In this document: one piece after another, positions 1 through 64,000 of the stretch | Layout: every line of letters starts with the position of its first letter | How positions within the stretch are numbered: the stretch's first letter is position 1 | NCBI RefSeq assembly: GCF_011044495.1 | Contig: NZ_CP049143.1 | Span: 2,356,001 to 2,420,000 of the forward strand | Length of the DNA: 64,000 bases | Source of the DNA: Roseimicrobium sp. ORNL1 | GTDB lineage: Bacteria; Verrucomicrobiota; Verrucomicrobiia; Verrucomicrobiales; Verrucomicrobiaceae | Direction: 5' to 3' | Notes under the pieces: model-generated | Databases searched by the model: none | Told to the model about the DNA's origin: nothing | What the model saw: the letters and a program-made list of their open reading frames with translations, nothing else | Made by a program: the position numbers and the translations under genes

Positions 1-512
1 ATGTCGAGCAGGCCGTTGAAAAGATTGGTGCCTGTCAGGATGAGGGTACCGGTGCCGCTCTTGGTGAGTGTGCCCGTCCCTGTGATGACGGAGCTGATGG
101 TCGCGTTTGCATTCGCCACGATGGCGCCGTTGGTCATGCTGATGGCCGTGCCGCCGGAGATGGTGTAGGCGCCGGAGCCGGGAGCATTGAAGGTAATGCT
201 GTTCGTATTGATCATCCCGGACAGGGTGATCGTCCCCGCGGCACCGCTGCCTGCGCCGAAGGTCACGGCATCGCCATTGGAGAAGTTCTGGTCATCCGTG
301 CTGGTGCCGGTGTTTCTCCAGTTGGGACCACCTATGCTCCATGTTCCGCTGCCATCCTGGGCGCCGGGACTGCCAGCGCCGGCAGTGGCATCCCACAGTA
401 GTTGATTCTGTGCATGCGCCGCACCCAGCCCCAAGGCGATCAAGATGCCGAGGGCGAGGAGGGGCTTGGAAACAGAGATGGTGAGGTGACGAAGGCGGGG
501 GGAGGGGGTCAT
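1..512 (-). CDS. Autotransporter-associated beta-strand repeat protein, N-terminal part (runs off the window)
   Basis: This is an open frame read on the minus strand from an ATG at 512 to the window edge, about 170 codons with no stop. It starts with a signal peptide (hydrophobic core LLALGILIALGLGAA, likely cleavage after AHA). Next comes a WDATAGAG..GTWSIGGPNW segment, then a Gly/Thr/Asn-rich beta-helical stretch that includes GTGTLTKSGTGTLILTGTN. That last motif is the hallmark of the autotransporter-associated repeat (PATR) found in large surface or secreted proteins of Verrucomicrobiota and Proteobacteria. The missing C-terminus decides whether it carries a beta-barrel or a PEP-CTERM-like anchor. 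A secreted or surface location is inferred. Confidence 0.75.
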   Translation of the reverse strand, partial: MTPSPRLRHLTISVSKPLLALGILIALGLGAAHAQNQLLWDATAGAGSPGAQDGSGTWSIGGPNWRNTGTSTDDQNFSNGDAVTFGAGSGAAGTITLSGMINTNSITFNAPGSGAYTISGGTAISMTNGAIVANANATISSVITGTGTLTKSGTGTLILTGTNLFNGLLD

Positions 513-778
513 TTTGAGGGGGCCAAAACGGGCGCGGATTATGGTGTTTTTCCCCCGGTCCGCAAAGTGAATTCACCTATAGATGCCACCTTGGAAAGAT
601 CATGAATTGCACGAGCGTACGATCCCTCGTGGGCGGGCTATTTCCCGGGATGGGTTTTATTGCCCAAGGGGATGATGGATAACGGCTTGGATAGCGTGGG
701 TTTGGGTCCCCAGAATAGGATTGCGGCGTGCGCGCATTCCTGTCAGCATCGGCTTTCAACCTCAACCACATTCCGACC

Positions 779-1237
779 ATGGGACTGCTAGATGACCTTG
801 GAAAAGAAGTGATGAACCGGGCGCTCGGCGGGACCACCGAGGCGGGCGCTACTGCCACCGCTACCGCCACCCAAGTGAACTGGATGCAGCTCGGCGTTTC
901 GCTGCTGCAGCAGTTCGGCGGGCTGGACGGCCTGATGGCGAAGTTTCAGCAAAAGGGCTTCGGCGATCTCATCGCCTCCTGGGTGGGGACGGGGAAGAAC
1001 CTGCCCATCTCCGCGGACCAAATCATGGAGGTTCTGGGCAAGCGGAACGTGCAGGACGTGGCCGCCCAGGCGGGCACGGATGCTGCAACGGCGGCGCAGG
1101 GAATTGCGCAGGTGTTGCCACGACTCATTGACAAACTCACTCCTGATGGCCAGCCTGTGGGAGCAGATGTCCTGCAGCAGGGCATCCAGGCCCTGCTGGG
1201 CGGCAAGCTGGGAGATCTCGGCAAGCTTTTCAGCTAG
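779..1237 (+). CDS. YidB family (DUF937-type) protein
   Basis: A 152-residue protein beginning MGLLDDLGKEVMNRALGG. After a short Ala/Thr linker comes a compact helical domain with WVGTGKNLPISADQIMEVLG and a tail VLPRLIDKLTPDGQ. The tail and the GxGxN-P-I-S motif are typical of the YidB/DUF937 family, small cytoplasmic proteins of unknown biochemical role. The ATG at 779 is preferred over an upstream in-frame start at 728 because it begins the conserved family N-terminus. The gene stands alone between the divergent autotransporter gene and a secreted protein gene. Confidence 0.75.
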   Translation: MGLLDDLGKEVMNRALGGTTEAGATATATATQVNWMQLGVSLLQQFGGLDGLMAKFQQKGFGDLIASWVGTGKNLPISADQIMEVLGKRNVQDVAAQAGTDAATAAQGIAQVLPRLIDKLTPDGQPVGADVLQQGIQALLGGKLGDLGKLFS

Positions 1238-1286
1238 GTGTCGTACCCTCATCCCTCAACCCAATTCACCACCACGTACGATTCCG

Positions 1287-2102
1287 ATGATCATGAAATA
1301 CGCATACGCCACCACCTTGTTTCTCCTGGCCGCCACGTGCGCGCTCCAGGGCGCTGCAAAGGATGACGCTCTCAAGCCCATTCCCAAGGAAAAAGAAGGC
1401 AGATGGGGAATCTACAGCTACACGGAAGCCAAGGAGGAAGCTGGAAAGAAGAAGCGCCCCATCGCGGTGATCTATCAGGATGAGCGCGCGGAGGAGGCCT
1501 CTGAAAAGGCGGCCGTGCTCAAGACCTTCTGGGGTGTGCAGAAAGACGCCAGCGTGCTGCTGGTCGCTTCACGCCTGGCCCCCGAGGCCAAGACTCGTAT
1601 CCCTGAGGCCTACACCGCCCTGGTCAGTGCGGAGGCGGGCAAGTCCCTGCCACGGCTCGTGGTGATGAGCCAGGACGGCACCATCCCGCTCGGCATCATG
1701 ACGACGGAGCAGATCATGGCGTCCGATGAGAAGGGATTTAAGGAGTTCATCAAGAAGATGGATGAGGCGAACAAGAATCCCTCCGCTTCGAAGCTCGCGC
1801 TCACGACCCCCGGTGCGAAGCCTGCTGCACCTGCTCCCGCCGCGCCAGCCGCCACTCCGGGTGCTGCTCCCACCACTCCCGGCGCCCCCGCTGCGCCTGC
1901 CGGCCCCGTGGCCATCAAGGACCCCAAGCCCGAGAGCTGGACCAGCGCCGAAGGCAAGGCCGTGCAGATGACCCTCGTGTCCGTGAACGGCAGCGAAGCC
2001 ACCTTCCAGATGGCCAACGGCAAAACGGTGCCTCTGGATGTCTCCAAGCTCTCCGATGCCTCCAAGAAGCGCGTCGAGGAACTCGTGACGGCGAGCAAGT
2101 AA
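1287..2102 (+). CDS. Secreted protein with C-terminal SHD1-like domain
   Basis: A protein of about 271 residues with an N-terminal signal peptide (KYAYATTLFLLAATCALQGAA). A mixed alpha/beta region of about 150 residues follows, then an Ala/Pro-rich linker (residues about 175-210), and finally a domain running from ESWTSAEGK through TVPLDVSKLSDASKKRVEEL. This end domain matches the pattern of the SLA1 homology (SHD1) domain that is widespread in Planctomycetes and Verrucomicrobia: W-x-S-x-x-G-K, then a beta hairpin, then G-K-x-x-P-L-x-x-L-S. An extracytoplasmic location is inferred; substrate and partner are unknown. ATGs at 1287 and 1293 are both possible. A strong terminator follows the stop. 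Confidence 0.7.
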   Translation: MIMKYAYATTLFLLAATCALQGAAKDDALKPIPKEKEGRWGIYSYTEAKEEAGKKKRPIAVIYQDERAEEASEKAAVLKTFWGVQKDASVLLVASRLAPEAKTRIPEAYTALVSAEAGKSLPRLVVMSQDGTIPLGIMTTEQIMASDEKGFKEFIKKMDEANKNPSASKLALTTPGAKPAAPAPAAPAATPGAAPTTPGAPAAPAGPVAIKDPKPESWTSAEGKAVQMTLVSVNGSEATFQMANGKTVPLDVSKLSDASKKRVEELVTASK

Positions 2103-2142
2103 GCAGCGACCACGAGCGCTCACATTTCAGAGTGAATCACGA

Positions 2143-2175
2143 CTGGCGGATCTTCGGATCCGCCAGTTTTGTTTT
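2143..2175 (+). terminator. Rho-independent terminator after the SHD1-like gene
   Basis: An 11-bp perfect stem (ACTGGCGGATC paired with GATCCGCCAGT) closes a stable TTCG tetraloop and is followed by the T-rich run TTTTGTTTTG. It starts 40 bases after the stop of the upstream plus-strand gene. Confidence 0.9.
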
Positions 2176-2253
2176 GTGGGGTGGCGATAGCGATACGCTC
2201 AGTCAGGGAGGCAAGGCATGTGATTGGGACGTGCGACGTGCATTCGATTGAAT

Positions 2254-2286
2254 CGCAAAGCAGCGAAAGCAGCAGAGCAGCAAAGA
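2254..2286. repeat. Short interspersed repeat, 'GCAAAGCAGCGAAAGCAG' type
   Basis: A purine-rich 33-base unit (CGCAAAGCAGCGAAAGCAGC and onward). It recurs in inverted orientation at 2717-2749, directly at 4046-4078, and in a variant form at both ends of the 23586-23722 element. It contains no coding sequence. Confidence 0.75.
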
Positions 2287-2320
2287 ATTGGGATTGGGAC
2301 ATCCATGTCGCCTGTGCAGT

Positions 2321-2655
2321 GTAGATGTTCATGCACGTCTCGTGACTGGATAAGCGCCTTGCCATTTGAAGTAGCTCCTCAGGGCTCCACCTTGCGCGCA
2401 GCGCCTTGGAGTGCGGTGCGAAGCACCGCTTTGAGCGAAGGACTTGGCATTCGCGTTCGCACAACTTCAAAAGGAACCTCGCCGTGTGAGCTGGCGGATA
2501 TCGTCTGCCCGCCAGGAGTGCAGCATGACGAGTTCGCTCCGTTCAAAGCGGTGCTTCGCACCGCACTCCAAAGCGCTTCGCGCAAGGTGGTTCGCCAAAG
2601 AAACCTTCCGTATCACCACGCTTGTTCCAATCACGAGACGCGCATGAACATCTAC
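2321..2655. mobile_element. MITE-like element, GTGCGG family, copy 1
   Basis: A roughly 335-bp non-coding element bounded by 25-bp terminal inverted repeats with a single mismatch (GTAGATGTTCATGCACGTCT at the left, its complement at 2631-2655). Inside, a second inverted pair occupies about 2387-2440 and 2541-2596. Each inner arm carries CTTGGAGTGCGGTGCGAAGC or its complement, itself a hairpin around GGTGCGAAGCACC. The outer TCTCGTGA end and the inner GTGCGG arm recur at 7682-7823 and 47323-47660. No transposase reading frame is present, so mobility is inferred from the structure only. Confidence 0.75.
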
Positions 2656-2659
2656 GGGG

Positions 2660-2849
2660 CTTCGGCGAGTCTCGCTCCTTGAACACAGCGTCTCTCACAC
2701 GCAATCATTTGTTCCCTTTGCTGCTTTCGCTGCTCCGCTGCTTTGCGAATTTCAAAACACCGCAGCATTGCCTCACCACCGTCCGTCAGCACACCCCTGA
2801 CCCCATCCCTTTTGCGCCCTTTGCGTTCTTTTGCGGCCATTCCTCAGTG
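2660..2849. repeat. 190-bp interspersed element (GCAAAAGAACGC family), inverted copy
   Basis: The reverse complement of this stretch aligns along its whole length with 3948-4133, at roughly 85 percent identity by eye. Shared landmarks in order are GGAATGGCCGCAAAAGAACG, GTCAGGGGTGTG, GCAATGCTGCGG, CGCAAAGCAGCG, GAACAAATGAT and CTGTGTTCAAGGAGCG. Shorter derivatives lie at 4888-4933, 28271-28434, 33069-33105, 38579-38615 and 53969-54010. It touches the stop codon of the YkgJ-type gene. Confidence 0.8.
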
Positions 2850-3215
2850 ACGAGCAGCGTCACCACCACCGTCCCCACCACTCCGCACCTCAATCGCCTC
2901 GCACACTTCGCGCCAGCCGTCGAAGCGCCACTGGTTGGGGAAGCCTTTGCACTGCACGGGCTTCACGTCTTGCAGGCGGCAGGTGTTCACACCTTCGAGG
3001 AAGAAGCAGGAGCCGTCTTCCTTGTCGATGAGCGAGAGGTGGCGGCGGTTCGCGCTGAGGCGCGTGTACTGCTGGACGAAGTCGGAAACCTCCATGCCCA
3101 TTCGCGCGGCGATGGCATCCACCTCGGTGTCCGTCACGATCACATCCCCCGGCCAGCGGCAGCAGTTGCCGCAGCGTTGGCACAGGTAGGTCACGTGGGG
3201 ATTGTCAAGCGACAT
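2844..3215 (-). CDS. YkgJ family cysteine-cluster protein
   Basis: A 123-residue protein starting MSLDNPHVTYLCQRCGNCCRWPGD. The CxxCGxCC cluster, the following TDTEVDAIA segment, DGSCFFL and the CRLQDVKPVQCKGFP block match the zinc/iron-chelating YkgJ-type cysteine-cluster family (PF03692 pattern CxxCxxCC...C...C.....P..C..FP). The ATG at 3215 begins just before the conserved cluster, whereas the longer frame upstream lies antisense to the next gene. It is divergent from the 221-residue orphan next door, and the two genes together are flanked by inverted copies of the 190-bp element. The substrate is unknown; metal binding follows from the family. Confidence 0.85.
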   Translation of the reverse strand: MSLDNPHVTYLCQRCGNCCRWPGDVIVTDTEVDAIAARMGMEVSDFVQQYTRLSANRRHLSLIDKEDGSCFFLEGVNTCRLQDVKPVQCKGFPNQWRFDGWREVCEAIEVRSGGDGGGDAARH

Positions 3216-3271
3216 GAGGGGGAGGGGGAGTTTTCGGTTTTCCCCGGCGGGGAGTCCATTAGAGTACTCCA

Positions 3272-3937
3272 GTGTCCGTGATTGCAAGATTTCCCCGGCC
3301 TGATCCGAAGCCCAATCCCCTGGGCCTCGAACTCTCGCTGCATTCGGAGGAGTCGCGCATTGAGCACGAGGAGAGCCTGGCCTGGATTCGCTGGATCTTC
3401 CAGAGCATCCGCGCCCGCCGCGAGAGCATCGTCTTCCGCACGGCAGCCACGAATCGCGAAGGCGTGCTGGCGGATTGGCAGGACTTTGCCGTGCAGGTCT
3501 GGTATCCGGCCCTCGCGCCCGGACTGCTGCACGCCTGGAAGGCGGCGCATGCGGAGGACCTCGAAGGTCTGCTGGCCGCAGGCGCGGAACTCGGGACGAC
3601 CCTGCCGGAGGACGCGCGTGAATCCAGTGCCGCAGCCGGCGAGCTCCTGCTGAAGGCCACGCATGGCGCGAAATATCCCGGCGTGCTCGGCAGATTGCGC
3701 CAGGCACTCACACAGGAGCCCATCGACCCGCATCTCGCCATGGTGTGGGCCTCCGTGGCCAATCTCTTCCACGTGCCGCCGCTCGATGTCCTCGCGGAAT
3801 ACCTGCGCGAAGAATGGCTCACCGCCCTGCGCGAGCATCCCCAGCTTCATGAGCCCCAAGGCCCCCTGTGCTTCTCCGCCATGGCGCATCGTGCCCTGCG
3901 AGAGGCTGGCATGATGGGAGTGTCCATGCAGGGGTAG
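3272..3937 (+). CDS. Conserved-looking helical protein of unknown function
   Basis: A 221-residue frame beginning at a GTG (3272; another GTG lies at 3278). It is rich in amphipathic helices and has no signal peptide or membrane segment. Notable stretches are WIRWIFQSIRARRESIVFR and the second-half segment DPHLAMVWASVANLFHVPPL. The latter is faintly reminiscent of the helical UreF fold, but no urease gene is nearby and the resemblance is too weak to use. It is divergent from the YkgJ-type gene, only 56 bases away, so a shared promoter region is likely. The function is not recognised. Confidence 0.6.
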   Translation: MSVIARFPRPDPKPNPLGLELSLHSEESRIEHEESLAWIRWIFQSIRARRESIVFRTAATNREGVLADWQDFAVQVWYPALAPGLLHAWKAAHAEDLEGLLAAGAELGTTLPEDARESSAAAGELLLKATHGAKYPGVLGRLRQALTQEPIDPHLAMVWASVANLFHVPPLDVLAEYLREEWLTALREHPQLHEPQGPLCFSAMAHRALREAGMMGVSMQG

Positions 3938-3947
3938 TCATCCCGGA

Positions 3948-4133
3948 AGGAATGGCCGCAAAAGAACGCAGAGAACGCAAAGGGGAGGTGGTCAGGGGTG
4001 TGTTTACGGGCGGGAGTGATGCAATGCTGCGGAGATTTGAAAAACGCAAAGCAGCGAAAGCAGCAGAGCAGCAAAGAGAACAAATGATGAGGTGAGAGGC
4101 GCTGTGTTCAAGGAGCGGGACTCACCGAAGTCC
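3948..4133. repeat. 190-bp interspersed element (GCAAAAGAACGC family), direct copy
   Basis: A direct-orientation copy of the element at 2660-2849, collinear over its full length from GGAATGGCCGCAAAAGAACG to CTGTGTTCAAGGAGCG. A small hairpin, CGGGACTCACCGAAGTCCCG, closes the right side. With its inverted partner it brackets the block 2850-3947. The rest of the gap up to 4285 shows no gene. Confidence 0.8.
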
Positions 4134-4285
4134 CGTCGTGCAGCGCAACAAACACTCGTGGGACGAAGCCTTCCCACAAGGCAAAGGTCGTCAGAAGTAA
4201 AGGCTCCGCCTTCCAATTTCCCACCCCCGGGACTTGAAGCCATTTTTCTATTGAGGGCAGCCTGTAAGTTGACTCCAATCAATCG

Positions 4286-4549
4286 ATGAAGAAAATCGCA
4301 CAATATTGTCTGGGTGTGCTGCTCTTTGGCGTCCTCATGTCGGCGTGTGCCGACCCCAGAAAGAACTACCCCCGTAGTGGGGTGGCTTATTTGCCCAATA
4401 AGGAACTCAGCAAGGTGACGCGAGCAGCGGTTGCCGGAGATCGGGTCGCAGCGTACAAGCTCTACCTGCACCATGGAATGGCCATGGGAGATCCCGTGGC
4501 AGGCGAGGCGTGGCACAAGAGAGCCAGAGAACTCGGGATCAAGGATTGA
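4286..4549 (+). CDS. Small lipoprotein, 87 residues
   Basis: Begins MKKIAQYCLGVLLFGVLMSACAD. This is a charged N-region, a hydrophobic core and a lipobox (LMSAC, Cys at residue 21), so a lipid-anchored periplasmic or outer-membrane protein is inferred. The mature part is about 65 residues. Its AAVAGDRVAAYKLYLHHGMAMGDP...AGEAWHKRARELG looks like one or two degenerate Sel1/TPR-like helices (compare A-x-x-G-x-x-x-A). The function is unknown. It is convergent with another tiny lipoprotein gene 22 bases downstream. Confidence 0.65.
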   Translation: MKKIAQYCLGVLLFGVLMSACADPRKNYPRSGVAYLPNKELSKVTRAAVAGDRVAAYKLYLHHGMAMGDPVAGEAWHKRARELGIKD

Positions 4550-4571
4550 GAAGCGAACTCAAGTGGCAAAG

Positions 4572-4811
4572 CTACCACCTCGCCGGTCCACCCATGGCGC
4601 GTCTTGCATCGGGGAAGTTCCCGGAATCATAGCCCACGGACACTTCCATCTCTCCGTGGAGGGACAGAGGATCTTCGCGTTCCTTCTTTTCTCCCAACGT
4701 GTAGCTGCCTTCATCGCTGACCTTCTGCGTGGCACATTGGGAAAGGCACATTGCAGCAAGCGCAATCACCATCAGTCGAAGTGCACAATTGAAGGAGGTA
4801 GCCATCCGCAT
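4572..4811 (-). CDS. Small lipoprotein, 79 residues
   Basis: The MRMATSFNCALRLMVIALAAMCLSQCATQK start gives a typical lipoprotein signal with lipobox LSQC. The mature part is short, hydrophilic and without a recognised domain (EGSYTLGEKKEREDPLSLHG). ATGs at 4811 and 4805 are both possible. An AGGAG motif lies about 14 bases before the first, so 4811 is preferred. The longer upstream frame would bury the signal peptide. The function is unknown. Confidence 0.6.
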   Translation of the reverse strand: MRMATSFNCALRLMVIALAAMCLSQCATQKVSDEGSYTLGEKKEREDPLSLHGEMEVSVGYDSGNFPDARRAMGGPARW

Positions 4812-4887
4812 CGATACGCGTGAACGCTCCTGTTCGCAACCTCGCCTGCACGCCCACAGTTGCTCCCTTCGTTCACCACCTTCCAGC

Positions 4888-4933
4888 ACCAACCTTTTTT
4901 GCGTTCTCTGCGTTCTTTTGCGGCTATTCCCTC
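4888..4933. repeat. Truncated GCAAAAGAACGC-family repeat (inverted)
   Basis: The complement of GAATAGCCGCAAAAGAACGC followed by the AGAGAACGCAAAAAAGG tail, about 46 bases. This matches the left end of the 190-bp element at 3948. It fills the gap between the lipoprotein gene and the acyltransferase gene. Confidence 0.7.
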
Positions 4934-4971
4934 AGGTGTATTCCTTCCTCGCGCCTCCATCTCCCCAGAAC

Positions 4972-6174
4972 TCAAATGCGCACAAAGATCTTCTGCCGCC
5001 ACAGCCACCAGCAGAAGAGCCAGATGACTGCCAGTACGCTGAGGCGGCTCATCATGGGGCCATAGGGTCCGGTGAACCAGTCTGCTCCGAGATGCCGTGC
5101 GAGGGTTTCGCGGATCCATCCGGCACTGAGCTGATAGAGGAGATATGCCGTGATGGAATTCATTCCCACCACCGTCAGAGGCGTGGCCCAGCGTTTCCAT
5201 CCGCCGATGTCCATCACCGCATAAAACGCGGCCAGCATGAGAATGACAATGCCACCGCTCCACAGCGTCCATGACGGAGTCCAGATGCGCTTCACGATGG
5301 GGCACATGAAGAGCCCGGTCACCAATCCAAGGGCTACCAGTGCCACGCCGGCCACGAGCAGGACGCGCAGCTTCTTTCTGGAGCTGCCTTCGCGACGCAG
5401 GCGCTCGCCGCAGAGCAGACCCATGAGCATGGTCACCAGCGACGGCACGAAGTTGAGCGTTTGATAGCCGCCGTTGGTGTACAAGTAGGGCTCGGGGCGT
5501 GGGAAGAGATTGAGGAACCAGCGGTCAAAGGCAGCGGCGGCATTCACATGGGGATTCCACTTCGCGAAGAAGCCACTGAGCAAATCCTCCGGCTGCATCC
5601 ACTTGAGGGTGGCGTATGCTGGAGGTGGAGCCGGGGTCCAGAAGGCAAACGCGGCCCAGTAGATGACCAGCAGCGCTACGCCGATGCCGATTTGCCACTT
5701 CGTGGAAATACGCGTCAGCAGAATCAGGAAGAAATAACCGAGGCCAATCTGCGCGAGCACATTTGTGAAGAGCCAGTTGGTGCCCTTGCTCCAGTTCGAG
5801 GCGAGCAGCACGCCGAGCAGGACGAGAATGACTGCGCGCACCGCGGCATGGCGCAGGATGGCGCCCCATGCATCACCCCTCGCCAGGCGCTTGGCCGTGG
5901 AGAAGGCAGCGGCCACGCCCACCATGAACATGAAGGCCGGCTGAATCATGTCCCACAGCACCCCGCCGGCCCAGGGCACATGGTCGAACCATGGAGCCAC
6001 CTTTGCCCAGCCGCTGTCTGGCAGATTCTTGGCCACTTCCGGAATCCCCAGGGAGCCGGAGGCCATGAGCACCATGATGAAGCCGCGATAGCCATCCAGC
6101 GAGGAGAGGCGCTCGGACGGTGCGGGCACGACGGCGGCCTTTGCAGCCGGTGAGGAGGCGGGAGATGCGGTCAT
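4972..6174 (-). CDS. Polytopic membrane acyltransferase (DUF5009 / HGSNAT-like, COG4299 type)
   Basis: A 400-residue protein with an Ala/Pro-rich cytoplasmic N-terminus and about ten hydrophobic segments. The first segment opens with RLSSLDGYRGFIMVLMASG, the variant of the SLDxxRGF signature seen in membrane acyltransferases related to heparan-alpha-glucosaminide N-acetyltransferase. Further landmarks are WDMIQPAFMFMVGVAAAFS, VLAQIGLGYFFL and TPLTVVGMNSITAYLLYQL. Family members transfer acetyl groups to sugars across the membrane; the substrate here is unknown. The ATG at 6174 precedes the conserved core, and the longer frame only adds an unlikely extension. Confidence 0.8.
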   Translation of the reverse strand: MTASPASSPAAKAAVVPAPSERLSSLDGYRGFIMVLMASGSLGIPEVAKNLPDSGWAKVAPWFDHVPWAGGVLWDMIQPAFMFMVGVAAAFSTAKRLARGDAWGAILRHAAVRAVILVLLGVLLASNWSKGTNWLFTNVLAQIGLGYFFLILLTRISTKWQIGIGVALLVIYWAAFAFWTPAPPPAYATLKWMQPEDLLSGFFAKWNPHVNAAAAFDRWFLNLFPRPEPYLYTNGGYQTLNFVPSLVTMLMGLLCGERLRREGSSRKKLRVLLVAGVALVALGLVTGLFMCPIVKRIWTPSWTLWSGGIVILMLAAFYAVMDIGGWKRWATPLTVVGMNSITAYLLYQLSAGWIRETLARHLGADWFTGPYGPMMSRLSVLAVIWLFCWWLWRQKIFVRI

Positions 6175-6323
6175 GCGCGGGAGCCCGGTGTGCGATGCGA
6201 AGCGATGGATGCTGGTATCCAAGACGGAGCGCAGCACCCGTATCTGTCGCTTGCGACAGATAAAGAGGACCTTCATGTTCAATGACGAGTGTCCTGGTGT
6301 GCCGCTCCTGGTGAAGAACAATC

Positions 6324-6566
6324 ATGAAACCCATGTTCCTTGCATTGCTGGTTGGCCTGGCGTTTGGCTGCGTTGGCCTTTTCTTGGAGCTGTTTCGTGT
6401 CCCCGGCTTTTCCTACGAGACCGGGTACAAGCACCTTCAGATCTTTAGTTCGTTTTTTTATTCCGTCAGGTCAAAAAGCGATGTGGTCATGTCTGTGTTC
6501 GTGCTGAATGGCCTTCTCGGAACACTCCTGTCGTGGCCCATCACATTCCTGCTCTCCCGGAAATAG
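6324..6566 (+). CDS. Small two-segment membrane protein, 80 residues
   Basis: MKPMFLALLVGLAFGCVGLFL forms one membrane segment, and VFVLNGLLGTLLSWPITFLLSRK a second with positive charges at the end. The region between (VPGFSYETGYKHLQIFSSF) would sit outside the membrane. No family is recognised. The gene is divergent from the acyltransferase gene and about 70 bases upstream of the SGNH hydrolase gene. Real coding is supported by the well-formed membrane topology in a single frame. Confidence 0.5.
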   Translation: MKPMFLALLVGLAFGCVGLFLELFRVPGFSYETGYKHLQIFSSFFYSVRSKSDVVMSVFVLNGLLGTLLSWPITFLLSRK

Positions 6567-6637
6567 TGCCGTGCCATCCGGCCCACGTGCACGAAATACC
6601 ATTGCATTTCCGGATCACCCGCACACTATCCCGCTCG

Positions 6638-7357
6638 ATGAAACGCACCGCCGCTCTTCTCGCATTGTTGTTGTCCACCTCGGTACAGGCCGAGACTCCG
6701 AATCTCGCCACCACGCCGGTCCAGCGTCCGGAACCCGGACTTCAGGCCCGGCATGAAAAGTTCAACGCCATCTCGAAAGAGGGGAAGGCGGAGCTCGTGT
6801 TCCTCGGCGACTCCATCACCCAGGGCTGGGAAGGCAACGGCAAGGCCGTGTGGGAAAAGCACTGGGCTCCCCTCAAGGCGGCGAACTTCGGCATCGGCGG
6901 CGACCGCACGGAGCACGTGCTGTGGCGTCTGGAGCATGGCAACTTCGACGGGCTCAAGCCCAAGGCCATCGTGCTCATGATTGGCACGAACAACACCGGC
7001 CACCAGAAGCCCGATGGTTACCAGAGCCCCGCGAAGAACACCGCCGAGGGCGTGAAGGTCATCCTGGAAAAGCTCAAGGCCAAGGCTCCGCAGGCCAAGA
7101 TCCTCGTGCTCGGCATCTTCCCCCGCGGCGCGACGCCGGACGACAAATGGCGCAAGCAGAACGAGGAGACGAACGCCATCATCAAGGGCTTCGCGGATGA
7201 CAAGACCGTGTTCTACATGGACATCGGTCCCAAGTTCCTCGCCGCAGACGGCACCCTGACGAAGGAAATCATGCCCGACCTCCTGCACCTCTCGCCGAAG
7301 GGTTATGAAATCTGGGCGGAAGCCATCGAGCCCAAGGTGAAGGAACTGCTGAAGTAA
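6638..7357 (+). CDS. Secreted SGNH/GDSL-family hydrolase
   Basis: A 239-residue protein with a signal peptide (MKRTAALLALLLSTSVQA). The SGNH blocks are in order: block I FLGDSITQGW (Ser59), block II FGIGGDRT (Gly), block III GTNN at 116-119 (Asn), and block V PDLLHLSPKGY (Asp214, His217). This is the PAF-acetylhydrolase-like branch, often found on carbohydrate esterases, so an esterase acting in the periplasm or outside the cell is inferred. It sits next to a membrane acyltransferase gene on the opposite strand. The start at 6638 was chosen because it gives the signal peptide. Confidence 0.9.
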   Translation: MKRTAALLALLLSTSVQAETPNLATTPVQRPEPGLQARHEKFNAISKEGKAELVFLGDSITQGWEGNGKAVWEKHWAPLKAANFGIGGDRTEHVLWRLEHGNFDGLKPKAIVLMIGTNNTGHQKPDGYQSPAKNTAEGVKVILEKLKAKAPQAKILVLGIFPRGATPDDKWRKQNEETNAIIKGFADDKTVFYMDIGPKFLAADGTLTKEIMPDLLHLSPKGYEIWAEAIEPKVKELLK

Positions 7358-7395
7358 CTGTTCCTGCTTTCAAGGACACCATCTCACACCACACG

Positions 7396-7665
7396 ATGGC
7401 AGCACTGGAGATCCTGGAGCTTTTGGGAGGGCTTGCCGAATGCTGGTGTTGGTTTGCGCTGACCGGCTCGTGTCTGGTGTGGTTGGTGACCTTGGGAAGT
7501 GTTTGGCTGGAGGATGATTCTCCGCACTGGGCGGCTCTGGTTGGTCTCATGCTGCACGCCGCGGTGATTTCGGTGGTGGTGTATTTCTGGGGGACTGGTG
7601 GAGAGAAGGGAAAGGTGGGAGGGGGACAAGCAAAGCCTGTGGCGCAAGCGAAAGCCGCCCAATGA
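7396..7665 (+). CDS. Tandem small membrane protein family, member 1
   Basis: An 89-residue protein with two membrane segments. The core motif WFALTGSCLVWLVTLGSVW, then HWAALVGLMLHAAVIS, is shared with the next two genes and more loosely with the fourth. The tail is Gly/Lys/Ala-rich (KPVAQAKAAQ) and probably cytoplasmic. No known family was recognised. It is separated from member 2 by a 142-bp MITE-like element, so the original spacing of the array was probably shorter. Confidence 0.65.
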   Translation: MAALEILELLGGLAECWCWFALTGSCLVWLVTLGSVWLEDDSPHWAALVGLMLHAAVISVVVYFWGTGGEKGKVGGGQAKPVAQAKAAQ

Positions 7666-7681
7666 CGGATGCTGGAAGCGA

Positions 7682-7823
7682 ACGTCTCGTGACAGGAATG
7701 AGCGATGCGACGCAGCGTGGTCCTTTGGTAAACCACCTTGCGCGAAGCGCCTTTGAGTGCGGCGAGAATCGCCGCTTTGGTGGGAGCTTCCAGGCCGGAG
7801 GCGCATGGAAGGTCACGAGACGT
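7682..7823. mobile_element. MITE-like element, GTGCGG family, with perfect terminal inverted repeat and 4-bp duplication
   Basis: 142 bp bounded by a perfect 12-bp inverted repeat (ACGTCTCGTGAC at 7682-7693, GTCACGAGACGT at 7812-7823). It is flanked on both sides by GCGA (7678-7681 and 7824-7827), which looks like a target-site duplication. The interior carries CACCTTGCGCGAAGCGCCTT and GAGTGCGGCGAGAATCGCCG, the same arm as in the 2321 and 47323 copies. It has no coding capacity and lies between the first and second genes of the small membrane protein array. Confidence 0.8.
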
Positions 7824-7956
7824 GCGAACTCGCCCTGGCGTCTGCGTCTGCCATCTGCTCCCACGCGCATTTACAATGTGCGTCTGAATTTTTGAACGCC
7901 ATGTTTTTCCTGCTGTCCACTGTGCAAGTTCCGTTCTCAGATAGAAAAACCCAATC

Positions 7957-8232
7957 ATGCCACTGGATTTAGACGTTGGAGATCTCTTTACCGGAAGTGA
8001 CATTTGGATCTGGTTTCAGTTCACCGGTTCGGTCCTGGTGTGGCTGGTGACCTTTGGGCAGGTTTGGTTGATGGACAGCCATGAGCATTGGGCTGGCTTC
8101 GTCGGATTGATGCTGCATGTGGCGCTGATTGCCGGGTTGAACTACAACTTCGGTGGGAGGGATGCCCAGCACGGAAACCCGCCAACTCCGGCTGCCAAGG
8201 CGGAGGCTGTACTGACCCCCAAGGCCTCGTAG
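7957..8232 (+). CDS. Tandem small membrane protein family, member 2
   Basis: A 91-residue protein. MPLDLDVGDLFTGSDIWIW leads into membrane segment one (FQFTGSVLVWLVTFGQVW), a short acidic/His turn (MDSHEHWAG), segment two (FVGLMLHVALIAGLNY) and a Pro/Ala-rich tail ending in AAKAEAVLTPKAS. It is closest to member 3 (shared MPLD, VGD/IGD, F.G.D.W, WFQFTGS.LV and PAAKAE). The sequence around the start codon, CCAATCATGCCACTGGA, is repeated at member 4, so duplication included upstream DNA. The function is unknown. Confidence 0.7.
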   Translation: MPLDLDVGDLFTGSDIWIWFQFTGSVLVWLVTFGQVWLMDSHEHWAGFVGLMLHVALIAGLNYNFGGRDAQHGNPPTPAAKAEAVLTPKAS

Positions 8233-8244
8233 AACGAGACAACG

Positions 8245-8529
8245 ATGCCACTGGACAACTTCAACATTGGCGACTTTTTCGCCGGTCGGGATGTGTGGGC
8301 CTGGTTTCAGTTCACGGGTTCGCTCTTGGTGTCGGTGGTGACATTCGGGCGGGTTTGGCCAAGGGACTTTTACCCGTACTGGTCCGGTTTCATCGGCTTG
8401 ATGCTCCATGTGGGGGTGTTCGTGGGAATCTTCTACGTCCAACGCTTGGATGACCTGCCCCAGACGAATCAAAGTGCCCGACCTCCGGCGGCGAAAGCGG
8501 AGACGAGTCCTGCCCCCAAGGGCGCGTGA
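8245..8529 (+). CDS. Tandem small membrane protein family, member 3
   Basis: A 94-residue protein that starts 12 bases after member 2 ends. MPLDNFNIGDFFAGRDVWAW, then FQFTGSLLVSVVTFGRVW, an aromatic turn (PRDFYPYWSG), FIGLMLHVGVFVGIFYV, and a hydrophilic tail with PPAAKAETSPAPKGA. Topology is as in member 2: two membrane segments and a soluble tail. The 12-base gaps between members 2, 3 and 4 imply one transcript. Confidence 0.7.
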   Translation: MPLDNFNIGDFFAGRDVWAWFQFTGSLLVSVVTFGRVWPRDFYPYWSGFIGLMLHVGVFVGIFYVQRLDDLPQTNQSARPPAAKAETSPAPKGA

Positions 8530-8541
8530 GAAATTCCAATC

Positions 8542-8784
8542 ATGCCACTGGACGAAATCGCTGGAGGTTGTGTTGAGCTCATTGTTCGCTTCGTGCTCGA
8601 AGTATGCGGCGAGGGATTCCTGAGACTCGTCTGGAGCATCTGCCAGTACACCGGCGCGTCGATCGTGTGGGTGTGCACCTTTGGGCAGGTCTGGCCGCTG
8701 GACATCGAATACGAGAATCTCGCGGGCTCTGCAGGCTTGTTGGCCTACATCCTTCTCATCTGGTGGCTGGTGCGGATCTTCTGA
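8542..8784 (+). CDS. Tandem small membrane protein family, member 4 (divergent)
   Basis: An 80-residue protein. It keeps the MPLD start and the core YTGASIVWVCTFGQVWPLD, but the N-terminal part is longer and hydrophobic (VELIVRFVLEVCGEGFLRLVW) and the Ala/Lys tail is missing. It ends in a membrane segment (GLLAYILLIWWLVRIF). It is therefore a diverged, tail-less paralogue. It is separated from the lipoate ligase-like gene by 68 bases. Confidence 0.65.
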   Translation: MPLDEIAGGCVELIVRFVLEVCGEGFLRLVWSICQYTGASIVWVCTFGQVWPLDIEYENLAGSAGLLAYILLIWWLVRIF

Positions 8785-8852
8785 GACCGGCGATTTTCAG
8801 ATGGACGTCGCACTGCGGCGGTGACAGAGACGTATCAACTCTGCATCGATCC

Positions 8853-9587
8853 ATGAAACTCACCCACCTCAATCTCTGGCATGACACCGTCCCTCACGCG
8901 GGGCCGCTGAACATGGCCATTGATGAAGTACTGCTGCGTCAGGCAAAGGAGCCATGGCTGCGGTGTTACTCATGGAGCGAGCCGAGTGTGAGCATCGGCT
9001 TCTCCCAGGACCCGGTGGCGCTGGCTGCCACGCTTCCGCCATTCCCCGTCGTCCGCCGTTGGACGGGTGGGGGAGTCGTGATTCACGATGGTGACTGGAC
9101 GTACACGCTCATCGTGCCGCGCGACCATCCCTTCTGCGAGCTGCGCCCGGTGGAGACGTACCGCCTCATCCACGTGGCGCTCATGGAGGCGCTGGAGGGC
9201 ATCGGTGAAACAGGCAGCGAACTCCAGCCCGTGAGCACGAGTGAAGGCCGCGGCGTCTGTTTCGTGGAGCCGGCCATGTACGATGTGGTGCGGGGCGCGG
9301 ACAAGATTGCCGGAGCGGCCCAGCGCCGCAGCCGGATGGGTTTCCTGCATCAGGCGAGTGTGCAGAATGTGAAGCTGCCGCCCGACTTCGGCACCCGCTT
9401 TGCCCACACGCTCGCGGAAGGCGTGACCGACATGCCGCAGGCTGAGGTGGAGGCCCTGGTGCTGGCAGAGGCCACCCAACTCGCCACCACCCGCTACGGC
9501 GCCGCCTCGTGGATGGAGCACCGCCGCGATCTCGGTGAGCCCATTCCCGGTCAGGCTCCTGCGTCTCCCCCAGCCGCAGTGGCATGA
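8853..9587 (+). CDS. Lipoate-protein ligase A-like protein (BPL/LplA/LipB fold)
   Basis: A 244-residue protein. MAIDEVLL and SWSEPSVSIGFSQ open the biotin/lipoate ligase fold. VRRWTGGGVVIHDGDWTYTLI is the lipoyl-transferase signature RRxxGGGxVxHxxG, and GADKIAGAAQRRS supplies the expected active-site lysine. The family attaches lipoate or octanoate to E2 and GcvH lysines, or moves octanoyl groups (LipM/LipL branch). The exact activity cannot be told from sequence alone. It is shorter than E. coli LplA and lacks the C-terminal accessory domain. The ATG at 8853 starts the conserved N-terminus. Confidence 0.8.
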   Translation: MKLTHLNLWHDTVPHAGPLNMAIDEVLLRQAKEPWLRCYSWSEPSVSIGFSQDPVALAATLPPFPVVRRWTGGGVVIHDGDWTYTLIVPRDHPFCELRPVETYRLIHVALMEALEGIGETGSELQPVSTSEGRGVCFVEPAMYDVVRGADKIAGAAQRRSRMGFLHQASVQNVKLPPDFGTRFAHTLAEGVTDMPQAEVEALVLAEATQLATTRYGAASWMEHRRDLGEPIPGQAPASPPAAVA

Positions 9588-9627
9588 TGGCATGAAGTGA
9601 GCTGAGAGTCTTCCACCAGCCCCTCCC

Positions 9628-10005
9628 ATGCGTCTCTTCGTCTACGGCACCCTCAAGCGCGGCCTCTGCAATCACGGCTGGATGGCCGGGCAGCAGTTCA
9701 TTGCCGAAGCGCGCACGGCTCCCGAGTACCGCATGGTGGATTGCGGCGGCTATCCCGGCATGTTCGCCGTGAAACTGGGCGGCGTGAGCATCCTGGGTGA
9801 AATATGGGAGGTGGATGAAGCGGGAAGGCAGAAGCTGGACATCCTGGAGGATGTGGAAGGCGGTGAGTACGCCCTGGAGCCGGTGCAGCTGATGGATGAC
9901 AACGATGCTGCTGCTACCGACGGTGTGATGGAACCGGTGTACACGTACATCTACAAGTGGACCGTCGTGCGCATGCCGGATGCAGGAACGGATTGGAGAA
10001 CGTGA
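9628..10005 (+). CDS. Gamma-glutamylcyclotransferase (AIG2/GGACT-like) family protein
   Basis: A 125-residue protein starting MRLFVYGTLKRGLCNHGWM, the YGTLxxG loop that defines the fold. It also has PGMF, GEIWEVDEAGRQKLDILEDVEGG and an aromatic YTYIYKW strand. Family members cleave gamma-glutamyl amino acids to 5-oxoproline, or act on related isopeptides. The substrate is not deducible. It lies 40 bases after the lipoate ligase-like gene, so co-transcription is possible. Confidence 0.8.
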   Translation: MRLFVYGTLKRGLCNHGWMAGQQFIAEARTAPEYRMVDCGGYPGMFAVKLGGVSILGEIWEVDEAGRQKLDILEDVEGGEYALEPVQLMDDNDAAATDGVMEPVYTYIYKWTVVRMPDAGTDWRT

Positions 10006-10106
10006 TTTCCGGAGCTGGATTGCGATTGACATCCTCCGGCAAAACCAAGAGCCTTCTCGTTGTCGGGCTTTGCCGAGTTCGAGCAGTCCGACGCGCATGG
10101 CCCTCC

Positions 10107-10982
10107 ATGAAAACGCTCTTCTCATTTCTTCTGGCGTGCCTCATGTTTTCAGGATGCCTCTGCCCTTCACTGCTGGCCTTGGATGATGGCATCTATCTCC
10201 TCAAACAAGGACCGTCCGACAGTGAGATCAGGCTCGTTGGTGGATATTCGGGGGCCATTGATCGGAGGCTATCCACGAACGAATACAACATCAGGGTCGA
10301 GTCACGGAACAATTGGAATGATTCATTCTCGATATTCCTGGAGATCAACCGGGACTTCAGCGTGGAGACGAGTTCCGATCTTGCCATCGCGCTCGATGGT
10401 CAACTCTATGCTCCCATTGGGATGGAACACGAATGGCTGAAAACCTTGAGTGGAGAGGCGAAGAATGTGCTGATTGACGAGAAGCTGGCCACGCGGATTG
10501 CAGGTGTGGGCCGGGTTACTGCCCGGCTGCGCAAGCACCCCGGTCACAAGCTGGCAATCCGCTTCGCTTGCAAGTCCAACGCCTGGAAGGTGCGTGCTGC
10601 GCAAAAAGAAGGCGCGGAGTTGGAAGTGCTGCTCCAGATAAAGAACCTGGGGGAGCAGTCCGTCTTTCTTCCCCAGGAAAGCGAGGGTCCTGCCCGGAGC
10701 TCGTGTCTATCGCTGGTCCCTCGTGAGGAGTGGGCCCCGTTCTGCCGTGACGTCAGGGGCGAGTCCCAGAAGGTGACTTTTTGCAGCACCGTCGAACTTC
10801 AGCCTGGTCAATCCATGACAGTGCGAAAGGAAAATCTCTTGAACTGGTACAGACCGACGATTCAAGGGCGCTTCGTCTTCCTTGGCACCTACGAATTGCC
10901 CATCTATGAGCGCATGGAGTCTAAAAAGCCAATCTGGGTCGAGCAGGTGTCGGGAGCTTTTGAGGTGACCTTTGAGGAGTAA
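10107..10982 (+). CDS. Exported protein of unknown function, 291 residues
   Basis: The start MKTLFSFLLACLMFSGCLCPSLLALDD is a signal peptide; a lipobox-like FSGC gives an alternative lipoprotein reading. The mature protein is mostly beta-rich, with LEVLLQIKNLGEQSVFLPQE in the second half resembling an immunoglobulin-like strand pattern. No family was recognised. It is followed 48 bases on by another secreted orphan in the same direction. Base composition is slightly lower in GC than the neighbours, which is compatible with an accessory gene. Confidence 0.6.
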   Translation: MKTLFSFLLACLMFSGCLCPSLLALDDGIYLLKQGPSDSEIRLVGGYSGAIDRRLSTNEYNIRVESRNNWNDSFSIFLEINRDFSVETSSDLAIALDGQLYAPIGMEHEWLKTLSGEAKNVLIDEKLATRIAGVGRVTARLRKHPGHKLAIRFACKSNAWKVRAAQKEGAELEVLLQIKNLGEQSVFLPQESEGPARSSCLSLVPREEWAPFCRDVRGESQKVTFCSTVELQPGQSMTVRKENLLNWYRPTIQGRFVFLGTYELPIYERMESKKPIWVEQVSGAFEVTFEE

Positions 10983-11030
10983 GCTTAAGCAAATAGAATC
11001 ATCAAGCTCTCCCCATCAGCCACCTCCTCC

Positions 11031-11675
11031 ATGAAGGCACCATACAAAGCCTCTCTCTTGCGATTTCTGATTCTGCTTTGGCTGGGGATGGTGGCAGGTC
11101 CGGCGATTCAGGCAGACCCTGTGTATGGCATTTCCGTCTTGGATGCCAGAGGGAAAGAGTCGACGGCCTTCGTCGCAGGCAACAAGGGCAAGCTGCTGTT
11201 TGTAAGCAGCGCCCGCAGCGGCAAAAAAGTATGGAGCCGGGAAGTTGGGGGCACGCGTCCTCACGGTCTCGTGATGCATCTTTCGCGAGATGGGAAAAGT
11301 GCCCTCCTGATCCACTACTATGGCGTCAAGTCGGAGTCACTCTACTGGCTGTCGTTGGCCGAGGGGGAGGCAGGCGCTGCTAAGATTCCGCTGGAAGGGT
11401 TTGAAAAGTTGGTGGCCTCGACCTGCAACGTCGATGAGGCATACATTATAGAGACACACTTCGACATCGTGAAATGGGATGACCGTGGCCGATGCCATCT
11501 GAAGTGGAGGAGCAGCGCGAGACTACCCGATAACTACGTGGAGCACACCGGGATCGTGACGGTCACACACGACGGCACCGAGGCACCGAAGCTGACCATG
11601 GGCAAGTTTCTCATCAACCTGCCCATCGAAAAGATGAAGTCCATCAAGTACCTGGATCTTCTGGATAAGGAGTGA
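11031..11675 (+). CDS. Secreted protein of unknown function, 214 residues
   Basis: A signal peptide (LLRFLILLWLGMVAGPAIQA) is followed by a beta-rich mature part. Strands such as TAFVAGNKGKLLFVSSARSG and GLVMHLSRDGKSALLIHYYG suggest a few beta-propeller-like blades. The C-terminus is basic and helical. No catalytic motif is seen. It pairs with the exported orphan directly upstream. Confidence 0.6.
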   Translation: MKAPYKASLLRFLILLWLGMVAGPAIQADPVYGISVLDARGKESTAFVAGNKGKLLFVSSARSGKKVWSREVGGTRPHGLVMHLSRDGKSALLIHYYGVKSESLYWLSLAEGEAGAAKIPLEGFEKLVASTCNVDEAYIIETHFDIVKWDDRGRCHLKWRSSARLPDNYVEHTGIVTVTHDGTEAPKLTMGKFLINLPIEKMKSIKYLDLLDKE

Positions 11676-11896
11676 ATGCTGCGACGAGGTGATTTGATAA
11701 ATGACACCTTATAAGCCTTCCTTTAAATTGCCTGCCGTTGCGAGATTCGTGCAATTGGCAACAACAGGAATGGTATAGTTTTTGGCATATCTGTCACCAA
11801 GACGGCCGGGTATGCATGAGAGCAATAACGGCTCTATGTACGTTCGGAGGTGTTGGTGGTCAACGGATCGCATCACCTCACATTCTCCCAACTTCC

Positions 11897-14362
11897 ATGA
11901 AGTTCGCTGCTTCCGGGCGTTTGCTCGGCTTCGTTGGTCTCTCGCTGCTGGTTCAACTCCCACTTGCCGCTCCGGCCCTCGCCGGAAGTGCCCCGCCTGC
12001 CAAGAATGCCGTCATCGAGCAGGAAGCTCAAACGCACCCCATGTATCTGGGCACCGTCACCGGTGGGGTGAAGACTAGTGACGAATACACCGAGGGAAAC
12101 TTTTCCATCGTGGCGCCCGTGTGGAGCACGCTGGGCGCGGATGCGACGCTCAGCGGCGATGTGATCTACCTCGAACCCTACACCTCTTGGGGTGAGCGTG
12201 GCGAAGTGGCCGCTTCCCTTGGTCTCGGCTGGAGGCATCTCTTTGGTTCGCAATCCGTCGCCGCCCTGAATCAGCATGATGCACCACAGGCTGGCTTCTT
12301 TGACGAAGGCATTTTCATCGGTGCGAATGTCTTCATCGATATGCTGGATACCGAGGCAGACAACCAGTTCTGGCAGCTCGGCGTGGGTCTGGAAGTGGGC
12401 ACGCGCTATGTGGAATTGCGCGGGAACTACTACATTCCGCTCTCCGACCGGCAGCTTGCCGAAGAGACCCGGACGGTCGAGACGATTCAACGATCCAGCA
12501 CCAGCGCTTCGCAGTCCATCACCCCGACGGGTGCTCTTTATGCCACGGGGAACAGCATTGCCCAGAATGCTGTCTTCACCACCACGGCTACCACCACCGT
12601 CAGCACCACGACCATCGAGCGGCTCTTTCGTCGCTATGAAGAGGGCATGGAAGGCTGGGATGCGGAACTTGCGGTATTGATTCCCGGTCTGGACAGATAC
12701 TTCGACCTTCGTATCATTGGGGGCTATTACAGTTTTGACAACCAGCCCTTCGGTCCGCAGGAAGGCGGCACTGGCAATGTGGAAGGCTGGAAGACGGGCG
12801 TAGAGATTCGTCCCGTGCCGGCCGTCATTCTCACAGGCACGTGGTATGAAGATGAACGTCTCACCGGCAGCGACTGGACGGTGGGAGTGCAGTTGCAGAT
12901 GCCGTTCGAGCTTGGTGACTTGGGCGATGGCAAGGGCTTCTGGGATCGCATTGGAGACGCCTTCACGCCGCGCCGCCGTCACCTTGTGGAGCGTCTTGCC
13001 GAGCCGGTGCGTCGTCAGAATGCTGCCATCAAGGTGGCCAATAGCGTGGATACTGAGACGCACGCGGATACTGAAGTGAAACGCGTGACGAAGGTAACAC
13101 ACAGGAACGGTCGACTGGTGATTGCCGATGACATCATCTTCGTGAATAACGGAGGCGCCGTGGGGAATGGCATTTCACAAGCCGGGCCTGCGGAGACCGG
13201 GGCGGCAGAACAACCCTTCAATACCATCCAGGAAGGCGCGGACCAGGCGGCGCTCAATAACGCAGCCACACGACGCTTGTGGACGGTGTACACCCAGGGA
13301 GCGGGTGCGCATGGCGGAGGTGCTTACAATGAAAGTGTGACCATTGGCGCGAGCACGCGCTTCATCAGCTCATTGGTCCCTGTCGTTGGTCCTCATGGGG
13401 AAACTTTCGGCAGTGGCGACCGACCGCTGGTCCAGGGAGGATTTGCCGGAGTGAATACGCCCGTTCCCATTGTTGCACCGCTCTCGTTTGTATCCGTGGC
13501 AGGATATGAGATCGCCGGTGGTTATCAGCCTCAGAACAGCGCTTCAAAACTTGTGCCAGGCGTCGCGCTGGGAGACGACAATGCGGGCATCATGCTGCGC
13601 AATGTGAGTCGGGTCGAAATCGTGGACAATGTCATTCACGACATGCCTTGGCATGGCATTGTAGCCCGCCGTGATGATGCAGGGAACCTGAGCATCCTCG
13701 CCCGGGGGAACCATGTCAGTGATGCCTGGGCAGGCATTGTAGTATCAGGCAATGCGGATCTCGAAGTGCAAATAACCGGAAATACCGCGAACAACAACCT
13801 GGGTGGGGGCATCGATGCCTCCACGACGGCAGGTGTCATTTCCGGTGTGGTGTCTGGAAACACCTCTCTGAATACTGCCAATGGCGCGGGATTTTACTTG
13901 TCGGCACAGACGCTGAGAGTGGATGTGCTGGCCAATCAGAGCAACGGCAACCGCAATGGCATCAGCATGGAAGGAGGTTTCATTGATGGCGATTTCAGCG
14001 GGAACACAGTCAATGACAATTGGGAAAGTAACATCTACATCGCGGGAGGTGGTTTTACCGGCGACATCACGAACAACACGGCCTCTTACACTGCGGTCAA
14101 TGGCATCTACCTGGCACTGAGTGACGGGTTTACCGGGAATATCGCCGGCAATACCACCACCAACAATTTTGATATCGGTTTCTTCATCTATGCTCCGACA
14201 TTCTCCGGCTCGTTCACCGGGAATGTATCCAATGACAATGGAGGAGATGGATTCCGCACGGAAATCGGTTCGATTCTCATCGGGCCCTTCAATGGAAACA
14301 GTGCCTCCGGCAACGGCGGGGCCAATTTCCAGAACTTGGGCGCCCCCCTCGCCAATCCCTAG
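11897..14362 (+). CDS. Large surface protein: inverse-autotransporter-like beta domain plus right-handed beta-helix
   Basis: An 821-residue protein with a signal peptide (RLLGFVGLSLLVQLPLAAPALA). Residues about 40-360 form alternating amphipathic strands with GEVAASLGLGWRHLFG, GANVFIDML and YFDLRIIGGYYSF, like the N-terminal barrel of intimin/invasin-type inverse autotransporters. From about residue 410, and clearly from 560 on, short Asn/Gly-rich repeats of the type I.GNT..NN...GI form a right-handed beta-helix (VEIVDNVIHDMPWHGIVARR is one coil). An outer-membrane anchor with an exported helix is inferred. The start at 11897 is set by the signal peptide. The frame stops at a TAG, but beta-helix-like sequence resumes beyond it. 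Confidence 0.65.
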   Translation: MKFAASGRLLGFVGLSLLVQLPLAAPALAGSAPPAKNAVIEQEAQTHPMYLGTVTGGVKTSDEYTEGNFSIVAPVWSTLGADATLSGDVIYLEPYTSWGERGEVAASLGLGWRHLFGSQSVAALNQHDAPQAGFFDEGIFIGANVFIDMLDTEADNQFWQLGVGLEVGTRYVELRGNYYIPLSDRQLAEETRTVETIQRSSTSASQSITPTGALYATGNSIAQNAVFTTTATTTVSTTTIERLFRRYEEGMEGWDAELAVLIPGLDRYFDLRIIGGYYSFDNQPFGPQEGGTGNVEGWKTGVEIRPVPAVILTGTWYEDERLTGSDWTVGVQLQMPFELGDLGDGKGFWDRIGDAFTPRRRHLVERLAEPVRRQNAAIKVANSVDTETHADTEVKRVTKVTHRNGRLVIADDIIFVNNGGAVGNGISQAGPAETGAAEQPFNTIQEGADQAALNNAATRRLWTVYTQGAGAHGGGAYNESVTIGASTRFISSLVPVVGPHGETFGSGDRPLVQGGFAGVNTPVPIVAPLSFVSVAGYEIAGGYQPQNSASKLVPGVALGDDNAGIMLRNVSRVEIVDNVIHDMPWHGIVARRDDAGNLSILARGNHVSDAWAGIVVSGNADLEVQITGNTANNNLGGGIDASTTAGVISGVVSGNTSLNTANGAGFYLSAQTLRVDVLANQSNGNRNGISMEGGFIDGDFSGNTVNDNWESNIYIAGGGFTGDITNNTASYTAVNGIYLALSDGFTGNIAGNTTTNNFDIGFFIYAPTFSGSFTGNVSNDNGGDGFRTEIGSILIGPFNGNSASGNGGANFQNLGAPLANP

Positions 14363-14536
14363 CAGTCGTCATGAGCGTGCATTGAGCGGTCTCGGAGCGC
14401 TCTATGCTGGTCATTCGGAAATACCGTGGAGGACAGCACATTAAGCGGGATTCGCCTCGATCCGTCCGGCCCAGCATCTGGTAACCCTGCATTTACCGGC
14501 AGCGTCTCAGGCAACGTTGTTCACTTCATGAGATGA
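14363..14536 (+). pseudogene. In-frame remnant of the beta-helix C-terminus after two stop codons
   Basis: After the TAG at 14360-14362 and a TGA at 14372-14374, the same reading frame continues open. From about 14417 it reads FGNTVEDSTLSGIRLDPSG and then NPAFTGSVSGNVVHFMR before a TGA at 14534. The GNT..D..L.GI and TGSVSGN elements are the same kind of coil as in the upstream protein. This looks like the original C-terminus cut off by mutation, either point stops or paired frameshifts around 14350-14415. It could also be the remains of a neighbouring paralogue. Confidence 0.55.
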
Positions 14537-14646
14537 TGAGTGAGGCCGCCGGGATGCAGTTGACAGGCGTTCATGAATCCGGCACGATTTTTGCCAGTGG
14601 TTTTCAAACGAAGTGATCGTATCACTGCATCCCATCCCATATCCCT

Positions 14647-15048
14647 ATGAAACTGCTCCTGCTTCTTCTTCCTGTGTGTTTCTTGAGCCTGGCCATGATG
14701 GGCTCTCCCAACAACGCGAAGACCAATGATGGTCTGGAGTCCTATCAGTCAAAGAACCGCACGGGCAAGACCTTCATCTCCGTGTACATGGAGCCGAACT
14801 GCAAGGGGCGTGCCACCAAGATTGAAGTGCCCTCCGAGCTTGCCAGCGATGCCGCCTTGAAGGAACTGGGAATCAAGAACGACAGCATCCGCTCCATGAA
14901 GGTGCCGGAGGGCGTGACGGTGTCCGTTTTTGATGGGGCGGGATACAAGGGGGATACCGCCGTCTTCAAGACCGGTGAACACAACAGCCTGGGAAACCTC
15001 GACCAGCGCGTCAGCTCACTGAAGGCGACGCTGTCTGGGGCGCCGTAG
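14647..15048 (+). CDS. Secreted beta/gamma-crystallin-like protein, 133 residues
   Basis: A signal peptide (LLLLLLPVCFLSLAMMG) is followed by about 45 residues, then a Greek-key-like unit. The unit runs DSIRSMKVPEGVTVSVFDGA, then GYKGDTAVFKTGEHNSLG, then QRVSSLKA. The order S(I/L)-x-V-P-x-G-x-x-V-x-x-(F/Y) followed by F/Y-x-G-x-x-x-x-(F/Y) is the beta/gamma-crystallin motif, and many bacterial members bind calcium. It is probably periplasmic or extracellular. Confidence 0.7.
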   Translation: MKLLLLLLPVCFLSLAMMGSPNNAKTNDGLESYQSKNRTGKTFISVYMEPNCKGRATKIEVPSELASDAALKELGIKNDSIRSMKVPEGVTVSVFDGAGYKGDTAVFKTGEHNSLGNLDQRVSSLKATLSGAP

Positions 15049-15073
15049 GTGGCGGGCCGGGAAGGCGAGTGAG

Positions 15074-15110
15074 CCGCAGAGGGAACTTCGGAGACTGAGA
15101 TCTCCGAAGC
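15074..15110. repeat. Fragment of the 'CAGAGGAAACTTCGGAGACTGA' repeat
   Basis: CCGCAGAGGGAACTTCGGAG followed by ACTGAGATCTCCGAAG. It matches the inner part of the inverted-repeat element at 30818-30967 and the stretch at 62519-62566 on the other strand. It includes a small hairpin around CTTCGGAGACTGAGATCTCC. Confidence 0.55.
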
Positions 15111-15139
15111 GGATGGTGAGGCGACGACGATTGCAGGTG

Positions 15140-15377
15140 ACGGAGCGCTTTGCGTCGTGGAGTGCGGTGGCATAGGCCTCCCTTGAGGCCGCGACACCGC
15201 TTTGAACGAAGGGGTGCGATATCCAGTGTTCTGTTGGCGTCCAAACATCCCATGGCATGGCGAAGCGGTATGGTGGGAATTGGTAAATTATCAACCAGGG
15301 ATCATGCCTTGGGCTCCGGTCAAAGCGGTGTCGCGCTTGAAGCTTGCCACCGCACTCCACGACGCAAAGCGCTCCGT
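15140..15377. mobile_element. MITE-like element with 33-bp perfect terminal inverted repeats
   Basis: 238 bp. The left end, ACGGAGCGCTTTGCGTCGTG and onward to GTGCGGTGGC, is repeated as an exact complement at the right end, finishing at 15377. A second inner inverted pair (CGACACCGCTTTGA against TCAAAGCGGTGTCGCG) makes the ends double hairpins. A closely related copy is at 43882-44130. The inner GTGCGGTG..CACCGCTTTGA..GAAG module is shared with the 2321/7682/47323 elements. No coding sequence lies inside. The remainder of the gap to 15569 shows no gene. Confidence 0.85.
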
Positions 15378-15569
15378 TATCTGTATTCGCCCTTTCAGAA
15401 TCATCGCCGCCGTCTTGCTGCTAGCGGCGTAACAGCGTTGTGCGCAAACTCAGCCGGTATGGTGAGCGCTGCCGGGGACAGGAATGTCCCCGATCCTTGA
15501 GAGGTGCAGAGTGCTCCCTCGCTGCTCATTTTGCCGCATTGCTCGCCTTGCGGTACCTCTCCACCTCAC

Positions 15570-16217
15570 TCAATCCTTCTTCAGCAGCTTCTGGATGTCG
15601 AACTCGCTGTAGCCCTGGCCCTGACCGTCGTTCTGGAGAATGAGGGGACGCGGGGAGGATTCCTGTTTCTTCAGGATGCTGGGCTCAGCTTTGGTTTTGA
15701 AGGTGTCGTCCCCGAAGGAAGAGGTTTTGTCGGCGAACTGGGATTTCTTGTCGCCGTAGCGGTTGAGCGGCGATTCGTAGGTTTGATTCGCCATGGCGTT
15801 CTCCTTGTCACTGCCCTTGAACATCTTGCCGAACAGATTGCTCTTCTTGTCTGCCTGGGCGTAGGTGTCGGTCTTGAATTGCTTGTCGCGGTACTTCTTC
15901 CCGCCGGCGAAGCCCTTCGTCTTGAAGGTGCCGTTATCCACCTCCTTGCCTGCGTTGTAGACCTTCTTGGTGAAGCCGCTTTCGATGCCGCGGGGGTTGC
16001 GGAACTGCTGGTCCACGCGTTCGGACCATTTCATCTGCGAGTACTTCGGCTCATTCTTTTTTTCCTTCGGCTTGCTGCTGCAGGATGACAGCGAAGCGGC
16101 AAGCACAAGGGAAACGACCACGGCCGGCAAACTGCGGCAGAGGTGCAGATGGATAACGGACAGGCGCGTGACGCAGCGGGGGGAGCGGGACAGCATTCGC
16201 ACGGGAAGGAGAGGCAC
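15570..16217 (-). CDS. Lipoprotein of unknown function, Lys-rich
   Basis: Up to 215 residues. A signal sequence (SLPAVVVSLVLAASLSSC) ends in lipobox LSSC. The mature part is highly charged and low in hydrophobics, with repeated K-F-K-T/G-K patterns (GTFKTKGFAGGKKYRDKQFK, DDTFKTKAEPS) and no predicted fold. ATGs at 16217 and 16196 are both possible, and either leaves an unusually long N-region. It lies directly downstream of the giant TPR gene on the same strand, only 35 bases away, and may share its transcript. Confidence 0.6.
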   Translation of the reverse strand: MPLLPVRMLSRSPRCVTRLSVIHLHLCRSLPAVVVSLVLAASLSSCSSKPKEKKNEPKYSQMKWSERVDQQFRNPRGIESGFTKKVYNAGKEVDNGTFKTKGFAGGKKYRDKQFKTDTYAQADKKSNLFGKMFKGSDKENAMANQTYESPLNRYGDKKSQFADKTSSFGDDTFKTKAEPSILKKQESSPRPLILQNDGQGQGYSEFDIQKLLKKD

Positions 16218-16252
16218 AGGGTGGGGGGATGGGCGGGAGCGGAGTGCTCAGG

Positions 16253-19200
16253 TCAGGGGGCGGTCCCCGTCTGAGTCCTGCCGAGGAACAAGGTTTCCTG
16301 CAGCAATCCATCCGGGAGCTGGAATTTTGCCAGTTCCGCAGGCAGGCGGTCAAGCTTGTTCCACTCGCGGTAGAGGGTGGCCAGCGCCTCGGCGAGTTCC
16401 TCGCCCATGCCCTCGTGCTCCTTCAGCAGGAGGGTTTCCGCCTGCTCGAACTGACGCTGGCGGGTAAGCAGGCCGGCGTACACGAGCACGAGTTCCGGGT
16501 GGGACTCGCCCCGACTGCGGGTGCGGTCCAGCGCCGTGGCGGCCAGGGACAGCGCGAGGTCGGTGCGGCCGCAGCCGTCCAGCGCCTCCACGTGGCCGAT
16601 GGTGTCATTGCCCCCCGGATAGGTCATGCGGATGAGCTTGGCGAAGAACTCCTGCAGTGCGTGCTTGTCCCCGAGTCCCTGGTACACGGCGCTGAAAATC
16701 GGCGCATCGCGCAGCGAGTCACCCGTGCTGGCCACGGCGAGCGCCCAGGTGGGGCGCTTCTGCTTCAGCAGGGTCTCCACCGCGAGCTTCTGGGAAACAG
16801 CGGCCACGATGTCCGCCTTGTCCCGCCAGGGTTGGGCGATGCGTGGGACCTGGTGCTCCTCCAGCCGCGGCGCCAGCGTGGCCAGTGCGAGGGAGGCCGT
16901 GGTGCTGGGTGGCATCGCAGTGATGGCGCTGATCCAGGACGCGGCTCGTGGTCCGTCAGCCTCCTTCATCATGAAGCGGACCCAATCCCGCAGCACCAGT
17001 TCATCCGGCGTATCCATGCGCAGCAGCGCGGTCACGCGGGTGGACTGGCGTACCGGGTCCCAATCGGGGGAGGCGGCCTCCAGCTTGAGCTGCTCCAGCC
17101 GCAGGCGGAAGCGCTCGGCGGGTTCCTTGATGGCGCGCTCCGCTCGCAGCAGCAGGCTCTGGGCTTCCACGGTGCGCTTGTGATCTGCGAGCACACGGCT
17201 CAGGGACAGCACGCTGCCGGTGTGCAGCGCCTGGGTGGGCTGCAGGCGCATGCGCGCCACCATGCCGACATCCGCGCCGCCGGGGCCGGAGCCGGGTCCA
17301 CGCGTGACCAGGTTCATGAGTTCGCGCATCTCATCCCACAGGCCGGCTTCGGCCACGAGCTCTGCGCGCAGCTCCAGGGTCTCACGCGCGGCATCGCTGT
17401 AGAGATTGTTCAGGTCCACCTTGCGCACGGCATCCAGCGCGCGGGTCTTGTTTCCCTGTTTCACCAGCAGCAGGGCGCGGTGCAGGTGGGCCTCCACCTC
17501 CTGTGGCCAGAGCTCTGCCAGCTCCTCCCACGCGGCGAGAGCGCCGGGGATGTCCCCACGGCGTTCCAGAAGGTTGGCGAGTTCCTTGAGATACGGCACC
17601 TGCGCAGGCTCGCGCGGCCCGGGGGCCTTCACGGTGATGACGTCGCGGAAGGCCTGCAACTTCAGGTGCAGCGTATCCTGCAGGCGCGCGAGGAACTTGG
17701 CGTGCTTCGCTTCGAGGAAGTTCTCCGGCAGATTGAGCGGACGGCTTTGCAAGTCTGCGGCGAAAAGTTTTTCGATGTAGGGGATGCCCGCGGCGCATTC
17801 CCACGAGCTCTCGCAGGCACGCAGAAGCTGCTCGCAGTATTCCAGATTCTGCGGGGAGCGCTCGGGCAGCCGGCGGAAGACCTCGATGCACACGCGTGGC
17901 AGGCCATTCACTTCAAGGAAGGTGCCCAGTTCCAGCAGCGCTTCCACGGAATCATCCGCCTCCAGATATTCACGCACCAGACGCACGCGCTCCAGATGAC
18001 TGGCAGAGCGAAGCTGGCGCAGCAGGACCTGGTTGCGCCAGGCGCTGTACTCATAGTTCGACTTCGGGCCGATGGCGATGCCGCCAAGCCGCTGATACAT
18101 GACCTGATCCGCATGCCGTACAGGGCCGGAGAGTCCGTCCTGCTTCAGGAGATCACCCCACTCGCGCGCATCATCCCAATAGCTGCGCATGTGGTTCACT
18201 TCATCGATGCGCGGGCCGGGCATCACCGTGCCGGGTGGCGGGCGGCCCATGAGCGGCTCGGCAAAGGGACGCTGGCACAGAAAGCCATTTGCCAGGTAGT
18301 CCTGCAGCTTGGCACCGGCAGCATCCTCCGCACCTGCCAGGCCCAGCAGGCGAATTTCACGCAACGCGCCAAAGGCGGAGGGCGGCAGCTCATGCAGGCG
18401 CTGCCAGCTCTCCTTCAGAATACGATCCCGCTCCTGCGTCGTCGGCGCCAGGCGGATGAGTTGCGTGGCGCTGTTCACAAAGAGGTCCATGGCCCGCGGC
18501 TGATCGTTTGCGTTGATGGGCGTGCGCCATGCCTCCAGGAGGTGGGTGTACTGCAGATCCGGGCGGCCCATGAGCTCGGCCACCTGGGACAGATTGGAGT
18601 GGCTCATGCCGAGGTAGGCCGGGGATTCATTCTCCATGGCCAGCGTGCGCAGTGTGTAGGAGGGCTCGTAGCGCTGGCGGCTCTCCAGCTTCCGCGCGAC
18701 GTCGATGAGTTCCGCATTGCTGTACAGGCGGGACTCACCCATGAGACGTGCTGCTTCCACAGGGAAGGTGAAGCTGTTGTCCTCCGCCAGCATGTGGCAC
18801 ACCGCTTGGAGTACCCCGCGGCGTTGCTTGCGCTCAGCCTCGGTGCCCTTCGGAAAGGCGGCCCAGCCCAGGGCATCCTTCATGCCGTGCGAACGAATGC
18901 TGAGCCACACGAGAAGGAACTGTGCCTCCAGAGTCTTCGCGCTGCCCAGGCGGCCATGCACGAGCCCGCGGAAGGCCTCGCCCGCCTCGGCATACCGTAG
19001 CGCCCATGCCACTTCGATTTCCGCCATGCCCTCCGTGCCGCGCAGCAGATCTGCGGTGGTGGCTTCCGGCCGCATCTCATGACGCAGGCGCATGAGTTCC
19101 TCCACCGCGCGCAGCCGCACTTGTGCAGCGTCGTCCGGTATCAAGGCAAACTCCCCACGCGGCAGGCCCAGGAAGGTGCGCAAGCGATCGCGCTCCGCCT

Positions 19201-22200
19201 GGTCGAGCCCCGGTGCATTATCCAGTGAATTCAGCAGGGCGATGGGCACGATGGATTGTGCCCGGCGCTCATCCAGCAGCGGCCACGGGAGGCGCTCCAC
19301 CTGCACTGCGGCGGAGGCGGTGGGAGGCTTCGAGTTGCGCAGGAGCTGCAGCAGCGTCTGCTCCGCAGCGGCATTGTCCCCCATGTCCTTCTGCTGGAGC
19401 GCGAGGCGGAGGAGATTCTTCACATCCCACGCACGCACGCGGGCGAGCTGCTCATGCACACGGCGCGCAGCTTCGTTCTGGCCGCTCTCTTCATAATGCT
19501 GGGCCAGCTCTTCGAGTGACGCGGGATCCTGCAGTGAGTGCAGTTCCAAACGACGCCGTGCCTGGTCTGCCTCCACCATGCGGAAGTCCTGCTCCAGAAG
19601 CGAAACCAGCTCACGCCACTCCGCCGTCTCACGTGACTGCGGCGCGGTGGCGGCGATTTGCTTCTGGAAATAGATCGCGTTGCGCAGGTCGCCGGCATTC
19701 ATGGCCGCGGTGCGGAGTTGCTCCAGGGAGAAGGGCGTGTCCGGTGCGGCATAGTAGGCCTGCTTCATCTCAGCGAAGGCCTTGAGGGCATCCCCCTGCT
19801 TCTCATACACGGAAGCGAGCGCTTCATGCCAGAAGCCATCGAAGGGCGCACGCCGTGAGCGCTCCTCCAGCGCGGTGAGGAGAAGATCGAGCCGTTTGGT
19901 GATTTCAGTGTCCGGCAGGCTGCCCTGCACCACGTCCGCCCAGAGCAGGCGCTCCAGCGCGCGGGAGAAGAGATCGCGACGCCGCTTCACATCCGCCTCG
20001 CCATCCAGGAGCTGCATCTGTGTTTCCACGTACTCCTTGTGCTGGCGCTGGGCGATGAGGATTTCCGCATAACGCTCCAGCAGCGGGGCCGAGCCGGCGC
20101 GCGAATCACGCGCGGCTTTTTTCCAAAGGCTCATGGCATCATCCCGGCGCCCGGACTCCAGGTAGTACTGCGAGAGGGAGGAGAGCACCGCTTCATTGCG
20201 TGGCTCCTCGCGCGCAAGACTTTCCAGGATGCGGATGGCCTCGGCGGGACCGCGCGGATTGTTTCCATCCAGCGAGGTGCGGTTGGAGCGCAGCACGCTT
20301 ACGTGGGAACGTGTTTCGAGGAAGGAGGCGAGATTGGCGAAGGTGACATCCGGGTCCCGAGGTGGCGTGAGCTGGCGGGTATCCGTGAAGGCGGGACGGT
20401 TCCCCTCCTGCTCAGCGAGGCGCAGGAGATAGCTGGTGCGGTTGCTGGCATCCAGCGTGGAGAGCAGCCGGAGCTGTTGAATCGCGAGCGTGGTATTCTT
20501 ATCCGTGGTGGCCAGGTCCAGCAGCAGCTTCTCCACCTCCACCGGCGCGGGAATCCACTGGTGCCTCGCATTGAAATGGACGAGGCCGATGAGGTCATAC
20601 GCGAGCTGCGTGTAGTCCGCACGGAAGGCCCACCAGGCGGCGCGGAACTTCCGCTCCGGTGTCATGTCCGCCGGTGCCGCAAGCAGGGGCTGCAGCATGT
20701 GTCCCGCCCACGCGACCACCCAACTGGGAGAGGTGGACCATGGCCGCACCAGCTGCCACTCGGCGGCATACACGCCCGCGGCCTGCGCCAGGGCAAAGTC
20801 CTGCACCGCCTGCGGCACGGTCGCCTTTGGCTGGGGAGGGGGAGCGTCTGAGCCGAAGCCCTCGCCGGTGAAGATGGCCGGCAGGCGGAAGTCTGCGCTC
20901 GGCTGTGCCTGGGCGAGCGGGCGCAGCACCTGGTCCCCGGAGAGCATGGCCAGCACGCGCTCATCCACCTCCAGCCGCTGCTCGTGCGAGGTGCTCAGGG
21001 TCCATGCTTTCTCCAAAAGGGGCAGGGCTTCATCCGTGGCGCCGCGCTGGGCGAGGATGTCTGCCAGTGCGAGGAAATCCGCCGGGCCTGAGGGACCCTC
21101 CGTGGCGCGGACAGCGAAAGTCTCCGCCAGTTCCATTTTACTCGACCCACTGAAGAATGATGCGATGGCGCGCAGGCGGCGGTGCTGCTCCTCAGTCGAG
21201 GCGCCGGGGAGTGTGCGCCACGCTTCGAAGACCTCCACCGCCTCCTTGTCCCGCTGGCGCTTCACCAGGAAGGAAGCGAGCTCAAAGACCGGCTCCGTCT
21301 TCTCCGGATCGCGCCGCACGCGGGCGCGCAGCACCAGCTCGATCACACTGTCCAGCGAGCGCTGCTGGGCGAACTGCAGCACGAGCTTCTCCACCTCGGG
21401 CGCACCGCCTTGAGTCTCCAGCAGATTCTTCAGGCGCTGCTCAGCCTTCGCCTGCTCCTTCGCCTGCAGGTGCGCTTCACAACGCATCAGCACCAGCGCG
21501 GCAGGGTCAGAGGCATCCCCCTTGAGCGACTCGTCCAGCAGCTTCGCCGCCTCCGCGTGGGCTTCATTTTCGAACAGCGAGCGCACCAGATCCCAGCGGT
21601 ACTCCGTGGCGGTGGGGAAGGTTTTCACCAGTTCCCGCAGCCACTTTACACGCTCATTCGAATCCACCACGAGGCTGGAGAAGCGCGCCACATCACTCAG
21701 CGCCTGCTCGCGCACCGGCTGCTCCTGCGCGGCCTTGATGAGGTCCGCCTTCAGCGACTCGAGCTGGTTGAATCGCTCATGCAGCCGTACCAACCGTTGG
21801 AAAAACTGTCCATACCGCCAGTCCTTGAAATGCAGCAGGGCCAGACCCTCGCGGAGCGAGGCTGCCGCATCATCGAACTGGTCCGCCTGCTCCTCCAGGC
21901 GCGAGAGATCATAGAGCGCATCCAGACGCTTCGCCGGGTCGGACGACTCCGCGAGCTGGCGGTAGAGCGTGACTGCTTTTTCGAGGAATCCCGCACCGAG
22001 CATGAGTTGCGCCGCCTCGCGGGTGATGCCTGCGTGGTCCGGCTGCAGTGCCACCGCCTTTTCCCAGGCAGAGGCGGCGACGTCGCGCTTGTCTGCGGAG
22101 AGCGCCACGCGCCCCTCTTCCAGCAGCAGGACCGCGCGCGCTGGGTCCTTCTCAGGAAGCGTCTCGCCGAGCTTGTGGATGAAGCCGAGTGCCGTGGCGT

Positions 22201-22756
22201 ATTCCCCCGCACCCTGTGCCAGGTCCGCGCGGGCGCGCAGGGCGATTGCATTGGCTGCATCGAGCTTCAGCACCTCGTCATACCGAGCCGTGGCCTCGAC
22301 CAGCTTGCCCGCCTTGCGCAGCAGATGCGCATGCACCAGCAGCACCGGCGCCTGCTGTGACTGCGCCTTTGCCTGGGTGTCGATGCTCTCCAGCAGGAAC
22401 GCCGTGGAGTTGTGCTTCTCATACAGCTCCCACAACAGATCCAGCACCCGGCCGTACTCTGGCTTTTCCACGAGGAGATTCAGGTACTCCGTGGCCAGCC
22501 GCGTGTCCTTTTCCGCCCAGGGCTTGGGCGCGGCGTCTGCGGTGGTTACCGCTGCGGCCGGTTGGGCTTGGGGTTGAGATTGCGGGTGAGAATCCGAAGG
22601 CTCAGAAGGAAGAATGTAAGAAGGTGCGGGGGCAGGGGAGGATGGAGCCGAAGGTGCAGACTGCCCGAGCGCCGGCTGCGCCAAGGCAAAGGAAAAAGCA
22701 AGCGTAACCCCGAGTGTCCCCAAGGCGATGCCGTCCCACATCTTGCTCGTGCTCAT
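16253..22756 (-). CDS. Giant secreted TPR protein, 2167 residues
   Basis: A signal peptide (GIALGTLGVTLAFSFALAQPALG) is followed by a Ser/Pro/Ala/Gln-rich linker to about residue 75. Then come about 2050 residues of helix-turn-helix TPR-type repeats from start to end. Examples are AKLLDESLKGDASDPAALVL, LPLLEKAWTLSTSHEQRLEV and TKRLDLLLTALEERSR. The ATG at 22756 has an AGAGGAAGAG purine run before it and gives the signal peptide. No enzymatic domain is visible. Such a long solenoid suggests a periplasmic or outer-membrane scaffold, but the partner is unknown. Very long antisense frames cover the same DNA and are shadows of its GC-rich third positions. Confidence 0.85.
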   Translation of the reverse strand: MSTSKMWDGIALGTLGVTLAFSFALAQPALGQSAPSAPSSPAPAPSYILPSEPSDSHPQSQPQAQPAAAVTTADAAPKPWAEKDTRLATEYLNLLVEKPEYGRVLDLLWELYEKHNSTAFLLESIDTQAKAQSQQAPVLLVHAHLLRKAGKLVEATARYDEVLKLDAANAIALRARADLAQGAGEYATALGFIHKLGETLPEKDPARAVLLLEEGRVALSADKRDVAASAWEKAVALQPDHAGITREAAQLMLGAGFLEKAVTLYRQLAESSDPAKRLDALYDLSRLEEQADQFDDAAASLREGLALLHFKDWRYGQFFQRLVRLHERFNQLESLKADLIKAAQEQPVREQALSDVARFSSLVVDSNERVKWLRELVKTFPTATEYRWDLVRSLFENEAHAEAAKLLDESLKGDASDPAALVLMRCEAHLQAKEQAKAEQRLKNLLETQGGAPEVEKLVLQFAQQRSLDSVIELVLRARVRRDPEKTEPVFELASFLVKRQRDKEAVEVFEAWRTLPGASTEEQHRRLRAIASFFSGSSKMELAETFAVRATEGPSGPADFLALADILAQRGATDEALPLLEKAWTLSTSHEQRLEVDERVLAMLSGDQVLRPLAQAQPSADFRLPAIFTGEGFGSDAPPPQPKATVPQAVQDFALAQAAGVYAAEWQLVRPWSTSPSWVVAWAGHMLQPLLAAPADMTPERKFRAAWWAFRADYTQLAYDLIGLVHFNARHQWIPAPVEVEKLLLDLATTDKNTTLAIQQLRLLSTLDASNRTSYLLRLAEQEGNRPAFTDTRQLTPPRDPDVTFANLASFLETRSHVSVLRSNRTSLDGNNPRGPAEAIRILESLAREEPRNEAVLSSLSQYYLESGRRDDAMSLWKKAARDSRAGSAPLLERYAEILIAQRQHKEYVETQMQLLDGEADVKRRRDLFSRALERLLWADVVQGSLPDTEITKRLDLLLTALEERSRRAPFDGFWHEALASVYEKQGDALKAFAEMKQAYYAAPDTPFSLEQLRTAAMNAGDLRNAIYFQKQIAATAPQSRETAEWRELVSLLEQDFRMVEADQARRRLELHSLQDPASLEELAQHYEESGQNEAARRVHEQLARVRAWDVKNLLRLALQQKDMGDNAAAEQTLLQLLRNSKPPTASAAVQVERLPWPLLDERRAQSIVPIALLNSLDNAPGLDQAERDRLRTFLGLPRGEFALIPDDAAQVRLRAVEELMRLRHEMRPEATTADLLRGTEGMAEIEVAWALRYAEAGEAFRGLVHGRLGSAKTLEAQFLLVWLSIRSHGMKDALGWAAFPKGTEAERKQRRGVLQAVCHMLAEDNSFTFPVEAARLMGESRLYSNAELIDVARKLESRQRYEPSYTLRTLAMENESPAYLGMSHSNLSQVAELMGRPDLQYTHLLEAWRTPINANDQPRAMDLFVNSATQLIRLAPTTQERDRILKESWQRLHELPPSAFGALREIRLLGLAGAEDAAGAKLQDYLANGFLCQRPFAEPLMGRPPPGTVMPGPRIDEVNHMRSYWDDAREWGDLLKQDGLSGPVRHADQVMYQRLGGIAIGPKSNYEYSAWRNQVLLRQLRSASHLERVRLVREYLEADDSVEALLELGTFLEVNGLPRVCIEVFRRLPERSPQNLEYCEQLLRACESSWECAAGIPYIEKLFAADLQSRPLNLPENFLEAKHAKFLARLQDTLHLKLQAFRDVITVKAPGPREPAQVPYLKELANLLERRGDIPGALAAWEELAELWPQEVEAHLHRALLLVKQGNKTRALDAVRKVDLNNLYSDAARETLELRAELVAEAGLWDEMRELMNLVTRGPGSGPGGADVGMVARMRLQPTQALHTGSVLSLSRVLADHKRTVEAQSLLLRAERAIKEPAERFRLRLEQLKLEAASPDWDPVRQSTRVTALLRMDTPDELVLRDWVRFMMKEADGPRAASWISAITAMPPSTTASLALATLAPRLEEHQVPRIAQPWRDKADIVAAVSQKLAVETLLKQKRPTWALAVASTGDSLRDAPIFSAVYQGLGDKHALQEFFAKLIRMTYPGGNDTIGHVEALDGCGRTDLALSLAATALDRTRSRGESHPELVLVYAGLLTRQRQFEQAETLLLKEHEGMGEELAEALATLYREWNKLDRLPAELAKFQLPDGLLQETLFLGRTQTGTAP

Positions 22757-23092
22757 GCTCTTCCTCTTACGCCTTATCCCGGCCCGCAGAGACCACCGGG
22801 AGCCAATCAACCCTGCGTGACCAGGGCACGCGCATCGACTCGTCCGGGGGGCTTCAGACATTCAGATAAAGATACGTAAAAAGGTGCCGGATGCATGCCA
22901 TTCTGTCCAGATTTGAGTGGAGTGGGGTGGGGAGGGGGAAAGAGAGGGGGTAGATGGAGGGGGGCGAATCGTCTCGTGGCTTACGCCCATCTGCGATTTC
23001 CAAATAAACCTGCTACACACGCAAGCTTGCGCGAAGGGCCTTACGAAACACTTGCGCTCACACGGAGGCCGCGCCTGCATGGGTGCGCTACC
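22757..23092. other. Intergenic region between divergent TPR and bcp genes
   Basis: 336 bases with no credible reading frame. It must carry the divergent promoters of the TPR gene and bcp, but no convincing -35/-10 pair could be singled out. A G-rich tract (GTGGGGAGGGGGAAAGAGAG) near 22923 is the only unusual composition. Confidence 0.5.
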
Positions 23093-23584
23093 ATGCCTTC
23101 AGAAACACCCGCAAAACCCGCTCCCGGTACCACCGCTCCTGACTTCACCGCGCCTGTGATTGGCGGCGGGTATGAGGATGGCGCCGTGCTGTCCCTTTCT
23201 TCTCTGCAAGGCTCCCCGGTGGTGCTGTACTTTTACCCCAAGGATGATACACCTGGATGCACCACGCAGGCCTGTGGCATCCGCGACTCGTGGGGTGTAC
23301 TCTCGCGCAAGGCAAAGCTCTTTGGCATCAGTGGCGATTCCATCAAGAAGCATGCGAAGTTCCAGAAGAAGCACGAGCTGCCTTTCCCACTCCTCAGTGA
23401 TGAGGACCATGCCATCGCCACGGCGTATGGCGTGTGGGTGGAGAAGATGCTCTACGGCCGGAAATACATGGGCACGGAGCGCAGCACCTTTGTGATTGGC
23501 AAGGACGGCATCATCAAGGCCGTGCTGGAGAAGGTGAAGCCGGAGAAGCACGTGGAACTCGTGCTGGAAGCGCTCCAGGGATGA
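23093..23584 (+). CDS. bcp: Thioredoxin-dependent thiol peroxidase (bacterioferritin comigratory protein, PrxQ type)
   Basis: A 163-residue protein. APDFTAPV opens the AhpC/TSA fold. VVLYFYPKDDTPGCTTQACG contains the peroxidatic Cys56 (TPGCT) and a resolving Cys61 five residues on, as in the two-cysteine PrxQ/BCP class. RSTFVIGKDGIIKAVLEKVKP is the typical C-terminal strand. It reduces hydroperoxides in the cytoplasm using thioredoxin. The ATG at 23093 gives the usual family length; the longer frame runs into non-coding DNA. The stop is 1 base from a repeat element. Confidence 0.93.
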   Translation: MPSETPAKPAPGTTAPDFTAPVIGGGYEDGAVLSLSSLQGSPVVLYFYPKDDTPGCTTQACGIRDSWGVLSRKAKLFGISGDSIKKHAKFQKKHELPFPLLSDEDHAIATAYGVWVEKMLYGRKYMGTERSTFVIGKDGIIKAVLEKVKPEKHVELVLEALQG

Positions 23585-23585
23585 G

Positions 23586-23722
23586 TTGAAACGCAAAGCA
23601 GCGAAGCAACAAAGGTGATGCATGATGGTTCGGAAATCCAGCGTGAGGCTGCAACCGACCATGCCGCATAACTCATAAGAACTGATTCAGAACCTTCTGC
23701 TGCTTCGCTGCTTTGCGTTTCA
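23586..23722. mobile_element. Inverted-repeat element, GCAAAGCAGCGAAGCA ends
   Basis: 137 bp with 22-bp terminal inverted repeats: TGAAACGCAAAGCAGCGAAG at the left, its exact complement ending at 23722. The interior includes ATAACTCATAAGAAC, similar to the AT-rich repeat at 31781-31888. There is no coding sequence. Related single arms lie at 2254, 2717 and 4046. Confidence 0.75.
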
Positions 23723-23768
23723 CCAAAGTTGCGACATTCGCCGCCCCAGGTTGTCTAAGGGCAGCATC

Positions 23769-24539
23769 ATGAATGCGTTTCCGAAAGGGGGTGAATATCA
23801 CCACGGTCGGTTGCCGTTTTCCCTGATTGTACCGTTGCTTTTTGCAGGGCTTCTTCAGGTCGCCTGCTCACAAGGTGAGGGTAGACGCGCAGAGCGGGAT
23901 TGGGATACGATGCGCGAAGAAATGGTCAAAAATCAGATAGAAGGAATCGGCCGGGACATTCGCGACAAGAAGGTGCTGGCCGCCATGCGCTCCGTGCCAC
24001 GGCATGAGTTCGTACCGGAAGCACAGCGTGAGGAGGCGTATGCGGACACCGCACTGCCCATCGGCCACGGGCAGACCATTTCGCAGCCGTACATTGTCGC
24101 CTTCATGACGGAGAAGCTGCAGGCAGGACCGGAGGATCGCGTGTTGGAAATCGGCACCGGTTCCGGGTATCAGGCGGCCATCCTCGCGAAGATTGTGAAG
24201 GAGGTCTACACCATCGAGATCGTGGAGCCTCTGGGGAAGCAGGCAGCAGCGGACCTGAAGCGCCTGGGCTTTACCAATGTGAAGACACGTATCGGCGATG
24301 GTTATGTGGGCTGGCCAGAGGCGGCGCCGTTTGATTCCATCATTGTCACCTGCGCGCCGGACAAGATTCCCAAGCCGCTGCTGGACCAACTGAAGGAAGG
24401 CGGCCGCATGATCATTCCCGTGGGGCCGGAGCGTGGCCGGCAGAATCTTTACCTCATGCAGAAGACGGATGGGAAGGTGACGCCGGTGGCGATACTCCCT
24501 GTGCGCTTCGTGCCGATGACCGGTGAGGCGGGGCGGTGA
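23769..24539 (+). CDS. pcm: Exported protein-L-isoaspartate O-methyltransferase, probable lipoprotein
   Basis: A 256-residue protein. RSVPRHEFVPEAQREEAYAD and PIGHGQTISQPYIVAFMTE are the isoaspartyl methyltransferase N-terminal blocks. VLEIGTGSGYQAAILAKI is the SAM-binding motif I, and VTCAPDKIPKPLLDQLKEGG the later conserved block. It repairs isoaspartyl residues in damaged proteins. Unlike E. coli Pcm it begins with a basic segment plus LPFSLIVPLLFAGLLQVACS, a signal peptide with a lipobox-like VAC, so the mature enzyme is predicted outside the cytoplasm. SAM supply there would be an issue. A TTG start at 23751 is an alternative. Confidence 0.88.
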   Translation: MNAFPKGGEYHHGRLPFSLIVPLLFAGLLQVACSQGEGRRAERDWDTMREEMVKNQIEGIGRDIRDKKVLAAMRSVPRHEFVPEAQREEAYADTALPIGHGQTISQPYIVAFMTEKLQAGPEDRVLEIGTGSGYQAAILAKIVKEVYTIEIVEPLGKQAAADLKRLGFTNVKTRIGDGYVGWPEAAPFDSIIVTCAPDKIPKPLLDQLKEGGRMIIPVGPERGRQNLYLMQKTDGKVTPVAILPVRFVPMTGEAGR

Positions 24540-24557
24540 GGTGAAGCGCCGGGCATT

Positions 24558-24727
24558 TCAAAGGAGCGCGGACACTCTTGTCCGCTGCCCCTGAGTTCCA
24601 ATCCCCTTTCATGTGGCAGGCAAAGGCCACATTCCACGAGCTGCTCCAGAGGCGTCACCAGCGGCTTCTATATCAGGAAGGTGGCTGCGCCACAGAACGG
24701 CGGACAAGAGTGTCCACGCTCCTTTGC
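24558..24727. mobile_element. Inverted-repeat element, GGACACTCTTGTCC ends
   Basis: 170 bp with 27-bp terminal inverted repeats. The left end, CAAAGGAGCGCGGACACTCT, and onward to GTCCGC is mirrored at 24700-24726 with one mismatch. GGACACTCTTGTCC is also a near-palindrome, so each end can fold alone. It is non-coding and sits between pcm and a convergent lipoprotein gene. Confidence 0.75.
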
Positions 24728-24765
24728 CCAGGCATTTGCTCCCTTCACAAGGACACTTTTTATAA

Positions 24766-25395
24766 CTACCGTGGATTCACGCGTGGCACGGGCACAGGAG
24801 CCGGGTATCCCTGTGGTGGCACCCCGGGAATGGGCTCGCCAGCGGGCACGCCGGGCACGGAATAGGATGAACCACCCTCACCTGTGGACAGAGGGGAGGC
24901 GAAGGTGCCGCTGGAAGGGGGCGGCTGGGTGGTGAGGATGGGCTCCAGCCTGCCCGGGGTGGCGGGCGCGCCGGGTGTGGCCGGAGGGGTGCCGGGCGGT
25001 ACCAGGCCTGGGGAGCCGGCGGGCAGCACGACCATATCCCCCGCATGCGGCAGGCCATCCACGATGTCCGCGGCCAGGAAGTTCAACTTACGCTCGGATC
25101 CAGCCACCAGGCGGGCCCGCAGACCGCTCGAGGTGCGCGTCTCCAACTGCGTCCCCGCGGCGATGGCGAGCCGCTGCTCGATGCGCACCAGCACGAACTG
25201 TTGCTCCGGATTGACCGACTCAATGGTGCCCACGTAGAGGTCACGGGTGCCGTCTATCTTCTTTTCCTCGCCCTTCTCCCGGTTCTTTTTGGAACTGCCC
25301 ATGCCCGCGAGTCCACGCTTTGCCAACCCACAGCCGCTGGAGAAAACAGCAAGGCTGGTGAGAAGAAGGGCGACACAGAGGCGGCGGGACGTCAT
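24766..25395 (-). CDS. Lipoprotein with central beta-barrel-like domain and Pro/Gly-rich tail
   Basis: A 209-residue protein. MTSRRLCVALLLTSLAVFSSGC is a lipoprotein signal (Cys22). A Lys/Glu-rich stretch follows, then a small beta domain (YVGTIESVNPEQQFVLVRIE, AGTQLETRTSSGLRARLVAG, LNFLAADIVDGLPHAGDMVV). This resembles short periplasmic domains that store a value and a property. The last about 80 residues are a Pro/Gly/Thr-rich low-complexity tail. The function is unknown. The ATG at 25395 is fixed by the signal. Confidence 0.65.
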   Translation of the reverse strand: MTSRRLCVALLLTSLAVFSSGCGLAKRGLAGMGSSKKNREKGEEKKIDGTRDLYVGTIESVNPEQQFVLVRIEQRLAIAAGTQLETRTSSGLRARLVAGSERKLNFLAADIVDGLPHAGDMVVLPAGSPGLVPPGTPPATPGAPATPGRLEPILTTQPPPSSGTFASPLSTGEGGSSYSVPGVPAGEPIPGVPPQGYPAPVPVPRVNPR

Positions 25396-25935
25396 GAGGG
25401 AGTAGGCGGACGGGCGTAAGGTGCGCTTTATAGAAAGACCAGTGCCGGGACGAGGGCAAGCATGAAAGTCATGTGCCGTGCGGTTAGGCAACTCAAATTT
25501 TTGACCCGCAACGCTTTCGCGGGCCGGACGCGGTGGGTGCGGAAGGCGAAATGGGAGGTGCGGAAGCGTGAAATGATGGCTGGCGGAGGATGGCGACAGA
25601 AGGCCAGCGGGCATCCGTGAAAGGCGCGTGGTGCGGACGATTTGCGCGTGGAACGCCATGGAGTATTCCACCCTGCACCATGCTCTGGATCAACTTGCGC
25701 TGCGCGATGAAAGCATCGCTGTGTCATGCAGTGTGACCTTGTCCGTGGCGCTTTTCCCTTCACAAACGAGGCAAACTTTCCAAAACGGTGCGTGAAGTCG
25801 CGTTTTCCGGCATTGGTGCGTTTTGACAAAAAAGGCTTGCTGTACTTGGGGCTGCTTCGCAAACTCGCCTGCGTTTCGATTCGAGACAGCAAGCAACTCA
25901 AGCCAAGCAATTCGAACCACAAACCGACCATCCAA
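25396..25935. other. Long gap between divergent genes, no gene seen
   Basis: 540 bases upstream of both the lipoprotein gene (minus) and the DUF5069 gene (plus). Frames that cross it lack coding character. A TTGACA hexamer at 25823-25828 could be a -35 for the plus-strand gene, but no clear -10 sits at normal spacing. An untranslated leader or small RNA cannot be excluded. Confidence 0.4.
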
Positions 25936-26376
25936 ATGAGCTCCATCGTTCCTATGATCTCCTCCGGCACCGCCGGCCCGCTCGGAGTCCTGCACCTTCC
26001 CCGTCTCTGGCAGAAGGCCTCGCTCGAAGCCGTTGGCAAGCTTCATTCTGACTATCCCGGCTGCGGCAAAGGCTATGACCAAATGGTGCTCAGCGGCCTG
26101 GGTATTGATCGCGAAGAGTTCCTCAGCTACATCAAGAGCAGCAAGCCCTCCTACGTGCAGCTCGAAGAGTGGATCCTCTCCAAGAAGGGCGGCAGCCTCG
26201 ACCAGGCCGCAGTGAAGAAGCTCAACGATGATATCAGGGGGTACATCCATGCGGACGACACCCGCGCCGGCATCCTCTCCTCCGCCGGCCGCAAGGATGA
26301 CGGCAGCATCAAGGATGCCGTGAATCTGAACAACCTGGATGACTGGGCCACCTTCTACAGCGCCGAGCTGAAGTAG
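25936..26376 (+). CDS. DUF5069 domain protein
   Basis: A 146-residue protein. Landmarks are the N-terminal block LPRLWQKASLEAVGKLHSDY, GCGKGYDQMVLSGLGIDREE, FLSYIKSSKPSYVQLEEWIL and a C-terminal LNNLDDWATFYSAELK. These match the DUF5069 pattern that I associate mainly with Verrucomicrobia and Planctomycetes. It is a small soluble helical protein of unknown role. ATG 25936 (MSSIVPMISSG) begins the conserved part, and the upstream frame extension is not protein-like. A canonical terminator follows. Confidence 0.8.
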   Translation: MSSIVPMISSGTAGPLGVLHLPRLWQKASLEAVGKLHSDYPGCGKGYDQMVLSGLGIDREEFLSYIKSSKPSYVQLEEWILSKKGGSLDQAAVKKLNDDIRGYIHADDTRAGILSSAGRKDDGSIKDAVNLNNLDDWATFYSAELK

Positions 26377-26432
26377 TGTTACCAGTGGCAGCTGCAGTCG
26401 CAGTGGATGAATTCCATTGTGATATTGAATTA

Positions 26433-26467
26433 AAAAACCCGGGGCTGTGAGGCTCCGGGCTTTTTGT
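26433..26467 (+). terminator. Rho-independent terminator after the DUF5069 gene
   Basis: CCCGGGGC pairs with GCTCCGGG across the loop TGTGAG. An A-run precedes it and CTTTTTGTTG follows, about 60 bases after the stop codon. Confidence 0.85.
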
Positions 26468-26597
26468 TGTGAGTGCTGAGGGTGGTGGCGAGGTTTATGC
26501 CATGTAGCTTTGAATGTATTGATTCTCGCACGATGGATTCACAGAATAGAGTCGTCTATTCGTCGCGAGCTATCCGTAGCCGCGCCCTGAAGGGGCG

Positions 26598-26815
26598 CAG
26601 GAGCCCAGCCCAGGGTTAGGGAGCCTAAGCGACCGACACCCTGGGTGGTCATCCATAGAAGTTCGACTCTGAAAGAGTCGCGGAGTTGTTCAAAGCACCT
26701 GCCATATGGCTGACCCTGCGTCCTTCTCCTGGACCCCTTCAGGGTCCGTGTGTTTTTTCTACGCCTACCCAAGGTGTCGGTCGCTGAGGCTCCCTAACCT
26801 TGGGCTGGGCTCCTG
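26598..26815. mobile_element. Inverted-repeat element, GAGCCCAGCCCAGGGTTAGG arms
   Basis: Two roughly 49-bp arms (26598-26646 and 26767-26815) are complementary with about five mismatches. Each contains GAGCCCAGCCCAGGGTTAGG (or its complement) and CGACCGACACC. Small hairpins sit just outside (GCGCCCTGAAGGGGCGC on the left, GCAGCCCTTCAGGCTGC on the right). The spacer carries further mini-hairpins (CGACTCTGAAAGAGTCG, GGACCCCTTCAGGGTCC). It is non-coding; the remaining gap to 26970 shows no gene. Confidence 0.8.
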
Positions 26816-26970
26816 CAGCCCTTCAGGCTGCAACTTCGAAAAGCTGCATTGAACCTCTGGGGCAATTGCAGGAACAGCCGATTTCACGGGGTAGATAGTC
26901 GAATCAGTTTCGCTGCAGGTGAGTGCGGCTGAAGCGTAGCTACTTTGTTGATGCTGCCTCAGCGGCATCC

Positions 26971-27438
26971 TCACGCCGCCGCCTGCACGGCGAGGATGCA
27001 CTTATGTATATCTTCGCGCAGTCGTCGCACCTGGGTACACACCTCGGGTACATCGCTGCTGGGATGTTCCAGATGGGCGCCGACAGGAATGAGGCTGAGC
27101 GTGAAGAGATGGTCGTGTAGATAGCGCTTCGCTTCTTCATCCGTGGCCAGGCTGAAGAGACCGGCGTAGAAGCGCGGCTTGGGATCCTCCACTGGCCCCA
27201 GGGTGCGGACGAGTTCGCGCACGATGCGCAGGCTGTCGATGAGCCGGGTGTGATCGGTGGCTGCGAGATGGTCCAGGTACGCGTTGGCACGATGCTGCAG
27301 GCCGGAGTGCACCAGCCAGCGGCTATTCACCTTGCGCACCCAGGCTTCCAGAAGGCGATCGTCTTCCGGGCAGCCATGATTCTTCCTGCCGCACGTGTCT
27401 TGTGCGGCAGGAGGCATGGGAATGATTTCGGGGTTCAT
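26971..27438 (-). CDS. Hypothetical soluble protein, 155 residues
   Basis: A mostly helical protein with no signal peptide: LLEAWVRKVNSRWLVHSGLQ, then LIDSLRIVRELVRTLGPVED and LREDIHKCILAVQAAA. There is no recognisable domain. Two Cys near the start (CGRKNHGC) could bind metal or be chance. It lies downstream of the Rnk/GreA-like gene on the same strand, 63 bases away. It is probably a real gene because charge and hydrophobic patterns are regular. Confidence 0.5.
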   Translation of the reverse strand: MNPEIIPMPPAAQDTCGRKNHGCPEDDRLLEAWVRKVNSRWLVHSGLQHRANAYLDHLAATDHTRLIDSLRIVRELVRTLGPVEDPKPRFYAGLFSLATDEEAKRYLHDHLFTLSLIPVGAHLEHPSSDVPEVCTQVRRLREDIHKCILAVQAAA

Positions 27439-27501
27439 TTCGGAGCGGAGCAGGAAGTGGACGTGTATTGATGGATTCGGAGGGAGACTCGGACGGTTAC
27501 G

Positions 27502-27924
27502 TCAGGCGACAGGCTCCCCCTTCAGGATGGAAAGGATGCGCAACTGGCGGGATCCTCCCGGGGCATCCAGCGTGACGGTGGCGCCCACGGGACGACCGAG
27601 CAGGGCGATGCTGATGGGGGCCAGCACCGAGTAATGACCGGCATCCAGGTCCGCCTCGTGCGGAAGCACAATCCGGCAGACCATCGTATTAGACGCTGGA
27701 GCGGAGAAATCATTCACCGTGACGGCATCATAAAGACTGACCGTGGGGGACTTCGCAAGACTTTTTATGCCGGACCGCCCGGTGGCCGCCTGCTCCACGA
27801 GACGCATCAGTTCGTGGTGCCTGCCTTCGTCGAGCTGCGGGATGAACTCGCGCTGAGCGTGAAGGGCATGGATGATGTGAATGTCTTTTTGCGATAGAGT
27901 AATGGGATAAGCGCTCATGATCAT
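27502..27924 (-). CDS. GreA/GreB C-terminal family protein, Rnk-like RNA polymerase regulator
   Basis: A 140-residue protein with a short N-terminal helical part (DIHIIHALHAQREFIPQLDE). A GreA/GreB C-terminal FKBP-like domain follows: VSLYDAVTVNDF, IVLPHEADLDAGHYSVLAPI, SIALLGRPVGATVTLDAPGG. This is the layout of Rnk (regulator of nucleoside diphosphate kinase), which binds RNA polymerase near the secondary channel. The N-terminal coiled coil of true GreA is absent. ATGs at 27924 and 27918 are both possible. Confidence 0.8.
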   Translation of the reverse strand: MIMSAYPITLSQKDIHIIHALHAQREFIPQLDEGRHHELMRLVEQAATGRSGIKSLAKSPTVSLYDAVTVNDFSAPASNTMVCRIVLPHEADLDAGHYSVLAPISIALLGRPVGATVTLDAPGGSRQLRILSILKGEPVA

Positions 27925-28266
27925 GGGGATGGCATGGTTTCCAGGAGGGGTGCGCCAAGCGTGCGTCACCCTGGCCTCAGGCAAGACAATGCGAGGCCAG
28001 GTCAGCGGACGGCAGGCGACCAGGTAGGTGAAAGCGCTGAAGGATGCAGCGCGGGTGTCAGGCGCGGGGAGGCCGGGATTGACAGCTCAAGAAAAGGCCG
28101 CCCCGCCTAATGCCGGAAGGCCGTGAGGCGGTGACCATGCCGGGTCGCAGGCACAAGCATCCGCAGCCCAGCCTCAAGGGAGGGCATCTTTGCGGTGGAT
28201 GTGCAGCTCATTTTCATGACCAGATAGATAGGGACACAAGATAAGCCATGAAATGCGAAAGGCAAG
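27925..28266. other. Intergenic stretch, no gene seen
   Basis: Part of a 635-base gap between the Rnk-like gene and mnmA. No reading frame here has coding character. The right half of the gap is occupied by paired short repeats described separately. Confidence 0.5.
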
Positions 28267-28270
28267 TGAG

Positions 28271-28434
28271 GGGAATAGCCGCAAAAGAACGCAAAGAACG
28301 CAAAAAGGGTTTGGTCAGGGGTGCGGCGAAGATTGCAGAGATAGCCAGGCTGGGTCTGAAGTGACCTCATAACTTCAACTCACCCAAGACAATCAGACCT
28401 TTTGCGTTCTCTGCGTTCTTTTGCGGCCATTCCC
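28271..28434. repeat. Inverted pair of GCAAAAGAACGC-family repeats
   Basis: The left arm 28271-28305 starts GGAATAGCCGCAAAAGAACG. The right arm 28400-28434 is its near-complement ending in GCGGCCATTCC. GTCAGGGGTG after the left arm matches the interior of the 190-bp element at 3948. The 95-base spacer has no gene. The structure is that of a bounded inverted-repeat element of about 164 bp. Confidence 0.75.
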
Positions 28435-28559
28435 TTCCTCTCGAATCTCCCCATTGGGTGCCACTCGTATCACATTTGCGTTGAACCTGTGCCCACGCTC
28501 GTGTTCTGAGTACGGCTCGCGATTTCGCATTTTCAAAATCCAATCCCCGTTCCCGTCCC

Positions 28560-29657
28560 ATGTCCCGTATCCTTGCCGCCATGTCCGGAGGTGTCGACAG
28601 CAGTGTCGCCACGGCACTGCTCGTGCGTGAGGGGCATGAGGTACAGGGCGCGTACATGAAGAACTGGATCAATGAGGAGAACATCATCGGCCACTGCCCG
28701 TGGGAGGAGGACATCGAGGATGCGCGCGCGGTGGCGGACCAGCTCGGCATCGAGTTCCGCGTGGTGAATCTCATGCAGGAGTATCGCGAACGCGTGGTGA
28801 AGTACCTGCTGGAGGGCTACCAACAGGGCATCACACCGAATCCGGATGTGATGTGCAATCGTGAGATGAAGTTTGGCGTGCTCTGGGACTGGGCAAAGGA
28901 TCACGGATTTGATGCCATCGCCACCGGGCACTATGCGCGCAATGATGTGCTGCCGGAAGATGGCACCGCAGTGGTGCGGCGCGGCGTGGATCCGAACAAG
29001 GACCAGACCTACTTCCTGGCCATGATGCGACCGGAGCAGGTGGAGATTGCCCGGTTTCCCATCGGCTCGCTGCTAAAACCGCAAGTGCGCGAAGAGGCGG
29101 CCAAGCTCGGCCTGAAGACCGCGGAGAAGAAGGACAGCCAGGGTATCTGTTTCATCGGTGAGGTGAAGATGGAGGACTTCCTGCGCACCTTTGTGGAGGA
29201 CAAGCCGGGAAACATTGTGAATCTCGAAGGCAAGGTACTCGGTGAGCATCGCGGCCTGCACCTCTACACGCTCGGTCAGCGCAAGGGCCTGCGCGTGGCG
29301 AGCAATCTCTACAAGCAAGCCTATGTCGTCGTGGCGAAGCGCGCGGCGACGAATGAGTTGGTGATCGCGATTGAGCGGGAAGATACGCCACTGCTGTGGG
29401 CACGGCGTTGTACACTCAATGGCATCTCCACTACGGGTGCAGACCTCACACGTGAGTGGAATCTGCTCGCCATGCCACGCTATCGCAACCCGTCAGCCGA
29501 GGCGCACTTCCGTCCCTATCAGCGTGAGGACGGCTGGGCCGCCGAGCTCACCTTCGCGTCACCGCAGCGTGCGCTCACGCCGGGGCAGATCTGCGCGCTG
29601 TATGATGGCGACCGCTTGCTCGGCGGTGCCGTGTTTGAGACCATTCATTATGATTGA
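28560..29657 (+). CDS. mnmA: tRNA-specific 2-thiouridylase
   Basis: A 365-residue protein, normal length for the family. [14 protein letters not shown] is the PP-loop ATP-binding motif. NPDVMCN carries catalytic Cys99 and SQGICFIG the second Cys197, which form the persulfide/disulfide pair. TGHYAR and KDQTYFL are also conserved. With a sulfur relay it thiolates U34 of Lys, Glu and Gln tRNAs. The start ATG at 28560 has no Shine-Dalgarno. It is followed closely by a membrane-anchored orphan. Confidence 0.95.
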
Positions 29658-29692
29658 TACCCTGTGCGTCCGTGGACATGATGCGGACGCGC

Positions 29693-30340
29693 ATGGCAAA
29701 ATCCACCAAGTACGACGACGCCGACTGGCACTACGACAAGAAGTTCGTGGAGTCCGGACTGCCGGAGCAGCACAGCGCGCATCACATCCTGTATTTCCAG
29801 CGCTGGCTGCAGGAGCATGATGCCCTGACTGATGACTTCTGGGTGGAGGTGGTGGACGATGGCCCGCGTGTCTTTCCGGAGGACTTCCGTCCGTGGGGAG
29901 ACATCGTGTTTCTGGATTACATGGTGAAGCCGGAGTGGCGTCCGTTTGTGGAAGCGTATTACGAGAGTGAGTATGCGCGTGACTATGTCGCAACGCTGAA
30001 GGGTGAGTTGCCCAGCATGTATCATATTCCCTTCACGGATGAAGGAAGCGCGAAGCTGAAGCCGGTGCTCGATGAGCGCTATGCCCAGTGGCAGGAGAAA
30101 CCGGACCGCTGGCTGAAGCCGCAGAGGCAGACAGTGGCGCAGAAGCATCCCAGGACTATTGGCACGCTCGCCACCGTGGGATTCATCCTCCTGCTCGTGC
30201 TCGTGGTGGTGGTCGTTGGGAAGCTCTTCGACCTTGTGGAGCGCGCCATTCAGGGCACGGTGTTCCAAGTGCCCGTCACCATCTTGGTCTTTGCCCTGAT
30301 GGGATGGGGCGTGTGGACGGCCTTCCGCAAGAAGGCCTGA
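29693..30340 (+). CDS. Membrane-anchored protein of unknown function (DUF7832-like soluble part)
   Basis: A 215-residue protein. MAKSTKYDDADWHYDKKF, then HILYFQRWLQEHDAL, resembles the short YDDAxWHYG...HIGMFLAW pattern seen in proteins of toxin-immunity neighbourhoods. The remainder is acidic, followed from about residue 150 by two membrane segments (GTLATVGFILLLVLVVVVVG and VPVTILVFALMGWGVWTAF). An upstream in-frame ATG at 29654 would overlap mnmA, so the ATG at 29693 is preferred. Function unknown. Confidence 0.6.
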   Translation: MAKSTKYDDADWHYDKKFVESGLPEQHSAHHILYFQRWLQEHDALTDDFWVEVVDDGPRVFPEDFRPWGDIVFLDYMVKPEWRPFVEAYYESEYARDYVATLKGELPSMYHIPFTDEGSAKLKPVLDERYAQWQEKPDRWLKPQRQTVAQKHPRTIGTLATVGFILLLVLVVVVVGKLFDLVERAIQGTVFQVPVTILVFALMGWGVWTAFRKKA

Positions 30341-30362
30341 CTGCGCCATTCGTACGAACCTC

Positions 30363-30872
30363 ATGGACACCGGCCTGCTCCTCACACGTGCTACTGCGAT
30401 GCTTGCCTTCGTGGTCTATGTGATGGCCTTTGTCCCACGCTTTCGGCATGCATGGAGCCGGATGTGGTGGTCGGTGGGTGCGGCGGTGTTTCTGGTGCAC
30501 GTGATCTGTGCATTTCACTTCGTGCATCACTGGAGCCATGCGGATGCCTATGCGGCCACGGCGAGGCAGACGTATGCACTCGCCGGGCTCGATTGGGGCG
30601 GGGGAGTGTATTTCAACTATGTCTTCACCGCGCTGTGGGTGGCGGATGCGGTGTGGTGGTGGGCGTCACCGGCGAGTCATGAGAGGCGGGCGCGTGCTAT
30701 TCCGTATGCGCTGCACGGCTTCATGCTTTTCATGTGGTTCAATGGGACCGTGGTGTTTGGCGGGGAGCTTGCGAGGTGGGTGGGTGTGGCAGGGTTTGTG
30801 GTGTTGGGTGTGGCATGCTGCATTGGATTCAACACAGAGACACAGAGACGCAGAGGAAACTTCGGAGACTGA
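30363..30872 (+). CDS. Polytopic membrane protein whose C-terminus is encoded by a repeat
   Basis: A 169-residue protein with about four membrane segments (ATAMLAFVVYVMAFVP, VGAAVFLVHVICAFHFVHH, VFTALWVADAVWWW, GVAGFVVLGVACCIG). A His/Trp-rich core (FHFVHHWSHADAYA) recalls small membrane enzymes, but no family was recognised. The last 18 residues, FNTETQRRRGNFGD included, and the stop codon lie inside the inverted-repeat element 30818-30967. Insertion has therefore replaced or extended the original end. The gene lies 22 bases after the preceding membrane protein gene. Confidence 0.6.
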   Translation: MDTGLLLTRATAMLAFVVYVMAFVPRFRHAWSRMWWSVGAAVFLVHVICAFHFVHHWSHADAYAATARQTYALAGLDWGGGVYFNYVFTALWVADAVWWWASPASHERRARAIPYALHGFMLFMWFNGTVVFGGELARWVGVAGFVVLGVACCIGFNTETQRRRGNFGD

Positions 30873-30967
30873 AACTGAGGTTGAGAGGGAGTTGGCTCTG
30901 TGGGCTGGACAGAAATGCATTTCCTCAGTCTCCGTGCCCTCTGTGTCTCTGTGTTGAATCCAATGCA
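30818..30967. mobile_element. Inverted-repeat element, CACAGAGACACAGAG ends
   Basis: 150 bp with terminal inverted repeats of about 29 bp: TGCATTGGATTCAACACAGA at the left, its exact complement ending at 30967. Inside, GAAACTTCGGAGACTGAAAC is opposed by CTCAGTCTCCG. The left end overlaps the 3' end of a membrane protein gene. Related fragments lie at 15074-15110 and 62519-62566. Confidence 0.85.
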
Positions 30968-31067
30968 CGCGACTACACCCGTCCTCTTAGGGCCCAGCCA
31001 CGAATACGCGGAACGACGATGGCTCAACCACGGCCAACCACTGCTCAGAAATCGCAAACCTCCCCGC

Positions 31068-31769
31068 CTATCCCTGATACAACACCCGGCCGCACTGTTC
31101 GCAGTTGGTGATTTCCTTCTGCTCGCGGACGCCCTGGATGGTGGCGAGCACGACTTTCATGTGGCAGCCCTGGCAGGTCTCCTTGTCGAGATAGACCACG
31201 ACGGAGTTGCCCTTGCTCTTCAGAAGGCGGTTGTACATGGCGAGGGCGTCAGGCTCGACATTGGCTGAGAGTTCCGTCCGTTCCTTGGTGAGTTCCGCGA
31301 CGCGCTCCTGGATGGCCTTGGCACGCTCGGTCAGTTCTGTGATTTCGCTGTCCACGCTTTTCTTGGTCACGCCGAGTGCCTGCTGGGCGGCGGTGAGGTC
31401 GGGCTTGACCTTTTCGAGCTTGTCCATGAGCTCCAGTTCCTGGTCTTCCAAGTTGGAAATCTCCTTTTCATAACGCTCGATTTCGTGGCCCATGGCGCGG
31501 AACTCCTCGTTCTTCCGCGTGGCGAACTGCTGCTCCTTCAGGCGGCCGATGGTGTTGCGCCGGGTGTTGGCATCGAGTTCGAGATTTTTGATCTTCAGTT
31601 CCACCTCGCGCACACGGCCCTGCGCCGTGGTCACGGATGCCTCATCGTCCGCAAGGCGTCCCTTGGCGCGCTCCTGCAGCATGGGGATGTTCTTGAGATC
31701 CTTGGAAAGGGAGATGATGCGTTGGTCGCGATCTTGAAGGTCGAGGAGCTGCTGGATGACGGGGAGCAT
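31068..31769 (-). CDS. Coiled-coil protein with C4 zinc ribbon (DUF164 / CdsZ type)
   Basis: A 233-residue protein. Residues about 5-175 are a heptad-rich antiparallel coiled coil (LTAAQQALGVTKKSVDSEIT and similar). The end carries a zinc ribbon with CQGC at 199-202 and CEQC at 223-226. This is the COG1579/DUF164 layout found in Chlamydiae and Verrucomicrobia, whose chlamydial member CdsZ works with type III secretion and flagellar ATPases. No secretion genes are visible here, so its role is open. Confidence 0.85.
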   Translation of the reverse strand: MLPVIQQLLDLQDRDQRIISLSKDLKNIPMLQERAKGRLADDEASVTTAQGRVREVELKIKNLELDANTRRNTIGRLKEQQFATRKNEEFRAMGHEIERYEKEISNLEDQELELMDKLEKVKPDLTAAQQALGVTKKSVDSEITELTERAKAIQERVAELTKERTELSANVEPDALAMYNRLLKSKGNSVVVYLDKETCQGCHMKVVLATIQGVREQKEITNCEQCGRVLYQG

Positions 31770-31780
31770 GGGGAGAGAAA

Positions 31781-31888
31781 GTTATGAGCGAAAGGTTATC
31801 GGTTATGGGGTTGTGAGCAACGACGGGCTGTGTGGCGGTGTGAGATGGGGAAGCAATTTTAACTCATAACTTCTAACTCATAACCCCT
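31781..31888. repeat. AT-rich inverted repeat, GTTATGAG/CTCATAAC type
   Basis: AGTTATGAGCGAAAGGTTAT at the left and AACTCATAACTTCTAACTCA at the right oppose each other around a GC-richer spacer. A similar ATAACTCATAAG motif is in the 23586 element. It fills the gap between nagZ and the zinc-ribbon gene and could also hold promoter elements. Confidence 0.45.
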
Positions 31889-31894
31889 TGACAC

Positions 31895-33007
31895 TTAATA
31901 CAACTCCACCGGCGACCGCTTCCCGTCTTCCACGCTGAGGATGGAGGCGCGCTCTTCACCGAGGGTGTCCACACGGAGCTGCCAGATGGCGTTGTTGATT
32001 TCGGCGAAGCGTTCGAGGGAGAAGGGGGAGGGCGTGGAGAGTTTCTTCTTGGTCTTCTCCAGGCGTATCAGGGCATCATACACCACGGGGTCTGGCAGGG
32101 CTTCGAGGTGCTTCTTCGCTTCCTCCACCATTTCGAGGCGGTGGCAGATCATGACCATGTCGTTGCCGGCCTTCACGGCTTCCTGGATGGCCTGCTCGAA
32201 GGTCACCTCGTTGAGAATCGCGCCCATGTCGAGGTCATCGGTCATGGCGAGGCCTTCGAAGCCGAGCTGGTCGCGCAGGAGCTTCTGCACGATGTTGTGG
32301 GAGAGGGAGGCGGGCCAGCGCTCGTTCTGCGGGTCGTAGGCGCGGTAGTTCGCGTGGCAGACCATCACGCTGTCCAGCTCCGGCATGAGGGCGCGGTAGG
32401 GGAGGAGTTCCTCCTTGTCCAGCTGCTCGCGGGTTTTGTCGATGATGGGGAGGAACTCATGCGGGTCGCACTCGGCGGGGCCGTAGCCGGGGAAGTGCTT
32501 GGCGCAGCTCAGCACGCCCTCCTTGCGCATGGCGCGGTTGAAGACGCCGGCGAAGTCCACCACCTGCTGCGGGTTCGTGCCGTAGCAGCGTCCCTTGAGC
32601 GAGTTGTCCGCGGTGTCATCATAGCTGATGTCCAGCACCGGGCAGAGGTCGAGATTGATGCCGAAGAGCCGCAGGATCTGGCCGGTCAATTTGCCATGCT
32701 GCTTGATGAGGGCGGGGGCGCCCTTTTCGCGGAGCTGCTGGGCATTGGGCGGCTCGTGGCCGATGTAGCGCAGGCGGGAGACGCGGCCCCCCTCCTGGTC
32801 GATGGTGATGATGGGCTCGATCTCGCTCAGGTCGCGCAGGTCATCGCAGAGCTTGCGGAGCTGGGTGGCGTCCTTGAGGTTGCGGCTGAAGAGGATGTAG
32901 CCGCCGGGCTGGAGCTTTTTCAGACGCGCGGCGGTCGCGCTGTCGAGTTCAGGAGCAGGGATGCCGGTGAGGAGAAGCTGGCCGAGACGGTTGGCGTGAG
33001 AGGACAT
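31895..33007 (-). CDS. nagZ: Beta-N-acetylhexosaminidase, glycoside hydrolase family 3 (NagZ type)
   Basis: A 370-residue single-domain GH3 enzyme. ITIDQEGGRVSR lies around 67-78, CAKHFPGYGPAECDPHEFLP at 168-187 (substrate-binding KH plus the catalytic-loop His), and MTDDLDMGAI at 255-264 carries the nucleophile Asp. There is no signal peptide, as expected for cytoplasmic NagZ, which removes terminal GlcNAc from muropeptides in cell-wall recycling. GYG replaces the usual GHG, a mild variation. Confidence 0.88.
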   Translation of the reverse strand: MSSHANRLGQLLLTGIPAPELDSATAARLKKLQPGGYILFSRNLKDATQLRKLCDDLRDLSEIEPIITIDQEGGRVSRLRYIGHEPPNAQQLREKGAPALIKQHGKLTGQILRLFGINLDLCPVLDISYDDTADNSLKGRCYGTNPQQVVDFAGVFNRAMRKEGVLSCAKHFPGYGPAECDPHEFLPIIDKTREQLDKEELLPYRALMPELDSVMVCHANYRAYDPQNERWPASLSHNIVQKLLRDQLGFEGLAMTDDLDMGAILNEVTFEQAIQEAVKAGNDMVMICHRLEMVEEAKKHLEALPDPVVYDALIRLEKTKKKLSTPSPFSLERFAEINNAIWQLRVDTLGEERASILSVEDGKRSPVELY

Positions 33008-33068
33008 TTTGGAATTTCCCCAAGCCTAGCGGGAAGGCGGGAAGGTGCAAGCGTGGCCTGAGTTCACT

Positions 33069-33105
33069 GAGGATTCGCCGCAAAAAGACGCAAAACGCAC
33101 AAGAG
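33069..33105. repeat. Degenerate GCAAAAGAACGC-family repeat
   Basis: AGGATTCGCCGCAAAAAGAC followed by GCAAAACGCACAAGAGG is recognisably the left end of the 190-bp element but with several changes. It lies in the gap between nagZ and the SMUG1-type gene, which holds no gene. Confidence 0.55.
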
Positions 33106-33193
33106 GATACGGAAGCAAGACGTGGTTCAGGGGCTCTCTCATTAGCGAACGTTAGCGCCAATTAGCGGTCCCCCCAAGCTCACGTCCTCCGTC

Positions 33194-33937
33194 TCACGAA
33201 GGTTCCCACACGCCCAGCTTCTCCAGCGTGCGCGTGACGTTGCCTGACCAGTCCTTGTTCGCCGCGGGGCTGGCTGGGCTGGGGTGCAGGATGCGGGCGA
33301 TTTTCATGTCGGGGAAGGCGGGCTTCAGCATCAGGGCGCGGCCTTCGGCGAAACCACCCACGCCGATGAGCCACTCGGGCTGCAGGGCCTCCACGAGCTG
33401 GTGCAGATGCTCGTCGCACGCGCGGAAGACGGGCTCCATTTCGGCGGGGCGAATCTTGTCCGGCGTGAGATTGGCGCCTGTCTCGCTCATGAAGACGAGC
33501 GGGCAGTAGTTGGCCACGAAGTGGTCCGCGAAGAACGCCTCCGCCGGGCCGAAGCGTTGCGCAAAGAGTCCCCACAACCGGCGACCGCTCACCTCGCTCT
33601 GTGGGCAATCGAAGCCCACCACCGGGCGCTTCGGGTGCTCCTTCGGTGGCTTGCCCACGGCGGTCTTGATGCCCAGCCAGTCGCGCACGGCCGCGATCTC
33701 GCCAAAGGGCACGCCGGTCTGCGTCATGCCAAAGGGGCCGGGATTCATGCCGAGGAAGACGACCTTCTTCCGCGTGCTGCCGTAGCGCGTGAGATAGGCC
33801 TCATGGGGCTCGGCGGCATACTCCAGCGGATTGTAGACAAACTCGACGGGCGGAGAGAATCGCAGAGGCTTCAGGGTATCGCGCAAGCGATGGGCGGCGG
33901 AGACGAGTGCCTTGTGAGGAGATGCAGCGGCTGGCAT
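33194..33937 (-). CDS. Single-strand-selective uracil-DNA glycosylase (SMUG1 type)
   Basis: A 247-residue protein. VVFLGMNPGPFGMTQTGVPF is the SMUG1 motif 1 (GMNPGPFGMxQxGVPFG). SGRRLWGLFAQRFG and NYCPLVFM follow, and ILHPSPASPAANKDW matches motif 2 (HPSPxxPxAN). It removes uracil and some oxidised pyrimidines in base excision repair. SMUG1 is mainly animal, with scattered bacterial homologues including Verrucomicrobia, and is unrelated in detail to the usual bacterial Ung. An ATG at 33937 opens the frame. Confidence 0.92.
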   Translation of the reverse strand: MPAAASPHKALVSAAHRLRDTLKPLRFSPPVEFVYNPLEYAAEPHEAYLTRYGSTRKKVVFLGMNPGPFGMTQTGVPFGEIAAVRDWLGIKTAVGKPPKEHPKRPVVGFDCPQSEVSGRRLWGLFAQRFGPAEAFFADHFVANYCPLVFMSETGANLTPDKIRPAEMEPVFRACDEHLHQLVEALQPEWLIGVGGFAEGRALMLKPAFPDMKIARILHPSPASPAANKDWSGNVTRTLEKLGVWEPS

Positions 33938-34129
33938 GGTGGGGAACCTCAGGCATGCACCAGCCTCAGGAGTTGGGCGAGATATTTTTGCAGGGCGGGA
34001 GCGGAGGCGTTTCCGGTAAGGCGGGTCTCACACGCATCACAAGGCCTTGATATTCGTCGGGGCACTGCCGAAGATGCCGCAGTACCTGCCTTGCCTGTGC
34101 ATAGTCGCTGCGCCGCTGGTCCTTCTATT

Positions 34130-34534
34130 ATGTCAGACAAGCCATACCAGCCTACCTTCAAGCCTCCGTTTGACCCGTCGAAGGAGTCTCCTGCGGGTGG
34201 CGAAGGTGAAAAGCTGGACCCACCCAGGGGGAGCCGATACAAGCTTTTGCTTATCACCTGGGGTCTCGCGCTGGTCGCCACCTGCCCCCATCCGACGGGC
34301 ATCCTGCTGGTGCCGTATTTTCCGTTGGGACTAGCGAAGATCCTCGGGCTTGAACCCAATGACGGCAATGGTATCGTCATGGTATACATCGGCTACCTGT
34401 TCCTCTGCGTAGCCGTGGTGACTACGAGCAAAAAATTCTGGTTTTACGTCTTCTACATATTGCTCGTGTGCATGCTGCTCACCAATGTGGCGGGCTGCCA
34501 TACGGGCTGGGCCGAACTTTCCAAAATAAATTGA
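34130..34534 (+). CDS. Small membrane protein, 134 residues
   Basis: A hydrophilic, Pro-rich N-terminus (MSDKPYQPTFKPPFDPSKES). About three membrane segments follow: LLLITWGLALVATCPH, GIVMVYIGYLFLCVAVVT and FYVFYILLVCMLLTNVAGC. No family was recognised. ATG 34130 begins a natural cytoplasmic head, while the longer frame upstream is antisense to the SMUG1 gene. It is divergent from that gene. Confidence 0.6.
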   Translation: MSDKPYQPTFKPPFDPSKESPAGGEGEKLDPPRGSRYKLLLITWGLALVATCPHPTGILLVPYFPLGLAKILGLEPNDGNGIVMVYIGYLFLCVAVVTTSKKFWFYVFYILLVCMLLTNVAGCHTGWAELSKIN

Positions 34535-34740
34535 GGTGAATCAAAGGCAGGTTCGAGTCCTGTGTTGATACTCAATGCATCGGAGGCGCATGCACCTCCC
34601 ATTGCGGCAAACGGGACTTGCACCTGCGTCCCAGTGGCGTGGCACACGGATTTTTCGCTTTTGTTTTTCTCTTTGAACTAGATAATTTTTTCGAAAGGGT
34701 GCGCACTTCATTCCTGTAAGAACTTCAACAGACTCTTGTC

Positions 34741-35145
34741 ATGAACCAATTCTTTAAAGCAGTCCTGATCGCTTTCTTTTGCGCTTTCTTCCCGCAACAA
34801 GCGCCTGCTGCACCAGAGGTCACTCCGCTGGAGGTCACCAAGATGAAGCCGGAGAGTCCGGCCAAGCTGCCCCTTGGTGAGAAATTCACCGTCAGTATCC
34901 GATACCACAATCCCGGGCCCAATCCGGTGCAAGTCTTTGCGCGTCCCTACACCAAGGGGGCGAGTACGCGGGGCTATGGTGCGCACCCCTGCGAGCCGCG
35001 AGGCAAGGGTCGAGGAAAGGTTGAGGGATGGTTTGTCTTTGATGCCAAGGCCAAGGTCGACGAGATCGTGATTACCATGGTAGATTCCAAGACCAAACAG
35101 GTGTCTGCCACACTCAAGGTGCCAGTTGACCTGACGTGGGAATGA
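34741..35145 (+). CDS. Secreted protein of unknown function, 134 residues
   Basis: A signal peptide (FKAVLIAFFCAFFPQQAPAA) is followed by an immunoglobulin-like beta domain. Strands are LEVTKMKPESPAKLPLGEKF, VSIRYHNPGPNPVQVFARPY, GWFVFDAKAKVDEIVITMVD and VSATLKVPVDL. The layout (property, PNP turn, paired strands) resembles small secreted beta-sandwich proteins. No enzymatic motif is seen. Confidence 0.6.
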   Translation: MNQFFKAVLIAFFCAFFPQQAPAAPEVTPLEVTKMKPESPAKLPLGEKFTVSIRYHNPGPNPVQVFARPYTKGASTRGYGAHPCEPRGKGRGKVEGWFVFDAKAKVDEIVITMVDSKTKQVSATLKVPVDLTWE

Positions 35146-35349
35146 TTGTGGACATCTGATCTGATCTCTTGCGAGGGGATGCAGGCAGGCCGCTGAAATG
35201 GCGCTCGGATATTGGCATTTGAAGGCAAATTCAAGTTTACCGGGCGAGTGCTTCAGTATTGCCGTGCCTAAGCCGAATCGCTAGGCTCCGCTATGGATCA
35301 GCCTGATTGCGGGCTGGTCGTGCTTCGTCTGGCATCCCCCCAAGCGCCC

Positions 35350-35817
35350 ATGAGCATTTTACAATTTTTGAAAAAGCGTTTTTCGCCGCTGCGGATCTCG
35401 GATCCGGACTTCGGCAGCTTGCTGTACATGCGCATCCCGAATGCGCCGGAGCGGTCGTATTGGGAGTGTGAATGGAACTTTCCCCGGACAGGCACGAATA
35501 TCTCCATCAGCCTGCCGGGAGATGAGAGCGGGCCGTGGGAAGAGTCGCGGCAGTTCTACTTTGAGGCGGTGGAGCGCTTTGACCAAATCCTTGCCGCCGT
35601 GCGGCCGAAGCTGGATGAGGTATTCATGGAATGGCTGCAGCGTGAAGTGCCGGACTACATGTTCTCCGAGTTGAGGTTGGCGGGCTTTGACCTGCAGGAA
35701 TCCAGGGCCCAGCCGGTGAAATGGGACATCACCTTTGAGACGACGGGGAAGAAATGGCTGGGCATCAGCATTCCCTTCGAAGGAGAATCTCCGGGGGATG
35801 CGACGGTGGATACGTAA
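35350..35817 (+). CDS. Orphan soluble protein, immunity-protein-like
   Basis: A 155-residue protein. MSILQFLKKRFSPLRISDPD, then FGSLLYM...WECEWNFP, recalls the N-terminal layout of many small proteins of toxin-immunity loci (a short amphipathic FLKKxF peptide, DPxFG, then a W-rich strand). The rest is acidic and helical (SRQFYFEAVERFDQILAAVR). This is a resemblance of pattern only. The start at 35350 is preferred over 35293 because it precedes that pattern. Confidence 0.5.
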   Translation: MSILQFLKKRFSPLRISDPDFGSLLYMRIPNAPERSYWECEWNFPRTGTNISISLPGDESGPWEESRQFYFEAVERFDQILAAVRPKLDEVFMEWLQREVPDYMFSELRLAGFDLQESRAQPVKWDITFETTGKKWLGISIPFEGESPGDATVDT

Positions 35818-35835
35818 ACGCAGAAGAGGCATCGC

Positions 35836-36090
35836 ATGTCCTGGAGCTCAGATGAGCCACGCTGGCACGGAGGGAATATACCCAAGGTTCCTCCAAAGAA
35901 TTTCGTGATCAACGGAACCGAGTTTGATCGCGTTCCGTACGGCGAAGGGGAGGACGATTTGGATTTTCCCACGTGTGATGACTGTGGAGTTCGCAGAGGA
36001 AAGTTGCATCTCCTCGGCTGCGATCTGGAGCCATGTCCGCGCTGTGCTGGACAGGCGATCACGTGCGATTGTTTCTACGAGGACGACTGA
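35836..36090 (+). CDS. Small cysteine-rich protein, possible zinc ribbon, 84 residues
   Basis: MSWSSDEPRWHGGNIPKVPP, then an acidic middle and TCDDCGVRRGKLHLLGCDLE followed by CPRCAGQAITCDC. Five or more cysteines occur in CxxC pairs (CDDC, CPRC, CDC) plus a lone C, fitting a small zinc-binding knuckle. It is 18 bases after the preceding orphan, so co-transcription is likely. Function unknown. Confidence 0.6.
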   Translation: MSWSSDEPRWHGGNIPKVPPKNFVINGTEFDRVPYGEGEDDLDFPTCDDCGVRRGKLHLLGCDLEPCPRCAGQAITCDCFYEDD

Positions 36091-36169
36091 CCAGCATCGA
36101 GGCGGGTGGGCGTTTTTGTGTCACGCTTCTGTGCTTGCGTGGGGATGGGGGAGCCTCCACACTCCGCGC

Positions 36170-36562
36170 ATGAGCGCGCCTGATTCCCTCTCCGAGTACC
36201 TCGTCATTTCCCGCGGTCAGTGGGACAAGGACCTTTCGCCGGAGCGCATCCAAACGGCCATCGACGAGTTTTACTCCTGGATCGAGGTGTTGATTGCCCA
36301 AGGGAAGATGAAAGCAGGGCAGCGCCTCTCCGACCAGGGCTCCACGGTTTCGAAGAGCGGCATTGTCACGGATGGACCCTTCGGTGAGACGAAGGAGGTG
36401 GTGGGTGGCTTCTGGTTCTTCCTGGCGCACAGCCTGGAGGAAGCGTCCGCGCTGGCGGCGAAGAATCCCTGCCTGCAGTGCGGCCTTTTTTATGAAGTCC
36501 GTCCGGTGGAGAACGCGCGGGCCAATGCGTTTGTGAAGATGACGGAGACGCCGCAGGGGTAG
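36170..36562 (+). CDS. YciI-like (DGPF domain) protein
   Basis: A 130-residue protein with SEYLVISRGQWDKDLSPERI, GKMKAGQRLSD, GIVTDGPFGETKEVVGGFWF and the AHSLEEASALAAKNPCL tail. The DGPF...E.KE...G..(I/F)...S.EEA...A...P pattern is that of the YCII/DGPF family. Members form ferredoxin-like dimers and are often found beside ECF sigma factors. Here the ECF sigma gene is the next gene, convergent at 36607-37191. The role is unknown. Confidence 0.8.
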   Translation: MSAPDSLSEYLVISRGQWDKDLSPERIQTAIDEFYSWIEVLIAQGKMKAGQRLSDQGSTVSKSGIVTDGPFGETKEVVGGFWFFLAHSLEEASALAAKNPCLQCGLFYEVRPVENARANAFVKMTETPQG

Positions 36563-36606
36563 ACGTCGGCTCTCTGACCACGTCTGACGACACAACACAA
36601 ATCCCC

Positions 36607-37191
36607 TCACGCCGAAGTCGCTGAAGCGCTCAGGTGTTGCAGCTTCTCCTTCAGCAGCTGGCGCGCGCGATACAGCCGGGTTTCCACGGCCTTCGCAGAG
36701 CAGCCGAGGCTGCCGGCAATCTCATGGTAGCCGAGGTCGTGGTAGGTGAAGAGCACCAGTGCCTCGCGCAAGTCCGGTGGCAGGGCCTGGATGGCGCGCT
36801 GCACCGCGCGCGAGGTCTCGCTTTGGGCGAGGGCTTCATCGGGCGTGCAGTCGTTGCTTTTGGGCTCTCGATCCAATTCCTCCAGCACCTGGATGGAGTC
36901 GGAGGGATGGCGTGAGAGCCAGCGATGATGGTTGCGCGCCAGGTTCGCCGCGATGCTGAAGATGAAACTGGGGAAGGGTGCGGTGGCTTTATAGCGCGTG
37001 CGGCTCTGGTACACTCGCACAAAGGTCTCCTGTGCGAGATCCATGGAGGCGGCGTGGTTGCCCGTCATGCGAAACAAGAAGGCGGCGATGCGATCCTTCC
37101 ATCGGTGCATGATTTCACTCAGGGCGAGATCCTCGCCCTGCGCGAGGCGCTGCATGGCCTCGGCATCCGCATCGGTCGCCGTCGTGTGCAT
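36607..37191 (-). CDS. ECF-type RNA polymerase sigma-70 factor
   Basis: A 194-residue protein. Region 2 is RIAAFLFRMTGNHAASMDLA plus QETFVRVYQSRTRY. Region 4 is LPPDLREALVLFTYHDLGYH followed by EIAGSLGCSAKAVETRLYRA, a helix-turn-helix. Regions 1 and 3 are absent, as in the ECF class. It directs transcription of a stress regulon, probably regulated by the two membrane or periplasmic genes just upstream. It is the last gene of the minus-strand cluster, 6 bases after the CpxP-like gene, an unusual order because ECF sigma genes usually come first. Confidence 0.88.
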   Translation of the reverse strand: MHTTATDADAEAMQRLAQGEDLALSEIMHRWKDRIAAFLFRMTGNHAASMDLAQETFVRVYQSRTRYKATAPFPSFIFSIAANLARNHHRWLSRHPSDSIQVLEELDREPKSNDCTPDEALAQSETSRAVQRAIQALPPDLREALVLFTYHDLGYHEIAGSLGCSAKAVETRLYRARQLLKEKLQHLSASATSA

Positions 37192-37197
37192 GCTGCG

Positions 37198-37683
37198 CTA
37201 GTGGGTGACCTCCGAGACGTGCTGGTGGGTGGTGAGGAGATGTGGCAGAACCTTTGCCATATACGCGCGCCCTGCCTCCGGCTTCATCACACCGGCCGTC
37301 TCCGTGAGATGGCGCAGGGTATTGCGCTGGCATTCGGCGCGGAGGATTTCATAATCGCGCAATGCGGCCTCCACCTCGGGCGTGATGCGGGAGCCGCCCT
37401 CCAGCAGGGCCGCAGAGACACGCGTCCCTGCCTTCTGGATGCGCTCGCACATGGCATCGCACTGGGGGAGATAGGCGTCATGCAGGGCGCATACCCTCTG
37501 GTACTCGGCATCATCCAGGTGGAACTCTTTTTTTATCCACGCGAGGGAGGTGGCGGTGTCCGGTGCAGCCATGGTCGCACAGCTCGAGCAGGGGCCGGCG
37601 GATTTGCCGGACAGCACTCGTGCCGTGAAGCCCGCGCCTGCGAGCAGGACGGCGATGATGAAAATGAGCCAGCCGGTTTTCAT
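37198..37683 (-). CDS. Periplasmic heavy-metal-sensor-like (CnrX/CpxP-type) protein
   Basis: A 161-residue protein. An N-terminal membrane anchor (LIFIIAVLLAGAGFTARVL) and a GPCSSCATM motif are followed by a helical hairpin (EFHLDDAEYQRVCALHDAYL, PQCDAMCERIQKAGTRVSAA, EILRAECQRNTLRHLTETAG). This layout fits CpxP/CnrX-like periplasmic sensors, which signal metal or envelope stress to an anti-sigma factor. The six Cys and several His could bind metal. Its start overlaps the stop of the upstream gene by 4 bases, so they are translationally coupled. Confidence 0.7.
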   Translation of the reverse strand: MKTGWLIFIIAVLLAGAGFTARVLSGKSAGPCSSCATMAAPDTATSLAWIKKEFHLDDAEYQRVCALHDAYLPQCDAMCERIQKAGTRVSAALLEGGSRITPEVEAALRDYEILRAECQRNTLRHLTETAGVMKPEAGRAYMAKVLPHLLTTHQHVSEVTH

Positions 37684-38021
37684 GGGGCGCGATGGCGGGC
37701 GAGGGGATCAATGGATTGGGCGTAGGCCGCGGCTCGGGAGTCGACATCCGGTCTCTGGATGATGCCACCGGCCAGCAGTCCTGCGGTGAGTGCCAGGGCG
37801 CACGTGGCGGCTGCGGGAATGGGCCGCGCGAGCCAGAGGAAGAAAGCGGTGAGCCACTCTGGGCTCGAGGCCGGGGCAGGCTTCTTTTCTTCGATGCGAG
37901 TCCACACGCTGCGCTCGAAGGCAGTGGGCAGGTCCACCGTCGCCTTCCATGTTTGCAGCAGGTCGTTGAGCTTTTCGTCCTTCATGGGGGTGGTGTCAGA
38001 GTCCTGTCCCGGCTTGGTCAT
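37680..38021 (-). CDS. Short membrane protein, candidate anti-sigma factor
   Basis: A 113-residue protein. The soluble N-terminus (MKDEKLNDLLQTWKATVDLP, TAFERSVWTRIEEKKP) is followed by one membrane segment (IPAAATCALALTAGLLAGGI) and a short periplasmic tail. This is the size and topology of a minimal anti-sigma factor of ECF operons, though no zinc-binding HxxxCxxC motif is seen. ATGs at 38021 and 37985 are both possible. It precedes the CpxP-like and sigma genes, and the three form one cluster. Confidence 0.6.
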   Translation of the reverse strand: MTKPGQDSDTTPMKDEKLNDLLQTWKATVDLPTAFERSVWTRIEEKKPAPASSPEWLTAFFLWLARPIPAAATCALALTAGLLAGGIIQRPDVDSRAAAYAQSIDPLARHRAP

Positions 38022-38084
38022 AGGGATATGAATAAGATAGTGGGTACAGGACGGTTCGGGAAGGAGTTCATGGTCTCATTGCAG

Positions 38085-38110
38085 ACCCGCCTGCGTGGTG
38101 CAGGCGGGGT
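38085..38110. other. Strong hairpin upstream of the sigma factor operon
   Basis: ACCCGCCTGC is followed by loop GTGGT and GCAGGCGGGG, a nine-base-pair GC stem. It lies between the small Cys/His-rich gene and the sigma operon on the minus strand. There is no T-run on either side, so it may be an mRNA processing or attenuation structure or a Rho-type end rather than a standard terminator. Confidence 0.6.
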
Positions 38111-38152
38111 GTTCTTGGTGAACGGGGCGCAAAGCTCCCGCTTGGGCGTGCT

Positions 38153-38458
38153 CTAGTGCTTGTGCCCCTTGTTCATGGAGCAGCAGGCGGCATCACTGCA
38201 CTCCGCCGATTTCATCTTCTTGGACTTGAAGACGGCGATGCCCGTGGTGCCATCTGACTTCATCACGACTCCACCCTTGCCAGAGGGAGATGCCACATAG
38301 TGGGTGGGACCGCTATCGACCGTGGCAACGCGCGTGGCACGCTGCGACTCGGCGATCTGCCTGCGGAGATCCAGTGTCTGGAGGTCCGGGCCCGCCATGG
38401 CGGTGACAGTCACTCCGAGAGTGAGCGCGGCGAGGAAAAGAGGAAGTTTGGCTTTCAT
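38153..38458 (-). CDS. Small secreted protein with Cys/His-rich end, possible metal binder
   Basis: A 101-residue protein. A signal peptide (PLFLAALTLGVTVTAMAG), a polar middle (DLRRQIAESQRATRVATVDS) and a C-terminus KKMKSAECSDAACCSMNKGH followed by KH. Three Cys, Met and His residues at the end suggest a soft-metal binding tail. It is upstream of the sigma/CpxP-like operon on the same strand and may be a target or part of the same response. Function inferred only. Confidence 0.65.
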   Translation of the reverse strand: MKAKLPLFLAALTLGVTVTAMAGPDLQTLDLRRQIAESQRATRVATVDSGPTHYVASPSGKGGVVMKSDGTTGIAVFKSKKMKSAECSDAACCSMNKGHKH

Positions 38459-38578
38459 GTCAGTATTGGGTTCAGTGTTTGTTTCTTTCGTTTGAGCTCA
38501 GCTATTGAGAGCCTTCATGAAGGAGAACACCGCCCCCGCTTCAAACCCTTGAGAATTTCTTCGCCGGCGGAGGGCGGT

Positions 38579-38690
38579 GGGAATGGCCGCAAAAGAACGC
38601 AAGAAACGCAGAGAGAGAAGCAAACGCCGCGTGAACAGGAAGTCGTGTCTTCTGACCGGACAGTGATTGAGCGGAGTTGCCTACCCGCCA
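38579..38690. repeat. Two short interspersed repeats in tandem
   Basis: 38579-38615 is a GCAAAAGAACGC-family fragment. 38634-38690 carries ACAGGAAGTCGTGTCTTCTG, then ACCGGACAG and CCTACCCGCC, which recurs at 54622-54677. They fill the gap between the Cys/His-rich gene and the next gene. Confidence 0.65.
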
Positions 38691-38721
38691 GATGTTGGTG
38701 GCGTCAAAAGCCACGTTGCAC

Positions 38722-39234
38722 TCATGATCTCCAGGTGCAGCGCCGGTAGAGTTCGTTTCCTTCCTTGTCGAGATAGGCAAAGCCACCGTACATGGCCAGG
38801 GCATCGGTCCCTTCCTTCCAGTCTATCTTGCTGATTTGGTCAAAGGTGTAGAAAGTGCGCGCCACCAAGAGGGACGCCTTCCCTTTTTCAAAGAGATCGC
38901 AGCACACATAGCAGGTGCGATTCCAGTGGTCGTTCTGAAGCGTGCAGTCTCTCCCGATGCTGATGTAGTGTCGTACCAGGCCGAGGAGGGCGGCGATCTC
39001 CAGTTCGTTGGGATGTCCGTTTCCAGCGATGGGTTTGACGCGTTCCATGGCGGGTAGGAGATCCGTGCCCTCTATTCGAAACAAGACGTCATCCACGTGC
39101 ACGCTGAACCAGACCTCTTTGCGTGGGGGCGCAGGCTTCTTGCCCTTCTTGCAGGGCATGCACAGGCCTTCGGTAAGCGATGCTGTGGTGGGCAGGATCA
39201 TCGCTTCGCATTCCCGGCATTTCACTCGATCCAT
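38722..39234 (-). CDS. Orphan protein with N-terminal zinc knuckle, 170 residues
   Basis: MDRVKCRECEAMILPTTASL, then EGLCMPCKKGKK, gives CxxC...CxxC, a small zinc ribbon. The following alpha/beta part (EVWFSVHVDDVLFRIEGTDL, EIAALLGLVRHYISIGRDCT, FAYLDKEGNELYRRC) is unrecognised. Its zinc-ribbon head and size resemble orphan proteins of immunity-type loci. It is the first gene of a 7.4-kb run of minus-strand orphans. Confidence 0.5.
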   Translation of the reverse strand: MDRVKCRECEAMILPTTASLTEGLCMPCKKGKKPAPPRKEVWFSVHVDDVLFRIEGTDLLPAMERVKPIAGNGHPNELEIAALLGLVRHYISIGRDCTLQNDHWNRTCYVCCDLFEKGKASLLVARTFYTFDQISKIDWKEGTDALAMYGGFAYLDKEGNELYRRCTWRS

Positions 39235-39393
39235 GGCGGACTCTGTTCGTGGCTACAGGTGGACAGACTACTGCATGCTATCGATGTGGGCAGTGGCGTC
39301 AATCGGAGCTGTGTGTCGTGGCCGAAGCGCACCTGCATTTTGCACCTTTCATTTTTCACTTCTCATTTTGCATTGCGTTGAATAGCAGTCGCC

Positions 39394-40068
39394 CTACTTC
39401 CACACCGTCAGCCCCGCATCTGACCGCTCGAAGATGGCGCGTTCATCAATGTAGATGTCCTCATCTTCCTTCATCAGGGCTTCTTCCACAAAAGCGGCCT
39501 GCAGCTGCTCGTTGGTGGGTGCGGTGTTGTCGAACTTCTTTGCGTTCACCTTGCCCACGATCTGATGCGGCACGATGTTCGGCAGGTCCTTGTAGGGCTT
39601 CGCCCTGGGGATGTAGCCGGCGGCGGTGAGGTCGCCTCCTACGAAGAGGGCGGAGTCATTGTAGTGGCCGATGATGAATCCGGAGGCTTTCACGTTCCCT
39701 CCCACGAAGGTGTCCATGCCGCCGCGCAGCCAGTTCCGCACGGTGAGATTCCCCTTGATGATAAGGATGGGCTTCATGCCGAAATCTTCATCCAGTAGAT
39801 CGCCGTCGATGTTGAGGTCGCCTTCCCAGATAATGAAGAGGATTCTGCGGTCCGAGTAGTACGGCTCACTGGCGGAAGTGTGCGAAGTGATCTCCAGCGT
39901 CTCCGTGTAGTGGTCCTTCTTCGCGATGGCCACATTGGCAGAAGCATTCCGCTGTGCCAGACCATCGAGCATGAACTTTCCGTCCTTCGGCATGTTCGGC
40001 ACGGTGTAGTCTGCCTTGGTCAGCTTGCGCAGTTCACACTCTTTGAGGAAGGCTTTGAATCGGATCAT
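39394..40068 (-). CDS. Beta-helical repeat protein of unknown function, 224 residues
   Basis: The centre consists of short strand repeats each ending in G-(D/N)-L or similar: FIIWEGDLNIDGDLLDEDFG, LIIKGNLTVRNWLRGGMDTF, VGGNVKASGFIIGHYNDSAL and FVGGDLTAAG. This is the polymer-forming/bactofilin-like beta-helix pattern. Helical ends flank it. No signal peptide is present, so it is probably cytoplasmic. Similar G-D-L proteins occur among immunity-type genes. Function unknown. Confidence 0.55.
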   Translation of the reverse strand: MIRFKAFLKECELRKLTKADYTVPNMPKDGKFMLDGLAQRNASANVAIAKKDHYTETLEITSHTSASEPYYSDRRILFIIWEGDLNIDGDLLDEDFGMKPILIIKGNLTVRNWLRGGMDTFVGGNVKASGFIIGHYNDSALFVGGDLTAAGYIPRAKPYKDLPNIVPHQIVGKVNAKKFDNTAPTNEQLQAAFVEEALMKEDEDIYIDERAIFERSDAGLTVWK

Positions 40069-40182
40069 GGGAATGTTGCCCGTGTTGGGTTGTCCTTGTG
40101 GATGTGCAATCCACGAGGGGTTGTGACGTCATTCCGCTTGCTCAGGTGCGTCAGGACAAACAGAGAGAAGTTTCTGGAAGCT

Positions 40183-40377
40183 GACGCGCAGCGTCCTTGG
40201 ACTGCGTGCAGCCTGCTGCCGCTTTCTAGAGTCCACAGCCTGCTGTGGCGATGGTGATGCTCGCTCGATAGATGTGTCCAGAAGAGCTTGGCGACTTCGT
40301 CGCGGTGGAGCGTGCAGCAGGCTGCACTGAGGGAAAGCGGCAGCAGGCTGCACGCAGTCCAAGGCCTTCGGCGTCCC
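40183..40377. mobile_element. Inverted-repeat element, CAGCCTGCTGCCGCTTTC arms, copy 1
   Basis: About 195 bp. Arms at 40195-40226 and 40333-40364 are perfect complements of about 32 bp (CCTTGGACTGCGTGCAGCCT then GCTGCCGCTTTC). Inner hairpins are CCACAGCCTGCTGTGG, CGCGACGAAGTCGC-type and GTGCAGCAGGCTGCAC. An inverted copy of the whole unit lies at 58762-58957. It has no coding capacity and fills a 321-base gap. Confidence 0.85.
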
Positions 40378-40389
40378 CTGCCATCCCAA

Positions 40390-40812
40390 TCAAGGTAGGC
40401 ACAGGTGGTCAAAGCGGTCCGCATCCGGGCCCAGCAGACCGTCGGTGATGTGCGCCTCAAGCTCCGCCAGGAATCCTTCGGTGTCGAAGTCTGGCAGCGC
40501 ATACTTCCGCAAGACTTTGGGAACCTCAGAGAGCACCTCCCTCGCGATGATGGCGCGACGTTGCGCATGGGGCACGCGGATGAATTCTGGCAGGTGCAGC
40601 ATCACATCGATGCCCAGTGTCTTGTCCGCCTTCGTGAAACGCACGCGTTGCTTGTGGCCCAGCTCGGGGTTGCGGCAATTCAGAATGATGCGCAAGCCTG
40701 CCAGTCCCGGACCATAATCTAGGCTCTCGAAATGGTGCTGCGTATCGAGCACCCGCGTCGCGTGATCGAGCTTGGCTTCCCAATTGAAGTCGGAGGAGAG
40801 GAAGACGTCCAT
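40390..40812 (-). CDS. Orphan soluble protein, immunity-protein-like, 140 residues
   Basis: MDVFLSSDFNWEAKLDHATR, then a strand-rich part (GLRIILNCRNPELGHKQRVR, FTKADKTLGIDVMLHLPEFI) and a helical part (RRAIIAREVLSEVPKVLRKY). The topology and length resemble the Imm44-type immunity family, but the match is not firm. There is no signal peptide. It is the first of a run of minus-strand genes with short gaps. The next gene starts 37 bases away on the same strand. Confidence 0.5.
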   Translation of the reverse strand: MDVFLSSDFNWEAKLDHATRVLDTQHHFESLDYGPGLAGLRIILNCRNPELGHKQRVRFTKADKTLGIDVMLHLPEFIRVPHAQRRAIIAREVLSEVPKVLRKYALPDFDTEGFLAELEAHITDGLLGPDADRFDHLCLP

Positions 40813-40849
40813 GCGGAACGGCGGTGGTGGTGGCTACTCGAGGGTCTCA

Positions 40850-41236
40850 CTACCTTGCGTCCAATCGGTCGATGGTGAAACTCACAAATTCACCGATGAC
40901 GCGGGAGTCCCTGAAATCGAAGACATCTTCCACCTGGAGGAGACCACAATCCACAACGGCCGGATTGATGGAAAGGATTTCGCCGTAGGCGCGATATCGC
41001 CAGCCATCCAGATGCTCCAGGCACTTCTTCTGTTCTGGATTGGAGGCGAAGAAGAATTCCCAGGATTCCTCCTCGTTGAGCATGCCGACGGAGAGTTCGA
41101 TGTAAAACTCGCTCCCGGCTGGCCGCGCGGGACGGTCGTCTGGGGAAAACACGTCCATCACAATGAACCGTTCCGTGCCGATGGCGATTTCCGCTTCTAG
41201 CCACGGGCCGTCTGTTTTGATGAGAGTGGCTTTCAT
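40850..41236 (-). CDS. Orphan soluble protein, 128 residues
   Basis: MKATLIKTDGPWLEAEIAIG opens a beta-rich N-terminal half (FYIELSVGMLNEEESWEFFF). The second half reads GWRYRAYGEILSINPAVVDC and GEFVSFTIDRLDAR, a beta-barrel-like layout. It follows its upstream neighbour by only 6 bases (41237-41242). No family was recognised. Typical size and context of immunity-type genes. Confidence 0.5.
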   Translation of the reverse strand: MKATLIKTDGPWLEAEIAIGTERFIVMDVFSPDDRPARPAGSEFYIELSVGMLNEEESWEFFFASNPEQKKCLEHLDGWRYRAYGEILSINPAVVDCGLLQVEDVFDFRDSRVIGEFVSFTIDRLDAR

Positions 41237-41242
41237 AAGGTC

Positions 41243-41767
41243 TCACCTTAGCGGTGATAGCAGCGGGAGTGGAGAGGGGGACTGCCATTTATGACACAAG
41301 GCAGTAAACTCATCGAGGAATGCGAGTTGCTCCGTCGTGAGAAGGTCCACGTGTTTGCGTGAGACGCAGGCATGGTACACGGCATCATGGTCACCATTTG
41401 GAAAGCCAGCCAGTCCGTGTTGCAGGAATGCAGGGAGATAGAATCTCCAGCCTTCGGCATCGGAGAACGTGAAGTAGTGCCGGCAGTCCCGCACCGCTTC
41501 CGCAGTGACCTCCATCCAGTGCTGCTCAGGATCACGAGCGGACAGCTCGGCAATGCGTTCGTCTGCCAGGTTCCACTCGTTGTCGAGTCCCGTCGCGACG
41601 TTCAAGGTGATGCGTGGTCTTGGTGGGTTGCCAAATACCTGCGGCAGTCTTGCCGCCAGCACCTGCGCCTCACGATGCGCCTCACGCCACTGGTCATATT
41701 GATCGAGTGCTGCACGGTCATAGCCTCGACTGCGAAGTTCCTCGCGGCTGGGGAAAGGGGGAGTCAT
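41243..41767 (-). CDS. DUF6714-like protein, 174 residues
   Basis: MTPPFPSREELRSRGYDRAA, then a long helix (WREAHREAQVLAARLPQVF). Next comes EVTAEAVRDCRHYFTFSDAE followed by GWRFYLPAFLQHGL, and a tail LLTTEQLAFLDEFTALCH. The (F/Y)FTFxDAEGxRFYLPAFxxxxL core is what I associate with DUF6714-type proteins of unknown function. The ATG at 41767 avoids overlap with the upstream gene. An orphan of the run. Confidence 0.6.
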   Translation of the reverse strand: MTPPFPSREELRSRGYDRAALDQYDQWREAHREAQVLAARLPQVFGNPPRPRITLNVATGLDNEWNLADERIAELSARDPEQHWMEVTAEAVRDCRHYFTFSDAEGWRFYLPAFLQHGLAGFPNGDHDAVYHACVSRKHVDLLTTEQLAFLDEFTALCHKWQSPSPLPLLSPLR

Positions 41768-41811
41768 GCAAGTGGTCACACAGTATCTTGGAGCATCGGA
41801 ACGCAAGGGCA

Positions 41812-42108
41812 CTATTTCCAAAACGCCCACCATCTTGGGTGAATGAGGTTCCAAAGTCGATCGCAGAACTTTTGCACGCCCTGCTGACTCTCCCCAGTGA
41901 ACGCCCAATCAAGAATGCCCTTCCCACCAATGTCGCAGGTTAGTCGTGGCACTGCGCTGTCGAAGTCAGACTCGAGAGACGTCAGCGTCGTTTCGAGATT
42001 GTCGGCAGCCCTCATTCCCAATGACTGGTCATCTCCCTCCATGGAGCGAAGGTAGGCAATGAACTCGCGCAGCGTACTTCGGACCAGTGCTTTTCGCGTT
42101 GATGTCAT
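41812..42108 (-). CDS. Orphan small protein with Trp-rich C-terminus, 98 residues
   Basis: MTSTRKALVRSTLREFIAYL opens a helical protein with GMRAADNLETTLTSLESDFD. It ends HPRWWAFWK. The short aromatic-basic end is mirrored by RKWWKFW at the end of the DUF4259-like protein at 44191-44583. No domain was recognised. It lies between two other minus-strand orphans, with gaps of 44 and 74 bases. Confidence 0.5.
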   Translation of the reverse strand: MTSTRKALVRSTLREFIAYLRSMEGDDQSLGMRAADNLETTLTSLESDFDSAVPRLTCDIGGKGILDWAFTGESQQGVQKFCDRLWNLIHPRWWAFWK

Positions 42109-42182
42109 GTGCCGAGGGGGAGTAGTTGACGCAGCCAGTGCGCTTCATGCGTGGGTGAGCGGTGAATCTTCGTTCTGCATCT

Positions 42183-42716
42183 TCAGCCTTCACCTTTCGG
42201 CGCCAGCACTCGCGCCACCCTCGGCTCCTGTGCATCCATGAACATGCGCGCCCTGCCGAAGAGTCCAATCATGCCGCGCTCGTCAAAGGCATTGGGCTTC
42301 TGGTCTTTGTCGAGCAGCACCTCACCATGGACGAGACCGTCGAGGTGGTTGTCCTGGATGTAGGCGCGATGATTCTCCACCTCCGTCTGCAAGACGAGGG
42401 CGGCGCAGTTCGGCTCGGAGAAGCTCACGAGCCAGTTCCCATCATCCATGAGCTGGGGATTGAAGTCGGGATGAAAATTGAAGACATGCTCCAGCACATC
42501 CATCGCCTCCACTTTCGGATTCTGAGCGTTGGCATGCAGCACCACGCACGTGCCGTGCTGGAAGATCACGACGGTGTTCCCGTGGTCCGTGTAGTAGCCC
42601 GCGCGGTCAGCGACCGAGTTCAGGTCCACCGGGATGTTCGGCTTCCACACCGGTACGGGCGGGAAACCCCGTATCACGCGACGCTTGGGAAACAGGGAGC
42701 GTAGAAAGCCAAACAT
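42183..42716 (-). CDS. Orphan soluble protein, 177 residues
   Basis: MFGFLRSLFPKRRVIRGFPP carries the short aromatic-basic N-terminal peptide seen in many immunity-type proteins. Beta-rich parts follow (TVVIFQHGTCVVLHANAQNP, WLVSFSEPNCAALVLQTEVE). The C-terminus includes ERGMIGLFGRARMFMDAQEP. No known domain. An ATG at 42740 is an alternative start. Function unknown. Confidence 0.5.
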   Translation of the reverse strand: MFGFLRSLFPKRRVIRGFPPVPVWKPNIPVDLNSVADRAGYYTDHGNTVVIFQHGTCVVLHANAQNPKVEAMDVLEHVFNFHPDFNPQLMDDGNWLVSFSEPNCAALVLQTEVENHRAYIQDNHLDGLVHGEVLLDKDQKPNAFDERGMIGLFGRARMFMDAQEPRVARVLAPKGEG

Positions 42717-42791
42717 GAGCAGTGAGAGGTGTGGGTGCACCAGTAACCCAAACTCGGTCAGAATCCAAGACGATGATGGTTCAAGCCTGTG

Positions 42792-43199
42792 TCAGGGATG
42801 CTCTGTCCACGGATCATCATCCAGGGCGGAGAGGCAGGCTTCGAACGAGCGGTGCGCTGTTTCCACAAGTTCCAGCGTGGTGGGGCGCTTGTGCAACAGG
42901 GTGGTGGTGCGCCACCAGTACTCCTGCCAGAGATCGTGGATGAGATGGTCCGGCCCAATGAGCCGGTGCACACGCTCGGAGCCTACCTGGATGGCTGCGC
43001 CCAGATAGGACTGCACCAGAACATTCAGATCCAAGGTGTCCATGCGGCTGAATCCCACCAGCCGCCTCCAATAGCACGTGAGCAGGTGAAGATGATGCTT
43101 GAATTCCTGCGCAGGCGTCATTTCACCGTGTTCTGCAAGAATTCGATCGTACTGGGAGGCTGATTCGTTGACGCGTTCCGCGAAGGTGCGGTTGTTCAT
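42792..43199 (-). CDS. Orphan helical protein, 135 residues
   Basis: MNNRTFAERVNESASQYDRI, then QEFKHHLHLLTCYWRRLVGF and LIHDLWQEYWWRTTTLLHKR, is an all-helical arrangement rich in His/Trp. No catalytic motif. A DinB-like bundle is possible but the metal ligands are not convincing. The start at 43199 removes a non-protein-like extension and leaves a 34-base gap to the acetyltransferase gene. Confidence 0.5.
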   Translation of the reverse strand: MNNRTFAERVNESASQYDRILAEHGEMTPAQEFKHHLHLLTCYWRRLVGFSRMDTLDLNVLVQSYLGAAIQVGSERVHRLIGPDHLIHDLWQEYWWRTTTLLHKRPTTLELVETAHRSFEACLSALDDDPWTEHP

Positions 43200-43233
43200 G
43201 GAGGCTTGAAAATGGTGTGATGAGAAGTCGTGA

Positions 43234-43725
43234 CTACAGCGGCTTCGAGAGATACAGCGCGCCGCCCGCCTCGGGCACATGTACGGCCTGGGAGAAGCCT
43301 GCTGCTGTATAGACACGCCGTGCATGGTGATTGTTCTCCTGCACCTCCAATGTGACGCGGCAGCAGCCCAGTTCGCGGGCGTGCTGCTCGATGGCGCCCA
43401 GCAAACGGCGGCCGATACCGGCAGCGCGATGCTGGGGGAAGACGAAATAATCCGAGATATTTACGAGTGGACGCGCCGCGAATGTGGAGAATCCCCGGAA
43501 ACAAATCGCCAGCCCCACGGGCTCATCATCACGGTAGGCGAGAAAGACCAGCGTCGTGGGATGCTCGCGTAGTCCCGGGATAACTGCTGCTCTCGCCGCA
43601 TCGGAGAGTGGCTTGCCATCGCCCATGGGATCCATCGCGTAGGCGTTTAGCAGATGGAGGGTTGCCTCCTGATGTTTGGGAAGCGACAGATCTGCGTGGA
43701 CGATGGTGATGGGGTCAGCTGTCAT
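43234..43725 (-). CDS. GNAT family N-acetyltransferase
   Basis: A 163-residue protein. TLVFLAYRDDEPVGLAICFR is strand 2-3. LVNISDYFVFPQHRAAGIGR is the acetyl-CoA motif A (Q/R-x-x-G-x-G/A as QHRAAGIGRRLL), and VQENNHHARRVYTAAGF is motif B. A cytoplasmic acetyl-CoA-dependent acyl transfer is expected; the acceptor is unknown. The ATG at 43725 begins the conserved fold. Confidence 0.85.
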   Translation of the reverse strand: MTADPITIVHADLSLPKHQEATLHLLNAYAMDPMGDGKPLSDAARAAVIPGLREHPTTLVFLAYRDDEPVGLAICFRGFSTFAARPLVNISDYFVFPQHRAAGIGRRLLGAIEQHARELGCCRVTLEVQENNHHARRVYTAAGFSQAVHVPEAGGALYLSKPL

Positions 43726-43881
43726 GGAGTTGATGCGTGTGGAATAAGCTTTCAGATGGGAATTGATCAAGTGTCCGAAGTGCTGCCTGAAACGCAGTGG
43801 GATCCCGCAGTGCGCATGTGCGTCACTTTGAGAAACTGTGCATTGTCTTAAACGGGGCAATGGAACACTGCAGACCAACTC

Positions 43882-44130
43882 GACACTCCAGGTCGCTTTG
43901 CGTCTTGGAGTGCGGTGGCAAAGGCCTCCCTTGGGGCCGCGACACCGCTTTGAACGAAGGTGTTTCGTCCAGTTTTGCCGGGGAACTTCGAAGAAACCCA
44001 GCTTTCCAATGGGAGAGCATCTTGGGAATTGGACCGTGAATCCTCCGCATCATTCTCATCCTCTCCGCTCAAAGCGGTGTTGCGCTTGAAGCTTGTCACC
44101 GCACTCCAAGACGCAAAGCGAACTGGTGTC
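43882..44130. mobile_element. MITE-like element related to 15140-15377
   Basis: About 249 bp with terminal inverted repeats (TCGCTTTGCGTCTTGGAGTG at 43893, complement ending near 44120). An outer GACACTCCAG against CTGGTGTC extends them imperfectly. The interior GGCCGCGACACCGCTTTGAA is almost identical to the 15140 copy. It is non-coding. The rest of the gap between 43726 and 44190 shows no gene. Confidence 0.8.
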
Positions 44131-44190
44131 TTGAATTGGTGCGCAACGCGTCATTTCCTTGCTCATCTCAGGTGCCGGAGCAGCAGCACT

Positions 44191-44583
44191 CTACCAGAAC
44201 TTCCACCACTTCCTCTCGGCGGATTTGGGGTGTTCTTGGGCGGCAGATGCAGGGTCCTTGATTCTGCCGCGAAGTTCCTGAATCTCCAGACGCATGGTCT
44301 CCTCCAGATCCGGTGCCTCCGAGTAAATGCCGAGTTTTAGAATCTCTTCGAGTCGGTCGGCAGCCAGAGTCAGATGTTCGTCCAGCTTGTCAATGGGCCA
44401 GACGTACGTGTGACCCAGCAGCAAGACCATGGCGGCAGCGGCGCGGACTTCTTCGGGCGAATCTTTCGCGTCGAGTTTTAGCGTGGCTTCCACGCGATTG
44501 GCGAGTTTGGTCTCGTCGAATAGGTCGCCAAACCAGTCCGCTGCAGAGTCATTGTCCCATGGAAGATTGCCCCAGTCGCCCAT
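44191..44583 (-). CDS. DUF4259-like protein, 130 residues
   Basis: MGDWGNLPWDNDSAADWFGD is the MGxWGxxxxDNDxAxDWxxDL signature of DUF4259 proteins. It continues with VRAAAAMVLLLGHTYVWPID and a helix LADRLEEILKLG. It ends with RKWWKFW. DUF4259 genes are frequent in toxin-immunity neighbourhoods. The biochemical role is not known. It is part of the minus-strand orphan run. Confidence 0.75.
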   Translation of the reverse strand: MGDWGNLPWDNDSAADWFGDLFDETKLANRVEATLKLDAKDSPEEVRAAAAMVLLLGHTYVWPIDKLDEHLTLAADRLEEILKLGIYSEAPDLEETMRLEIQELRGRIKDPASAAQEHPKSAERKWWKFW

Positions 44584-44626
44584 AATGCTGCTGATGTTTG
44601 GAGGGTTGATGAAGGGAAGAGGTATG

Positions 44627-45097
44627 TTACCGCGAGTCGAGCACGCGTGCGTATACTTTGTTCACGGCATCTTGTCCCTTTTCCCGGTCGTGGGAATCAA
44701 TTTCCGCAAGTGTGGCGTCCAATTCAGATGGTGACACAAGACGTGAGTACTCAGATTGGATTTCAATCGGAAGGCTCCAAATGGGGTGCCGGTGGCCGCA
44801 GGCCCGGATATGTGAGAGAAGAGACCAACTCTGCCGGGTGCCGCACCAACGCCAGGAGTGCAGATGCGATGGATTCGTGGCGAGGTATGTTGTGGTGTAA
44901 GGGTGGTGGGAGATACGTGAAAGCGGGATGCCACACACGTGGCGTTCGGCGAGTGTGGCGCGGCATTCAAGGCATGTATACTCGGTAGTGCTGTACACAT
45001 TGAAAATGGCCGCCACCGCTACCACGGCGAACAGCGATACGGAAATGATGAACGGCAGGGACGAAGCATGAATCTCAATACTTTGCATGTATGTCAT
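44627..45097 (-). CDS. Membrane-anchored orphan with Cys/His-rich segment, 156 residues
   Basis: A single membrane segment near the start (LPFIISVSLFAVVAVAAIFN). Then YTCLECRATLAERHVCGIPL with CxxC...HxC, followed by a His/Trp-rich part (SHLHSWRWCGTRQSW, LLSHIRACGHRHPIWSLPIE). The Cys/His spacing suggests metal binding. The C-terminus is helical and acidic. Start 45097 or 45088. No family was recognised. Confidence 0.5.
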   Translation of the reverse strand: MTYMQSIEIHASSLPFIISVSLFAVVAVAAIFNVYSTTEYTCLECRATLAERHVCGIPLSRISHHPYTTTYLATNPSHLHSWRWCGTRQSWSLLSHIRACGHRHPIWSLPIEIQSEYSRLVSPSELDATLAEIDSHDREKGQDAVNKVYARVLDSR

Positions 45098-45107
45098 TTC
45101 GGTCTGA

Positions 45108-45563
45108 TCACGCCAGCAAGTAAAACACATCTGTCCGTATCTTCGACGCATCCGCATTCCAACTCTCCTCCCAGTGGCCGTAGAGCTCCCAGGAGACAGG
45201 CGAGGGCCCATGCCCATGCTCCGCACACCAGGTGCGGATGGCGGCATGCGCTTCACCGAGTCGTCCATAGGGGCCGTAGTGCGTGGTGGTGGCCACCTTG
45301 CCTATCGGGAGCTGCGAGCAGTGCACGCGGTCATTGCCGATGAAGGGCTCTGCTACTTCCGCGCCTACCTCCACGTGGCCCTCACCATCGAGATACATGG
45401 CTACGTGACGGCCGGGTTTGGGGAGATTCGCGGCCTTGATGAAGCTCCACACTTCACCACACGCTGCGGGGACGAAGCGGGATAGATCCTGCGGCCGCAC
45501 CCGTTCACGCACGACGGCGAGCCAGGTGGGCTCGGATTGGGTGAGTTGGATTTCGTAGGGCAT
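45108..45563 (-). CDS. GyrI-like small-molecule-binding domain protein
   Basis: A 151-residue protein with YEIQLTQSEPTWLAVVRERV, the middle RHVAMYLDGEGHVEVGAEVA, GKVATTTHYGPYGRLGEAHA and SWELYGHWEESWNADASKIR followed by TDVFYLLA. The order, with HxGPYxxLxxA and the end WE.Y......P....T.(V/I)(Y/F)(Y/L), is that of the AraC effector-binding/GyrI-like fold. It is a stand-alone domain without a DNA-binding part. Confidence 0.8.
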   Translation of the reverse strand: MPYEIQLTQSEPTWLAVVRERVRPQDLSRFVPAACGEVWSFIKAANLPKPGRHVAMYLDGEGHVEVGAEVAEPFIGNDRVHCSQLPIGKVATTTHYGPYGRLGEAHAAIRTWCAEHGHGPSPVSWELYGHWEESWNADASKIRTDVFYLLA

Positions 45564-45593
45564 GGTGTTGTGAGAGCGATGCGGGCTTTGTCA

Positions 45594-46145
45594 TCAATGC
45601 TCATCTTCGGGCCGGAGCGGCGAAAGGTGCCAGGGGAAATGCGCGAGCAGTGCTTTTAGAACCTTCGGGTCCGTAGGATAGTGGTGAGCATGCGGAGACG
45701 GAATCCGGACCTCGCGCTCGGAGAAGCCCCGCTCTCGCAAGACGGCTTCATACTGCGGCAGATCACCGTAGGCGTAGATAATATTGTGCCGGTCATAGAT
45801 GAGCTGGCCTTCACCATGGGCGGAGGCGACCCAGATGTGGTGTCTTCCATCGGATTCCAGGAATTGCTCGTAGGTGGCGAGGAAGATCTGCAGGTCTTCC
45901 AACGACTCGATGAGCGGGGACTGGTAGCGCCCCATCTCGATTCCGTCATTGGGAATGATCAGGACGTAGAGAATGTAGTACTCCTGGGTCTCCCAGGTGG
46001 CTGCGAGCGCCATCAGCAGATCCACATGAGAGGTCGCCGGGCCGATGGTGAGCCGTGAACCGGATGAGAGCGGCTCCTGAAAGAAGCAGTCGCCATAGGA
46101 AAAGGCGGCTTCGCCTGCATTGTTGATGGTGTTGAATTTTTCCAT
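45594..46145 (-). CDS. Orphan soluble protein, 183 residues
   Basis: MEKFNTINNAGEAAFSYGDC, then EYYILYVLIIPNDGIEMGRY, SLEDLQIFLATYEQFLESDG and HIWVASAHGEGQLIYDRHNI, is an alpha/beta pattern in a 180-residue size typical of SMI1- or Imm-type proteins, without a firm match. The C-terminus is Pro/His-rich. It is the last gene of the minus-strand run before the divergent secreted gene. Confidence 0.5.
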   Translation of the reverse strand: MEKFNTINNAGEAAFSYGDCFFQEPLSSGSRLTIGPATSHVDLLMALAATWETQEYYILYVLIIPNDGIEMGRYQSPLIESLEDLQIFLATYEQFLESDGRHHIWVASAHGEGQLIYDRHNIIYAYGDLPQYEAVLRERGFSEREVRIPSPHAHHYPTDPKVLKALLAHFPWHLSPLRPEDEH

Positions 46146-46297
46146 GAGGGGAGGTCGAGAGCAGGCTCGAAGAATCCTCTTCCGTGTTCCTCATTCAAGC
46201 GGATAGAATTTCCTCGTGGGTAAGTGAGTGTTCAGTGGTGCGCATTTTTCCTCGACCAAGTGCTGGAAACAAGGCAAATACAGGGGAGGCGGAATTT

Positions 46298-47197
46298 ATG
46301 AAACGATTGGACCCCATCCTTTGGCTCGTGCTGTTCTTCCTTCTTGAGTGTCTGTCGCGAGCGGCGGAACCGGCGAAGGCACAGCCGGAAGATGTGATTG
46401 GAAAGATCATCGCGGCTGGTGTTCAGGACGTCCAGGCGCTTCCGAATTGCAGATTTGTCTACACGACGGAAGCCCGGTTGCCTCCTGTGCTCAAGATGGG
46501 AGACGGGATCAGCAAGCGCAGGATCGAGTTCACCAAGTTCAACGAGAAGTACTGCTTCAGGGAAATGGACGACCATGGAGAGCTGGAGGAGTCGCAAAGT
46601 TACGATGGCAGCAGGTACTGGCGTTACAAGTTGTCGAGCAACAAAATCTTCGTGGGTGCGGATTTCAGCAAGGTTTGGAAGCATTTCACGATCGAGTTCA
46701 ACTCGAACCCGCTTTTTGTGACGACACGGAAGTACTTCGAGGGAAACGGGGATCGTTTTGCGTTGCCGTATCTCGCGATGCCTCAGACCTGGGTGGATGC
46801 TGTCACCCCGCATGTCAGCGCAAGGACAGAGGGCGAGTTCCGCATTCTCACGAAAAGCTGGAATGGCTTCGTGTATGAGCTTGAAATGTTTCCTGGGAGC
46901 TTTGTGCCCCAGTACGCCAGGATTCTAAGGGAGGGAAAGCTGGTGGGAGAGTGGAAGGTAATGAAGTGGTATACCCTGCCCGATGACGGCACCGGCCATT
47001 CACGAAAAATTCCTTCCGTGACCATCGAAGGAACCAGGATATGGGAGAAAGAGCTTTATCCGGGAGACCAGCGCATCACCCTTCACGAAGATACTTTTCA
47101 GCTTCTCAAGGAGTCACCTCCGAGTGAGTACTTCACGCCGCCGCTCTCCATGGCTGCAGGTCTGTGGGATGCAGATATCGGTGCAGAGGTGCGGTGA
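46298..47197 (+). CDS. Secreted protein of unknown function, 299 residues
   Basis: A signal peptide (ILWLVLFFLLECLSRAAEPA) is followed by a mature region of long amphipathic strands (YCFREMDDHGELEESQSYDG, RYWRYKLSSNKIFVGADFSK, FVYELEMFPGSFVPQYARIL), an outer-membrane-lipoprotein-sorting (LolA/LolB-like) type pattern. That is a pattern resemblance, not a match. The start at 46298 is set by the signal and by a GGGGAGG ribosome site about 10 bases before, one of the few clear Shine-Dalgarno motifs here. Confidence 0.6.
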   Translation: MKRLDPILWLVLFFLLECLSRAAEPAKAQPEDVIGKIIAAGVQDVQALPNCRFVYTTEARLPPVLKMGDGISKRRIEFTKFNEKYCFREMDDHGELEESQSYDGSRYWRYKLSSNKIFVGADFSKVWKHFTIEFNSNPLFVTTRKYFEGNGDRFALPYLAMPQTWVDAVTPHVSARTEGEFRILTKSWNGFVYELEMFPGSFVPQYARILREGKLVGEWKVMKWYTLPDDGTGHSRKIPSVTIEGTRIWEKELYPGDQRITLHEDTFQLLKESPPSEYFTPPLSMAAGLWDADIGAEVR

Positions 47198-47322
47198 AGT
47201 GGTGGCTCACTGTGATAGCACATGCGTCCTTGAGTCGCGCCCTGAAGCACGGTCTATCCACTTGCGAGGAATAACAGCCGCGTATGTACGTCACATCAGC
47301 ACAGAGATGAAGTAAGTCGGAA

Positions 47323-47660
47323 ACGTCTCGTGATCTGAATAACTCCAGCAGCGTGACGCGACTCTGCACGAGCCACCTTGCGCGAAGCGCCTTGGAGTGC
47401 GTGTGCGAAGCACCGCTTTGGCGGGAAGCTTTGGGGTGCGGAGCTTCGAGCTGGCACGCTTGGGCTCGGTGGCTTCACATCACGAGAACGCATCGCACGC
47501 AGCCTCCGCTTGGGGTCATGGATGGATCCTGCGTCATCCGTCTCGCGGTGTTTCCTCCCAAGGCGGTGCTTCGCACGTGCACTCCAAGGCGCTACGCGCA
47601 AGGTGGTGCCCGTTCATGAAAGGGTCCGGGCCGGTTCGTGTCGGACACATCACGAGACCT
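47323..47660. mobile_element. MITE-like element, GTGCGG family, two-unit copy
   Basis: About 338 bp. The left end, ACGTCTCGTGAT, is matched at the right by ATCACGAGACCT (one mismatch), with an internal ATCACGAGA at 47479. Two inverted arms lie at about 47371-47430 and 47560-47608, both with CTTGGAGTG or its complement and the GTGCGAAGCACC hairpin. The central part is GC-rich without a gene. The remainder of the 504-base gap (47198-47701) shows no gene. Confidence 0.75.
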
Positions 47661-47701
47661 GCCGATAGCGTCCTGTAGTTCTTAACCTGACGCACATGCC
47701 A

Positions 47702-48226
47702 TCACCGAGCATCTGCTTCCTTCGGTGCCCACGCGAAAGACACGTCGGCACTGCCGATTTCCACCACGCGGTCCCGGTGCAGCATGGCACCCAGACCGTG
47801 CTCGGCATCCCAGGTGCAGCCAAACAACCAGCCCACATAGGCGCAACCGTCTTTCACCCAGGGATGGATGTACACCTGCCTGAGGTCGATGTGTGAGGCC
47901 AGCTCACCGGCCGAGCGAACGGCGGGCATCAGGCTCTCGAACTCCGCACCCAGAAAGTCGCGATACTTGGGCCGCATTTCCTGATAGTGGGGGAGCAGCG
48001 CGGTCAGGATGGATTCGAGGATGCGGGGGCTGTTGTCGAGCTGGAAGGTGTAGGCTGCTCCCTGCGCAGGGGAGGGCGTGCGGGAGACTTCGGGATCCAA
48101 GGGCGTCACCGTCAGGCCCACCATGCCCTTGCTTGCCAGTTCCATGTATCCGTCCCAGTTCCCGTCCGCATCCCACCGCATGGGTCGGAATGGCGGGTGG
48201 GTGAGAAAGTTGGTGTCGGTGCTCAT
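47702..48226 (-). CDS. DUF6985-like protein, 174 residues
   Basis: FLTHPPFRPMRWDADGNWDG, then LTVTPLDPEVSRTPSPAQGA, AYTFQLDNSPRILESILTAL and LPHYQEMRPKY, followed by DLRQVYIHPWVKDGCAYVGW and LFGCTWDAEHGLGAMLHRDR. The W-D-G opening, the PSPAQxxAxxFxL segment and GCxWDxEHGLG near the end match the DUF6985 pattern common in Verrucomicrobia immunity-type genes. No signal peptide. Function unknown. Confidence 0.65.
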   Translation of the reverse strand: MSTDTNFLTHPPFRPMRWDADGNWDGYMELASKGMVGLTVTPLDPEVSRTPSPAQGAAYTFQLDNSPRILESILTALLPHYQEMRPKYRDFLGAEFESLMPAVRSAGELASHIDLRQVYIHPWVKDGCAYVGWLFGCTWDAEHGLGAMLHRDRVVEIGSADVSFAWAPKEADAR

Positions 48227-48244
48227 GAAGGACGTATGGAGTAA

Positions 48245-48637
48245 TTACCCAAACAGGAGGGCGTGCCTTACTTTTCCTGACGCATCGCAAAATAGAATAC
48301 CCGAGTACTGACCTTCAAAGTTGTAGTGCCACACTGTTGCTGCGGATTCAAACCACTGCCTCTTCTGCATCCGCTCAGCTTCGGAAAGTGTCAATCCACG
48401 TTCTTTCGCGATTCGTTCTACTTCGGAAAAGGTGTGCAGGCGCTTGGGTGGGACTGAGGATTCAGCAAAGCGGTCGAACGCAGTTCGTTCAGCGTGTTCA
48501 TCGACCAGACTGGACACGCCCTTGGCTACAGCTTGCCACGGGTATTCCATCTCGACTGGTTTTGCCGGAGGGGTGTGGTACCCACAACTGCTGAGCAAAG
48601 AGCCGAAGCAGAAGGTCAGGACGGTTGTTCGTTTCAT
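48245..48637 (-). CDS. Lipoprotein of unknown function, 130 residues
   Basis: MKRTTVLTFCFGSLLSSCGY is a lipoprotein signal with lipobox LLSSC. The mature part is charged (WQAVAKGVSSLVDEHAERTA, LTLSEAERMQKRQWFESAAT) and ends in a small beta segment (HYNFEGQYSGILFCDASGKV). No family was recognised. It is between the DUF6985-like gene and the lyase-like gene, all on the minus strand, so co-transcription is possible. Confidence 0.6.
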   Translation of the reverse strand: MKRTTVLTFCFGSLLSSCGYHTPPAKPVEMEYPWQAVAKGVSSLVDEHAERTAFDRFAESSVPPKRLHTFSEVERIAKERGLTLSEAERMQKRQWFESAATVWHYNFEGQYSGILFCDASGKVRHALLFG

Positions 48638-48649
48638 GGGTGACTTTGG

Positions 48650-49440
48650 TCACTTGGCCGGAGCACTCGGCGCACCAGCCTTCGCTGCACCCTGTTTCGG
48701 CCCATGGGGCGGTGCTACGGCCTCGTAGCTTCCATCCGCTCCGGCGACGCGGTATTCATCGAAGTACGCGATGTTCTGCGGGACCTCCCCGACGCTGTGG
48801 TATTGGCCAAACTTTGCGTAGGGCCCAAGGGCCTCGGGATATTGCGTGATGATGTCGCGCTCGTTCACCACCTCCACGCCGTCCTTCCAGATGGTCCAAA
48901 AGCCCTTCTTCTCGGCGGACCAACGCACGTGCACCACCCAGTCTGTCCAGCGGCCTTTTTCAAAAGGCATCCTTGCCAGTGTGCGCTTCTTCTCGGTGGG
49001 AGAGGGATTGCCGGTGATCAGCCAGTCCTGACCGTTGGCGCGGATGGCCAGCACGGGGCTGGGGCCACCCTGTTGCGTGTGCCACTGGAAGAGGACGGCA
49101 TTCGACTTGGTGGGCGCGACGAAGTCTTCGGGGATGAAGATGCTCAGGCCGTACCAGTACTCCTTCTCCATCTCGATCTTCGTGATCTTCTTGCCATCGG
49201 AGAACTCGGCACGCTGCCCGCCATTGGTCTCCGGGTCGCTGGCGCGAAGGAGCGTGCGCGCGGCGAATTTCCCCGCGCGGACAGGAGAGGTCACGATGGT
49301 CAGCGAGTCCTCCTGTACCTTTTGGAGGCCCAGTTGTGAGAGGTCGCCGGTTTCGAAGTCTGCGACCTTCAGCAAGCCTGTCTGCGCGTGTGCGGAGGCG
49401 ATGGTGAGAAAGAGGATACAGGTGGCAAGCAAGGCTGGGT

Positions 49441-49444
<4 letters not shown>
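48650..49444 (-). CDS. Secreted heparin-lyase-I-like polysaccharide lyase fold protein
   Basis: A 264-residue protein with a signal peptide (LLATCILFLTIASAHA). A jelly-roll: VADFETGDLSQLG, TIVTSPVRAGKFAARTLL, NGGQRAEFSDGKK, EYWYGLSIFIPEDFV, VLFQWHTQQGGPSPVLAIRA and KGRWTDWVVHVRWSAEKKGF followed by WTIWKDGVEV. The G-x-R-A-E..., YWYG and GxWxDWVxHVRW motifs are those of the PF14099-type polysaccharide lyase family. Substrate unknown. It overlaps the upstream acetyltransferase stop by 4 bases. Confidence 0.8.
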
Positions 49445-51337
<1,893 letters not shown>

Positions 51338-51352
51338 GCAGGGTGCTGCTTT

Positions 51353-51377
51353 CCGTGACCGGACGAGCCGGTCACGG
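51353..51377 (+). terminator. Perfect hairpin between leuB and the next start codon
   Basis: CCGTGACCGG, loop ACGAG, CCGGTCACGG: ten base pairs, followed by TTCTCT and the ATG of the next gene 6 bases later. The T-run is weak, so it may act as a leaky terminator, an attenuator or a stabilising 3' end. Confidence 0.6.
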
Positions 51378-51383
51378 TTCTCT

Positions 51384-51731
51384 ATGGCCCAGAAGCCCAA
51401 CCTGTTACTTAGTGTCGCGGCGACGGTGGCGGTCACAGCCATCCTCGCCGCGTTTGCTGCTTGGGTGGTGTGCCGGTTCCATCCGCGGCCGTTCCTCAGC
51501 GCCTTCTGGCCGTGCCTGGCGGGGGCGTTGTTCACGACCTTCTGGCTGGAGGGATTTAATATCCTCGAAATGGCGGTCATCGGCGGCGTGGTGTTGCTGC
51601 TGGCGGTGGTCAGCATTCCCTTCGCTGCCCGCACCCCGTTCCCCGCATTTCCTGCCCATGTCATCGCCTCCGTGGCATCCGGCATGCTGTCCAGTCGTGT
51701 CTTTCGCCGGATGCACTGGCGGCAATGGTGA
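51384..51731 (+). CDS. Small membrane protein, 115 residues
   Basis: About three membrane segments: LLLSVAATVAVTAILAAFAA, then FLSAFWPCLAGALFTTFWLE and MAVIGGVVLLLAVVSIPFAA. It ends in a basic tail (SSRVFRRMHWRQW). No known family. It sits 46 bases after leuB across a hairpin and 79 bases before the BamD-like gene. Confidence 0.55.
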   Translation: MAQKPNLLLSVAATVAVTAILAAFAAWVVCRFHPRPFLSAFWPCLAGALFTTFWLEGFNILEMAVIGGVVLLLAVVSIPFAARTPFPAFPAHVIASVASGMLSSRVFRRMHWRQW

Positions 51732-51810
51732 ACGTCCCCAGTTTTTCCCTTTAAGAAACCCGAAATTCCCCTTCTTGACGCCCTTGAAACCCTCCACTAC
51801 TCTCCGCGCG

Positions 51811-53193
51811 ATGAATTCCAAGCCCGTCCTTCGTGCCACAATCGCTGCTGCCTCTGTGGCCCTCCTTGCTGCGCCGGATGCGCGCGCGCTTGACCTTGGC
51901 AAGGCCAACCCTCTCAAATGGTTCGACAAGAAAGATGAAGTGGTGCCCAGCGCTCCCGAGCGCCAGGTCCAGGAGGGCGCCGCGGAAGCCATGCTGCGTG
52001 ACGGTAAGACCGCCGCCTCCACCGGCAATACCGGCCGCGCCATCAGCATCTACAAGGACGTCGTGAGCCGCTACCGCTTCACGAACGCCGCTGCGAACGC
52101 CCAGTTCGAGCAGGCCGTGCTGCTGCGCCAGAGCGGCAAGCTGCAGGACGCGTACGATGCCTTCCAGAAATTCATCACCGACTACCGTCAGAGCACGCGC
52201 TTCGATGAGGCGGTACAGCAGCAGTTCGAAATCGCGGAAGAAGCCAAGGCCGGCAAGAAGCAGCCCTCGCTCCTGATGATTCCGATGAAGCTCGACAAGA
52301 GCGAGCTCGTGAAACTCTACCAGGGCGTGATTCGCAACTCTCCCTACGGCAAGTACGCCCCCTACGCGCAGTTCGCCATCGGCGAAGTGTACCAGGACGA
52401 CGGTGACAAGCCCATGGCCAACCAGGCCTACCAGATGGTGGTGGACAACTATCCCAACACCAAGCTCGCTTCCGAAGCCCAGTTCCGCATCGGTGCCATC
52501 AGCAGCGCCGCTGCCCGCAAGACGCAGGACGCCTCGAACCTGACCACCACGCTGGACGCGCTGGAAACCTACAAGGCGACCAACCCCAGTGGCGAGCGCA
52601 TGCAGGAAGCGGACAGCCTCATCACCGAAGGCCGCGCCGCGCAGTCCGCGAACTCCCTTTCCATCGCCAAGTTCTACGAGAAGGCCGGCAAGCCCAAGGC
52701 TGCTGCCATCTACTACAGCGAGGCCATGCAGACCGGCAGCGGCGAGACCGTTTCCGAAGCCCAGCGCCGCCTGGCTGCCCTGGCTGCCTCCAATCCTGAA
52801 GACGTGAAGCAGAGCGGCGTGAGCACGGGCGAAGGCTACGTGGTCCCTGCTGCAGTGAACACGAAGAACCGCGATGAGTACGCCGGCCCGCCCGCTCCTG
52901 TGGTGGCCAAGCTGAACTCCAAGCCCTCCATGCGTGTGGAGCCGGACAGCTTCAAGCCCATTCCGCTGACCGAGCCTGATCTTCCTACCCGCCCGAACGC
53001 ACCCACCTCCCCAGGCACCCTGCTGCCTCCGGCGGAAGGGGACAAGCCCCTGTTGCTTCCTGTGCCTCCGAGCCCCGGCGCTCCCATGCCTGCTCCTCAG
53101 TCCCTCCCCGTGCCGCCCGCTCCGGACGCCACGAAGCCTGCTGAAGAGGCCAAGCCCGCTCCGGCTCCCGCACCTGAAGCTCCCAAGCCTTGA
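51811..53193 (+). CDS. BamD/YbgF-like secreted TPR protein with long Pro-rich tail
   Basis: A 460-residue protein. A signal peptide (ATIAAASVALLAAPDARA) is not followed by a lipobox Cys. TPR-type repeats follow from about residue 60 to 350 (TGNTGRAISIYKDVVSRYRF, QFEQAVLLRQSGKLQDAYDA, YAQFAIGEVYQDDGDKPMAN). The KFxxxYPxSxxAPxAQFxIGxxY-type layout is that of BamD or YbgF outer-membrane assembly proteins. The last 110 residues are a Pro/Ala/Lys-rich tail. Placement before the LptE-like gene supports an envelope-assembly role. Confidence 0.75.
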   Translation: MNSKPVLRATIAAASVALLAAPDARALDLGKANPLKWFDKKDEVVPSAPERQVQEGAAEAMLRDGKTAASTGNTGRAISIYKDVVSRYRFTNAAANAQFEQAVLLRQSGKLQDAYDAFQKFITDYRQSTRFDEAVQQQFEIAEEAKAGKKQPSLLMIPMKLDKSELVKLYQGVIRNSPYGKYAPYAQFAIGEVYQDDGDKPMANQAYQMVVDNYPNTKLASEAQFRIGAISSAAARKTQDASNLTTTLDALETYKATNPSGERMQEADSLITEGRAAQSANSLSIAKFYEKAGKPKAAAIYYSEAMQTGSGETVSEAQRRLAALAASNPEDVKQSGVSTGEGYVVPAAVNTKNRDEYAGPPAPVVAKLNSKPSMRVEPDSFKPIPLTEPDLPTRPNAPTSPGTLLPPAEGDKPLLLPVPPSPGAPMPAPQSLPVPPAPDATKPAEEAKPAPAPAPEAPKP

Positions 53194-53333
53194 CTTGGAG
53201 CCTGCGCTCGTGTGAGCTGGCCATGTGATGATATTGGCATCCAACAGCTCACACCGCCGCGGCAGGCACTCATCAACGACTGACTGATACGGCATCAACT
53301 CCCCGGCAACCACTCCCGACTCCCACGCTACGC

Positions 53334-53843
53334 ATGAACAAGCTTGCCCTCTTCCTCGCACCGCTGGCGCTCTCCCTCCTCACCAACTGCGCTGGCTATC
53401 AGCCCGGCTCCAGCAAGCCCCACCAGCTGGCCAGCGTGACGAAGCTCGCCGTGCCCACCTTCAAGAATGACACGCTGGAACCCCGCCTCGAAGTGCTGGT
53501 GACCAACGCGCTCATCAAGAAGCTCCAGGCAGACGGCGCTTATCAGATCGTCCCACGTGAAGAGGCAGACGCCGTGCTGAATGCGACCATCACCGACATC
53601 GATCGCAGCCAGTTCCGCGCCGTGCGTAGCAATACGCTCCGCTCCTCGGAACTCCTCATGCGCCTGCGCGTTGACTACACCGTGGACGCCAGCTCCGGTG
53701 AGGAACTCCTGAAGGGCCAGGTGCAGGGCGCTTCGAACATCGTGATCGACCCGAGCCTGCAAATCACCGAACGCCAGGCCCTGGCAGACGCTGCTGAGCG
53801 CCTCTCCATCTCGATGGCCAGCGCCGTGTCGGAAGGTTGGTAA
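53334..53843 (+). CDS. lptE: LptE-like LPS-assembly lipoprotein
   Basis: A 169-residue protein. A signal peptide with lipobox LLTNC (Cys19), GYQPG just after it, then VTKLAVPTFKNDTLEPRLEV, LVTNALIKKLQADGAYQIVP and ADAVLNATITDIDRSQFRAV. This is the LptE pattern (GYxxx, IxVPxFxNxTxxPxLE, L...L...F..DGRY). LptE plugs the LptD barrel in lipopolysaccharide export. It is adjacent to the BamD-like gene and 70 bases before a terminator. Confidence 0.85.
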   Translation: MNKLALFLAPLALSLLTNCAGYQPGSSKPHQLASVTKLAVPTFKNDTLEPRLEVLVTNALIKKLQADGAYQIVPREEADAVLNATITDIDRSQFRAVRSNTLRSSELLMRLRVDYTVDASSGEELLKGQVQGASNIVIDPSLQITERQALADAAERLSISMASAVSEGW

Positions 53844-53912
53844 AGCCGGTGCGACGGTGAGCGGTAGGACGGTGTGACAGTGAAAGTCGCGCATTGAATC
53901 GAATATCCTTTG

Positions 53913-53946
53913 AAAACGGCGGCCATCTGGTCGCCGTTTTTTTGTG
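53913..53946 (+). terminator. Rho-independent terminator after lptE
   Basis: AAAACGGCG pairs with CGCCGTTTT across GCCATCTGGT and is followed by a T-run of seven. It is 70 bases after the stop. Confidence 0.9.
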
Positions 53947-53968
53947 TGTGGGTGAATGGCGCGGAGGT

Positions 53969-54010
53969 GGGAATGGCCGCAAAAGAACGCAAAGAACACA
54001 AAAGGGAGGT
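53969..54010. repeat. GCAAAAGAACGC-family repeat fragment
   Basis: GGGAATGGCCGCAAAAGAAC and then GCAAAGAACACAAAAGGGAG. It is the left end of the 190-bp element and lies between two hairpins. Confidence 0.65.
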
Positions 54011-54040
54011 TCGGGAATCGGAACTCAGACTTTCAAGGAG

Positions 54041-54068
54041 CGGCGACTTCAGTCGCCGTTTTCTGTTT
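54041..54068 (+). terminator. Second hairpin with T-run downstream of lptE
   Basis: GCGGCGACT pairs with AGTCGCCGT and TTTCTGTTT follows. It is similar in sequence to the first terminator's end (TCGCCGTTTT), as if duplicated, and sits just before the stop of the convergent gene at 54087. Confidence 0.6.
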
Positions 54069-54086
54069 GAGTGAGCAGTAGCACGC

Positions 54087-54512
54087 CTATTTTTTTGGCT
54101 CGACACGCCACCAGATCCTCCGGCCCTGGTTGGCGTCTTCGGGGGCAAGTGTCAGGGCGGTTTTGTTCAGTACCAGAATATCGTCACCGTCCGCGGTACC
54201 GGGTGGGATTTTGGTCGACTTCGTGTAGGTGAAATTCATCCTGCCATTCCCAAGGATATCCTTCTGGGCCTGCCACCTGCCTTCGTATTCGTCATCCAGC
54301 CTGCCGTTCAGGAAGGACTTGCCCTGGAAGGTTTTGTCTGCATGGAAGGTGAGTACATGCTGTACCTTTCCCACGGTGCGCGTGTACGTGCCCGGCATCA
54401 ATGTCAGGTCGATGTCTGGTACCCTGACGGGATCGAAGGCCCAGACGACGGGATTCCATGCGAGCATGACACTCGCAAGCAGCAAGGTGAGCATGTGTAC
54501 TTTCACGGACAT
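54087..54512 (-). CDS. Secreted protein of unknown function, 141 residues
   Basis: MSVKVHMLTLLLASVMLAWN, then PVVWAFDPVRV, is a signal peptide. The mature part is a beta-rich domain (PGTYTRTVGKVQHVLTFHAD, KTFQGKSFLNGRLDDEYEGR, WQAQKDILGNGRMNFTYTKS) of the kind seen in small lipocalin-like stress proteins. No catalytic motif. The ATG at 54512 begins at the signal peptide. Confidence 0.6.
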   Translation of the reverse strand: MSVKVHMLTLLLASVMLAWNPVVWAFDPVRVPDIDLTLMPGTYTRTVGKVQHVLTFHADKTFQGKSFLNGRLDDEYEGRWQAQKDILGNGRMNFTYTKSTKIPPGTADGDDILVLNKTALTLAPEDANQGRRIWWRVEPKK

Positions 54513-54621
54513 CCTTGGACTTGGTCTAAACTCGCCTGAAGCATAACCCGAATGACCTGTTGTATTCAAGAGAGTTCGAATGAGAGCATTTTAGCTGATG
54601 CTATGGCAGTATGAATCTCGC

Positions 54622-54677
54622 GACAGGAAGTCGGGTCTCCTGACCGGACAGCGGTTGGCGGGTTTTCCTACCCGCCT
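54622..54677. repeat. ACAGGAAGTCG repeat, second copy
   Basis: GACAGGAAGTCGGGTCTCCT and GACCGGACAG, then CCTACCCGCC. It matches 38634-38690. A CGTCTCGTGAGAACGCC motif just after recalls the ends of the GTGCGG-family elements. Confidence 0.6.
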
Positions 54678-54760
54678 GCGCGTCTCGTGAGAACGCCAGT
54701 GCCCGTGCAGGGTGTGCGTCCTCGTGATGAAAGTGCAATGTGAAAATGAGGCGGCAGCCT

Positions 54761-55221
54761 CCAAGGATTGGGGGCATTCCTGCCATAAACATTAACCTGA
54801 GGATTTCATTTGTGCCGGAGGGGACACAATAGCCTGCGAGTTCGTCGTCGAAACGAACACACTATCGAGCCCCTGAGACACCATTGACTCTGCACCTCAA
54901 CCCCCCTTAACAAAAAGGACGGTAGGGATGCGCTCCTGCGCGTCCGTAGATAGTGGGCGGAGGCGGAGGGGGATGCCATGTGGCGAAGCCGTTTCGTGCC
55001 GCAGTTCCACACCACCTCCGCCCGCCTGAAGTCGGACGCGCAGGAGCGCATCCCTACCGCCTCTTTGGTGGAAGGACGTTTACCTTGAAGGGCGTAGTCC
55101 GCAAAACTCCTTCGACTGTGTCTCATAGCCCACAGCGAGAGACACGTGCTTGCCAAGCGGAGGCTTCGGCACGCTCTCGTTTAGGTTAATGCGTATGGCA
55201 GGAGTGCCCCCGATCCTTGGG
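54761..55221. mobile_element. Nested inverted-repeat element, 461 bp
   Basis: Outer ends of about 42 bp (CCAAGGATTGGGGGCATTCC then TGCCATAAACATTAACCT; complement at 55180-55221) are complementary with about six mismatches. Nested inside are arms of about 27 bp (GGTAGGGATGCGCTCCTGCG at 54921, complement at 55033-55059) and a GTGGGCGGAGG/CCTCCGCCC pair. No coding sequence. It occupies most of the 845-base gap 54513-55358. Confidence 0.75.
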
Positions 55222-55288
55222 CTGTCGCCTCGTGTCTGTCTCGCACCAACATTTGCTCTCCCGTGAGGACTCGTACGATTTGCGGTAC

Positions 55289-55334
55289 AAAAAACTCCCC
55301 GGTCCCGCGAAATGAAACGCGGGAACCGGGGAGG
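55289..55334 (-). terminator. Rho-independent terminator of the copper locus (minus strand)
   Basis: On the minus strand, CTCCCCGGTTCCCGCG pairs with CGCGGGACCGGGGAG around TTTCATTT and is followed by TTTTTTG. It is about 25 bases after the stop of the small metal-binding gene. Confidence 0.9.
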
Positions 55335-55358
55335 GTTGTGGTCAGTTGGAGTTCGGGC

Positions 55359-55613
55359 TTACTTCACCTTGGAGAGGTACTTCGCCGGATTGGCGTCGAA
55401 CTTCTTGATGCAGGGCTTGCAGCAGAACTTCACTTCCTGGCCGTCATGGGTCTTGGTGATGACCTTGCCCATGCTGCCAAGTTCGTTGCCGCTCACGACG
55501 CAGGTCTTCTGCGTGTAAGGCTTCGCAGCGGAGGCTGTGGTGGGCAGGCTGGTCGCGGCCAGGGCAACGCCGAGGAGAACGGTGGAAAGGAGGGCGGTGA
55601 GTTTTGTTTTCAT
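55359..55613 (-). CDS. Secreted YHS/TRASH-like metal-binding protein, 84 residues
   Basis: A signal peptide (LLSTVLLGVALAATSLPTTA) is followed by QKTCVVSGNELGSMGKVITK, then THDGQEVKFCCKPCIKKFDA and NPAKYLSKV. The C..SG..L......V...G..V.FCC..C...F...P..YL pattern is that of the YHS/TRASH-like metal-binding domain, proposed for copper/heavy-metal handling. It is downstream of the CopA-CopB fusion on the same strand with the only strong terminator of the locus after it. Confidence 0.85.
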   Translation of the reverse strand: MKTKLTALLSTVLLGVALAATSLPTTASAAKPYTQKTCVVSGNELGSMGKVITKTHDGQEVKFCCKPCIKKFDANPAKYLSKVK

Positions 55614-55754
55614 AGTCGTGAAGATGTCAGGGGTTTGTGGGTCTCTGTATCTCGTGTCTACAGGGTTTGATTTGAGGGTTTGTGTTCGTGTTCGGTCTTG
55701 GTTTCGTTTTCTTGTTTGGGTAAGGATGGCGGGAATGGGCCGCCGAAATCGGGA

Positions 55755-58007
55755 TCAAAATCTGACTTCCAGGCCCGCGCCGAGGCCGTAGTCGGAGTGA
55801 TATTGGGTGATGAGCGAAGCGGTGCGTGTGAGCGTGTAGGTCGCTCCGGCGGACCACTTCCACTCGGTGTTGGTGTCGTACTCCACCTGGCCGAAAGCAG
55901 CGAGGCGTGGGGTGAGCTGGAACTCCTTCGCCAGGGCGAAGCGGGCGTCGCCTTCGCTGTCGAGGCTGATGGTGGCCCAGGCGAGCAGGGGCAGGCGGTA
56001 GTTGAAGCCGATGACACCTCGGTTCTCTGCGTCGTCTTCATTGGTGAGGCGTGCGCCGATGAAGGCCTGGAAGTCCGCGCTGAAGTAGCGCTGGTAGAGC
56101 GCCTCCACTTCGTACTCGGTGTCGTCCACATTCGCCCAGCCGACCTCCCAGCCCAGCAGGATGTCGTTCTTGGGATTCATCCAGGTGATGAGGCCCTCCG
56201 TCATGTGGGACTGGATGGAGGCCGCGCCCCAGATGTAAGACATATCATGGCTGTGCTCGCCGAGGCCGCCCATGGCCATGCTGCCGCCGTGGCGATGGGC
56301 ACTGGCACCAAGGGCACGGCCAAGGCTTGCACCCAGGCCAATGCCAAGACCATCACCATGGTCACCGGAGGCGATGCTGCTCTGCGCAGCATCACCCGCA
56401 TTGCCAGCAGCGGCCACCTCGGTATTCGCTGAAGGATGGTCCGCGTACTTCGGCATCGCGCCATCCTCCGGCGCGTAGCGGAACACGCGGGCCATGCCGG
56501 ACATCATGTGATAGAGGATGTGGCAGTGGAACATCCAGTCGTGCGTTTCGTTCGCCTCGAACTCGACGGTGCGCGTGCTCATGGGCGGCACGTCCACGGT
56601 GTGCTTCAGTGGGGAGCGTTTTCCCTGGCCCATGAGCAGGCGGAAGAAGTGGCCGTGCAGGTGGATGGGATGGTGCATCATGGTGTCATTCACCAGTTCC
56701 AGCTCGATGATTTCACCCTTCTTGATGTGAATGTAGGGGTCCTGGGCGATGGTCTTGCCATTGAAGCCCCAGATGTAGCGGTTCATGTCGCCTGTCAGCT
56801 TGAGCGAGATCTTCCGGCGCGGCAGGTTCTTCGGCAGCGTGGTGCTGCCGGGTGACTTCAGCAGGCGGTAGGGCGAGCCGGGGCGGGGGAGGTTGAGCGA
56901 AGCGCGCGGGTCATCCTCCTTCTCTTCCAGGGAAAGGTTCAGCATCTCATCCATGGAGTACACATTCGCCTTGGGTGGATCCTCAGCAGGAGTCAGGGGG
57001 CCACTGCCGAAGAAGGCAGACATGTGCCCGCTGCCATCCTGCGCCGTGGCGCGCAGCTCGAACTGGCCGCTCGCTGGCACGGTGACAATCACATCATACG
57101 TCTCCGCGATGGCCATGAGGAAACGGTCCACCTTCACCGGCTCCACAGCGGGACCGTCCGCTGCCACGATGGTCATGGGACCGGCCGAAGACGTGAGGAA
57201 GAAGTAGGATGCGGCGGAGGCATTGATGATGCGCAGGCGGATGCGTTCCCCCGGCTTGCCTCCGAGATCCACCGTGCGCTTGCCATTGATGAGAAAGGCA
57301 TCGTACCCCACATCGGAGAGATCCATGGGAGGCATCTTGGCCCACTGGTTGGAGAGGTATTCCTTGAAGTGACTTGCCTTGATGGCGCCGAGGATGGACT
57401 GGGCATTGCCACGCTTCAGTCCGAAGTAGTCGCTGCCACGCATGAGCATGCGCATGACTTCGTGCGGGTCGATGTTTGTCCAGTCGGAGAGCACCAGGAC
57501 CTCCTCGCGGTCCGCCTTCACCGGTTCACCGCCACGTGGCAGGACCACGATGGAGCCGTACACACCTATCTGCTCCTGCAGGTGCGTGTGCGAGTGGTAC
57601 CAGTAGGTGCCGGAGTGCTTGAGCTGGAACTCAAACGTGTGCGATTTCCCCGGGAGGATGGGTGGGGTGGTGATGTAGGGCACGCCGTCTTGCACATTTG
57701 GCAGGAGCAGGCCGTGCCAGTGCGTGGAGGTCTCCTCGTTCTTCAGGCGGTTGTGCACATGGATGCGCGCCCACTCGCCCTCGCGGAAGCGCAGCGTGGG
57801 GCCGGGGATGCCGCCATTGATGGTGAGCCCGCGCACGTGTTTGCCGGCGGGGCTGACGGTTTGTTCGTCGATGTAGAGATCGTACTCCACGACCTTCGCG
57901 CCGGGAGGAGCCTTGAGCTTGCACTCGTCGCAGGCCATCGCGGCCAGCGGGTGCAGCAGTGCCAGCGTGGCGAGGGCACGGAAGAGGGAGGTGAGGGGGA
58001 GGTGCAT
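55755..58007 (-). CDS. CopA-CopB fusion: multicopper oxidase with C-terminal CopB-like beta-barrel domain
   Basis: A 750-residue protein. A Sec-type signal peptide ends around Ala25. Copper-ligand motifs of a CopA-type multicopper oxidase are HWHG (96-99), HSHTH (138-142), HPIHLHGH (446-453) and HCHILYHMMSGM (494-505, with the type 1 axial Met). After a His/Met/Gly linker (511-590), residues about 590-750 read AASIQSHMTEGLITWMNPKN, GWEVGWANVDDTEYEVEALY and ending GLGAGLEVRF, the pattern of CopB outer-membrane copper-resistance proteins. CopA and CopB are normally separate genes. Unlike most CopA proteins it lacks a twin-arginine signal. Role: periplasmic copper oxidation and binding. Confidence 0.88.
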   Translation of the reverse strand: MHLPLTSLFRALATLALLHPLAAMACDECKLKAPPGAKVVEYDLYIDEQTVSPAGKHVRGLTINGGIPGPTLRFREGEWARIHVHNRLKNEETSTHWHGLLLPNVQDGVPYITTPPILPGKSHTFEFQLKHSGTYWYHSHTHLQEQIGVYGSIVVLPRGGEPVKADREEVLVLSDWTNIDPHEVMRMLMRGSDYFGLKRGNAQSILGAIKASHFKEYLSNQWAKMPPMDLSDVGYDAFLINGKRTVDLGGKPGERIRLRIINASAASYFFLTSSAGPMTIVAADGPAVEPVKVDRFLMAIAETYDVIVTVPASGQFELRATAQDGSGHMSAFFGSGPLTPAEDPPKANVYSMDEMLNLSLEEKEDDPRASLNLPRPGSPYRLLKSPGSTTLPKNLPRRKISLKLTGDMNRYIWGFNGKTIAQDPYIHIKKGEIIELELVNDTMMHHPIHLHGHFFRLLMGQGKRSPLKHTVDVPPMSTRTVEFEANETHDWMFHCHILYHMMSGMARVFRYAPEDGAMPKYADHPSANTEVAAAGNAGDAAQSSIASGDHGDGLGIGLGASLGRALGASAHRHGGSMAMGGLGEHSHDMSYIWGAASIQSHMTEGLITWMNPKNDILLGWEVGWANVDDTEYEVEALYQRYFSADFQAFIGARLTNEDDAENRGVIGFNYRLPLLAWATISLDSEGDARFALAKEFQLTPRLAAFGQVEYDTNTEWKWSAGATYTLTRTASLITQYHSDYGLGAGLEVRF

Positions 58008-58140
58008 GACTGAGTGCTTGAAGATTCGGATCTGAGGAATCAACGATGGCCTGCAGGAGCGAGCCATCTGGGGTGCCCGGGCATGATGTTCCGTGAATAC
58101 GGCAACGCCTGGGCGCAATGCGTCTGTCAGCGACGCAGAA

Positions 58141-58542
58141 TCAGATCAGAATGGCGCAGAAAAGGACCGGTAGCCGGACATGCGGCGTGGCCTGTTCTGA
58201 CGCGTCAGTCAGGGTAAAATGCGACTGCTGCTCGCTGAGAGGAGCGGCGGGCTGGGGGACTGCTTCCTGGGACTTCCAGTAGACCACGGGAATGACATCA
58301 CGCGTGGACTGGGAGGGAATAGTGGGGAGCTCAGTCGGTTGCTGCTGCTCGGAGGTGGGAGCGCAGGCGCAGGTGTTGGCAGCTTCCTGTTGGTCCTGTT
58401 CCTGGACCGATGCGCAGCAGTCCATCGTGCATGATGGCGCGTGTTTCGCTGTCGTCATCGTCATCGCGCGCAGTCCCACCGCGCCAGGCAGTGCCTGGAG
58501 CAGGACAGCGAAGATGAGGACGATGGAACGGAAGTGACGCAT
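58141..58542 (-). CDS. Secreted cysteine-rich protein of the copper locus, 133 residues
   Basis: MRHFRSIVLIFAVLLQALPG, then AVGLRAMTMTTAKHAPSCTM and DCCASVQ...NTCACAP, forms a signal peptide plus a Cys/His/Met-rich stretch. The remainder is Gln/Pro/Ser-rich with a hydrophobic end (PHVRLPVLFCAILI). It is the first gene upstream of the CopA-CopB fusion, on the same strand, 133 bases away. This layout (short, Cys-rich, MTMT) resembles small periplasmic copper-associated proteins. Function inferred from context. Confidence 0.6.
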   Translation of the reverse strand: MRHFRSIVLIFAVLLQALPGAVGLRAMTMTTAKHAPSCTMDCCASVQEQDQQEAANTCACAPTSEQQQPTELPTIPSQSTRDVIPVVYWKSQEAVPQPAAPLSEQQSHFTLTDASEQATPHVRLPVLFCAILI

Positions 58543-58604
58543 GAAACTGCGATGCGGAAAGTGGAAATGGCTCTCTATGAGTGCATACGCACGAGGGCCC
58601 GATT

Positions 58605-58622
58605 TGTTACAATGGTACAATA
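58605..58622 (-). promoter_or_regulatory. Candidate regulatory site upstream of the copper locus
   Basis: On the minus strand, ATTGTACCATTGTAAC is a direct repeat of ATTGTA with 2 bases between, 63 bases before the first start codon. TACAATGGTA within it differs at one position from the TACANNTGTA copper-responsive box known from CopY-type regulators. The resemblance may be chance and no regulator gene lies nearby. Confidence 0.3.
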
Positions 58623-58761
58623 CTGGGCTTATGAGTTGGACGCAAGGGGAGGGTGGTTTGTTCAGTTTGAGGTACTATTGCACGGGAGCGAAGTGTGGCG
58701 GCCCTAGGAGCGCTGGCTTTGCGAAGCGTATGAGCGTTAGGTTGAGGATACGGAAGCTGTG

Positions 58762-58957
58762 CCGAAGGCCCTGGACTGCGCGCAGCCCTGCTGCCGCTTT
58801 CCTCAAGTGCAGCCTGCTGCACGCTTCACCGCGACGCAGTCGCCTGGCTTTTCTGGAGACATCACCCTACGAGTGAATGTCACCATCGCCACAGCAGGCT
58901 GTGGACTCTGGAAAGCGGCAGCAGGGCTGCACGCAGTCCAGGGACGCTGCGCGTCAC
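58762..58957. mobile_element. Inverted-repeat element, CAGCCTGCTGCCGCTTTC arms, copy 2 (reverse orientation)
   Basis: About 196 bp, the reverse complement of the unit at 40183-40377 along its length. Arms CCTGGACTGCGCGCAGCCCT and onward (58771-58803) against 58912-58945. The internal landmarks (GTGCAGCCTGCTGCAC, CGCGACGCAGTCGC, CCACAGCAGGCTGTGG) come in the opposite order to copy 1. No gene inside. Confidence 0.85.
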
Positions 58958-59005
58958 GGCATCCAGATCTGTCGTGAATGCTCCCTTCTTCTCTGGTGTC
59001 ACCTG

Positions 59006-59040
59006 CAAAAAGAAAGCGCCAGTGCGATACACCGGCGCCT
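59006..59040 (-). terminator. Rho-independent terminator of glgP (minus strand)
   Basis: On the minus strand, GGCGCCGGTG pairs with CACTGGCGC around TATCG and is followed by TTTCTTTTTG. It lies about 40 bases after the stop of glgP. Confidence 0.85.
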
Positions 59041-59075
59041 TCAAATGTTTACGCAGTCTCTTACTTACTTCCGCG

Positions 59076-61565
<2,490 letters not shown>

Positions 61566-61668
61566 GACTTTTTCAGTGGGTGAGTGGGTAGTTCGTTTGG
61601 TCGGGAGTTTTTATACCAGAGGGAACAGGAAAATGGAATGCTGAAGCGCGGGTGGGTGCCTCTGTCAT

Positions 61669-62436
61669 TCACTCAGGATGAGCTTCGTGCCCCGCCGCCC
61701 GGTCGCGCGTCATCCATTTCGGGAGCTCGTGGGGACCGATGAGCAGGGTGATTTCACCTTTGGGAGCTTTCACAGCATAGTGATCAAGCACGGACTGCGC
61801 CGAACCGCGCCGGAATTCCTCAAACATCTTCGTCAATTCACGCGCGACCACCACAGGGTGTTGAGGATTCCGCTTCGCCACCATCTCCAGAGTATCCACC
61901 AGCCGGTAGGGCGACTCAAAATAAATGCTGGTGCATTCTCGTTGCATGGCGGCCTCGAGTTCGGTGTCCCGCTGGCCCTTCTTGTGAGGCAGGAAGCCAC
62001 CGAAATAGAAGGGCACCGTGGGCAGCCCGGACCCGGCCAGGGCGGTGAGCACGGCACTGGCTCCGGGTACCACCTCGATGCGCAACCCCGCGCCGATGGC
62101 GGCAAACACGAGGCGCTGGCCCGGGTCGGACACGGTGGGGAAGCCGGCGTCTGAGACCAGGGCGATGGTCTCGCCATTCTCAATACGCCCCAGCAGCTCC
62201 GGGATGCGCCGGGCCTCATTGTGCTCCGTGAGGGAAATGAGGGGGACCTGCAGGCCGTGATGGTGGAGCAGATGGATGGTGCGCCGGGTATCCTCACACG
62301 CCACACAGGCCGCGTTCTTCAGGGCCTCCACGGCACGCGCACTGAGGTCGCCCAGGTTCCCAATCGGGGTGGCAATGAGCTGGAGGCAGGGTGTGGAGGT
62401 GGGGGCAGAAGCAGAGGCTGGAGACGGGTCCGGCAT
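61669..62436 (-). CDS. rsmI: 16S rRNA (cytidine(1402)-2'-O)-methyltransferase
   Basis: A 255-residue protein. LIATPIGNLGDLSARAVEAL is the N-terminal signature, followed by VACEDTR, IALVSDAGFPTVSDPGQRLV, VPGASAVLTALAGSGLP and FYFGGFLPHKKGQR. GFP replaces the usual GTP in the SDAGTP motif, a small change. It methylates the ribose of C1402 in 16S rRNA. It lacks the C-terminal extension of some homologues. It is 104 bases upstream of glgP on the same strand. Confidence 0.93.
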   Translation of the reverse strand: MPDPSPASASAPTSTPCLQLIATPIGNLGDLSARAVEALKNAACVACEDTRRTIHLLHHHGLQVPLISLTEHNEARRIPELLGRIENGETIALVSDAGFPTVSDPGQRLVFAAIGAGLRIEVVPGASAVLTALAGSGLPTVPFYFGGFLPHKKGQRDTELEAAMQRECTSIYFESPYRLVDTLEMVAKRNPQHPVVVARELTKMFEEFRRGSAQSVLDHYAVKAPKGEITLLIGPHELPKWMTRDRAAGHEAHPE

Positions 62437-62518
62437 GGAAGCGGCGGGCGGGGGTGGAAGCGGAAGGGGCGGTCACCAACAAGGAGGAGGAAGTGCCTCA
62501 GCGCAATGCCTTCTGACA

Positions 62519-62620
62519 ACCTCAGTCTCCGAAGTTTTCTCTGCGTCTCAGTTTCAAATTCAATGCAGCCCGTCCCACCCAGCGCCTCAGGCTATCAACT
62601 ATCAACCATAGACCATCAAC
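62519..62620. repeat. Repeat remnant between rsmI and ppk
   Basis: 62519-62566 carries CTCAGTCTCCGAAGTTTTCT and CTGCGTCTCAGTTTCAAATT, then CAATGC. It matches one arm of the 30818 element. A run of CTATCAACTATCAACCATAG and then ACCATCAACC follows as a degenerate 7-8-base tandem repeat. Confidence 0.55.
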
Positions 62621-62628
62621 CCCCAGCC

Positions 62629-64000
62629 CTACTTCGGCACATGCGGCACCAGCAAATCCGGTGACTGCGCACGCGGGCGATGCCTCCGCACGGCCTGCTT
62701 TGCGAAGAACTCCTGGGAGCGCACGGCCTTGGTCTTGGACTTGGCGGTAGGACGCGGCACGGGCGTGTAGTTCCCGTCCTTGTCGAGCTGGCGGGCCTGG
62801 ACGTTGTCGGAGAAATGGGTCTGCAGGATTTCCAGCAGGCGCTTCTTGCTCGCAGGGTCCTCAATCGGAGTGAGCAGTTCCACGCGCTTGCTCAGGTTGC
62901 GCGTCATGAAGTCGGCACTGGAGATGAAGACTACGGGGTCACCGCCCTGGCGGAACCAGTAGATGCGGGCGTGCTCGAGGTAGCGATCGATGATGCTGAT
63001 GACGCGGATGTTCTCGCTCAGTCCCTTCACCCCCGGCTTCAGGCAGCAGATGCCGCGGATGTTGAGCTGGATTTTCACGCCAGCTTGTGAAGCGGCGTAG
63101 AGGGCCTCCATCATCTGGAGATCCTCGAGCGCATTCATCTTCAGCATGATTTCCGCTTCCTCACCGGCAGCGGCGCGGGCGGTCTCGCTCTGGATCATTT
63201 CCAGCAGGCGCTCGCGCAGGCCGAAGGGGGCCATGCTGATTTTCTGGAAGTGTACGAAGCGGGAGCGTCCGGTGACGGTGTTGAAAAACGCCGAGGCATC
63301 CGCGCCATAGACCGGGTCGCGCGTGAGGAAGCTGATGTCGGTGTAGAGCTTCGCGGTGGCCTCGTTGTAGTTCCCCGTGCCGAAGTGGCAGTAGCGGGCC
63401 ATGCCGCCGGGTTCACGACGCACCACAAGGGTGATCTTCGCATGCGTCTTCAGCCCGCGCACGCCGTAGATGATTTGCGCGCCAGCGGCGAGGAGCTCTT
63501 CCGCGCGTTCCAGGTTGCGGGCTTCATCGAAGCGGGCCTTGAGCTCCACCAGCACGGTCACGTGCTTGCCGGCCTGAGCGGCCTTGATGAGGGCGGTGAT
63601 GATGCGGCTGTTCTTCGCAGTGCGGTAGAGAATCTGTTTGATGGCCACCACGTTCGAGTCCGTTGCAGCTTGCTCGATGAGCTGCACCACCGGCTCGAAA
63701 GATTCATAAGGATGGTATAGCAGGATGTCATCCTTCCGGATCACATCGAAGATGCTCTCATCCGGCTCCAGCGTGACTGCCTCGGAAGTGGGCCACTGCT
63801 CGGTCTTCAGCTCCTCGAAGCCGGGTACGGAGGCGATGGCGAAATAGGCGCGCAGGTCCAGCTCACTGGGAATCATGTACGTGAGCGAGGGCGGTGCATC
63901 GCAGATCTGCTGCATGGCCTTGATGAGCGACTGCGTGACGTCCGGCTCGTCTTCGATTTCGAGGCGGATGGTGTTGCTGCTCTTGCGCGCTTCGAGGATT
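62629..64000 (-). CDS. ppk1: Polyphosphate kinase 1, C-terminal part (5' end outside the window)
   Basis: About 457 residues with the frame open to the window edge. The first visible residues are ILEARKSSNTIRLEIEDEPD. Then come DDILLYHPYESFEPVVQLIE, VVAIKQILYRTAKNSRIITA, LIKAAQAGKHVTVLVELKAR, GLKTHAKITLVVRREPGG (the phospho-accepting His), YCHFGTGNYNEATAKLYTDI and SADFMTRNLSKRVELLTPIE. These are the conserved blocks of PPK1. It makes polyphosphate from ATP. A basic tail (SQEFFAKQAVRRHRPRAQSP) extends past the usual end. Confidence 0.95.
   Translation of the reverse strand, partial: ILEARKSSNTIRLEIEDEPDVTQSLIKAMQQICDAPPSLTYMIPSELDLRAYFAIASVPGFEELKTEQWPTSEAVTLEPDESIFDVIRKDDILLYHPYESFEPVVQLIEQAATDSNVVAIKQILYRTAKNSRIITALIKAAQAGKHVTVLVELKARFDEARNLERAEELLAAGAQIIYGVRGLKTHAKITLVVRREPGGMARYCHFGTGNYNEATAKLYTDISFLTRDPVYGADASAFFNTVTGRSRFVHFQKISMAPFGLRERLLEMIQSETARAAAGEEAEIMLKMNALEDLQMMEALYAASQAGVKIQLNIRGICCLKPGVKGLSENIRVISIIDRYLEHARIYWFRQGGDPVVFISSADFMTRNLSKRVELLTPIEDPASKKRLLEILQTHFSDNVQARQLDKDGNYTPVPRPTAKSKTKAVRSQEFFAKQAVRRHRPRAQSPDLLVPHVPK

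What the first reader, a model, noticed from the sequence alone, without database searches (positions are those of the whole stretch)
55755..58007. CopA and CopB fused into one 750-residue protein
A CopA-type multicopper oxidase with all four ligand motifs runs through a His/Met/Gly-rich linker directly into a CopB-like outer-membrane segment ending in GLEVRF. In known cop systems these are two genes, one periplasmic and one outer-membrane. A fusion would tether the oxidase to the outer membrane. The lack of a twin-arginine signal is a second departure, since CopA is usually exported folded.
Basis: partly seen in the sequence, partly recalled or inferred. Interest (0 to 1): 0.7.

Follow-up and report, generated by a model that had tools for sequence, protein, structure and literature searches.

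The report
Fused copper oxidase and outer-membrane barrel
One gene encodes a copper-oxidising enzyme joined to a barrel of the outer membrane, parts that textbook copper-resistance systems make from two genes; the joined form turns out to be an old family in many bacterial phyla that is barely mentioned in print.

Summary
The minus-strand gene at 55755-58007 (750 aa, unbroken, in a one-contig 7.96 Mb genome) joins a CopA/PcoA-type multicopper oxidase, with all 12 copper ligands, through a disordered His-bearing linker to a C-terminal barrel. AlphaFold2 gives the barrel 12 strands at high confidence; its best match among solved structures is PcoB (7PGE). The barrel misses Pfam's CopB cut-off, but its profile picks out true CopB proteins in whole genomes. 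The fusion is no local accident: 79 of 80 named loci fetched with the barrel carry oxidase in the same frame (one is cut by a contig end), in nine phyla by record name, and Bacteroidota and Fusobacteriota plasmids have it too. In an oxidase tree, 57 fused and 15 unfused proteins lie on two sides of one branch. Of 34 Verrucomicrobiota genomes with a related oxidase (288 searched), 27 have the fused form, 7 an unfused one, none both. No Tat motif was found in 70 fused proteins, as expected if the barrel must be exported unfolded. Likely function: periplasmic copper detoxification by an oxidase tethered at the inner mouth of its own outer-membrane channel. One 2024 paper mentions such a protein in one sentence; my searches found no survey. 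New variant of a known kind.

The parts
55755..58007 (-). fused CopA-CopB protein, 750 aa plus stop codon
   Evidence: translation; relatives
57933..58007 (-). probable Sec-type signal peptide, residues 1-25, no twin arginine; the mature end would begin C26-D-E-C
   Evidence: read from the sequence, no signal-peptide program was run; helix 5-25 in the model
57534..57869 (-). multicopper oxidase domain 1 (PF07732, residues 47-158; HWHG and HSH motifs)
   Evidence: ligands invariant
57036..57500 (-). multicopper oxidase domain 2 (PF00394, residues 170-324)
56466..56822 (-). multicopper oxidase domain 3 (PF07731, residues 396-514; HPIHLHGH and HCHILYHMMSGM)
56247..56465 (-). linker, residues 515-587, Ala/Gly-rich with His; pLDDT below 50 at 520-578
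   Evidence: dN/dS 0.243 against a congener (517-585)
55758..56246 (-). 12-stranded outer-membrane barrel domain, residues 588-750, CopB/PcoB-like
55359..55613 (-). downstream gene for a small, apparently exported Cys-rich protein (84 aa) resembling YHS/TRASH metal-binding domains; probable partner
   Evidence: Pfam matches below cut-off; a homologue follows the fusion within 700 bp in 30 of 36 Verrucomicrobiota loci with enough flank
58141..58542 (-). upstream gene for a small Cys/His-bearing protein; possible partner
   Evidence: homologues in 9 of 37 Verrucomicrobiota named loci; no Pfam match

Best explanation
A single-polypeptide version of the CopA-CopB (PcoA-PcoB) copper-resistance pair. 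SHOWN by sequence: an oxidase with complete copper sites and a C-terminal barrel-type domain in one frame, conserved across phyla and under purifying selection. SUPPORTED by prediction: the C-terminal domain is a 12-stranded, PcoB-like outer-membrane barrel. INFERRED: the chain crosses the inner membrane unfolded through Sec, the barrel is inserted by the BAM machinery, and with 12 strands both barrel ends face the periplasm, so the oxidase folds and loads copper in the periplasm, held at the inner mouth of the channel. There it oxidises Cu(I) to Cu(II), and the metal passes over the His-bearing linker into the channel and out of the cell. The linker stands where split CopB proteins carry their disordered His/Met-rich N-terminal region, which in Caulobacter is needed for copper efflux and for PcoA stability (PMC12509749).
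For: Oxidase domains and ligands. Barrel: model pLDDT 90.0 with 12 strands; best Foldseek match PcoB 7PGE at 3.4e-6, about ten times better than the next; rank 1 in VIA-align, Z 16.3; hhalign with six split Verrucomicrobiota CopB 92.6% (no unrelated barrel family was run as a control). Reverse search: in 200 genomes of the phylum of a Methylococcaceae genome the fused-barrel profile matched 12: the centre itself (known fused), one further fused protein, ten weak; of the 8 weak ones examined 7 are CopB at 247-304 Pfam bits beside an oxidase. Architecture: 79 of 80 loci fused, 1 cut by the contig end. One branch parts 57 fused from 15 unfused oxidases, SH-aLRT 100. Fused or unfused, never both, in 34 of 288 genomes. 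No Tat motif in 70 fused proteins; present in the three unfused PcoA/CopA whose starts were read. Heavy-metal P-type ATPase genes in 5 of 9 plasmid contexts fetched, DUF305 or four-helix copper-binding proteins in 5 of 9.
Against: No experiment on any fused protein was found. The window's barrel misses the CopB cut-off, and only 10 of 63 fused barrels match CopB at E 0.01. VIA-align ties PcoB with VhGalP (15.5) and OMPLA (15.4). One of the 8 weak reverse hits examined is another barrel. The window oxidase misses the TIGR01480 cut-off (404.5 against 478.95) and lacks the Met-rich loop (2 Met in 35 residues). In 18 loci outside Verrucomicrobiota the neighbour families shown (25 of 134) are mixed rather than clearly copper genes. 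In the window's genome the HMA copper-domain family gave two matches, in frames of 137 and 287 aa only, so no copper ATPase with that domain was seen. Transport direction is disputed for split PcoB: uptake (PMC9210255) against efflux (PMC12509749). Several carriers belong by name to groups of anaerobes, where an O2-using oxidase is not an obvious need.
Confidence: 0.62

Rival explanations
1. Copper acquisition: the barrel lets Cu(II) in and the oxidase handles or stores it in the periplasm.
For: PcoB was reported to facilitate cellular copper uptake and to have an electronegative funnel open to the outside (PMC9210255, passages). The fused barrel has acidic and His residues at turns that topology would put outside: NVDDTE, NEDDAEN, DSEGD, HSDYG (sequence; strands; orientation inferred).
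Against: Five of nine plasmid contexts fetched have a heavy-metal P-type ATPase gene close by; Caulobacter PcoB works in efflux (PMC12509749).
Confidence: 0.15
2. Metal redox enzyme at the cell surface: oxidase plus porin move electrons across the outer membrane, as proposed for PcoAB-like pairs in iron oxidisers.
For: Such a role was proposed from bioinformatics for a porin with a periplasmic multicopper oxidase (PMC5566968, passages). Fused proteins occur in contigs named Nitrospina, Geobacter, Desulfuromonas and Methylococcales.
Against: Among the 25 neighbour families shown of 134, a cytochrome family matches 2 of 138 neighbours; plasmid contexts point to copper.
Confidence: 0.1
3. Anchor only: the barrel holds the oxidase at the outer membrane and conducts nothing.
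For: The barrel domain (163-169 residues) is shorter than the PcoB chain solved (198 in 7PGE), with short turns.
Against: Polar residues are kept across 71 sequences: D711, H737, S738 invariant, E633, D683, R689 at 90% or more; dN/dS 0.042 for the barrel. A plain anchor would not obviously need them.
Confidence: 0.12
4. Artefact: a missed stop or frameshift joins two genes.
For: None found.
Against: One-contig genome, the same frame in a congener, and 70 other named loci with oxidase and barrel in one frame of 640 codons or more.
Confidence: 0.01

Closest known systems
PcoA-PcoB / CopA-CopB (split copper-resistance pair)
   Same: Same two domains in the same order; the barrel gene follows an oxidase frame on the same strand in all 6 Verrucomicrobiota loci found with a CopB over the cut-off and in Sphingomonas; same 12-strand barrel class.
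   Different: One chain instead of two; no Tat signal; barrel shorter and below the CopB cut-off; oxidases on the other side of one tree branch.
Bizionia argentinensis multicopper oxidase G2EDV6 (PMC11213822, passages read)
   Same: Described in one sentence as oxidase domains at 200-610 and a porin-like C-terminus at 611-809 with some similarity to PcoB: the same architecture, noted before.
   Different: One Bacteroidota protein, treated there as a periplasmic oxidase; no survey, fold comparison or tree in the passages read. Its sequence was not compared here.
Geobacter OmpB/OmpC outer-membrane multicopper proteins (PMC5566968, passages read)
   Same: Multicopper oxidases assigned to the outer membrane.
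   Different: OmpB is described with a fibronectin domain and a MofA relative, not with a CopB barrel; sequences were not fetched, so kinship of the Geobacter locus L133 to OmpC was not tested.

Membership tests
CopA/PcoA copper-resistance oxidase | three cupredoxin domains with all four copper motifs | tested here: met
CopA/PcoA copper-resistance oxidase | score over the TIGR01480 cut-off (478.95) | tested here: not met
   404.5 bits, though the best-scoring model in NCBIfam
CopA/PcoA copper-resistance oxidase | twin-arginine (Tat) signal | tested here: not met
   none in the window or in 70 fused proteins, by motif and with starts chosen by script
CopA/PcoA copper-resistance oxidase | Met-rich loop between oxidase domains 2 and 3 (recalled as a CopA trait) | tested here: not met
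   2 Met in 35 residues in the window; 8 or more Met in 35 of 71 fused rows
CopB/PcoB (PF05275) | score over the Pfam cut-off (27) | tested here: not met
   14.6 and 18.4 bits for the window; one fused relative, L026, reaches 30.4
CopB/PcoB (PF05275) | 12-stranded outer-membrane barrel like 7PGE | tested here: met
   models. A prediction, and tied with other barrels
CopB/PcoB (PF05275) | disordered His/Met-bearing stretch before the barrel | tested here: met
   residues 520-578 have pLDDT below 50, with 4 His and 1 Met in 59. Many other fused proteins have only 16-22 residues here
CopA-CopB system | two separate genes | tested here: not met
   one frame, one copy, no CopB match in the window's genome
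CopA-CopB system | confers copper resistance | not testable with these tools
   needs a deletion strain
Geobacter OmpB/OmpC | sequence kinship to OmpB (GSU1394) or OmpC (GSU2657, number recalled) | not tested
   sequences not fetched

The most novel reading that the evidence does not exclude
The fused protein is a self-contained oxidase-coupled copper channel: the oxidase sits on the periplasmic mouth in a fixed pose and feeds oxidised copper directly into the lumen, so that oxidation and passage across the outer membrane are one coupled step. Support: all 35 of 71 aligned fused proteins with a Met-rich oxidase loop keep a linker of 17-18 residues, and a pTM of 0.86 with 59 residues under pLDDT 50 is, by my estimate, too high for freely tumbling domains. 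In the window's own lineage the Met-rich loop is lost and a longer His-bearing linker has appeared, as if the copper-collecting part had moved to the channel side.
Probability: 0.3. Interest if true: 0.72.

Novelty: new variant of a known kind. Interest (0 to 1): 0.5.

Why it matters
How PcoA and PcoB work together, and which way PcoB moves copper, is open in the papers seen (PMC9210255, PMC12509749). A large natural family in which the two are one chain is strong evidence that they work side by side, and gives a single protein for structure and transport work. It also means that plasmid annotation files this protein as a plain multicopper oxidase, hiding its barrel, and that CopB censuses with PF05275 miss most of the family.

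Tried and rejected
Assembly or frameshift artefact: rejected.

Search of PDB sequences with the first barrel profile: one match, a designed 12-strand barrel; 7PGE was reached by fold. A later profile scored E. coli PcoB 1.1e-4 and Sphingomonas CopB 6.7e-4, CopA 0.7, in a set of 11 sequences.

Neighbour survey by Pfam in 18 loci outside Verrucomicrobiota, 138 of 142 ORFs picked: 25 of 134 families are shown; commonest are histidine kinase (6) and sigma-54 regulator (4) domains; heavy-metal-binding, YHS and DUF2231 domains in 2 each. Not used as support.

Copper ATPase in the window's genome: HMA family, two matches in frames of 137 and 287 aa; not followed up.

Geobacter OmpC as the same protein: a lead from memory, not tested.

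Lipoprotein reading of the N-terminus (A-C26 fits a loose lipobox, recalled): not pursued. A C-[DN]-x-C recurs there in 18 of 70 named fused proteins, all from records named as Verrucomicrobiota, so a metal-binding CxxC is equally possible.

Paper searches. Only PMC11213822 (passages) was seen to mention a fusion. Passages were read in PMC9210255, PMC5566968 and PMC12509749 (of this also abstract and discussion); of the other papers only listings were seen, so an unnoticed mention is possible.

Selection bias: the 80 loci were found with a pattern from fused barrels and capped at 80 of 98, so they cannot show split CopB; some searches were run to meet that. Left out: 10 of 80 named loci from the alignment and signal counts (contig ends or broken frames). 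The tree used 37 of the 70 others. Of the 15 unfused rows 13 were seen beside a CopB; the Raoultella record ends behind pcoA, and L029 was not checked.

Full report
THE OBJECT. The minus strand carries one unbroken frame of 750 codons from ATG 58007 to the stop at 55755. Pfam gives three multicopper-oxidase domains between residues 47 and 514 and a weak CopB match at 630-713. NCBIfam's best model is copper_res_A (TIGR01480) at 404.5 bits, under its cut-off of 478.95. The 12 copper ligands (H96, H98, H138, H140, H446, H449, H451, H494, C495, H496, H500, M505) are invariant in 71 aligned fused proteins. The genome is one contig of 7.96 Mb, 99.8% complete; the protein search finds one place in it, and the CopB family search none.

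THE BARREL. AlphaFold2 on 63 aligned barrel domains gives 12 strands, pLDDT 90.0. The full-length model has pLDDT 87.9 and pTM 0.86; its only segment under pLDDT 50 is 520-578. Foldseek ranks PcoB (7PGE) first at 3.4e-6, the next at 4.0e-5. VIA-align ranks it first, Z 16.3 over 161 residues, but VhGalP (15.5) and OMPLA (15.4) are ties. PcoB is itself a 12-strand barrel reminiscent of OMPLA (PMC9210255, passages). By sequence the link is weak: hhalign with six split Verrucomicrobiota CopB gives 92.6%, 24% identity over 116 columns (no control family was run), and 10 of 63 fused barrels match PF05275 at E 0.01. The reverse test is stronger. In 200 genomes of the phylum of a Methylococcaceae genome (Pseudomonadota by its record name), the barrel profile matched 12: two strongly, in frames of 688 and 704 aa, one of them being the centre, which was known to be fused; and ten weakly. 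Of eight weak ones examined, seven are CopB (247-304 bits) beside an oxidase frame and one is another barrel.

NOT A LOCAL ACCIDENT. A scan of named genomes with the barrel confirmed 98 stretches and kept 80 loci. In 79 the same frame holds oxidase sequence: 70 in frames of 640 codons or more with both oxidase motifs searched for, 9 cut by contig ends or broken frames; one (L122) is cut at the contig end and cannot tell. By record name they are 37 Verrucomicrobiota, 10 Thermodesulfobacteriota, 8 Pseudomonadota, 5 Nitrospinota, 4 Acidobacteriota, 2 Kiritimatiellota, 1 each Fidelibacterota, Planctomycetota and Nitrospirota; 10 are called only 'Deltaproteobacteria' (8 of them filed under Myxococcota by that name, which I do not trust) and 1 only 'bacterium'. 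Most are metagenome bins, so single cases may be binning errors. Annotated plasmids add Bacteroidota (Spirosoma, Hymenobacter, Bernardetia, Flavobacterium, Ornithobacterium, Mucilaginibacter, Pontibacter) and Fusobacteriota (Ilyobacter). All eight have the barrel by profile, and all are annotated as multicopper oxidases only. In the window's phylum the barrel profile matches 32 of 387 genomes.

FUSED AGAINST SPLIT. The named loci were fetched by the fused barrel, so I searched 288 Verrucomicrobiota genomes with the oxidase part alone. 34 have a match at 1e-40: 27 with 47% identity or more, all with the fused barrel (two have broken frames, G162 and G312), and 7 with 38-43% in frames of 598-694 aa. 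Six of the seven are genomes where (6 of 240 genomes over the cut-off) found a separate CopB; the seventh, G301, is not among those listed. At these thresholds no genome has both forms. In all six the CopB follows an oxidase frame on the same strand. A tree of 57 fused and 15 unfused oxidases needs one change, on a branch with SH-aLRT 100 (quick method); shuffled labels need 14 on average. Most unfused rows are partial, the root is unknown, and the direction (fusion or fission) is open. Rows L052, L053 and L055 (same order as the window, small genomes) fall beside Flavobacterium, which suggests transfer.

TWO FORMS. Between residues 511 and 588 the 35 rows with 8 or more Met in the loop between oxidase domains 2 and 3 all have 17-18 residues. 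The 29 rows with 4 or fewer Met (all but 4 of them Verrucomicrobiota, the window among them) have 16 to 76; 7 rows lie between. The longer linkers bear His. The Spearman value of -0.53 ignores kinship. My reading: the copper-collecting part moved from the oxidase loop to the linker in the window's lineage; seven rows with few Met and a short linker do not fit that.

EXPORT. No S/T-R-R-x-hydrophobic motif occurs at the start of 70 fused proteins (starts chosen by script, a few without an ATG), whereas the PcoA of Raoultella and E. coli and the CopA of Sphingomonas begin with a twin arginine. A barrel must reach the outer membrane unfolded through Sec and BAM (established knowledge), so a fused protein could not use the folded-export route; loss of Tat and fusion would go together.

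SELECTION. Against its congener (93% identity) dN/dS is 0.056 for the oxidase, 0.243 for the linker and 0.042 for the barrel: both domains are kept.

MECHANISM. Caulobacter PcoB needs its disordered His/Met-rich N-terminal stretch for copper efflux, and that stretch stabilises PcoA, which led the authors to suggest docking and Cu(II) transfer (PMC12509749, abstract, discussion and passages). In the fusion the linker takes that place. E. coli PcoB was instead read as an uptake channel (PMC9210255, passages). I favour oxidation followed by efflux, with the oxidase held at the periplasmic mouth; direction and coupling are inferred. The pTM of 0.86 hints at a fixed pose, an estimate of mine, since coordinates and PAE were not available.

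SURROUNDINGS. A small Cys-rich protein (55359-55613; YHS and TRASH matches under cut-off) follows the fusion in 30 of 36 Verrucomicrobiota loci with enough flank and in 0 of 41 others. Of nine plasmid contexts fetched, five have a heavy-metal P-type ATPase gene and five a DUF305 or four-helix copper-binding gene close by. Neighbours in 18 other loci are mixed.

PRIOR NOTICE. PMC11213822 says in one sentence that a Bizionia oxidase has a porin-like C-terminus similar to PcoB. I saw no other mention (open-licence papers only). Hence a new variant of a known kind, noted once, here shown to be a family.

Noticed in passing
window 55359-55613, minus: Small Cys-rich protein resembling YHS/TRASH domains; a homologue lies within 700 bp downstream of the fusion in 30 of 36 Verrucomicrobiota loci and in 0 of 41 others; possible copper chaperone.
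   Followed up: partly
window 58141-58542, minus: Small Cys/His-bearing protein upstream, without Pfam match, with homologues in 9 of 37 Verrucomicrobiota named loci.
   Followed up: partly
window 57921-57932, minus (residues 26-29): The mature protein would begin C-D-E-C; a C-[DN]-x-C at this place occurs in 18 of 70 named fused proteins. CxxC metal site or lipobox.
   Followed up: partly
L052, L053, L055: Fused oxidases of small-genome relatives of the same order group with Flavobacterium and Ornithobacterium plasmid copies in the tree, suggesting horizontal transfer.
   Followed up: no
L149, L154, L155, L158: The fusion sits on Bacteroidota plasmids, three of these four typed mobilizable and three with a P-type ATPase gene close by.
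   Followed up: no
L136: The fusion lies in an open frame of 2077 codons in a bin named Proteobacteria; whether the upstream part is coding was not examined.
   Followed up: no
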